Part shown: positions 1 to 25,888 of the stretch, piece by piece
Layout of the letters: each line of letters opens with the position of its first letter
Position numbering within the stretch: position 1 is the stretch's first letter
IMG/VR virus record: IMGVR_UViG_3300044858_006201
Location: 1-25,888 of that record
Length of the DNA: 25,888 nucleotides
Strand: one strand, 5' to 3'
Source of the DNA: a virus
The notes under the pieces: generated by a model
What the model was told of the DNA's origin: nothing
Databases searched by the model: none
Seen by the model: only the letters and a program-made list of their open reading frames with translations
Translations under genes and position numbers: made by a program

Positions 1-84
1 GACGCCCGTACCCGCGGGCGCGGCGGCGCCGCCGCCGCCGCCCGCGAGCGGAAGCCCGCCCGCGCTCGGATCGGAGGCGCTCAC
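1..84 (-). CDS. Partial gene at left edge, Gly/Ala-rich N-terminus
   Basis: The first 28 codons of a gene that leaves the window on the left. The GTG start overlaps the TGA stop of the preceding gene in a GTGA junction, the same arrangement used at nine other junctions in this operon, and the frame stays open to the edge. The visible peptide begins V(M)SASDPSAGG and continues with a run of five Gly followed by Ala/Pro. It lies in the tail fibre region, so a further fibre or tip protein is plausible, but nothing visible identifies the family. The glycine run comes from GGC repeats on the coding strand. Confidence 0.5.
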   Translation of the reverse strand, partial: MSASDPSAGGLPLAGGGGGAAAPAGTGV

Positions 85-575
85 GACCCTGCCTCCCCGC
101 CGAAGACGAGCTGCGAGATGGCGCCGGGGTTGGTCCCGTCAACATCCGCGGCGCGCACGCGCATCCAGCTCGCGCCGCCCACGTCGAAGGGCGGCGTGCC
201 GAACGAGTCCGCGACGGCGCCCGCCCCAGTGGCGATCGTCGGCGCGGGCGAGAACTTGTAGGCGAACCCGTCGATGCGGCCCGACGAGAAGGTGCTGTTG
301 TCGAGGAGCTGGACAGGCACCCAGCGCCCGACAGAGCCGGGCGAGGTGGTCGGCGCGTCCATCGACACGTCGACGGCGATGATCGGGCGACCCGTCGAGC
401 TGGCGGCGGCCGACGTGTAGGTGCCCTGCAGGCGCACGCGCGTCATGGAGCCGAGCAAGATGGCGCCCGTGGTGGCGTTGGCGTTGTCCGTGCCGGTGGT
501 GCCGACGACGTTCGCGAGCGATCCGGTGAGCGTGAGCGATGCCGCGCGCACCGAGGCTGCAGGGGTGGTGCTCAT
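81..575 (-). CDS. Hypothetical tail-associated protein, 164 aa
   Basis: A 164-residue protein rich in Thr, Ser, Gly and Ala with alternating beta-like segments and no cysteine, which fits a phage fibre, tip or adhesin component. The N-terminus is MSTTPAASVR. Motifs such as SMTRVRLQGTYTS and GGASWMRVRAADVDG suggest beta-strands, and there is no signal peptide or membrane segment. The ATG lies 4 bases after the stop of the upstream fibre-like gene, and its own TGA overlaps the next gene start. I do not recognise a named family. The role is inferred from position downstream of the gp48-like gene, where Mu-like phages carry fibre genes. Confidence 0.6.
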   Translation of the reverse strand: MSTTPAASVRAASLTLTGSLANVVGTTGTDNANATTGAILLGSMTRVRLQGTYTSAAASSTGRPIIAVDVSMDAPTTSPGSVGRWVPVQLLDNSTFSSGRIDGFAYKFSPAPTIATGAGAVADSFGTPPFDVGGASWMRVRAADVDGTNPGAISQLVFGGEAGS

Positions 576-579
576 CGCG

Positions 580-1314
580 TCAGTTGATGACGAAAAACGC
601 GACCTTCGTCGCGGCCGTGGCGTTGGCGTTGCCGGTGATGACGAACGACCCGGAGCCGGGCACCACGCGAAGGATCGTCGTGAGCGTCGCGTCGCCGAAC
701 TGGAGCGTCGCGAACACGCGCGAGCTTGCCGTCACCAGGCTGTTGGTCACCGTGACGCTCGCTGCGCCGATGGCGATGGACACGGTGCCCGAGGGCTTGT
801 TGATCGTGGCCGCGCCGGGCGTGCCGCTCGCGTCGGTGCTGTCGACCTGGATGTTGCCCGCGAGCAGCGCGCCGCCCGCGAGAACCACCGCGCCGCCGAA
901 GTACGAGGTGCCCGCGACGACGCGGAACGCGTAGCTGGTGGTGATCGTCGCGTTGGTGCCCGCGATGGGCGCGCCCGCGATGTCGAACGTCACCGCCGTG
1001 GTCACGGTCGAGGCGCCCGCGAACGCGATCGTGGGGGCCATGAGACGCATGAAGCGCTGCGTCGTGAGCGCGCCCGTCGCCCAGGTGCGCGTCGCCGACA
1101 GATCGAAGAAGATGTCGGTCTGCTCGGTCGACGCGGTGATCCCCGTGTCGGCGGACGCTGCGATCGTGAGCAGCGTGCGTACGCCCGACGTCGCCGCGGC
1201 GGGGGTGATCTCGGGGGGCGACGTGAAGGTCTTCGCGCCCGTGATGGTCTGGGCCTGATCGACGCTGACGGCCTCAGTGAGCGAGGCGGGGAATCCAACG
1301 GTGGGCAGGGGCAT
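580..1314 (-). CDS. Putative tail fibre protein, 244 aa
   Basis: Probably a tail fibre or receptor-binding component. Near the N-terminus (residues 15-33) it carries VDQAQTITGAKTFTSPP, the Q-T-I-x-G-x-K-T-F motif that recurs in phage fibre proteins and marks strands of a trimeric shaft. The rest is rich in Thr, Ala, Val and Gly with many short beta-like runs, and it ends GNANATAATKVAFFVIN. There is no Cys and no membrane segment. The ATG has GGAG 8 bases upstream, a good ribosome site. This matters because the gap to the previous gene (87 bases) is the longest in this part of the operon, so translation probably restarts here. No adjacent chaperone gene is visible. Confidence 0.7.
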   Translation of the reverse strand: MPLPTVGFPASLTEAVSVDQAQTITGAKTFTSPPEITPAAATSGVRTLLTIAASADTGITASTEQTDIFFDLSATRTWATGALTTQRFMRLMAPTIAFAGASTVTTAVTFDIAGAPIAGTNATITTSYAFRVVAGTSYFGGAVVLAGGALLAGNIQVDSTDASGTPGAATINKPSGTVSIAIGAASVTVTNSLVTASSRVFATLQFGDATLTTILRVVPGSGSFVITGNANATAATKVAFFVIN

Positions 1315-1349
1315 GGTCGAGTCTCCGAGCGGTGAGCGAACGAGTGCGA

Positions 1350-1374
1350 GCGCGTCGACGCCATGCCGACGCGC
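1350..1374. repeat. Intergenic inverted repeat, 8-bp stem
   Basis: A perfect 8-bp inverted repeat (GCGCGTCG at 1350-1357, CGACGCGC at 1367-1374) with a 9-base loop lies in the 87-base gap between two putative fibre genes. No T-run follows on the coding strand, so it does not look like a simple intrinsic terminator. It could be an RNA processing or attenuation hairpin, or chance in GC-rich DNA. Confidence 0.35.
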
Positions 1375-1401
1375 GAGAGGGAGCGGCGTGTGAGCGGGTG
1401 G

Positions 1402-1998
1402 CTACGGGCGCGCGCCGGTGGGGCCCGTCGCGAAGAAGATCAGCGCGGGCGATCGGATCGTTGCGCCGGTGGCGTTGTAGAGCTTCAAGACCCCGTCGTA
1501 GGGGTCGAGGTACAACCACAGGTTCGCCACGATCTGCACGGCCCACGAGGTGCCAGCGGCGGGCACCGGGGGGTTGCCCGCGGACACCTGCGCGGAGGCG
1601 CCCGTCTTCGCGCCCTTGCCGAGGTAGCCGTAGAACAGCGTCGGCGCGCCCGCGGCGTCGAAGGCGTAGTCGTTCACGCCTCCGGGGTATTGCGTCGCGC
1701 CCGCGAAGCCGCGGTAGAGGCCGAACACCTCGCGGTCGCTCCACGACATCGTCGCGGTCGTGATCACCGCGGGCTGCGGGGTCGTGTTGACGATGCTGAT
1801 GGTCCCGCTGTCGATCGAGATCAGGGTGCCGGTGCTGAGGTCGGACGTCGCCTGGTAGATGCGTCCCTCGATCCCGGGGGATTGCGTCGCGATGGCCGTG
1901 CTCGGCGCGACGCGCATCGCCATCACGAGGTCGAAGAGCAAATTCTGCCCGACGGTCGGGACGTTGAGCGCGAGCGCTGCGGTGTAGGGGCGATCCAT
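1402..1998 (-). CDS. Putative tail fibre/tip protein, 198 aa
   Basis: A 198-residue protein starting MDRPYTAALALNVPTVGQ. The ATG lies 2 bases after the stop of the gp48-like gene, so it is translated as part of the same coupled unit. It contains hydrophobic and aromatic patches (around AVQIVANLWLYLDPYDGVLK and PTLFYGYLGKG) and many Thr/Ser/Gly residues, consistent with a beta-rich distal tail protein. No signal peptide, transmembrane segment or catalytic motif is visible and I do not recognise the family. A fibre, tip or baseplate-fibre connector role is inferred only from its place after gp48, where Mu carries its fibre gene S. Confidence 0.6.
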   Translation of the reverse strand: MDRPYTAALALNVPTVGQNLLFDLVMAMRVAPSTAIATQSPGIEGRIYQATSDLSTGTLISIDSGTISIVNTTPQPAVITTATMSWSDREVFGLYRGFAGATQYPGGVNDYAFDAAGAPTLFYGYLGKGAKTGASAQVSAGNPPVPAAGTSWAVQIVANLWLYLDPYDGVLKLYNATGATIRSPALIFFATGPTGARP

Positions 1999-2000
1999 GG

Positions 2001-2618
2001 TCAGGCTCCGAGGGCGGTGAGGTCGAACCCGCTGGCTGTGTCGAACTGCAGCGGCTCGCTCGCGGCGAGCGAATAGGCCGTGTGCGCGGGCTTCATCCGA
2101 TCGACGATGCTGCGCACGAGCGCCTGCTTCGAGGTGTTCGTGATGAACGCCGCAGGCACCACGACGAGGAACCGGAAGACGTTCCTGCGCGTCGCCGCCG
2201 TGGGCGACGGGTCCACCGCGTAGACCTCGGCGGCCGTGTACTCGACGACGCTGCACGTGCCCGTCAGCACCGCGACCGCGGACTCGATCGACGCGGGCAC
2301 GCCCGAGATGGTCGCGCGCACGAACGCGAGGAGCCGCGCCTGACGCGAGGCCGCCGTCGAGGTCTGGTCGACGGGGAGGCCGTAGAGCACCTCGAGCTCG
2401 TCGAGCATGTACGTCGCGTCGCAGACGAAGGCCTGTGCGCGGGCTCCTGCGAGCACCTGCCGCGCGTCCTCGATCGACGCGCCGAGCGAGAGGGCGTCGG
2501 CGGCGTTGAGGGAGCCGTCGGGCGCCTGGAGCGCGGGGCCTTTGAGCACCAGCAGTCGGCGCGCGATCGTTCCGGCTGCGGTCGCCGTCGAGGGGAGCGC
2601 CTGGGGGAAGGTGGGCAT
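2001..2618 (-). CDS. Mu gp48-like baseplate protein (DUF2313/YmfQ type)
   Basis: A 205-residue protein resembling the DUF2313 family (Mu gp48, E. coli e14 YmfQ), the tail protein that links the baseplate wedge to the fibre, equivalent to P2 gpI. The supporting part is the segment around residues 65-115: D-x-x-x-M-L-x-E-L-E-x-x-Y-G-L-P, then a region with R-Q-A-R-L-L-A-F-V and S-I-E-S-A. This matches the family pattern of a conserved 'E..LGLP' followed by an Arg-rich helix. Length is normal for the family. In Mu this gene directly follows gp47; here it is separated from baseplate J by one small gene and by two plus-strand genes. No strong ribosome site precedes the ATG. Confidence 0.7.
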   Translation of the reverse strand: MPTFPQALPSTATAAGTIARRLLVLKGPALQAPDGSLNAADALSLGASIEDARQVLAGARAQAFVCDATYMLDELEVLYGLPVDQTSTAASRQARLLAFVRATISGVPASIESAVAVLTGTCSVVEYTAAEVYAVDPSPTAATRRNVFRFLVVVPAAFITNTSKQALVRSIVDRMKPAHTAYSLAASEPLQFDTASGFDLTALGA

Positions 2619-2720
2619 CGTGGTCAGCCTGTGGAGGGTCGAATCGAAGTCGAGCCTGCGCGCGAGCTCGGCAACGAACCGAAGTGACCTCCGTCGAGGG
2701 CGTCGGGTAGCGTCGGCGGC
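2619..2720. other. Divergent intergenic gap (102 bp)
   Basis: The space between the divergently oriented gp48-like gene and the first plus-strand cassette gene. Any promoter for the plus-strand pair should lie here, and the minus-strand message must be read through or restarted across it. I see no convincing -35/-10 pair, operator repeat or strong Shine-Dalgarno sequence. Confidence 0.4.
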
Positions 2721-3311
2721 ATGACGGCACAGAAACAGGGGTCTGATTGGCTCGGCGCGCTCAAGGTCGGCGGCGTCGCGATGGTGCTCATGCTCGGCGG
2801 GGTATGCCTGCTGGTCTCGATCTTCAGCCCGGCAAACCCAGGCGGCGGATCACCACCGGCCGCAACAGCGAATACCCCCGCGCGCACCCCCAACGTCAGG
2901 CTCGCGCAGACGGTGCTCTACAAGTCGCGCATCGGGTTCAGTGTGTGCAGTCGGCTGCGTCTGCATCATTGCTCGCTCGCGTTCACCACCGACGCGGCGG
3001 GGAGCCCGGCCACGATTCGGGTCGGCCCGGTCGACATCGAGCCAGCCGCGGACTGCGACCACATCAACAGCGATGCGCTCCGTGCGTGCGCCGATGCCGG
3101 GACCGCGCCGAGTGGCCTCGATCCGGTGCGATTCGACGGCCCGTCTGCGTCGTGGCTGCGCTGCGCGGCGCTCCGGGGCCTCATCTACCGGGGCGGCCCC
3201 AACACGACCCAGGTCGACCCCCGCGACGCGCCTCCGTCGGCGAGGCCGGGGGAGGCTCGGCTCGAGTGCGACGAAGGGTACGTGGGCGGGTCGTTCGACG
3301 ACACGCTCTGA
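2721..3311 (+). CDS. Single-pass membrane protein with Cys-containing outer domain
   Basis: A 196-residue protein on the strand opposite to the phage operon. A hydrophobic stretch at about residues 14-36 (LKVGGVAMVLMLGGVCLLVS region) follows a short N-terminal tail with two lysines, so it is predicted to be an N-in, C-out membrane anchor. A Pro/Gly/Ala linker (37-58) leads to a periplasmic or exported domain of about 140 residues with six cysteines (76, 84, 112, 123, 148, 183), an even number that could form three disulfides. No family is recognised. It forms a pair with the downstream lipoprotein gene (43-bp gap). Inferred role: a prophage-encoded envelope protein (moron), possibly acting in the lysogen rather than in the virion. 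Confidence 0.6.
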   Translation: MTAQKQGSDWLGALKVGGVAMVLMLGGVCLLVSIFSPANPGGGSPPAATANTPARTPNVRLAQTVLYKSRIGFSVCSRLRLHHCSLAFTTDAAGSPATIRVGPVDIEPAADCDHINSDALRACADAGTAPSGLDPVRFDGPSASWLRCAALRGLIYRGGPNTTQVDPRDAPPSARPGEARLECDEGYVGGSFDDTL

Positions 3312-3354
3312 CCCAGAGTGACACGCGGCACCGGGTCGCCGTACCCTCGGCGCG

Positions 3355-3981
3355 ATGCGATCCTTCGTCCTCGCTTTGCTGGTGACTGCTTGCGCTCCGT
3401 CCGTCGCCTCCGTCACGCCCGACGCTGCCGTGCCGCTCGACGCTGTGCTGCCTGATGACACCACACCGCCCGACGCTGACGATGTCGCCGCGGTGGATGC
3501 TGCCGAGGCGAGCGTCGACGTCGTGCGCGACGCCGGCTGCCCCGACCACGCCGAGCGCATCGGCGCCGCGTGTCGCTGCGTTACCGGCTACACGCTCTGC
3601 AACGAGCGGTGCGTCGACCTGTTCAACGACGGCGCGAACTGCGGCACCTGCGCGTCGCTCTGCGAGGGCGGCATCTGCGCGCTCGGGCGGTGCGTGACCG
3701 TGGCGCCGCCCGTCGACGCGGGGAGCGATGCGGCCGACGCTGCGACGGACCGACCCGACCAGTGCGGCGGCGTGTGCGCTCGGCTCGCGAACGTCGCGGA
3801 GGCCTCGTGCACCGCGCCCAACAGGTGCTCGATTCGACGGTGCGCGACGGGCTTCGCCGACTGCGACACGCTCGACCTCAACGGGTGCGAAACAACGCTC
3901 GGCACGCGCGAGAACTGCGGGTCGTGTCGTGTCGCGTGTGGCGCGTCGATGTTCTGTTCGGGCGGCGTCTGCCGTCGGTAG
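3355..3981 (+). CDS. Cys-rich lipoprotein of myxobacterial type
   Basis: A 208-residue predicted lipoprotein. The signal peptide MRSFVLALLVTAC ends in a lipobox V-T-A-C with the modified Cys at 13. An Asp/Ala/Pro-rich linker (about residues 19-60) follows, then two Cys-rich blocks. The first (62-113) has the pattern C-N-E-R-C-V-D-L-x(5)-N-C-G-T-C. The second (137-206) has G-F-A-D-C-D-x(3)-L-N-G-C-E-T and N-C-G-S-C-R-V-A-C. There are 22 cysteines after the lipobox, enough for 11 disulfides. Such repeats are common in secreted proteins of Myxococcota, where database entries often carry misleading names. It lies on the plus strand inside the phage late region, and its TAG stop directly abuts the stop of the convergent phage gene. 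Function unknown; a surface or adhesion role is inferred. Confidence 0.8.
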   Translation: MRSFVLALLVTACAPSVASVTPDAAVPLDAVLPDDTTPPDADDVAAVDAAEASVDVVRDAGCPDHAERIGAACRCVTGYTLCNERCVDLFNDGANCGTCASLCEGGICALGRCVTVAPPVDAGSDAADAATDRPDQCGGVCARLANVAEASCTAPNRCSIRRCATGFADCDTLDLNGCETTLGTRENCGSCRVACGASMFCSGGVCRR

Positions 3982-3984
3982 CTA
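3979..3984. other. Abutting convergent stop codons (TAGCTA)
   Basis: The plus-strand lipoprotein stop (TAG, 3979-3981) and the minus-strand gene stop (read from CTA, 3982-3984) lie back to back in one 6-base palindrome with no spacer. There is therefore no room for a conventional intergenic terminator between the convergent genes. Any transcription stop must lie within a coding region. Confidence 0.85.
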
Positions 3985-4341
3985 GATCAGCGTCCATCCC
4001 CAGACCGCCGCACCAGCGGCCAGCGTCGTCGGGATTCCAACGCCCGCCTCAGTGGCTGCGACGGCGTTCGCGAATGCGGCCCCCACGAAGTACACGAACT
4101 CCGCTTCGCTCGAGCCACCGCGCGCCGTGATGGCCTCTTCGGTCGCGAGCGTGGCGTTGTCGATCCCGTAGACGCTCGCGCGATAGACCGGGTACACGCG
4201 GCCGTCGCGCTCGACCACCTGCACGGGGCATCGCGCGCCGCCTGGGTCCGCGCCTCGCGAGAAGACCGCGCCCCACACCCCGTCGCCGGGGATGGCGTAG
4301 CGCACGTCGCCGGTGCGCGGGCTGTAAGGGAGACCTCTCAC
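3982..4341 (-). CDS. Small hypothetical protein after baseplate J, 119 aa
   Basis: The GTG start overlaps the TGA of baseplate J (GTGA), which fixes the start; an open frame extends upstream but lies inside the baseplate gene. The protein starts V(M)RGLPYSPRTGDVRYAIPG. It has an aromatic-rich middle (VYPVYRASVYG), then an Ala/Gly-rich, moderately hydrophobic C-terminus (about 84-119: VYFVGAAFANAV and AAGAAVWGWTLI). I do not recognise it. In Mu gp48 follows gp47 directly, so this is an extra gene between them. It could be a small baseplate or tip component. The C-terminal hydrophobicity is too weak for a clear membrane call. Confidence 0.6.
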   Translation of the reverse strand: MRGLPYSPRTGDVRYAIPGDGVWGAVFSRGADPGGARCPVQVVERDGRVYPVYRASVYGIDNATLATEEAITARGGSSEAEFVYFVGAAFANAVAATEAGVGIPTTLAAGAAVWGWTLI

Positions 4342-5861
4342 GGCGTCACCAGGAGCGTGCCCAGCGTGACGACCGTCTTGGCGCCCGGCGTTACGTCCAG
4401 CGCGGGCGTCGAGACATCCGCTGAGAGCACGCCCGCGACCTCCGTCACGACGCCGCCGAGCGCGGTGCGGTAGAGCGTCGCGCGTCCGCTGGTGTCCTGC
4501 GTCGGCCACCGTACCGGCGTCGAGGTGTCGCCGGGTCCGAGGCCGTCAAAGTAGGCGAACACCGTCGCGCGGAAGTCGGCCCAGCACGGAGGCGCCGCGT
4601 ACACGAACGACGGCAGCACAGGCGCGTGCGAGAGCGTGACCGGGAACGTCGTCTTGAGCGTGCCGCCGTTGTAGCTGCCCGTGCCGAGCGTCACGCGCTC
4701 GTAGCCGCCGCGAATGTTCGCGGTGCCGATGAATACGAGCGCCGAGAGGCCCGAGAGGTCTTCGATGCCGCCCGCCGCGTAGTTGCCGCTCACCACAAGC
4801 GACGAGCTCGTCGACGAGGCATCGACGCCGGGCGACGACACGAAGGGGAACGCGTTCGACGCCGTGGGCACGATCTGCACGACGACGTTTTGCGTCTGCG
4901 TGTTGATCGCCTCCACGGTCCAGTCGCCGTACACCATCGTCGTCGGCGGGAGGCGCTCGCCCGTGAGCGTTGCGACGCCGTCCGCGTCGCGGTCGCCGTT
5001 GAGGTACGCGACCACGTGGAGCAGCGGGCCACCCGCCACGCGAATGCTCGCGGTAGGCACGATGCGCGTGTTCGTCGTCGAGTCGCCCTGCGCAGGCCCC
5101 ACGGCCACGACGGTGACGCAGCCGGGGATCTGTTCCGTTCCGGTCCCAGGCGTCGACGCGGGAGGCTGGAGGAGCGAGTAGACGTAGGCCTCGACGATGT
5201 CGACGCCGTCGAACGACGTCACCCACGCGCGCCAATCCGCGCGGTTGCCCGACGCGGGGCGCTCGCGGAGCCGGGAGATGACCCGCGTCGCGAGCGATGC
5301 GTCGTCCTCCTCGTCGGTTCCGTCGGAGGTCACGGAGGCGACGGCGCCCGAGGGGTTGAGGCCCGTCGGCGCGACGGTGAAGGTCATCGCCGTGCCGACG
5401 TCGAGGTTGCCGTCGGTGCCGGGGTTCGCCGCCTGCGCGGTGATCGTGGCTTCGCTCGACGGGTCCGTGGTCACGGAGGTGTCGATCACGTTGAAGAGCA
5501 CGCCGTCAGGGCTCGCCATCTGCGTGCCCGCGGGGATCGCGTACGTCGTCAGGGCCGCGGCGCCCGAGATATCGACGGTGATGATCGACGGCGACCCGAC
5601 GTCGCGCGGCACGTTGTAGACGTAGCTGAACCGACCGAGCGCGTCGGGGGAGGCCTGGTCGGGCAGGATGTCGAGCGCGGCTTGCGCGGCCCCGGCTTCG
5701 ATGCCCTCGAGCTCCACGGCGAAGGCCTGCGCGTCGAGGTCCGCGTCGCTGCCGGGGGCCGTAAGGAGCACGCGCGGCGGCGAGGCGCTGGCGTAGTTGG
5801 CGCTGAGGTATGCGAGGAGCTGCGCGGCGATCTGCGTTCGGGTGCGGGCGACGAAGGGCAT
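4338..5861 (-). CDS. Baseplate J protein (Mu gp47-like)
   Basis: A 507-residue baseplate wedge protein of the Baseplate_J family (Mu gp47, P2 gpJ, T4 gp6 core), which builds the ring that triggers sheath contraction. Residues 74-125 hold the typical LGRFSYVYNVPRD, a beta segment, and Y-A-I-P-A-G-T-Q-M. Residues 145-180 have the N-P-G-T-x-G-N-L-x-V-G region, and 181-225 have the conserved D-E-E-D-x-x-S-L-x-x-R-V motif followed by G-N-x-x-D-W-x-x-W and G-V-D-I-V-E-A-Y-V. It is clearly longer than Mu gp47, with extra Thr/Ser/Gly-rich sequence in the C-terminal half. It follows the gp46-like gene by 3 bases and overlaps the next gene by 4. Confidence 0.9.
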   Translation of the reverse strand: MPFVARTRTQIAAQLLAYLSANYASASPPRVLLTAPGSDADLDAQAFAVELEGIEAGAAQAALDILPDQASPDALGRFSYVYNVPRDVGSPSIITVDISGAAALTTYAIPAGTQMASPDGVLFNVIDTSVTTDPSSEATITAQAANPGTDGNLDVGTAMTFTVAPTGLNPSGAVASVTSDGTDEEDDASLATRVISRLRERPASGNRADWRAWVTSFDGVDIVEAYVYSLLQPPASTPGTGTEQIPGCVTVVAVGPAQGDSTTNTRIVPTASIRVAGGPLLHVVAYLNGDRDADGVATLTGERLPPTTMVYGDWTVEAINTQTQNVVVQIVPTASNAFPFVSSPGVDASSTSSSLVVSGNYAAGGIEDLSGLSALVFIGTANIRGGYERVTLGTGSYNGGTLKTTFPVTLSHAPVLPSFVYAAPPCWADFRATVFAYFDGLGPGDTSTPVRWPTQDTSGRATLYRTALGGVVTEVAGVLSADVSTPALDVTPGAKTVVTLGTLLVTP

Positions 5862-5864
5862 AGA

Positions 5865-6257
5865 TCACACGGCCTGTTGCAGCGTGGGGAGCGTGGTTCG
5901 CGTCGCGGCGCGGAGGCGCACGTCGACGAACGAGACATCGAGCTCGAGGTATCCGCGCGTCGGGTACACGCGCACCGCCACGCGGAGGTCGGCGATGAAG
6001 CCCGTCTGCACGAGCGGCCTGAGCGCGTCGAGCACCGCCTCGCGCGCGGTGTTGCCCGCATCGGTGCGGAGCTTGTTCACGCGGCGCCAGTCGACGCCCA
6101 TCTCCGGGCGCACGAGGCAGCGCCCCTTCGGCGTGCGCAGGATGAGGAGCACCATCTCGGCGGCGGGTGACTGCGCGGTCTGCCACGTGCCCCTGCGGGC
6201 GACGAAGATCAGCTCGCCCGAGACGCCCGAGCGGGCCCGCGTGGTCGCATAGGTCAT
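5865..6257 (-). CDS. Mu gp46-like baseplate wedge protein
   Basis: A 130-residue protein matching Mu gp46 in place and pattern, the counterpart of the gpW/gp25 wedge protein that connects the baseplate to the sheath. The start is the ATG in the ATGA overlap with the spike gene; a longer frame upstream would intrude on that gene and is not needed. Visible features are VLLILRTPKGRCLVRPEMG, a strand-turn-strand typical of the family, then R-T-D-A-G-N-T-A-R-E-A-V-L-D-A-L-R-P-L (a helix), then amphipathic strands with YPTRGYLELDVSF. Length is normal. It sits between the spike and baseplate J, exactly as in Mu. Confidence 0.8.
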   Translation of the reverse strand: MTYATTRARSGVSGELIFVARRGTWQTAQSPAAEMVLLILRTPKGRCLVRPEMGVDWRRVNKLRTDAGNTAREAVLDALRPLVQTGFIADLRVAVRVYPTRGYLELDVSFVDVRLRAATRTTLPTLQQAV

Positions 6258-6985
6258 TGGCCCCTCACCTTCGTCGAGAGCCACCCAGCGGGAGCGCTGA
6301 CGGCCGTGCTCGCGAACGTCGAGACACTCGCTGCGCGCGCCGCGATAGCCGCTTGCAGCGCGCCGATTCCGGCCGTGAGGATCGGCGTCTGGGCGTTCGT
6401 CGGGTCGGCGATCGGCTGGATTGCGGTGACGTAGGTGGACAGCAGCCCGAGAAACACCGAGGTCGCGGTGAGCAGGGTGCCCTCGGCCGCGAGATACGCT
6501 GTCAGTGCGGTAGCGTATTGCGCGCCACGCACGAAGGCCTGCGACCCGTCCTGCAAGACGACCGTGCCCGCTGCGGGGGCTGTGACGGTGACGTTCTGCC
6601 CGGTGAGCGAGGTGATCTCGACGGCGCCGTTCGCGCGCAGCCGGATCACCGTCGCGGAGTTCGAACCGCCGACGCCGTGAAGCCTCGTCTCGCCCGCCTC
6701 GACGTCTTGCGGGGGGCGGCTCTTGTCGATCACGACGAGGGCGATGGCTTCGTCGCCGCGGCGAATCACCACCGCCTCGGTGTTGCTCGTGGTCTGCGGC
6801 AGCGCGAAGAGCCCCGCGGGCTGCGCGAGCTCGACGTTGTCGAAGCGCTCGGCGCCCGCGTCATCGCCGACGGCGCCCGCGCCGAGCCCCTGGAGCGTCG
6901 CGACGCGCCGCTGCGACGAGGTCGCGGCCGACGCCACCGTGATGAACTCGATCGTGGGCGCGTCTTCGTCGTCGTACATGCTCAC
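6254..6985 (-). CDS. Mu gp45-like baseplate spike protein
   Basis: A 243-residue protein in the position of Mu gp45, the central spike (P2 gpV-like) that pierces the outer membrane. The N-terminal two thirds fit the OB-fold/beta-prism plan: R-R-V-A-T-L-Q-G-L-G near residue 26, then F-D-N-V-E-L-A-Q-P-x-G-L-F-A-L-P, a feature of Mu gp45 homologues, then GDEAIALVVIDKSRPP, and the repeats IRLRANGAVEITSLTGQNV and VTVTAPAAGTVVLQDGS that form the prism. The C-terminus (about 175-243) is an Ala-rich helical region. No C-terminal H-x-H iron-binding tip was seen. It overlaps the hub gene by an ATGA junction. Confidence 0.8.
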   Translation of the reverse strand: MSMYDDEDAPTIEFITVASAATSSQRRVATLQGLGAGAVGDDAGAERFDNVELAQPAGLFALPQTTSNTEAVVIRRGDEAIALVVIDKSRPPQDVEAGETRLHGVGGSNSATVIRLRANGAVEITSLTGQNVTVTAPAAGTVVLQDGSQAFVRGAQYATALTAYLAAEGTLLTATSVFLGLLSTYVTAIQPIADPTNAQTPILTAGIGALQAAIAARAASVSTFASTAVSAPAGWLSTKVRGQ

Positions 6986-8214
6986 TCCGCGACCGGCGTC
7001 ACGACGATGGACCCCTTGGGCGCCAGCGTGAGGTTGGTGTACTGGCCCTTGCCCTCGCCCGCGCCGCGCGCGCCCACGAACTCCACGTCCGTGATGAGCA
7101 TGTCCTCACGGAGCGGCGCGCCCTCGTCGTCGATCAGGTACTCGTCGAGCACCGAGGCCATCGTGTTGATCGCGTAGAGGCGCTTCACGCCGTTGACGGT
7201 CTGCCCGTGCCCCTGCACGCGGAGCTTGTACTGCCGGAACCCTCGCATCGCGTCGGCGATGACGCGCTCGGCCTCGGCGGTGGCGTGCGCTACGTCGCGC
7301 GCGCGCCCGCTGCGGATGTGCTTCGCGAGCACCGGGAGGTAGCCCGCGACGAAGCCGCGGGTGATCGTGCGGTCGAAGAGCTGCGGGTTCGCCGTCGAGA
7401 ACTTCGCGCGCCCGCTGAGCACGTCGCCGCGCGCGCTGCCCGTGTAGACGTGCACGTCGGTGGGGACGCCTTTGATCGAGAACACTTCGCGGCCCCCGAG
7501 GATGTTTCCCGACGAGCCGAAGGTGCCGCGCCCGACGGTGCGCGTGAAGGCGAAGAGCGGCACCTGCGCGTAGTCGGGCACGTCGACCACGAGGCCGATG
7601 GAGCCGTCGGCGCTCGGCGCGATCCACATCATGTACCCGAGGCGCCGCACCACGCTCTGCGCGTACTGCCAGACGGTCTCGCCCGCCTTGGGGCGCATGA
7701 TGTCGACCTTCTTGCGACGCGGCGACGTCGGGGCCCCGCGCGCGCCGGGCCGTGCCCGCGACTGAATCTCCCGCGCGGCCCCCGCCGCAGTCACGCGCAC
7801 CGGCACGCCGAACGAGCTGAACGCCTCGGAGAGCGCCGCCTGGAGCTGCACGCCGCGCACGGCCGTCGTCGGGGCAGCCTCGAAGTCCATCGCGAGACCC
7901 GCGAGGTCGCGGCCCCCGACGCCGGCTGTCATGCCGCCGTTGCGGTCGTCGCGCGTGCCGCGGTCGATGTCCTCGAGGTAGCCCGAGAGCTGCGGCGCGC
8001 CGTCGATGGTGAGCTGCACCCGCGCGAGGAGCTTCGCCTGTCGCGCGAGCGCCCGCCAGGTGGTGTCGGCCACCGTCGAGCGCCAGAAGACGAACGACCA
8101 CGGCTGACCCGCGCTGAACATCGAGAGCGAGACGGTGTAGTTGCTCCACACGTCGATCGCGACGGGTGAGTCGCCCGTGTCGATCGTGAGCGAGACGTCG
8201 TGCTCTTGGGCCAT
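6982..8214 (-). CDS. gpP-like baseplate hub protein
   Basis: A 410-residue protein of the Mu gpP / P2 gpD (gp27-like) type, the trimeric hub on which the spike sits. It begins MAQEHDVSLTI with a strand-rich domain containing F-V-F-W-R-S and Q-L-T-I-D-G-A-P-Q-L-S-G-Y-L-E-D, typical of the first tube-like barrel. It continues with G-V-G-G-R-D-L-A-G-L at about residue 98, then R-P-K-A-G-E-T-V-W-Q-Y-A-Q-S-V-V-R-R-L-G-Y at about 174-194, the family's 'GET..E...R.....G' motif. The C-terminus has repeated strand motifs ending LTLAPKGSIVV. It starts 3 bases after the gp43-like gene. Length is normal. Confidence 0.85.
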   Translation of the reverse strand: MAQEHDVSLTIDTGDSPVAIDVWSNYTVSLSMFSAGQPWSFVFWRSTVADTTWRALARQAKLLARVQLTIDGAPQLSGYLEDIDRGTRDDRNGGMTAGVGGRDLAGLAMDFEAAPTTAVRGVQLQAALSEAFSSFGVPVRVTAAGAAREIQSRARPGARGAPTSPRRKKVDIMRPKAGETVWQYAQSVVRRLGYMMWIAPSADGSIGLVVDVPDYAQVPLFAFTRTVGRGTFGSSGNILGGREVFSIKGVPTDVHVYTGSARGDVLSGRAKFSTANPQLFDRTITRGFVAGYLPVLAKHIRSGRARDVAHATAEAERVIADAMRGFRQYKLRVQGHGQTVNGVKRLYAINTMASVLDEYLIDDEGAPLREDMLITDVEFVGARGAGEGKGQYTNLTLAPKGSIVVTPVAE

Positions 8215-8217
8215 CGG

Positions 8218-9114
8218 TCAGACCTGGAGCACCGACACGACGGTGCCAGCGCGCACGGCGGTCGGGTCGGTGAAGCTGTTGGCCGATAGAATGGGCTGCA
8301 CCTGCGAGGCGTCGCCGTAGACGGCCAGCGCGATCTCCCACACCGCCATCGCGCGCGGGCAGGTGTAGCGCGAGCGCGTCTGCGGCGATGGCACGAGGGC
8401 CCCGCGGAGCGCGAGGATCGACGCGCGCAGGTTCAGTGTCGCGACGAAGGCGTCACGCGAGGAGAACGCTGCGAGCGACGGGAGCGCGAGGTTCACGGCC
8501 ACCGGCGCCAGCATCTGTCGGATCGCGCCGTCGACCTGCGAGGCCTTGCGCGGCGCGCCGTCGAGGTACGCCTGCTGCGCGTCGATCGTGGCCTTCGTCG
8601 GCTGGTAGCCCACGAGCGGCGCGCCTGCGGCGTCGGCCTGGGTGGCGAGCAGCGGGAGTGCTGCGCTCGCGTTCGTCGGCTGGCCCGCGGGGTTGCCGTC
8701 CGCGAAGAGGAGCGCCGCCGTGGCGTTGTGCTCGATCACCTCGACGCGCAGCCGCACGCCACCGCGGTCCTCGGCGGCGGTCGTGTGGGTGATGCCCCCG
8801 ATGCCCGCGGTGAGGTTGCCGAAGGTCGGCAGCGTGAGGACCGCGATGGGCTTCGCGGTGAAGCGGTCGACGAGGTCGAACGCGAGGTCGGGGAAGAGCA
8901 GCCCGTACCGCTGCACGAGCTGCGGCGTGTTGATGAGCGGGATGGTCAACGTGCCGCGCCAGGGCTTGCGCCCCGTCGGCTGCAGGTCGGCCGCGGGGCG
9001 GCGGAACGCGAGGAACTCTGCGAGGTCGTTGCCCCCCGTCATCTCGACGTCCTGCACGGGGAACGAGAGCCCGTCGTAGGAGGCCTCTTGGAGCGTCGAG
9101 AGGGCGTCGGTCAT
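8218..9114 (-). CDS. Mu gp43-like tail protein with C-terminal LysM-like segment
   Basis: A 298-residue protein. The N-terminal 130 residues resemble the 'DNA circularisation' domain of Mu gp43, a tail/baseplate protein despite its name: LQEASYDGLSFPVQDVEM, then F-R-R-P-A-A-D-L-Q-P-T-G-R-K-P-W-R-G-T-L-T-I-P-L, then strands. The last 49 residues (about 250-298: Y-T-C-P-R-A-M-x-x-W-E-I-A-L-A-V-Y-G-D, ending A-G-T-V-V-S-V-L-Q-V) look like a LysM/tail protein X module, which in P2-like phages is a separate small protein. The whole protein is shorter than Mu gp43. It overlaps the tape-measure stop by ATGA and precedes the hub gene, which agrees with a baseplate-proximal role. Confidence 0.75.
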   Translation of the reverse strand: MTDALSTLQEASYDGLSFPVQDVEMTGGNDLAEFLAFRRPAADLQPTGRKPWRGTLTIPLINTPQLVQRYGLLFPDLAFDLVDRFTAKPIAVLTLPTFGNLTAGIGGITHTTAAEDRGGVRLRVEVIEHNATAALLFADGNPAGQPTNASAALPLLATQADAAGAPLVGYQPTKATIDAQQAYLDGAPRKASQVDGAIRQMLAPVAVNLALPSLAAFSSRDAFVATLNLRASILALRGALVPSPQTRSRYTCPRAMAVWEIALAVYGDASQVQPILSANSFTDPTAVRAGTVVSVLQV

Positions 9115-11252
9115 CGCGGGGGAGCTCCTGCGGCGCGCGCGTGCATCATGACGTGCATGGGCACCTCGACGTTGACCGGCGCGCTGCTCATGCCGTCACG
9201 CACAGCCTGCGAAACCGACGTGACGAGGCCGGTGTAGAAGTCGGCCGTGAAGGGGTTCGTGTACGCCGCCTGCCCGCTCGCTTCGGTCGCGCGCCCGCCC
9301 GGCCCCATCGCCGACCGATCGCTGTAGACCGCCCGGTTGATGAGTGCGCCAGCGCCGCCGCCGACGAGCGCCGCCGCTCCACCTGCGGCCGCGATGGTGC
9401 CCGCGCTCGCGGCGGCGACGGTCCCGCCGAGCGTCGCGAGGAGCCCAGCCGCAGTGCCACCGCCGCCGAGCATCGCCGGGAGCGCAGCGCCCACGACGGT
9501 GTTCTTGAGCGCGTTCGTCGCGAGGGTGCCCCCGATGCCCGCCGCGACGTTGCCCGCGGCCCCTGCGGCCGCCGACTCGAGCGGGTTGCGCGTCTGCCAG
9601 TCGTGGATCGCGTCGGAGAGGTTCTTGAGATTCGAGGTGTTGTCGGTGAGCGCGTTGTCCCGCGCCTCTTGCGCGCGGGCGAGCTGCGACATGGAGTCGC
9701 TCTCGACGTCGCGACGGTGCTCCGCGATCTGCGTATCGGTGACGCCGCCGCCACCCATCATCTCTGTGACGCGCCCGCCCTCGGTGCCGAGGAACGCGAT
9801 GAGCCCGCGCATGTTCGCGAGCAGCGCCTGCGGGTTCCCGGGGCCGCTGCCCGCGAGGATGTTCGCGCCGGCCGACGCGTTGCCGCCCGTCGCCTGCGTG
9901 AGGCGCGCGGCGAACTCGAGCGGCGAGAAGCCCTCGCGCATCCGCATCGCGCCGCCCGTGCGCGTGGGGTCTGCCTCGAACATCGCCTCGCGCAGGTCGC
10001 GGAACGACCGCGCGCGCGCCGCGCCTTCGGGCGTCGCGGTGTTCACCTGGCGCTCGGCGGTCAGGATGTTCTGGTGGATCATCTCCTGACGCCGCGGCGT
10101 CGAGAGAAAGTTGTTGAGCGACGCGAGCGTGTTCGCGGTGTTGCCCGCCTGACGGCCCGTCGAGGCGCCCACCTCTTGGAGCGCGACGGACTCCTGATAG
10201 GCCTGGAGCCGCGCCGCCTGCTGCCGCGCGGCGGTCGCGTTGGGTCCGAGCGAGGCCGACCGCTGCGTCATCAGCGAGACGGCGCCGGGGAGCCCCTGCT
10301 GAATGATCTGGTCGACCTCGACGGAGCCGCGCTGCGCCGCGCGCATCGTGTAGCGCATCGCCGTCTTGAGCGCGTCGCCCGAGAGCCCCGCCTGCCCGAG
10401 TCGGCCTTGCGCGGCGAGGTACTGCCCCGGGTCGATGCCCTCGGCGTTGGCGTCGCGGATCGACTCCAGCGCACGGCCGAGCGCCTGCCCGCGTGTCTCG
10501 CCCGCACCGGCCTCGAGCGCGGAGCCGCGCCCCTGCCCGATCTCCAGCGCGCCCGCCACGTCCTCGTAGCGCATGCCCGTCTCGGTGACGAACGAGCGCA
10601 CACGGTCGCGCGCTGCGGCGACGTCGGTACGAGACCCGCCCGCGTTGCGCACGGCGTTGCCGAGCGTGCGCTCGCCCGATGCGCGGCGCTCGCGCGCGTC
10701 CTGAAACTGCCCGTGCATCGCGACGGCGCTGCCCATCACCGCGCGCGTCGCGTTGGCCGCGCCCGATGCGACGCTGCCGCCGAACTCGCGGGCCCTGCGC
10801 GTGGCGTTCGCCATCCGCTGCCGCGCCTCGCGGTCTTCGGCGCGCGTACGCTTCGCGCTCTCGCGCTCGGCAGCCTGCGTGCGCTGCCGGTCGGCGCGCC
10901 CGGCCTCGCGGGCGAGGCGGTCGGCTTCCGTCTTGCGCTCGCGCGTCTCCTCGCGCTCCTGGCGAAGGCGCTTCTGCGCCTCCTGCTTCGACGTGCTGGT
11001 GCGCTCGCGCTCAGCTTGCTTCGCGGCGCTCGTGCTCTCGCGTTCGAGGCGCCGACGCTCGCGGGAGGCTTCGGCCGCCGCACGCTGCGAGGCCCTCGCC
11101 TCGTCGCGGGCGATGCGCTCGCGCTCCCGCTCGGCGCGCCGCGCCTCGGCCGTGACCCCCGCCTGCGACGATCGCGCGGCCCCCCGCAGGTCGCCGAGCG
11201 CGCTACGCGCGGGCGACGTGTCGGCGTCGATGAGGAGGACTGCGCGGGACAT
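9111..11252 (-). CDS. Tail tape measure protein
   Basis: A 713-residue protein that sets tail length. Residues about 30-160 are an extremely charged Arg/Glu/Ala-rich coiled coil. The middle is helical with Gln/Asn/Ala content. Residues about 560-645 contain several hydrophobic Gly/Ala segments (for example VVGAALPAMLGGGGTAAGLL and TIAAAGGAAALVGGGAGALI), which in tape measures are thought to insert in the host membrane. The C-terminus is short and polar. The chosen ATG at 11252 overlaps the stop of the -1 frameshifted chaperone product (TGATG). No good Shine-Dalgarno sequence lies upstream, so translation may depend on that coupling. The open frame extends upstream, but only inside the chaperone gene. 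Confidence 0.9.
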   Translation of the reverse strand: MSRAVLLIDADTSPARSALGDLRGAARSSQAGVTAEARRAERERERIARDEARASQRAAAEASRERRRLERESTSAAKQAERERTSTSKQEAQKRLRQEREETRERKTEADRLAREAGRADRQRTQAAERESAKRTRAEDREARQRMANATRRAREFGGSVASGAANATRAVMGSAVAMHGQFQDARERRASGERTLGNAVRNAGGSRTDVAAARDRVRSFVTETGMRYEDVAGALEIGQGRGSALEAGAGETRGQALGRALESIRDANAEGIDPGQYLAAQGRLGQAGLSGDALKTAMRYTMRAAQRGSVEVDQIIQQGLPGAVSLMTQRSASLGPNATAARQQAARLQAYQESVALQEVGASTGRQAGNTANTLASLNNFLSTPRRQEMIHQNILTAERQVNTATPEGAARARSFRDLREAMFEADPTRTGGAMRMREGFSPLEFAARLTQATGGNASAGANILAGSGPGNPQALLANMRGLIAFLGTEGGRVTEMMGGGGVTDTQIAEHRRDVESDSMSQLARAQEARDNALTDNTSNLKNLSDAIHDWQTRNPLESAAAGAAGNVAAGIGGTLATNALKNTVVGAALPAMLGGGGTAAGLLATLGGTVAAASAGTIAAAGGAAALVGGGAGALINRAVYSDRSAMGPGGRATEASGQAAYTNPFTADFYTGLVTSVSQAVRDGMSSAPVNVEVPMHVMMHARAAGAPPR

Positions 11253-11940
11253 CAGGGTGCTTTCGGTTCGGGGTCGAGGCCGAAGCTGGCCGCTACGTCT
11301 CGTCCGCGTCGCTCGAGGGCGACGTAGCCGAGGAGAGTGAGCTCGTCTGCGCTCTCTGCCGTACCGCCTGTGCGCGCGCGATGGAGCGCAGCGTAGCGGC
11401 ATCGAAGCCACTCAACGCGGAGAGCGGCATCGTCGCTTTTCCCAGCGCGTCAACGATCGCGTCCACCTCCTCCGCCGTCTTCGACTGAAGCGGCGACCGC
11501 TCGTTCGTCCAGTCGACGAAGAGCTCGAAGAGGGCGGCGATCTCGTTGCTCTCGAGGAGCGTGCGCGCCTCGTCGGCGTCGGCCTCGCCCTTCGCGTTCG
11601 CGCACACCGGCGTGTGCCCCGCGGGCTCGACCAGCGCGAGCGCGATCGTGCGGAGCTTGACCTCGAAGTCGAGCATCGCCCGCCCCGCGTCGCTGTAGCC
11701 GACCGCGTCTTCGGAGAGACGGAGGCGCTGCACGAGGTAGGCGTGCGCCTCGGCGCGCACCCGCAGGTCTTCGCCTGCGGTGAGTGTGCGGAGCGCGAGC
11801 GGCACGCCGTCGAGGCGCCCGCCGCAGCCTGCGAAGTCGATCGCCTTCACCGCGCCGACGCCCGAGGCCGAAGCCCCGAGCGCCCTGCGGAGCGCCGATC
11901 GACCATCGCGGGTGATGAAATCGTCGAGCTCGCCGCTCAC
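11252..11940 (-). CDS. Tail assembly chaperone, long form made by -1 frameshift
   Basis: Predicted second product of the chaperone gene. Ribosomes slip back one base on G GGA AAA (11443-11437, codons 167-168) and then read 61 further residues, starting S-D-D-A-A-L-R-V-E-W and ending G-L-D-P-E-P-K-A-P, to a TGA at 11254-11252. The total is about 229 residues. The -1 frame is open for the whole 183 bases despite strong alternative coding, its peptide looks protein-like (E-S-A-D-E-L-T-L-L-G-Y-V-A-L-E), and its TGA overlaps the tape-measure ATG as TGATG. This is the lambda gpG/gpGT arrangement, in which the long form contacts the tape measure. Seen: heptamer, frame and overlap. Inferred: actual slippage. 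Confidence 0.75.
11293..11940 (-). CDS. Tail assembly chaperone, short form
   Basis: A 215-residue protein between the tube and tape-measure genes, where contractile and long-tailed phages encode the chaperone that coats the tape measure during tail assembly (Mu gp41, lambda gpG). The GTG start lies in a GTGA overlap with the tube gene. The protein is mainly helical and acidic. Around residues 48-110 it has L-A-L-R-T-L-T-A-G-E-D-L-R-V-R-A-E-A, resembling chaperones and P2 gpE-like proteins that begin with a strand followed by helices. The zero-frame C-terminus is a Ser/Asp-rich tail ending SSDADET. Assignment rests on position, size and the frameshift signal more than on sequence similarity. 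Confidence 0.75.
   Translation of the reverse strand: MSGELDDFITRDGRSALRRALGASASGVGAVKAIDFAGCGGRLDGVPLALRTLTAGEDLRVRAEAHAYLVQRLRLSEDAVGYSDAGRAMLDFEVKLRTIALALVEPAGHTPVCANAKGEADADEARTLLESNEIAALFELFVDWTNERSPLQSKTAEEVDAIVDALGKATMPLSALSGFDAATLRSIARAQAVRQRAQTSSLSSATSPSSDADET
11437..11443 (-). promoter_or_regulatory. -1 ribosomal slippery heptamer GGGAAAA
   Basis: The minus-strand sequence is CTG GGA AAA GCG in the chaperone frame, so the heptamer is G GGA AAA, fitting the X XXY YYZ rule exactly. It is close to the lambda G/GT site GGGAAAG. It lies about 140 bases before the zero-frame stop, in the usual place near the end of the short form. I did not fold the downstream RNA for a stimulatory structure. 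Confidence 0.75.
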
Positions 11941-12308
11941 GAGACCGTCGAGTCGATGGAGCCGTGGAACTCGAAGGTGACCTCGTTGGCCTTGTCGACC
12001 GACGAGCTGATCTTCACGTTCCGCACGTCACCGCGCATCAGGTAGGTCGTGCCTGCGAGCTTGAAGGCCAGAGGCACCTCGAGCTGCGCGTTCGCGATGG
12101 CCACCCAATTGTACTCGAGCCCGTTCTGCGGGATCGCGCTGTTGACGTTGACCTGCACCTTCCTCGGCCCGGGGCTATGGCCCGAGCGTCCGAGGAGCTG
12201 CGTGTTGACGTCTTTGTTGTCGGTCTGCACGTCGAAGTCGATCGACGACGACTGAAGGATCGGAATGCCGTCGTAGAGCGCGAAGCCGGGGCCGCTGTAT
12301 GCCGCCAT
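11937..12308 (-). CDS. Tail tube protein (Mu gpM-like)
   Basis: A 123-residue tube subunit, the inner tail conduit for DNA. The sequence starts MAAYSGPGFALYDG and holds the motif series S-S-I-D-F-D-V-Q-T-D-N-K-D-V-N-T, then L-L-G-R-S-G-H-S-P-G-P-R-K-V-Q-V-N-V-N-S-A-I-P, then strands with GTTYLMRGDVRNVKIS and VTFEFHGSIDS. This is the pattern of the Mu gpM family, in which strand pairs build the six-fold ring. Length is normal. A strong ribosome site, GAGGAG 8 bases before the ATG, fits its need for high expression. It follows the sheath gene by 21 bases and overlaps the chaperone start. Confidence 0.85.
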   Translation of the reverse strand: MAAYSGPGFALYDGIPILQSSSIDFDVQTDNKDVNTQLLGRSGHSPGPRKVQVNVNSAIPQNGLEYNWVAIANAQLEVPLAFKLAGTTYLMRGDVRNVKISSSVDKANEVTFEFHGSIDSTVS

Positions 12309-12329
12309 GGTGGTGTCTCCTCGGTTGGA

Positions 12330-13934
12330 TCAGAGCTGGCGGACGTTGCCCGCGACGATGTCGAGGCCGGGGATGACCGCGGCGGGGATCTCGCAGTCGA
12401 GGCGCGACGAGTTCGTCGCGTTGATCTCGACGATGAGCAGCGGCAGGTTGGCCGCGACGTTGATCAGGATGCCCGCGGCTTCCATCGTCGCGAGCTGCTG
12501 CGCGAGGAAGCCCCGCACGATCGAGGGCGTCACCACGCGCGGGATGCGCGGCGGGAGGCCGTCGGCGGTGTCGGGTGCGAGCTTGCACGCGCGGTAGGCG
12601 GTGCGGAGCGCGGCGCGGAGCGTGTCGGCGACGTAGTCGGGCACCGTGACGTTCTGCGTGCCGAGCACGGCGTAGTTGGGCACGCCGCCCGACGTCGAGC
12701 GCGTCGTGATGCTCTTCACGACCTCGACGAAGCCGGGCCGCGAGGTCGACGGCGCGAGCACCGTGAGGCCGTTGTTCAGTGCGTTCTCGATCTCCGTCGA
12801 GGTCGGCTGATCGGCGACCGCGCGCTGCGCCAGGATCGTCGCGAGGCCCACGCCGTTGAGGTTCGCCGCGGGGTCGGAGGTCTCGCCGGGGATGTCGCCG
12901 CCGATGGCGCCGTCGCCTGCGAGGCGCGCGGCCGCGACCTGCGAGGCCACGTCGGGCGCGGGGATCACGCTCGCGTGGTGCCACGCGGTCTGCACGCGCG
13001 ACGCGTTGAGCCCCGTCGCGAAGGTCACCCCGTTGCCGTAGATGTCGACGCTCGGAACGATACCCTGCTGGAGCTTCTGCACGGTTGGGCCAGCCTGCGT
13101 CGAGAGCGCCGTCGAGATGCGCCCGGCGTTCGTCGCGTCGATGCACGCGCCGACGATGCGGTCGTAACGCGCGGGCTCGATGGCCGCGAGCGCGTTCGCG
13201 AAAGAATCCTGCGTCGCGCCGTTCGTGAGCACGATCTCGCTGCCGAGGGTGCTCGTGCTCGACCAGATGCCCGTCGTCGCGAAGCCCGATGCCGTCGAGC
13301 TCGTGGTGATGCGGGTCTCGACGGCCGCGCCCGACGCGATGAAGTACGCGTCCACGACGAGGGTTGAGCCGCGAGGGCCCGTCTGCTTCGCGGTGAGCGT
13401 CACCGCACCGACGCTGTTCTGCGCGGTGTAGGGGAGCGAACTGATGTTGTTGATGTACGTGCAGACCGTCGAGGCGATGACGGTGGCCGTGTCGCCCGAC
13501 GCCACGGGGACGTCGATGACCTCGCCGCAGAGGCGCAGCCGCACGGTGCCCGCCGCGTTCGCGGTCGTCGCGAAGGTGAGCACGCCGCTCGCGGCGGTGC
13601 CGCCGGCGTCGGCCACGGGGCACGCGTAGAGGAGCCCGTTGGGGTACTGCGCGAAGAACGCAATGACCATCCGGTGCAGCTCAGAGCCCGCGCCGAAGAG
13701 CGTCGCGGCGTCGCTCGCGCTCGCGACCACGACGGGCGTCGCGACGGCGGCGGTGCCCGCGGCGACGGAGAGCGCGGGGGACGCGCCGGTGATCGCGGTG
13801 CCGATCATGTTGCCGAGCAGCATGGCCGAGAGCGCGACGGCGCCCGCGCTCGTACCGGGGCCGCCGAGCACGACGTTGAAGAACACGCCCGGCGTCTTGC
13901 GGGACGCGGGCACTCCGGGCACAGGGATCGTCAC
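12330..13934 (-). CDS. Contractile tail sheath protein (Mu gpL-like)
   Basis: A 534-residue sheath subunit that forms the contractile outer tail. The N-terminus T-I-P-V-P-G-V-P-A-S-R-K-T-P-G-V-F-F-N-V is typical of Mu-like sheaths ('PG.y.ev'). The middle contains variable beta-rich outer domains (Thr/Ala/Val-rich, about 60-320). The C-terminal part has P-P-R-I-P-R-V-V-T-P-S-I-V-R-G-F-L, then a helix L-A-Q-Q-L-A-T-M-E-A-A-G-I, and ends V-I-P-G-L-D-I-V-A-G-N-V-R-Q-L. That is the conserved handshake region made of strands extended to neighbouring subunits. Start is GTG in a GTGA overlap with the DUF2635 gene. Slightly longer than Mu gpL. Confidence 0.9.
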   Translation of the reverse strand: MTIPVPGVPASRKTPGVFFNVVLGGPGTSAGAVALSAMLLGNMIGTAITGASPALSVAAGTAAVATPVVVASASDAATLFGAGSELHRMVIAFFAQYPNGLLYACPVADAGGTAASGVLTFATTANAAGTVRLRLCGEVIDVPVASGDTATVIASTVCTYINNISSLPYTAQNSVGAVTLTAKQTGPRGSTLVVDAYFIASGAAVETRITTSSTASGFATTGIWSSTSTLGSEIVLTNGATQDSFANALAAIEPARYDRIVGACIDATNAGRISTALSTQAGPTVQKLQQGIVPSVDIYGNGVTFATGLNASRVQTAWHHASVIPAPDVASQVAAARLAGDGAIGGDIPGETSDPAANLNGVGLATILAQRAVADQPTSTEIENALNNGLTVLAPSTSRPGFVEVVKSITTRSTSGGVPNYAVLGTQNVTVPDYVADTLRAALRTAYRACKLAPDTADGLPPRIPRVVTPSIVRGFLAQQLATMEAAGILINVAANLPLLIVEINATNSSRLDCEIPAAVIPGLDIVAGNVRQL

Positions 13935-14131
13935 GACGGGTTCTCCTCGCTCGGCTTCACGAGCTCGATGTCTCCGCGCGCGAGCGCGCGCTGGTGGTAG
14001 CTGTCGTCAGGCACGTCGACGCCGTTGGGGAGGGCGCTGCCGTCGGGGGCGCGGCCCACGTAGCGACCGGCGTAGCCGGGCACGGGCAGGCGCGCGTCGC
14101 CGCGGGCGCGGACGCGGAGGGTGCTGTTCAT
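13931..14131 (-). CDS. Mu gp38-like small protein (DUF2635)
   Basis: A 66-residue protein directly before the sheath gene, in the place of Mu gp38. It shows the DUF2635 layout: a short N-terminal strand (S-T-L-R-V-R-A-R), V-P-G-Y-A-G-R-Y-V-G-R, then P-D-G-S-A-L-P-N-G-V-D-V-P-D-D-S-Y-H-Q-R-A-L-A-R-G-D-I-E-L-V. The end of this motif resembles the 'Y..R.l..GdL' signature of the family. Molecular role unknown; it is conserved next to the sheath in Mu-like phages. It overlaps the sheath start by GTGA and follows the DUF1834-like gene after 19 bases, with a weak ribosome site. Confidence 0.75.
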   Translation of the reverse strand: MNSTLRVRARGDARLPVPGYAGRYVGRAPDGSALPNGVDVPDDSYHQRALARGDIELVKPSEENPS

Positions 14132-14150
14132 GGGTGGGCTGGGCTCGCAG

Positions 14151-14762
14151 TCAGGGAGTGGTGTCGGCGATGAACTGCACGACGGGGTTGGGCGCCGCGT
14201 CGTTGGTGTCTTCGAGGTTCACGTCAGCCCTCACCTCGTCGAGGTCGTGGCTGTCGTCGGGCGTCGGCGCGAGCGGCGGCAGGAGGCGCGCGGCGAACTT
14301 CACCGCGAACACGTAGATGCCGTTACGCACGATCGCCTCGGGGCGCGTGCCCGTGTACTTGAGGCGGCGGCCCCGGTAGGCGCCAGCGAGCACAAGCGCG
14401 TTGAGCGCGCCCTGCACGGTCACCACGAGGCGCAGGATGCCCGTCTGCCCCGCGCCCGCGCCGTTGCCCTGCATCCCGCGGTCGATGTCCTGCGGGTCGG
14501 TGACCTGCACGAGGACAGACCACGTCGCGACCGAGCGCGACTCCGCATCGGCGACGGTGTCGACGTCGAAGTCCGCGGTCTCTTCGTCGAAGCGCAGCGC
14601 GACGCACGGGAACTTCGCGGCGGGGAGGCCTTCGCCAGGCACCGGGCCCACGAATCGGATCAGCGAGCCGAAGGGCGCCGAGGTCGTGAGCGGCGTCGCG
14701 ACGAGGGTCGCGAGGGCGGTGTAGAGCGCGGCGTCGATGCTCGCGAGGGTCGCGTCGGCCAT
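14151..14762 (-). CDS. Mu gp37-like protein (DUF1834), likely tail terminator
   Basis: A 203-residue protein between the neck genes and the DUF2635 gene, the order of Mu gp36-gp37-gp38. The N-terminal helix MADATLASIDAALYTALATL is followed by strands with L-I-R-F-V-G-P-V-P and K-F-P-C-V-A-L-R-F-D-E-E. The centre holds A-T-W-S-V-L-V-Q-V-T-D-P-Q-D and a long helix, then Y-T-G-T-R-P-E-A-I-V-R-N-G-I-Y-V-F-A-V-K-F-A-A-R-L. This plan fits DUF1834 and the tail-terminator fold, which caps the tail end that joins the head. It starts 3 bases after the gp10-like gene. The exact role is inferred from order. Confidence 0.7.
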   Translation of the reverse strand: MADATLASIDAALYTALATLVATPLTTSAPFGSLIRFVGPVPGEGLPAAKFPCVALRFDEETADFDVDTVADAESRSVATWSVLVQVTDPQDIDRGMQGNGAGAGQTGILRLVVTVQGALNALVLAGAYRGRRLKYTGTRPEAIVRNGIYVFAVKFAARLLPPLAPTPDDSHDLDEVRADVNLEDTNDAAPNPVVQFIADTTP

Positions 14763-14765
14763 CGG

Positions 14766-15119
14766 TCAGACCCCTCGGTTGGCGGCTTCGGCCATCGCGT
14801 CGGTGACGAGCGTCGCGAACTGATCTTCGACGCGCTGGTAGGCGGGCAGCAGGAACGCGTAGCCCTGGATGCGCTCGGTCCCCTCTTCGAGGTACGAGCC
14901 ATAGGGCCGCGCGCCGACGACGGTCACGGTGTAGCCGTTGCGCCACGATCCGCGCGCGCTGTCGGGGTGGATCTCGGCCTCGAGGCGCCCGGTGCGGTTC
15001 TGAAAGGTGTGCCCCGTCTTCGCCTGCTCGGCGACGAGGAGCGCGCCCTCCATCAGCGCGAAGGTGATCGAGTCGTTGAACGACCGCTCCATCTCGTCGA
15101 TGGCGCCGACGAGGTCCAT
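14766..15119 (-). CDS. HK97 gp10-like neck/head-closure protein
   Basis: A 117-residue protein of the HK97 gp10 type. After an N-terminal helix (M-D-L-V-G-A-I-D-E-M-E-R-S-F) it has A-K-T-G-H-T-F-Q-N-R-T-G-R-L-E-A-E-I, the family's 'tp..TG.L..si' element. Next comes Y-T-V-T-V-V-G-A-R-P-Y-G-S-Y-L-E-E-G-T, the conserved 'YA..vE.Gt' element, and then A-F-L-L-P-A-Y-Q-R near the C-terminus. The ATG shares a base with the stop of the DUF1320-like gene (TGATG), which excludes the longer frame. Such proteins act at the head-tail junction. Mu itself uses a different protein, so this is a mosaic element in a Mu-like order. Confidence 0.8.
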   Translation of the reverse strand: MDLVGAIDEMERSFNDSITFALMEGALLVAEQAKTGHTFQNRTGRLEAEIHPDSARGSWRNGYTVTVVGARPYGSYLEEGTERIQGYAFLLPAYQRVEDQFATLVTDAMAEAANRGV

Positions 15120-15628
15120 CAGAAGCCCGTGACGATGGAGCCGTTGGCCTGCCTGACGAACTGCGACTGCGAGGCGTCTTCGGTGTTGCCGTTGGGGCCG
15201 ACGGTGACGGGCCCGCCGCCCGGCGACGTGAGCACGACGGCCTCGGTGAGGAGCTTCGCCTCGCGCCCCTTGCGGAGCTGATCCGCGAGCTTCGCCGCGG
15301 CGTCGTAGTGCGACTGCCAGGGGTTGCCCGAGGTCTGCCCGTTCACGCTCGTGCGCGGCTGCGCCTCGGCGGCGAAATAGCAGGTGAGGTCGACGAGGCG
15401 ACGCTTCACGAGGTTCTGCACGGTGCCGCCAGCAGCCGTCCAGTCGCCCGGGAGCGCGTCGCCCATCCACATGTTCCACTGCGAGGACGCGTCTGCGATG
15501 CAGAGCGCGACGAAGGCCGTGTCGACCGTGCCCTGCGTCGCGCGAGAGAACCAACGCGCGTAGGCGTCAGCCGTCAGGCGCGACGACACATCCGAGGCGG
15601 TGATGTAGTCAGGGATCGGGGTCGCCAC
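15119..15628 (-). CDS. Mu gp36-like connector protein (DUF1320)
   Basis: A 169-residue protein matching the DUF1320 family (Mu gp36), thought to be a head-tail adaptor. It begins with Y-I-T-A-S-D-V-S-S-R-L-T-A-D-A-Y-A-R-W-F, the family's N-terminal strand-helix. It continues with V-A-L-C-I-A-D-A-S-S-Q-W-N-M-W-M and L-V-K-R-R-L-V-D-L-T-C-Y-F-A-A-E, corresponding to the 'Ai.dAs..id.yl' and 'a.diA.y.l' helices. The C-terminal 40 residues are Gly/Gln/Asn-rich. Start is GTG, preceded by GAGG 6 bases away, a good ribosome site. The next gene shares its stop (TGATG). Confidence 0.75.
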   Translation of the reverse strand: MATPIPDYITASDVSSRLTADAYARWFSRATQGTVDTAFVALCIADASSQWNMWMGDALPGDWTAAGGTVQNLVKRRLVDLTCYFAAEAQPRTSVNGQTSGNPWQSHYDAAAKLADQLRKGREAKLLTEAVVLTSPGGGPVTVGPNGNTEDASQSQFVRQANGSIVTGF

Positions 15629-15638
15629 GGCTCACCTC

Positions 15639-16100
15639 TCAGCGGGACCAGATGAAGTGAACGCCCTCGACCATGCGCGTCGCGAGGTCTGCGGGCGGGG
15701 CCTCGGGGTCGAAGGGCATCTCGGTGCCCGGCTCGTGCTGCTTGCCACGGAAGAAGAGCCCGTTGAGCACCAGCGCGCGCATCCCGCGCGGCGCCCCGGA
15801 GGGACCGTGGGGGGCCTCGGGGTGGGCGGCGCGCGCCGCGGCGATCTCGGCCTCGCGCTCAGCCCAGCGCGCGTTGAAGCGCGCGGTCTGGGCGTCGAGG
15901 TCTTTCTGACCGCGCTCGATCGCAGCCGCGAGCGCTGCCTCGAGACGCGCGATCTGCTCGTCGCGGGCGGCGTCACCGACGGGCGCGGCGTCACCGAGCA
16001 CCGCGTCGACGACAGGCTCCGACGCTGCGGGCGTCGAGGCGTCGACGACGGGCGCGGCGTCACCGGGGCGCGCCGCGATCGGTCGGTTGCGGCGGCCCAT
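15639..16100 (-). CDS. Hypothetical protein in the Mu gp35 position, 153 aa
   Basis: A 153-residue protein directly after the major capsid gene. The ATG shares a base with the capsid stop (TGATG), fixing the start; the longer frame is a shadow of the capsid gene. An Ala/Pro/Asp-rich N-terminus (1-45) leads to a charged coiled coil (about 46-90, E-A-A-L-A-A-A-I-E-R and W-A-E-R-E-A-E-I-A-A-A). The C-terminal domain (about 105-153) reads M-R-A-L-V-L-N-G-L-F-F-R-G-K-Q-H-E-P-G, resembling short beta domains in proteins at this place in Mu-like phages. Function is unknown; a capsid-associated or neck role is inferred from order. Confidence 0.6.
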   Translation of the reverse strand: MGRRNRPIAARPGDAAPVVDASTPAASEPVVDAVLGDAAPVGDAARDEQIARLEAALAAAIERGQKDLDAQTARFNARWAEREAEIAAARAAHPEAPHGPSGAPRGMRALVLNGLFFRGKQHEPGTEMPFDPEAPPADLATRMVEGVHFIWSR

Positions 16101-17326
16101 CAGGTGAGGACCGAGGCCCAGAGGTAGCCCGACACGTTCGACGTCACGAAGACGTCGGTCGAGTGCGTCACCTTCGCGTACTCGCCGCCGGCGACGCCGG
16201 GGAGCAGCCAGGGGATGAACTGCACGTCCATCGCCTCGTTGAGGAAGCGGAACTGGTAGCCGAAGGCGTTCGTGCGCAGGGGCGACGGGCGCTCCTGCAC
16301 CGCGACCACGGCCGCGAAGCCCGACCACACGTCGGAGAGGCTGACGGTCTGGCCGTCGTTGGCGGTGTTCTTCTTCGCCTTGCCGACCACGACCTCGTCG
16401 ACCTCGAACACCTGCGCGAGGAGCTGCGGGGTGACCGCGAGGGGCGTGGCGCCGCCGACGGTGGAGGCGCGGCCGTACATCGCCGCGAGGATCTTGGGGT
16501 GGTCCTGCAGCGCGCGGAACACGTCGCGGCCGAGCACCATCACGAGCTTCACGCCGGGGGCGCGGAGGATCTTCGCGACGCCCGTGCGCACCTGGTTGGC
16601 GGGGTTCGACGACGGGTTGTCCCACTTGTCGGCCGCGCTCGCGATCGTCGTCGAGTAGCCCGACGCGTAGTTGCCCGCGGTGCCGACGGTCGCCGCGATG
16701 TCGATCTCCTGCATGAGCTCGAGCGTGTCGGCGAGGATCTCGGCGGTGGTCTGCCGCACCTCGACGAAGGGGGCGTCGGCGTTCTGCGAGACCTGCTTCG
16801 GGATGAAGGTCATCAGCCCGTAGTCTTCGACGAGGTACGTGCCCTGGTTCGACACCTTCCAGATGAGCTCGGGGAGGTTGGCGCCCTGACCCGCGAGGCG
16901 CGTGTCGGTGGGGCTCAGGCCCGTGCCGAAGGGGATGCTCGCGATCACGTTCGAGCGGTTGCCCACCTTCACGACGGGCATCAGGCGGTTGCCCACCATC
17001 TCGTTGTTCTGGTAGCGCACCAGGATGCCCGGCTGGTACGTCGGGATGTGCACGCTGTCGGGCGACGGCGAGAAGAGGTGCGAGAGGCCAGCGGCCTGCG
17101 CGGCGGCGAAGAGGCGCACGTCGCCGGGCGCGTAGGTGCGCACGCCGAACATCTTCGAGATGGTCGGGTCGGCGAACTCGGTCGCGACGGGCATCTGGAA
17201 GTACGGCTGCATCACCGCGTTGCCGTCACCGATGACGGAGAAGTCGCAGCTCGCGAGGGCGCCGGTCGACGCGGCCACGCGGCGCACGGTGGCGGGCGAC
17301 CACCGCTTGTTCATGGGGGAGTTCAT
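16100..17326 (-). CDS. Major capsid protein
   Basis: A 408-residue head subunit. It is identified by position (after the protease/scaffold and decoration genes, before the connectors), by size and by sequence: V-M-V-L-G-R-D-V-F-R-A-L-Q-D-H-P-K-I in the middle is a recurring capsid motif for a helix of the HK97-like peripheral domain. L-L-A-Q-V-F-E-V-D-E-V-V-V-G-K-A follows, then strands ending N-V-S-G-Y-L-W-A-S-V. The first 97 residues look like a removable N-terminal arm: K-R-W-S-P-A-T-V-R-R at 7-16, a helical Ala-rich part at 70-84, and a motif at 85-97 shared with the protease/scaffold protein. ATG at 17314 is an alternative start. Confidence 0.85.
   Translation of the reverse strand: MNSPMNKRWSPATVRRVAASTGALASCDFSVIGDGNAVMQPYFQMPVATEFADPTISKMFGVRTYAPGDVRLFAAAQAAGLSHLFSPSPDSVHIPTYQPGILVRYQNNEMVGNRLMPVVKVGNRSNVIASIPFGTGLSPTDTRLAGQGANLPELIWKVSNQGTYLVEDYGLMTFIPKQVSQNADAPFVEVRQTTAEILADTLELMQEIDIAATVGTAGNYASGYSTTIASAADKWDNPSSNPANQVRTGVAKILRAPGVKLVMVLGRDVFRALQDHPKILAAMYGRASTVGGATPLAVTPQLLAQVFEVDEVVVGKAKKNTANDGQTVSLSDVWSGFAAVVAVQERPSPLRTNAFGYQFRFLNEAMDVQFIPWLLPGVAGGEYAKVTHSTDVFVTSNVSGYLWASVLT
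17036..17074 (-). other. Shared motif copy in capsid protein, candidate cleavage site
   Basis: Codons 85-97 of the major capsid protein encode FSPSPDSVHIPTY. The protease/scaffold protein carries FSPSPESVHAPSF at residues 460-472. Nine of 13 positions are identical and the others conservative. A cut here would leave about 311 residues, a normal mature HK97-like capsid size. The cleavage role is inference. Confidence 0.5.
17283..17299. repeat. 17-base repeat, copy in capsid gene
   Basis: An exact 17-base match to 19763-19779, in the same reading frame. It encodes the S-P-A-T-V-R part of K-R-W-S-P-A-T-V-R-R at capsid residues 7-16. Similarity continues on both sides with scattered differences. 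Confidence 0.6.
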
Positions 17327-17367
17327 CGTGGGGTTCTTTCTGCTGGTGGTGTGGTCGTCGAGGTCGA

Positions 17368-17754
17368 TCAGATCGTCTTGATGATCGTCATGCGGATGCG
17401 GTCACCCGCGGCGCCGGCCGAGTCGAGGGCGCGACCGATGACGGTGCCCGTGGTCAGCGTCCGCACGGTGCCTGTGGCGCCGCCCGACTCCAGGGTGTCG
17501 CCCGCGGTGATGGCGGCGGCGGCGTTGACGACCGCGTCGCCGTCGGTGATGAGCTCGATCGAGGTCGCGCCCGACGCCTGCGCGTAGCGCGCGACGCCGA
17601 GGAACTTGAGCGCCGACGCGGCGCCCGCGGGGAGGCGCGCGGTCATGTCGGCCGAGACGCTCTGGAAGCACGCGGCGCCTTCGAGGATGGCGGTCTCGGC
17701 GGTCGCGAAGCTGGTGGACTTGATCGGCGACTGCGTCGCCTTTGAGGTGGCCAT
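17368..17754 (-). CDS. Capsid decoration protein (DUF2190-like)
   Basis: A 128-residue Ala/Gly/Thr-rich protein between the maturation protein and the major capsid gene. The layout fits small capsid cement proteins: a flexible N-terminus (M-A-T-S-K-A-T-Q-S-P-I), then a beta-rich core with F-L-G-V-A-R-Y-A-Q-A-S-G, I-T-D-G-D-A-V-V-N-A-A-A-A-I-T-A-G-D, and a C-terminal V-I-G-R-A-L-D-S-A-G-A-A-G-D-R-I-R-M-T-I. This last part resembles the 'G.al.aa.agd.v.V.l' ending of DUF2190-type proteins, which stabilise the expanded head by binding its outer surface. Mu has gene 33 at this position. Flanking gaps are about 40 bases each, so it has its own ribosome site (weak AGAGAG). Confidence 0.65.
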   Translation of the reverse strand: MATSKATQSPIKSTSFATAETAILEGAACFQSVSADMTARLPAGAASALKFLGVARYAQASGATSIELITDGDAVVNAAAAITAGDTLESGGATGTVRTLTTGTVIGRALDSAGAAGDRIRMTIIKTI

Positions 17755-17796
17755 GGCGGTCTATCTCTCTTGTGGGTTGGCGAGGCGGTCGGTCGA

Positions 17797-18498
17797 TCAG
17801 CGCGAGGCGGCGGCGAGCTCTTGCTCGGCGCGCACGCGGGCGGTGAAGAGGTCGATCTTGTGCTCGGCGGCGATCTGCTGCGCGCGCGCGTCGAGGCGCG
17901 TCGCGTCGTAGGCGAGGCCGCCCGCGGGGGCCGTGGCGTGGATCGAGCCGCCACCGGCGCCGAGGTTCGAGAGCAGCACGTCGGCCTGGGCGCGCGTGGT
18001 GCTGCCGCGCTCGCTCATCAGCTTGGCGCCCTCGGCCTGCGCGATGCGCTTCTCGGGGTAGAGGCGCGAGAAGCGCGCGCGGTCGGAGAGGCACAGCGCC
18101 ACGAGGTCGGCGCGCGCCTCGGCGTCGGCGAGGCCCGCGGCGATGGCGCGGTCGCTCATCTGCGCGGCCTCGGCTTCGGCGGCGGCGCGCTCCTTCTGCT
18201 GGAGCATCGCGAGCTCCTCGAGCTTCGCGCGGAGCTGCTCGTGGAGGGCGTCTTCGGCGTGCTCGAGGTCGGGGTTGAACCCGTCCATGCCGCAGGTCGT
18301 GGCCATGCGCTTGAGCATCTCCGCGCGCGCCATCTTGGCGCCCATCGCGTACGCGGGGTGCGCGCTCATCTCGGCGTCGCTCGCGGCGACGGCCTTCGCG
18401 TCGACCTCGGGAGCGGCGGCCTTCGGCGCCTCGGCGACGGGCGCGGACGGGGTCTGCGACGCCATCTCGGCGCCGGGCTTGATCTCGTTCTGCTGCAT
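17797..18498 (-). CDS. Capsid scaffold protein from internal start (Mu gpZ-like)
   Basis: Predicted separate product of 233 residues, in frame with and identical to the end of the maturation protein. The internal ATG at 18498 (codon 481) is preceded by GGAG with a 6-base spacer, the best ribosome site near any start in the head module, although it lies inside a continuous frame. The peptide starts MQQNEIKPGAEM and has an Ala/Pro linker, then charged helices (about 90-150, with E-E-L-A-M-L-Q-Q-K-E-R-A-A-A-E), typical of scaffolds. Mu genes I/Z and lambda C/Nu3 use the same nested plan, giving many scaffold copies per protease. It is rich in Ala, Glu, Met and Asp and has one Cys near the middle. 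Confidence 0.7.
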   Translation of the reverse strand: MQQNEIKPGAEMASQTPSAPVAEAPKAAAPEVDAKAVAASDAEMSAHPAYAMGAKMARAEMLKRMATTCGMDGFNPDLEHAEDALHEQLRAKLEELAMLQQKERAAAEAEAAQMSDRAIAAGLADAEARADLVALCLSDRARFSRLYPEKRIAQAEGAKLMSERGSTTRAQADVLLSNLGAGGGSIHATAPAGGLAYDATRLDARAQQIAAEHKIDLFTARVRAEQELAAASR

Positions 18499-19938
18499 GA
18501 TCTTCTCCGGGTTCTTCGTGCCGAAGCTCGGCGCGTGAACGGATTCGGGTGACGGCGAGAAACGGCGCGACGTGGCGCTCGCGGTGATGGGCGCCATGCC
18601 GTCGAGGAACGGGTGGTTGGTGAGCGCGACGCTGGTAAGCCGCGCTCCGATCGGCAGCCCCGTCTCGCGGCTGCGCGCGTTGAACGCGATGGCTGGCGAG
18701 ACGTACTTGTACTGCTCGGTGCGGACCATCTCGACGGCGCGCGCGTCGACCCACTTGAACGCGGCCCACAGCGTCTCGCCGCGGATCTCGACGTCGGTCA
18801 CCCAGAAGGGCGCGGGCACGCCCGTGACGGCGGCCTCGGGCGGCGGGCGCTCGGAGAAGTGCTCGAAGTCGCCGGGAACCTCACCGTTCTTCGTGGCCGC
18901 GAGGTTGGCCCTGATCTCTTCGAACACCTTCGCCGTGAACTCGACGGGGCCCTGCGGGTGCCCGCGAAAGGTGCCGAGGCGCGCGATCTGGTTCCACGTC
19001 GTGTGACCGACGGCCACGGGCGCCTTCGCATCGAAGACGAGCGCCTGCGGCTCGCCACGGAAGAGCGCGGGCTCGTCGAGCGCCGAGAGCGTCGCGGGGT
19101 CCGCGGTGCCCGTGAGCGCGATCGGCTCGTGGTGCGTGTCGGCGGCCCACACGGACGCAGCCTCGAGGGTGAACGCGAGCGGGAGGTCGTAGGGCAGCGA
19201 CGGGAGCTCAGCGCCCTTCGCGAGGTACGCGAGCGTGACGTGCGGCGTGAAGCCGTGGCTGGCGCTCACCGGCAGCCCGAGGTTGCGCAGCCGCCGCGCG
19301 AGGTCGTCGCGCACCGCCGAGAGGCCCGGCGCATCGACGAGGAGCACGCACGCGTCGGCGTCGTCGCCCGCGAAGCACGCGAGGCCCGAGAAGCGCGCGG
19401 GGAGCGGCGGCGTCTCGGCGGCCCAGCGCTCGACCGCGCCGCGCACAAGCTCGACGTTGCCGCCGAGGCTCGCGGCGTCGCCGAGGTGCACGAGCGTCAG
19501 GTGCGCGTCGAGCTTGTCGTCGAGGGCGACGTACTCCGCGATCTCCTCGGGGATCGTGAGCACCACGCACACGCTGGTGTGCGGGCCGTCGCTCATCGTC
19601 GCGGCCTTGTCCGCGGCGTCGAGCTGCCGCACGACCTTCCGCGCCCATGCGTACCCGGGGTCGCCGCCCCAGCCGTTCCATGCCTGCCAGCCCGCGCCCT
19701 GCTCGCCCCAGGTCTGGCCGTCCTTGTCGCTCTGGTGGCGATCGAAGTAGGCGAGCATCCGCCGCACGGTGGCGGGCGAGAGGCGCTTGCCGTTCGAGAG
19801 GTCGCGCGCGCGGGCGATGCCGATGGGCGTCATGCCGCGCTGGCTCTCGGGCTTCTCCGCGCGGACCTCGAGGGCGCGCTTCGCCGCTTCGCGCGCGCCC
19901 TGCGGCGGCGTGAAGTCGATGTGATCGTAGCGGGCCAT
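17797..19938 (-). CDS. Fused maturation protein: phage N-domain, 2H phosphoesterase, Mu gpI-like protease, scaffold
   Basis: A 713-residue multidomain protein; its ATG shares a base with the portal stop (TGATG). Residues 1-110 are a phage-associated domain with G-I-A-R-A-R-D-L-S-N-G-K-R-L-S-P-A-T-V-R-R and a Trp/Gly-rich end. Residues about 118-280 are a 2H phosphoesterase (LigT/2'-5' RNA ligase-like) with both catalytic motifs intact, H146-L-T148 and H233-V-T235, 87 residues apart as usual. Residues about 300-450 resemble Mu protease I: G-D-F-E-H at 356-360, L-W-A-A-F-K-W-V, Y-K-Y-V-S-P, and S-V-A-L-T-N-H-P at 436-443. His360 and Ser414 are candidate catalytic residues (inference). Residues 481-713 are a helical scaffold with an internal start. 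No frameshift is seen. It should act inside the prohead. Confidence 0.85.
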   Translation of the reverse strand: MARYDHIDFTPPQGAREAAKRALEVRAEKPESQRGMTPIGIARARDLSNGKRLSPATVRRMLAYFDRHQSDKDGQTWGEQGAGWQAWNGWGGDPGYAWARKVVRQLDAADKAATMSDGPHTSVCVVLTIPEEIAEYVALDDKLDAHLTLVHLGDAASLGGNVELVRGAVERWAAETPPLPARFSGLACFAGDDADACVLLVDAPGLSAVRDDLARRLRNLGLPVSASHGFTPHVTLAYLAKGAELPSLPYDLPLAFTLEAASVWAADTHHEPIALTGTADPATLSALDEPALFRGEPQALVFDAKAPVAVGHTTWNQIARLGTFRGHPQGPVEFTAKVFEEIRANLAATKNGEVPGDFEHFSERPPPEAAVTGVPAPFWVTDVEIRGETLWAAFKWVDARAVEMVRTEQYKYVSPAIAFNARSRETGLPIGARLTSVALTNHPFLDGMAPITASATSRRFSPSPESVHAPSFGTKNPEKIMQQNEIKPGAEMASQTPSAPVAEAPKAAAPEVDAKAVAASDAEMSAHPAYAMGAKMARAEMLKRMATTCGMDGFNPDLEHAEDALHEQLRAKLEELAMLQQKERAAAEAEAAQMSDRAIAAGLADAEARADLVALCLSDRARFSRLYPEKRIAQAEGAKLMSERGSTTRAQADVLLSNLGAGGGSIHATAPAGGLAYDATRLDARAQQIAAEHKIDLFTARVRAEQELAAASR
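18505..18508 (-). promoter_or_regulatory. Internal ribosome binding site for scaffold
   Basis: GGAG within CCGGAGAAGATC before the ATG at 18498, with a 6-base spacer. It sits where the protease domain ends and the helical scaffold begins, so it decides the start of the nested scaffold gene. Confidence 0.65.
18523..18561 (-). other. Shared motif copy at protease/scaffold junction, candidate cleavage site
   Basis: Codons 460-472 encode FSPSPESVHAPSF, 8 residues before the internal scaffold start and after the last recognisable protease element. The near-identical copy lies in the capsid protein (residues 85-97). Position at a domain boundary supports a self-processing site; this is inference. 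Confidence 0.5.
19763..19779. repeat. 17-base repeat, copy in maturation protein gene
   Basis: An exact 17-base match to 17283-17299, in the same reading frame. It encodes S-P-A-T-V-R within K-R-L-S-P-A-T-V-R-R at residues 51-60 of the N-terminal domain, where it is part of a conserved-looking helix. Confidence 0.6.
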
Positions 19939-21335
19939 CAGGCGACTCCCTCTTCGCTCGTTGAATCGTCGGGCAGCACCGGCGCGCGCTTGTCGTTCTT
20001 GAGCAGCGGCTCACCGGGCTCGAGGTTCGGGATGGAGAGCGCGTTCGCGCCGCTCTTCTCACCGATCGGGCCGCCCATCTCGCTCCACGCCTTCATGCGG
20101 CGCGCGAGCTTGTCGAGGTCTTCGCCGCCGACGACGTCGAAGAACATCTGCGGTACCGGCGCCTGCGCACCGAACGAGCGCGCGACCATCGGGCCGAGGA
20201 GCCCGAGCCGAAGCGTGTCCGCGATCTGCGTCGCGTCGTTCTTCGCGTTCGACTCTTCGTTGCGCTCGTGGACCTCGCCGAGCGCGCGGTTGCCGCCGCC
20301 GCTCCCGACCTCGGTGCCCAGCGTCGAGCCGTGCACGGCCTTCGAGAGCTCGGCGTTGCACATGCCGATGAAGTTGGCCTGCGCGCGCCCCTCGCCCGGC
20401 ACGGTCTTGATGTCGACGTCGCAGGTGTCGGGGAAGACGCCCGCGGTCTGCGCGCTCATGTTGGCGAGCACCTCGCGCAGCATCAGCTCGTCGTTCGTCG
20501 TCGCGCCGTCGCTCTGCCCGTGCTCGCCGCGCTTGAAGCTGCCAAGGCGGATGCCGCGCGCGGCCCACGCGATGAAGGCCACATACTCGCGCACGCCGAG
20601 GCGCTTGAAGGTCGTGTACCAGGCGCACGTGCGGCCCACGCCCTCGCGCGTCGGGTAGGTGCCCATCACGCGCGGCGTGTGCACGAGGAACTTGCCCGGC
20701 ACGAGGCGGTTGATCGCGCGGACGTTGACGCCCGGGAAGGCGCCGAAAGGGCTGTCGACGTTGACCGGGCTGATGGCGTCTTCGCCGGTGCCCGAGGCGT
20801 CCCAGATGTGCAGGCTCCAGTTGGTGGCGTATGCGAAGCGGCGCGGGTGAATCCACTCGGCCGCGCGCGGCGACCACCACTCCCCGCCGCCGTCGCGGGG
20901 CTCGACGCGCCACACAAGCTCGTGGCCCGCGCGCCCGTGATAGACGGCGCCCATCAGGTCCGCGATCACGCCCGCGAAGCTGCGCCCGTTGTCGCTCTCG
21001 GGCACGATCTCAGCGAGTCGCTCCGCGCACCACGCGGCGATCTCTTTGCCGAGCGGGCCGCTGCCTTCGGGGGGCCGCAGCTCCCACGGCGCGCCCGCGA
21101 CGCGCATCTCGCGACGCTGCAGGTCGCCGTGCAGGTGAGGGTCGCGCCCGCGGCACTCTTCGAGGAGGTCCGCGAGCGTCCAGAGGTAGCCCTGGTCCGC
21201 GAGGCCGAGCACCTGCGTCACGTAGTCGGGGCCGAGGTTCGACCCGAGAACCCGGGAGAAGCGGTCGTAGTAGGGCGCGGGCGCGATCTGCGCGAGCAGC
21301 GACAGCGTCGTCGCGGAGAGCATCGGTGGCGGCAT
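19938..21335 (-). CDS. Portal protein (DUF935, Mu gp29-like)
   Basis: A 465-residue portal, the dodecameric ring through which DNA enters and leaves the head. It fits DUF935: D-L-Q-R-R-E-M-R-V-A-G-A-P-W-E-L-R-P at 71-88 corresponds to the family's 'l..R...v.g..W.v'. G-H-E-L-V-W-R-V-E-P follows at 137-146, and R-A-I-N-R-L-V-P-G-K-F-L-V-H at 206-219 precedes the long helices. G-N-R-A-L-G-E-V-H-E-R-N-E near 348-360 is the 'a..Hn.v' signature, and A-D-T-L-R-L-G-L-L-G-P-M-V follows. The start is the ATG 14 bases after the terminase stop; a longer frame only shadows the terminase gene, and ATG 21323 is an alternative. Length is close to Mu gp29. Confidence 0.9.
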   Translation of the reverse strand: MPPPMLSATTLSLLAQIAPAPYYDRFSRVLGSNLGPDYVTQVLGLADQGYLWTLADLLEECRGRDPHLHGDLQRREMRVAGAPWELRPPEGSGPLGKEIAAWCAERLAEIVPESDNGRSFAGVIADLMGAVYHGRAGHELVWRVEPRDGGGEWWSPRAAEWIHPRRFAYATNWSLHIWDASGTGEDAISPVNVDSPFGAFPGVNVRAINRLVPGKFLVHTPRVMGTYPTREGVGRTCAWYTTFKRLGVREYVAFIAWAARGIRLGSFKRGEHGQSDGATTNDELMLREVLANMSAQTAGVFPDTCDVDIKTVPGEGRAQANFIGMCNAELSKAVHGSTLGTEVGSGGGNRALGEVHERNEESNAKNDATQIADTLRLGLLGPMVARSFGAQAPVPQMFFDVVGGEDLDKLARRMKAWSEMGGPIGEKSGANALSIPNLEPGEPLLKNDKRAPVLPDDSTSEEGVA

Positions 21336-21349
21336 GGGTGTGCTCTCGC

Positions 21350-22927
21350 TCAGAAGGACTCTTGAACGCGGACGGGTACGTTCTGGGGCGCAGCGTTCGT
21401 CGCGCTGAGGTTGACCTTCATCGCCGCGTCCCACGCGTGCGAGAGCGCGTCGACGTCATCGTCTTCGCGGTCGCCGACGCCCGAGAACCCGGTCACGACG
21501 CGCACGAACGCCGAGAGGTCCGCGTCGGTCGTCGAGCGCATGGTGCGTGCGTCGGATGGGATGCGGATGCGCCCTGTGTTCCACGCGGCCGCCGAGGGCT
21601 GCGCGCGCAGGTACTTGTCGCCGGTCGCAGCGACGTAGCGGATCGTGAGGCCCGGGGCGATCTTCGCGAGCGCTTCGCCGAGGGCCTTGCCGTCGCGCGT
21701 CGCCTCGATGTGCAGCGGGGCGCCGCCGAAGCTGCGCTGCCACGCGAGCACCTGCGGCGCCGCGTGCTCGGGGCGCAGCTTGAGCCGCAGCACACCCGCG
21801 AGGTCGGCCACCGTCGTGCGCTTCTGCGTCGCGGCGTCGGTGACCTCGCGCACTGCGAGGGCCACGATCACGGTGTGGTTGGAGTTCGGCCCGTCGGTGC
21901 CCGCGGGGTCGCAGCCGATGACGAGACGGGCGCCCGTGACCTGCGGCGCGTCGCATCGGGCCGGCTGCGCGTAGACGATGCCGCCGCGCGGTCGCGGCTG
22001 GCCCTGGTAGATGCTCGCGGCGTCGTAGGGGCCGACCTCGACGAGGCGTTGTCGCGCGCCCTCGACGGTCCACCCGACGTGCGTGCCGTCGAGGAGTTGC
22101 TCGCGAGGCCAGAGCACCACGTCGCCGTGGTCGTCGGGCGTGCCGTCGGCGTTGGCGAGGAACGGAAGGTTGACCACCTCCCAATCGCCCGCGCCGATGA
22201 CGCCGCGCTCGAGCTGCCCGAGCGGATCGTTCTCGTTCCAGCGCGTCCCGATCATCACCGCGCTGCCCTCTTCGGGGATGCGCGTGAAGGCCACCGAGGT
22301 CAGCCAGTCGGCGATGCGCGACTGCGTGAGCGGCGAGTCCGCTTCGAGGCGGTTCTTGACGAGGTCGTCGCCGATGAGCACCCGCGCCGGGTTGCCCGTG
22401 AGGGGCCCGCCGACGCCGGTGAACATCGCGCTGCCACCCTGCGGCGTGACCCACTGCCGGTAGGTCTGCCGGTCGGAGCCGGTGATGGCGCCGACGTCGA
22501 GGGCGATGCGCTGCGCCGCGAGGCTCTGCGTGTCGGCCTGGTCTTGCGCGTAGGTCACATACGCGATCGGCCACGTCGGGCGTCGCTTGAGAAGGTGCGG
22601 GATCGCGTGCGTCGCGAGCGTCGTCTTCCCGTGCTGCGCGGGCACCGACACCAGCGCGCGCACTCGCTCGCCCGCGGCGATGCGGTCGAAGATGCGCGCG
22701 ATCGGAGCGAGGTGGCGCGGCGAGAGCCGGTGCGGGGAGGCGAGCGGGACGAAGTCGAGGAGGTCGGCGGTCTGGAGCCGCTCGCGGCGCTCTGCGTCGG
22801 CGCGGTCACGAGCGCGGCGGTCGCGCTCCTCGAGGAGCGAGAGCAGTTCAGCCCGTTGATCCCTCGTCAGGCGGCGTAGGTCGACCGGCGGCGGCGAGGA
22901 GCTCGGTGATGCGCTGGTCGAGGGCAT
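21350..22927 (-). CDS. Terminase large subunit
   Basis: A 525-residue packaging motor. The N-terminal ATPase has a P-loop V-P-A-Q-H-G-K-T-T (95-103), the deviant form usual in terminases, a Walker B R-V-L-I-G-D-D (182-188), and a G-T-R-W motif (227-230) after it. The C-terminal RNase H-like nuclease has V-I-G-C-D-P-A-G-T-D (336-345), H-I-E-A-T (406-410) and D-D-D-V-D-A-L-S-H-A (489-498), which supply acidic metal ligands (D340, E408, D493 or neighbours). This places it with the large group of phage terminases whose C-terminus ends in a 'DD.vDAl' motif. It overlaps the small terminase gene by 80 bases. The N-terminal 55 residues are charged and helical, and a later start cannot be excluded. 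Confidence 0.93.
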   Translation of the reverse strand: MPSTSASPSSSPPPVDLRRLTRDQRAELLSLLEERDRRARDRADAERRERLQTADLLDFVPLASPHRLSPRHLAPIARIFDRIAAGERVRALVSVPAQHGKTTLATHAIPHLLKRRPTWPIAYVTYAQDQADTQSLAAQRIALDVGAITGSDRQTYRQWVTPQGGSAMFTGVGGPLTGNPARVLIGDDLVKNRLEADSPLTQSRIADWLTSVAFTRIPEEGSAVMIGTRWNENDPLGQLERGVIGAGDWEVVNLPFLANADGTPDDHGDVVLWPREQLLDGTHVGWTVEGARQRLVEVGPYDAASIYQGQPRPRGGIVYAQPARCDAPQVTGARLVIGCDPAGTDGPNSNHTVIVALAVREVTDAATQKRTTVADLAGVLRLKLRPEHAAPQVLAWQRSFGGAPLHIEATRDGKALGEALAKIAPGLTIRYVAATGDKYLRAQPSAAAWNTGRIRIPSDARTMRSTTDADLSAFVRVVTGFSGVGDREDDDVDALSHAWDAAMKVNLSATNAAPQNVPVRVQESF

Positions 22928-23375
22928 CGTCGGTGCCTACCTGCACGCGGTCTACGTGCTCGCCGCTGATCTTGCGCTGCAAGAGCTCGATCTCGGCGCG
23001 CGTCTTCTGCCGCGTGAGCCGGGACTGCTTACGACGCTCCTCGCGCTCGGCGACGCCCGCGAGCGTGTCGGTGTTCTTCGCGACGGCGTTGAGCAGCGCG
23101 GCGAGGTCTCGGGGCGCGAGATTCGTGTCCGTCGCGATGACCTTCTCGGCCACCTCGGCGACCTTCGCGAGCCGCTCCCGAGCCGTGCGAAGACCGCGCT
23201 CACACGCCCGTGCGTGGAGGTCGCGATTCCTCGTGATACGGACCCGTTTGAGGGCTGCCCGAAGCGTCGACTCGGCGACGTCGATCGCCCGTGCGGCCTC
23301 GCTGACGTTGCCCGTCTTCGCGAAGACCTTCGACGCCTTCTCGATCTCGTCGGGTGTGAGTCGTCGGCCGCCCAT
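22848..23375 (-). CDS. Putative terminase small subunit
   Basis: A 175-residue protein directly before and overlapping the large terminase gene. The ATG shares a base with the stop of the DNA-binding protein gene (TGATG), which fixes the start and rejects the longer frame. Residues about 8-46 form a helix-turn-helix (I-E-K-A-S-K-V-F-A-K-T-G-N-V-S-E-A-A-R-A-I-D, then A-E-S-T-L-R-A-A-L) of the kind that recognises packaging sites. Residues 55-140 are helical and charged, fitting the oligomerising core. The C-terminus is short with T-D-D-A-L-D-Q-R-I-T-E-L-L. No family is recognised by sequence alone, but size, HTH and position agree. Confidence 0.75.
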   Translation of the reverse strand: MGGRRLTPDEIEKASKVFAKTGNVSEAARAIDVAESTLRAALKRVRITRNRDLHARACERGLRTARERLAKVAEVAEKVIATDTNLAPRDLAALLNAVAKNTDTLAGVAEREERRKQSRLTRQKTRAEIELLQRKISGEHVDRVQVGTDDALDQRITELLAAAGRPTPPDEGSTG

Positions 23376-23698
23376 CACGGCCCCCTGGGATGCGATGCGC
23401 GCCGCGTCTCGACGATGGGCGCGCGTGCGTCCGTCGAGGTGCGTGCGTGGGAAGCGGTGGCGTGGCGCTCGCCCGTCGTCGGTGCGAGGGGAGCGAGCGA
23501 CACGGTGGGGAACATCTGCGCGACCCATCGGGCGCTGATGCGGATGTGCCCCCCGGGCGTGCGGGTGTGCGGCACCTGCCCGTCGGCGCAGGCGCGGAGG
23601 AGCGCGCTCTTGCTGCTCGGGAGGCCCGCGCGGAGCAGGGCGTCCGCAAGGGCTTGCGGGGTCCACCCGCGCCGCTGTGGAGCGTGGCTGGAGCCCAT
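23375..23698 (-). CDS. Small MerR/excisionase-like DNA-binding protein
   Basis: A 107-residue protein with a winged-helix pattern: W-T-P-Q-A-L-A-D-A-L at 12-21, a second helix S-S-K-S-A-L-L-R-A-C-A-D-G at 28-40, then the wing V-P-H-T-R-T-P-G-G-H-I-R-I at 42-54. The R-T-P-G-G-H-x-R sequence is the hallmark of MerR-type and excisionase-type DNA binders. The C-terminal 40 residues are polar and probably flexible. The start chosen is ATG 23698 with GAGG 8 bases upstream; an upstream GTG at 23809 would overlap the previous gene by 53 bases and add an ordinary-looking leader. It could regulate late genes or assist packaging; no excision genes are visible. Confidence 0.65.
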   Translation of the reverse strand: MGSSHAPQRRGWTPQALADALLRAGLPSSKSALLRACADGQVPHTRTPGGHIRISARWVAQMFPTVSLAPLAPTTGERHATASHARTSTDARAPIVETRRASHPRGP

Positions 23699-23756
23699 CG
23701 GACGCACCTCACCCAATGCGTTTCGGGGGTACGATGACGCGTTTTGCTCGGATTCG

Positions 23757-24749
23757 TCAAGCGCCACAGGCGTTTTCCTTCGAGGGGTCGCTGTTTCGCA
23801 GGGAATCACCGCGTTCTCGCAGGATCGCCTCCCCCCACGCGCGGGCGCTGCCGTCGCGCAGGGGGCCCTTCATCTTCGCCCACTGCGCGCGGAGCACCGG
23901 GGGTGCGAATCCCATCGCCGCGCCGAGCGCGAGGGCGACGGGCACGGGGCCGGGGGCCCACAGCGGCCCGAGCTTCTCGGCGCCCCACGCGACGGCGAGG
24001 GCCTCGAGGGGCGGCCCCTTCGTCGAGAGGATGGCCTTGTGCGTGCGGGTCACCTCGCGGTGCGTGACCACCTTCTCACCGCCGACGCCCACGACGTGCG
24101 AGAGCGTGAGCGGCGACACGACGGTGCGCGTGCGGTCGGTCTCGGCGGCGCGCTGGCGCCAGTCCTCGCGCAGCGACGTCGGGGCCGCGCCGAGGGCGAC
24201 GGCGGCGAACCGGGCCGCGAGCTCGCGCGCGGCGGCCACGTCGAGGTCCGTGGCGTCGGTCCCCTGCGCGAGCGCGTAGCCGGTCCACAGGATCGCCACC
24301 GTCTCCCCTGCCCCGTCGGCGATGGCCGCGCGCAGGAAGCGCAGCACCTCGACGGCGCGGCGGTAGCCCTGCGAGTCGTCGATGAAGTCGAGCCTCCCGC
24401 TGTGCGACGACGCGCTCGAGCCCGAGTGACCGGGCGTGCCGGTGTTGCGCACGAGGGCGGGCGACCGGGCGAGGAGCTGGGGGAGCCAGCGCGCGAGGAG
24501 CGGCAGGTCGCGTGCGGGGGCGGCGAGGCGGAAGGGCGGGCGCTTGCGGTCGACGGGCGCGACGTGCGACGGGCGCTCCGCGTCGGGGGTTGGGGTGGGT
24601 GTGGTGGGCGCGGGGCCGGCGTCTTCGGGTGCGTCGGTGCCGTCGATCACCCACAGCGTGAAGCAGCCTCGGCAGCGCATCGTCTCCCCTGCGGCCTCCG
24701 CGAGCGCGCGGGCGATGGAGCATGCGGGGCAGGTCGTCGGGTTGGTCAT
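23757..24749 (-). CDS. Hypothetical protein with N-terminal zinc-ribbon motif, 330 aa
   Basis: A 330-residue protein. The first 30 residues hold C-P-A-C and C-R-G-C, separated by 15 residues, a likely zinc ribbon. A Pro/Thr/Ala-rich linker follows (about 40-65). The rest is an Ala/Leu-rich helical protein with a D-F-I-D-D-S-Q-G-Y-R-R-A-V-E-V-L stretch in the centre and T-H-K-A-I-L-S-T-K-G-P-P-L-E-A-L in the C-terminal half. No catalytic motif or family is recognised. The ATG overlaps the previous gene stop (ATGA). It is part of the accessory cluster before the terminase genes. A DNA- or RNA-binding role is a guess based only on the zinc-ribbon pattern. Confidence 0.65.
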   Translation of the reverse strand: MTNPTTCPACSIARALAEAAGETMRCRGCFTLWVIDGTDAPEDAGPAPTTPTPTPDAERPSHVAPVDRKRPPFRLAAPARDLPLLARWLPQLLARSPALVRNTGTPGHSGSSASSHSGRLDFIDDSQGYRRAVEVLRFLRAAIADGAGETVAILWTGYALAQGTDATDLDVAAARELAARFAAVALGAAPTSLREDWRQRAAETDRTRTVVSPLTLSHVVGVGGEKVVTHREVTRTHKAILSTKGPPLEALAVAWGAEKLGPLWAPGPVPVALALGAAMGFAPPVLRAQWAKMKGPLRDGSARAWGEAILRERGDSLRNSDPSKENACGA

Positions 24750-25108
24750 CGGCTCAGCATCTCCTCGAACTCTCCATCGGCGCGGGCGTCATGCTCGCGC
24801 GCCATCTCGACCGCGGCGGGGCCGGTCACCTCGCGCGCGGTGAGCATCACCCACAGCCCGCGCGAACCGTCGTGCCACGCCATCCAGGCGACGGTGAACA
24901 CCGGGCCGCGCTCGACGTTGCTTGCGAACTCCATCGACCCGTCGGCCCACAGGAGGCGGGCGCCCTCGCCGTGTCGGCGCGTCGTCTCGCACCACGGGCC
25001 GGTGCGCAGGTCGAGGCGCGCGCCGAGGGGGATGCGGGCGGCGCGGCCGAGGCGGTCGAGCACGACGCGGGCGGCCTCGTGCGCGAGCATGAGCAGCACG
25101 CGGGTCAC
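24746..25108 (-). CDS. Hypothetical protein, 120 aa
   Basis: A 120-residue protein. The GTG start lies in a GTGA overlap with the zinc-ribbon gene, so the longer open frame upstream is rejected. The N-terminal helix V(M)TRVLLMLAHEAARVVLDRL is followed by a beta-rich part with G-A-R-L-L-W-A-D-G-S-M-E-F-A-S-N, then V-F-T-V-A-W-M-A-W-H-D-G-S and L-W-V-M-L-T-A-R-E-V. An acidic helical end reads E-F-E-E-M-L-S-R. There is no signal peptide. I do not recognise a family. It is sandwiched with 4-base overlaps between two proteins bearing zinc-ribbon motifs, so it is co-translated with them. Confidence 0.65.
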   Translation of the reverse strand: MTRVLLMLAHEAARVVLDRLGRAARIPLGARLDLRTGPWCETTRRHGEGARLLWADGSMEFASNVERGPVFTVAWMAWHDGSRGLWVMLTAREVTGPAAVEMAREHDARADGEFEEMLSR

Positions 25109-25371
25109 GAGGTCCACCCCTTCAACCGGCGCACCGTCGCGATCTCCTCTTCGCTGCGCGGCCAATAGTCGGCGTTGGCGAGCGAGCACCCGGTGACGTG
25201 CTGCGTCGGGGGCGGCCCGCCGTACTCCTCGGCCATGATCCAGTTCCCACACGCGCGGCACGACCCCTCTGCGACGAGGCGCTCGAGCCCGCAGTCGCGG
25301 CAGAGCTTGTCGTTGTGGGTGGGCTCGCCACAGTCGGCGCAGGCTCTCGGTTCGTTCACGGCGTCGCTCAT
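25105..25371 (-). CDS. Small zinc-ribbon protein, 88 aa
   Basis: An 88-residue protein with C-A-D-C-G (11-15), C-R-D-C-G (24-28), and C-R-A-C-G (38-42), then a lone C near residue 62. Three CxxC knuckles in the first 45 residues indicate one or two zinc-binding sites; the first pair (11/14 with 24/27) makes a full four-Cys ribbon. The C-terminus has Y-W-P-R-S-E-E-E-I-A-T-V-R-R-L-K. The ATG lies in an ATGA overlap with the upstream SLOG-like gene; the longer frame is a shadow. Such proteins often bind nucleic acid or partner proteins. No function can be assigned. Confidence 0.7.
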   Translation of the reverse strand: MSDAVNEPRACADCGEPTHNDKLCRDCGLERLVAEGSCRACGNWIMAEEYGGPPPTQHVTGCSLANADYWPRSEEEIATVRRLKGWTS

Positions 25372-25888
25372 GCGCCGTGCTGCCCTTCGACCGCGGGGTC
25401 TTCTGCAGGCCACGCGCTCTGCGGCACGTCGACCACCGTGATGCGCAAGTCGAACGCCGCGGCGTGGTCGAGCGCGCGACGGGTGCCGCCCGACGACGAC
25501 CACGGCGCGATGGCGCTCACCACCTCGACGTCGTGCCCCTCCGCGGCGCGGTCGGCGGCCCATCGCATGAGCGCCTCGTTGCGCGGGAGCGGCCCGCTGT
25601 AGCGGTAGCGCGCCGCGCCGTGCAGGAGCCGCCCGCCACCACCGGGGAGCAGCAGGTGCGGCAGCCGCGCGCCACCCTGCGCGACCGGGAGCGCGACGGC
25701 GTGGCCGTCACGGAGCACGCGCACGGGGCCCGAGAGGTCGAACACCGCGCGGGGCACGCCGAGCCACACCGCGAGCTCGTCGGTGTAGCGGTCCCAGCCG
25801 GGAGCGGCGCCGTGGGCCACAAGGGCGGGGCGCACGCGGGCGAAGGTCTGCACGAGCGCGGCGCGCGCCCACGCGCGGGGGATCGCGT
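25368..25888 (-). CDS. DUF2493/SLOG-type protein, 5' end outside window
   Basis: An open frame runs to the right edge, so the gene is probably truncated; the first internal GTG (25853) starts too late because the domain signature extends before it. Upstream codons read A-I-P-R-A-W-A-R-A-A-L, continuing into R-P-A-L-V-A-H-G-A-A-P-G-W-D, the 'lvhGgA.G.D' loop of DUF2493 in the SLOG superfamily. Later R-N-E-A-L-M-R-W-A-A-D and S-S-S-G-G-T-R-R-A-L-D-H-A complete the 'RN..M' and 'SGTr.ai..A' signatures, and I-T-V-V-D-V closes the Rossmann-like sheet. SLOG domains bind nucleotide-derived ligands. An insertion of about 40 residues lies between the two signatures. Its biochemical role here is unknown. 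Confidence 0.65.
   Translation of the reverse strand, partial: AIPRAWARAALVQTFARVRPALVAHGAAPGWDRYTDELAVWLGVPRAVFDLSGPVRVLRDGHAVALPVAQGGARLPHLLLPGGGGRLLHGAARYRYSGPLPRNEALMRWAADRAAEGHDVEVVSAIAPWSSSGGTRRALDHAAAFDLRITVVDVPQSAWPAEDPAVEGQHGA

Follow-up and report, generated by a model that had tools for sequence, protein, structure and literature searches.

Evidence for a programmed -1 frameshift with a long dual-coded overlap in the tail assembly chaperone gene of an uncultured contractile-tail phage

Does the gene between the tail tube and the putative tape measure of this phage specify one tail assembly chaperone or two, the second made by ribosomes that slip into the -1 frame, and what would the -1 frame then be for? 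The locus lies in a window of 25,888 bases (72% GC), the whole stretch of DNA that was analysed, which belongs to virus record IMGVR_UViG_3300044858_006201. The tail module is found on the minus strand and runs from sheath to tube, chaperone gene, a gene for a 713-aa protein and two baseplate-hub genes. The sheath gene (12330-13934; phrog_165, E 3.1e-71), which marks the tail as contractile, and the tube gene (11937-12308; phrog_185, E 0.00045) are both named by PHROGs. The 713-aa gene (9111-11252) has the position, length and composition of a tape measure gene; profile searches with PHROG and Pfam gave no match to it, so the name is taken from position only. The N-terminus of this putative tape measure (M.RAVL.I..DTS) is well conserved in many relatives.

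The chaperone gene (11293-11940, minus strand) is an open reading frame that starts with GTG at 11940, ends with TAG at 11295-11293 and specifies a zero-frame product of 215 aa, considered G-like from its position after sheath and tube and from its predicted fold. Family profiles (PHROG, Pfam) returned nothing useful for the chaperone, the fused product or the -1 peptides, and neither the zero-frame nor the fused product matched the tail-chaperone families of PHROG. An AlphaFold2 model of the zero-frame protein, built from 17 aligned sequences (mean pLDDT 73.8), was matched by VIA-align to the HK97 tail assembly chaperone 2OB9 (Z 9.7, rmsd 3.0, 102 of 107 residues), and the next structural matches were YqbN (3KLU, Z 7.3) and 5IR0 (Z 5.2), then one at 3.4. 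The likeness to HK97 is in the predicted fold of the N-terminal domain, whereas sequence identity is 17% and the model of the window protein has extra helices C-terminal of the matched domain. Foldseek alone gave no row with a good E-value for this model, so the identification as a chaperone draws on the second aligner and on gene order.

Within this gene, GGGAAAA at 11443-11437 (minus strand) is read as CTG GGA AAA GCG, so that the heptamer G_GGA_AAA is in phase, and the -1 frame stays open for 61 codons past the slip (63 counted from the heptamer) to a TGA at 11254-11252 that overlaps the putative tape measure ATG at 11252. The zero-frame stop lies 41 nt upstream of the -1 stop, and the predicted slip product has 229 aa (168 + 61), against 215 aa unslipped. 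The original prediction had claimed an in-phase G GGA AAA, an open -1 frame of 61 codons ending in a TGA over the tape measure ATG, a zero-frame stop 41 bases earlier and a predicted product of about 229 residues, and all of these are borne out. The -1 ORF of the window, of which the extension occupies 11252-11443 (minus strand), has a stop two codons before the heptamer and is devoid of ATG, GTG and TTG throughout, so slipping is the plausible way into it. GGGAAAA occurs once in the window, both strands counted. Since 21 of 100 dinucleotide shuffles of the window contain at least one GGGAAAA, and long open -1 frames are common at 72% GC (at least 63 codons at 78% of the 4,415 codon positions of ten window genes), neither the heptamer nor the open frame alone is evidence of frameshifting; their conservation is.

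Relatives were gathered via the chaperone itself (2 loci) and via the sheath, where the best 80 of 107 matches were kept, corresponding to 79 loci. Nine of the 79, in which the sheath match stopped short, were left out, and 70 loci were examined downstream of the sheath together with the window, as a close set of 50 sources at or above 49% sheath identity (the window and 49 loci) and a distant set of 21 loci (29-38%). A source was called positive if it carried an in-phase GGGAAAA with open flanking frames. This was the case for 43 of the 50 close sources (from the best 80 of 107 matches), and the remaining seven run out of sequence, with less than 1 kb left; six of them end before the usual position of the site. 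In L012 the heptamer is present and the sequence ends 82 nt past the heptamer start. Conservation in related phages had been proposed as a check on the original prediction, and it came out in its favour both for the heptamer and for the -1 peptide, of which 18 aligned members are conserved. The slip site consists of GGA AAA codons in 36 of 36 distinct contexts, a number from which exact duplicates only were removed; many loci are near-identical, so counts of this kind are non-independent. For comparison, seven stretches of window genes contain GGA as 6 of 252 Gly codons and AAA as 2 of 50 Lys codons. The 48 carriers (489 kb, both strands counted) have 52 copies of GGGAAAA, of which 48 are the slip site.

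Codons -6 to -2 before the heptamer are nearly fixed as GAG GTA GCT GAY GCG, which is found in 19 of the 36 distinct contexts (e.g., L009, L030, L034, L038 and L045) and, with its rare Ala codon GCT (5.3%), is possibly a nucleotide-level signal. Among the 21 distant loci (sheath identity 29-38%), five have GGGAAAA, nine have other heptamers and seven have none by the criteria used; L065, L068, L078 and L084 gave no candidate heptamer despite ample sequence. Some other distant loci carry CCCTTTN or TTTTTTN. Three distant relatives, L068 (+494 to +1716 past the sheath end), L070 (+424 to +1621) and L077 (+592 to +1949), apparently have two tandem chaperone-like genes between tube and tape measure, and those of L068 and L070 have a common PRP...FPRK/N motif. 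No relative was found by tblastn among 50,697 phage records or by a sheath-profile scan of genome contigs, and a capsid-based scan found two distant loci that were left out of the analysis.

The conserved -1 peptides, 18 of which were aligned, gave a confident model of three helices (mean pLDDT 89.9), and the extension is regarded here as a T-like domain. No match to it was found in BFVD, Pfam or a second PDB comparison (5 chains only), a result that does not show a new fold. The DNA that specifies both this domain and the C-terminal tail of the zero-frame product (11296-11436, minus strand) is long, with 148 nt from heptamer to zero-frame stop in the window and as many as 214 nt in relatives close in sheath identity. 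Within the overlap, change at the fourfold sites read in the -1 frame was 0.23, 0.11, 0.02 and 0.14 in clades A-D (loci of equal overlap length only, and five of the eight clade B loci); the corresponding values were 0.40, 0.25, 0.11 and 0.30 for the upstream gene and, for the tape measure, 0.36, 0.37, 0.14 and 0.23. Zero-frame fourfold sites in the overlap were also low (0.22, 0.11, 0.03 and 0.06), and the substitutions of clade D follow the -1 frame most strongly. Conserved residues of the -1 frame are specified by rare codons dictated by the zero frame: Arg is CGA in 32 of 35 (background 4.5%), Ala is GCT in 33 of 34 (background 5.3%) and Leu is CTA or CTT in 33 of 34 (background 6%).

Judged by these sequence comparisons, both frames of the overlap look constrained, and constraint may also act at the RNA level. 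A more specific reading, to which we give a little less than an even chance, is that the same 140-210 nt carry two alternative, selected C-termini of near-equal length, one a Ser/Thr-rich tail in the zero frame and the other a helical T-like domain in the -1 frame. If this were true, the unslipped tail would itself have a function in tail assembly, and not only the presence of T but also the ratio of the two dual-coded tails would be tuned, unlike systems with a zero-frame stop shortly after the slip. The overlap provides a natural test case for two frames under simultaneous selection.

We are highly confident that the chaperone gene of this contractile-tail phage has a programmed -1 ribosomal frameshift of the lambda G/GT and P2 E/E' type. 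Taken as a conserved programme, the frameshift is all but certain; the claim is strongly supported because the heptamer, the -1 peptide and the rare codons are all conserved. Most ribosomes would produce the 215-aa G-like protein. A minority, with tRNA-Gly and tRNA-Lys on G_GGA_AAA, would slip one base back to GGG AAA by tandem slippage (P-site GGA to GGG, A-site AAA to AAA) and go on to produce a 229-aa GT-like protein, the last 61 residues of which would form the conserved helical domain. By analogy with lambda, for which the model is outlined in PMC5009743, the common N-terminal part may coat the tape measure and the -1 domain may recruit tail-tube subunits. We infer that slippage occurs, and likewise its rate and the roles of both products.

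Two candidate stimulators of the slip were considered and rejected. RNA folding downstream of the heptamer, another check proposed with the original prediction, revealed no conserved structure: the fold z score is -1.0 in the window and, for 22 representatives, mostly scatters about zero apart from a few low scores (e.g., L053, -3.8), and a consensus fold of 14 aligned sequences has an energy of -2.09 kcal/mol and shows no covariation, with both sides changed in 0 of 10 pairs. A downstream stimulatory structure was rejected as a family-wide feature on the scattered z scores and this lack of covariation. Strong matches to a Shine-Dalgarno (SD)-like sequence occur 12 or 21 nt upstream of the heptamer in many loci. 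These matches coincide with conserved codons for Glu and Val, and for 16 of 17 loci (5% level) the stretch is no stronger than in a codon-shuffled null that preserves the amino acids, the exception being L030; a role as an upstream stimulator was rejected.

Other origins of the -1 product can be weighed on the same evidence. The -1 ORF might be a gene in its own right, overlapping the chaperone gene and starting within it, and many relatives do have an in-frame ATG at -1 codon 31. A start at that codon would, however, drop half of the conserved -1 domain, the -1 ORFs of the window and of L004 have no ATG, GTG or TTG, and the heptamer at the upstream edge of the ORF is conserved at the nucleotide level, all of which make a separate gene very improbable. 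Transcriptional slippage on the A run, yielding the -1 product in place of ribosomal slippage, would find a run of four A within GGGAAAA, but four A is short for polymerase slippage, and the other half of the tandem slip motif, GGA, is just as invariant (36 of 36); we consider it no more probable than a separate gene. Least credible of all is chance, by which an unbroken -1 frame in a GC-rich genome would coincide with an incidental heptamer. The figures for the window taken by itself would allow it (open -1 frames of this length at 78% of codon positions, GGGAAAA in 21 of 100 shuffles), yet 43 of 50 close sources have the heptamer in phase and the rest are cut short, the rare codons are fixed and the -1 peptide is conserved.

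A programmed slip could also serve mainly to regulate the tape measure, if only slipped ribosomes reinitiated there and slippage frequency set its output. The window itself suggests such an arrangement, with a -1 stop that overlaps the ATG as TGATG, a zero-frame stop 41 nt upstream and a tape measure gene almost without an SD sequence. The lack of a good ribosome site, as originally claimed, is real (best anti-SD energy at the putative tape measure start, +0.1 kcal/mol), though weak sites are common among 15 window starts (capsid, -0.5; chaperone, -1.6; gene 19938, +0.4). TGATG had been reported at four ordinary gene borders, of which three were recovered between long ORFs (19940, 16102 and 15121), and the motif occurs 25 times on the minus strand of the window. 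Across the family, the junction with the tape measure is variable. TGATG, with the -1 stop overlapping the tape measure start, is present in 1 of 36 distinct junctions, that of the window, while in 9 of 36 (L033, L039, L041, L042, L043, L045, L048, L049 and L050) it is the zero-frame stop that overlaps the start, as TAATG or TAGTG; the denominator includes L047, L053, L060 and L071, where the start was not found or doubtful, and leaves out L055 and L061, which ended early. The zero-frame stop comes before the -1 stop in 30 of 46 untruncated loci and after it in 16, and in many junctions without either overlap the two stops are 8 nt apart. Moreover, coupling alone needs no conserved, confidently modelled -1 peptide. 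Coupling to the tape measure by slipped ribosomes alone, as originally claimed, is therefore not supported across the family, and regulation of the tape measure as the main purpose of the slip is improbable, if less so than the three explanations above; slip-dependent coupling in the window phage itself is possible. The most fitting reading of the junction is tight packing where the dual-coded region ends, and this corrects a tempting inference, as overlap with the next start codon does not prove slip-dependent coupling.

The programmed frameshift widens the range of a classic recoding device to include uncultured, GC-rich phages with contractile tails, the chaperones of which were recognised by none of the PHROG profiles, and it suggests a rule for their annotation: a gene after the tube, an in-phase G_GGA_AAA, and 'LGK' followed by a switch of frame. 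A literature search on tail chaperone frameshifting, in general terms only, found no description of the phage family of the window. Among known systems, the slip heptamer of lambda, GGGAAAG, is close to the GGGAAAA of the window phage. As in lambda G/GT, described in PMC5009743, a chaperone gene in the tail module would give a G-like product and, by a -1 slip, a rarer extension. The window phage differs from lambda in its contractile tail, its long overlap and the near-equal size of its products (215 vs 229 aa). A contractile tail is shared with P2 and its E/E+E' pair, for which PMC3931495 gives the slippery site as T6G and has E' reaching only 37 nt back into E. Compared with these 37 nt, the distance from heptamer to zero-frame stop is 148 nt in the window and as much as 214 nt in close relatives. 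The actinobacteriophages Bush and TM4 have the identical heptamer, GGGAAAA, and the tail of TM4 is non-contractile. In Bush, a siphovirus by the title of PMC11749239, that paper documents GGGAAAA as the slippery site of the tail-gene frameshift and states the -1 direction, and the site in the TM4 tail-gene frameshift is cited in PMC4626039. The tail of the window phage, unlike these non-contractile tails, is contractile. Its slip-to-stop distance of 148 nt is also far longer than in the PRFect training set, for which PMC10885494 gives 26 nt as the mean distance between slip and in-frame stop. The device is thus a known one, that of lambda G/GT and P2 E/E', and the long dual-coded overlap is a notable variation on it.

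Follow-up and report, generated by a model that had tools for sequence, protein, structure and literature searches.

A 2H phosphoesterase domain embedded in a Mu-like head maturation protease of an IMG/VR virus

The window analyzed here, a 25,888-base IMG/VR virus record with a G+C content of 72%, is a contig representing a genome fragment. It contains a single open frame in which a 2H phosphoesterase domain stands between a phage N-terminal domain and a Mu gpI-like maturation protease with its scaffold. The fusion is real and well conserved. An earlier note made from the sequence had described it, and separate Pfam and PHROGs matches within one uninterrupted frame bear that description out; the two motifs H146-L-T and H233-V-T lie intact at the residues that had been named. 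Judged from the sequences, the feature is more than chance, since the HxT pair recurs throughout the profile-selected relatives described below (86/86) and the first motif lay outside the scan pattern. As a tentative reading, to which we give a little less than an even chance, the intact 2H enzyme would be cargo on a Mu-like head protease, packaged with it, freed, injected and used to cut a host phosphodiester.

The gene and its surroundings

The whole gene occupies 17797..19938 on the minus strand and encodes 713 amino acids. Its start ATG overlaps the stop codon of the portal gene (TGATG), with AGGGAG ahead of it at about 19946-19951. The span 18499-19938, to which the feature had first been assigned, corresponds to codons 1-480, and the real gene runs on to 17797; position 18499 is the exact low end of codon 480, and the next codon, 481, is an ATG inside the gene, preceded by GGAG at a distance of 7-10 nt. 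Translating 18499-19938 on the plus strand does not yield this protein.

The neighboring genes, all on the minus strand, follow the order large terminase (21350..22927; Pfam, PHROGs), Mu-type portal (Portal_Mu, 19938..21434; Pfam) immediately upstream of the 2H-protease gene, the 2H-protease gene itself, a cement/decoration-type head protein (Phage_cement_2, phrog_673; 17368..17754) and the major capsid protein (16100..17326), the last two recognized by both Pfam and PHROGs. Farther along the window are a neck protein, sheath, tail tube and baseplate J. These genes indicate a Mu-like head with a contractile tail. Phage Mu has gp30 (MuF) between portal and protease; in the window a MuF gene is absent from this interval, and the 2H-protease gene begins at the portal stop. 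PADLOC gave no match.

The N-terminal head-module domain (residues 1-112; 19603..19938, minus strand) was recognized by PHROGs as phrog_2859, with a match at residues 2-120 (3e-18). This domain is very common in IMG/VR, with at least 598 matching stretches; because a scan with the full protein returned almost only relatives of the N-domain, the protease and the 2H domain were then scanned separately. Its fusion partners there are lambda-type portals (L002, L013, L041, L079) and Mu-like proteases (L004, L088), the two carrier types that are likewise used by 2H.

The protease and its internal scaffold start

The Mu gpI-like protease core covers about residues 300-460 (18559..19041, minus strand; Pfam, PHROGs and alignment). 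PF10123 (Mu-like_Pro) matched residues 334-629 at 1.9e-19, with 70.8 bits against a gathering score of 25.2. His360, in D-[FY]-E-H-x-S-E (18859..18861), is the putative catalytic histidine, and Ser414, in [VL]-S-P-A (18697..18699), the putative nucleophile; both are encoded on the minus strand and are invariant in eight protease relatives. By the PF10123 score, these His and Ser motifs and the position of the gene between portal and capsid, the sequence is that of a Mu gpI-like protease. In two relatives (L091, L092) a protease of the same family follows a different N-terminal domain (HHD...GARGG), which means that the N-terminus of this protease is generally variable.

The scaffold-like part, residues 481-713 (17797..18498, minus strand), has its own ATG (M481) with a Shine-Dalgarno GGAG at 18505-18508. 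A Shine-Dalgarno match of at least four bases precedes the scaffold-start ATG in all eight genes compared (window, L088-L092, L094 and L095), against 24% of other in-frame ATGs. The conservation of this start suggests that the scaffold can be made without the enzyme, and if so the 2H form would be a minority product. In phage Mu, Z lies within I. The window gene thus shares PF10123, an internal scaffold start and gene order with the Mu gpI protease and gpZ scaffold, whereas Mu gpI, to our knowledge, has neither a 2H nor a phrog_2859 domain.

The 2H domain

The 2H domain comprises about residues 118-285 (19084..19587, minus strand), within which Pfam places PF13563 (2_5_RNA_ligase2, 2'-5' RNA ligase superfamily) at residues 139-268 with an E value of 1.6e-14. 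Its two catalytic motifs, located by sequence and alignment, are H146-L-T148 (19495..19503) and H233-V-T235 (19234..19242), both on the minus strand. M115 was considered as a separate start for the domain and rejected, as it has no convincing Shine-Dalgarno sequence. An AlphaFold model of the 2H region, built from an alignment of 66 sequences without the annotated phage rows, had a mean pLDDT of 91 and a pTM of 0.86; a single-sequence model of the whole protein (pLDDT 42.5) was discarded.

When this model was compared with the PDB, the top match was D. radiodurans CPDase (E 6.6e-9, TM 0.68); CPDase and T. thermophilus LigT ranked above E. coli LigT, viral 2',5'-phosphodiesterases and Usb1. Forty-eight PDB chains matched at E<=0.001, and among the matches listed all were 2H proteins or 2H-containing entries. 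The nearest solved structures by sequence profile were the LigT/CPDase entries 1vdx, 5h7e, 2fyh and 1iuh (E 1e-11 to 2e-8), of which 5h7e and 1iuh were again nearest by fold. The domain therefore belongs to the 2H superfamily by its predicted fold and its two H-x-[TS] motifs, as had been expected of it.

Searching IMG/VR with an alignment of six 2H sequences gave 205 relatives, of which the best 80 were retained; together with loci from other scans they formed a set of 86 ORFs that includes near-copies. The second HxT was part of the search pattern, while the first was not selected for. In this set (best 80 of 205 plus other loci) HxT was present at both sites in 86 of 86 ORFs, so the catalytic histidines persist in the relatives, and the Pro preceding the second His and the Phe of GxGxF were equally invariant (86/86). 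Five residues after the second His, 82 of the 86 had Tyr and four had Trp, never Arg. The residue there in the window, Tyr238 (19225..19227, minus strand), aligns with Arg130 of E. coli LigT, which holds the product phosphate and the nucleophilic water (PMC5283653). The chemistry of these domains may accordingly differ from that of LigT.

The earlier proposal to place the domain by profile searches among LigT, ThpR and Acb1 gave a divided answer: LigT/CPDase structures matched, but the LigT/ThpR equivalog TIGR02258 scored 29.6 bits against a cut-off of 65.7, and the window protein had no match to Pfam Acb1 (PF23474) at E<=0.01. Identity as a ThpR/RNA-CPDase equivalog was rejected on the TIGR02258 score and the replacement of Arg130 by Tyr or Trp. 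The particular link to Acb1 that had been raised is not supported as it stood. The best Acb1 chains by sequence reached E 0.016 by profile and 0.51 by phmmer, and the Acb1 structures matched the model at E 6e-4 to 1.3e-3 with TM 0.42-0.44, far below LigT/CPDase and Usb1. Characteristic features of Acb1 are aromatic base-stacking residues, Glu141 and a C-terminal lid (PMC9117128). Acb1 shares the 2H fold, and that of Burkholderia phage BCSR5 has HxTLAY as its second motif, so that in the alignment it too has Tyr five residues after the second His; unlike the window domain, Acb1 is a stand-alone protein. Taken together, the conserved motifs, the score below the TIGR02258 cut-off and the missing Pfam Acb1 match point to a catalytically equipped 2H domain outside both the ThpR equivalog and Pfam Acb1.

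The likeness to LigT and ThpR, from which the domain differs in being embedded in a head protein, extends from the predicted fold to HxT/HxT and GxGxF. It raises the alternative that the enzyme heals RNA ends as a LigT/ThpR-like 2',3'-cyclic phosphodiesterase, mending host-cut tRNA or mRNA either from the particle or in the producing cell. Both profile and fold put LigT/CPDase structures nearest; even so we consider this unlikely. The domain falls below the equivalog cut-off and lacks the LigT arginine in all members of the set, and neither an RNA ligase nor a kinase was recognized among the window ORFs tested with Pfam and PHROGs. Iyer et al., in the portions of their text available, also report never having seen this 2H type paired with RNA ligases (PMC5512222). 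Usb1 in turn appears among the fold matches (5v1m, TM 0.66), which fits a packaged ribonuclease, a Usb1-like 2H enzyme injected to cut host or CRISPR RNA in parallel to the PBECR RNases on MuF and portal proteins. Such a role was proposed for 2H-MuF and 2H-portal fusions in the same available text (PMC5512222); here, where sequence profiles did not pick Usb1, it seems quite improbable.

Relatives and modular exchange

Two related loci (L094 and L095/L096) have the same order of N-domain, 2H, Mu-like protease and scaffold, while a close relative, L088, has the same N-domain and protease without 2H, from which it follows that the 2H domain is an exchangeable insert. Identity differed by domain: L094 and L095 agreed at 119/162 positions in 2H and 81/162 in the protease, and the window and L095 at 91/113 in the N-domain and 81/156 in 2H. 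The parts thus move independently and have been reshuffled. The 2H domains of L094 and L095 are under constraint (dN 0.18, dS 0.48), and this pair is clearer than the comparison of the window with its relatives, where a dN/dS of about 0.7-0.8 is only suggestive because dS is poorly estimated at 72% GC.

A quick tree of 54 2H domains grouped the window with L094 and L095 (support 99) and then with the portal-fused L097 (96). Carrier type changed 15 times on this tree, against a minimum possible of five for six groups, although the domain is short and some carrier labels were assigned from flank similarity to Pfam-tested members. The starred branches alone call for at least two changes for Mu-like protease carriers and three for portals, each change being a gain or a loss.

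Carriers of the 2H domain

Pfam searches of 68 non-redundant viral 2H ORFs assigned about 16 to portal families, 12 to XkdF, seven to Mu-like proteases, four each to S78 and MuF and three to capsid, in categories that can overlap within one protein. In the carriers examined, the 2H domain followed the portal in 19 of 19 portal fusions and preceded the protease in 23 of 23 fusions to XkdF and Mu-like proteases, the exception being the S78 group of Streptomyces-type elements, in which it follows the protease. The Streptomyces contigs with S78-2H (L180, L182, L184, L187, L189, L190 and L201) are probable prophages or remnants. Where a neighbor was recognized, the 2H-protease gene was preceded by a portal at 15 loci and the 2H-portal gene was followed by a protease at five (two of them near-copies), and the reverse order occurred at none. 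The 2H domain thus lies nearly always between portal and protease. A common explanation would be that inserts are tolerated at the boundary between portal and protease and end up either as the tail of the first gene or as the head of the second. It is striking, and more than a single fusion, that one enzyme is found repeatedly at the same point of the head cluster on unrelated carriers.

Other domains were met in the same ORFs: a uracil-DNA glycosylase domain between 2H and an XkdF protease (L118:5323-7758), a histidine phosphatase together with 2H (L152:4078-7191) and a Zeta_toxin match in one of the 68.

The preference for head-building proteins, together with AKAP18-type 2H domains with bound AMP among the fold matches, could also mean that the 2H fold is a structural element of the head that binds nucleotides or RNA, with catalysis incidental. 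We regard this as very improbable, given the invariance of both HxT motifs across the 86 ORFs and the close relative L088, which makes the same protease without 2H; the occurrence of a single domain on unrelated carriers also speaks against a structural part specific to one carrier. A broader proposal is that tailed phages use the stretch from portal to maturation protease as a general cargo slot. Enzyme cassettes (2H, uracil-DNA glycosylase, histidine phosphatase) would be swapped onto whichever carrier is present, be cut free inside the prohead by that carrier's own protease and be injected, so that host nucleotide signals are destroyed ahead of all phage gene expression. We hold this generalization to be possible but rather doubtful.

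Comparison with known systems

In the portions of text available, packaging and injection were predicted for 2H-MuF and 2H-portal fusions in 2017 and 2022, with the enzymes proposed to act as RNases or against nucleotide signals, and a Nudix domain fused to a capsid-processing peptidase was also reported (PMC5512222, PMC9503650 for the 2H fusions; PMC9503650 for Nudix). The same portions of PMC5512222 and PMC9503650 name 2H with MuF and portal only and do not mention a 2H-protease fusion. To that extent the idea of a packaged 2H is already known for MuF and portal, and a maturation protease as carrier is a variant of it; the superfamily, the tethering of the enzyme to a head protein and the portal-protease neighborhood are shared, while the carrier differs.

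Closer in arrangement are actinophage proteins with 2H and XkdF-type proteases, namely gp18 of Arthrobacter phage Edmundo, gp20 of Kovu and gp7 of Microbacterium phage ValentiniPuff. In these, too, the 2H domain precedes a maturation protease and the gene belongs to the head module, but the protease is of the XkdF type (PF14550, found in ValentiniPuff), phrog_2859 is absent and the 2H domain is about 29-36% identical. Among annotated phage records, none matched the window protein in both its 2H and its protease part. GenBank labels such actinophage genes 'capsid maturation protease', 'RNA ligase' or 'aldolase'; for gp18 of Arthrobacter phages Laroye, LiSara, Shrooms and Wheelbite, some records read 'aldolase class I', a name at odds with the 2H match.

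A possible course of packaging and delivery

The reading of the enzyme as head-protease cargo starts from the observed fusion, the predicted 2H fold, the conserved catalytic residues and the modular gain, loss and exchange of the domain; to these it would add packaging, release and a role against host signals. The long form, consisting of N-domain, 2H and protease, would enter the prohead with scaffold and capsid protein, and because translation from the internal ATG would yield a shorter scaffold without the enzyme, the particle would incorporate only a few copies of the enzyme. The protease would free the 2H domain during maturation, and the domain would pass into the cell together with the DNA to hydrolyze a host 2'-5', 3'-5' cyclic or 2',3'-cyclic phosphodiester before early genes act, the most likely target being a defense signal or defense-cleaved RNA. 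Packaging, delivery and release by self-cleavage, all suggested in the earlier note, are plausible, and the repeated attachment of 2H to portal, MuF, protease and capsid proteins lends them indirect support; the enzyme could alternatively stay behind in the producing cell, or share the fate of protease and scaffold and be expelled or degraded. We found no virion proteomics of such 2H head-protein fusions in the literature.

Comparable fusions occur in several cultured actinophages, which makes the question of packaging directly testable, and extra domains between portal and protease offer a simple route to finding other virion-borne effectors. If the enzyme is packaged, the phage could act at the moment of entry and before early expression, breaking down cyclic or 2'-5' nucleotide alarms or repairing defense-cut RNA.
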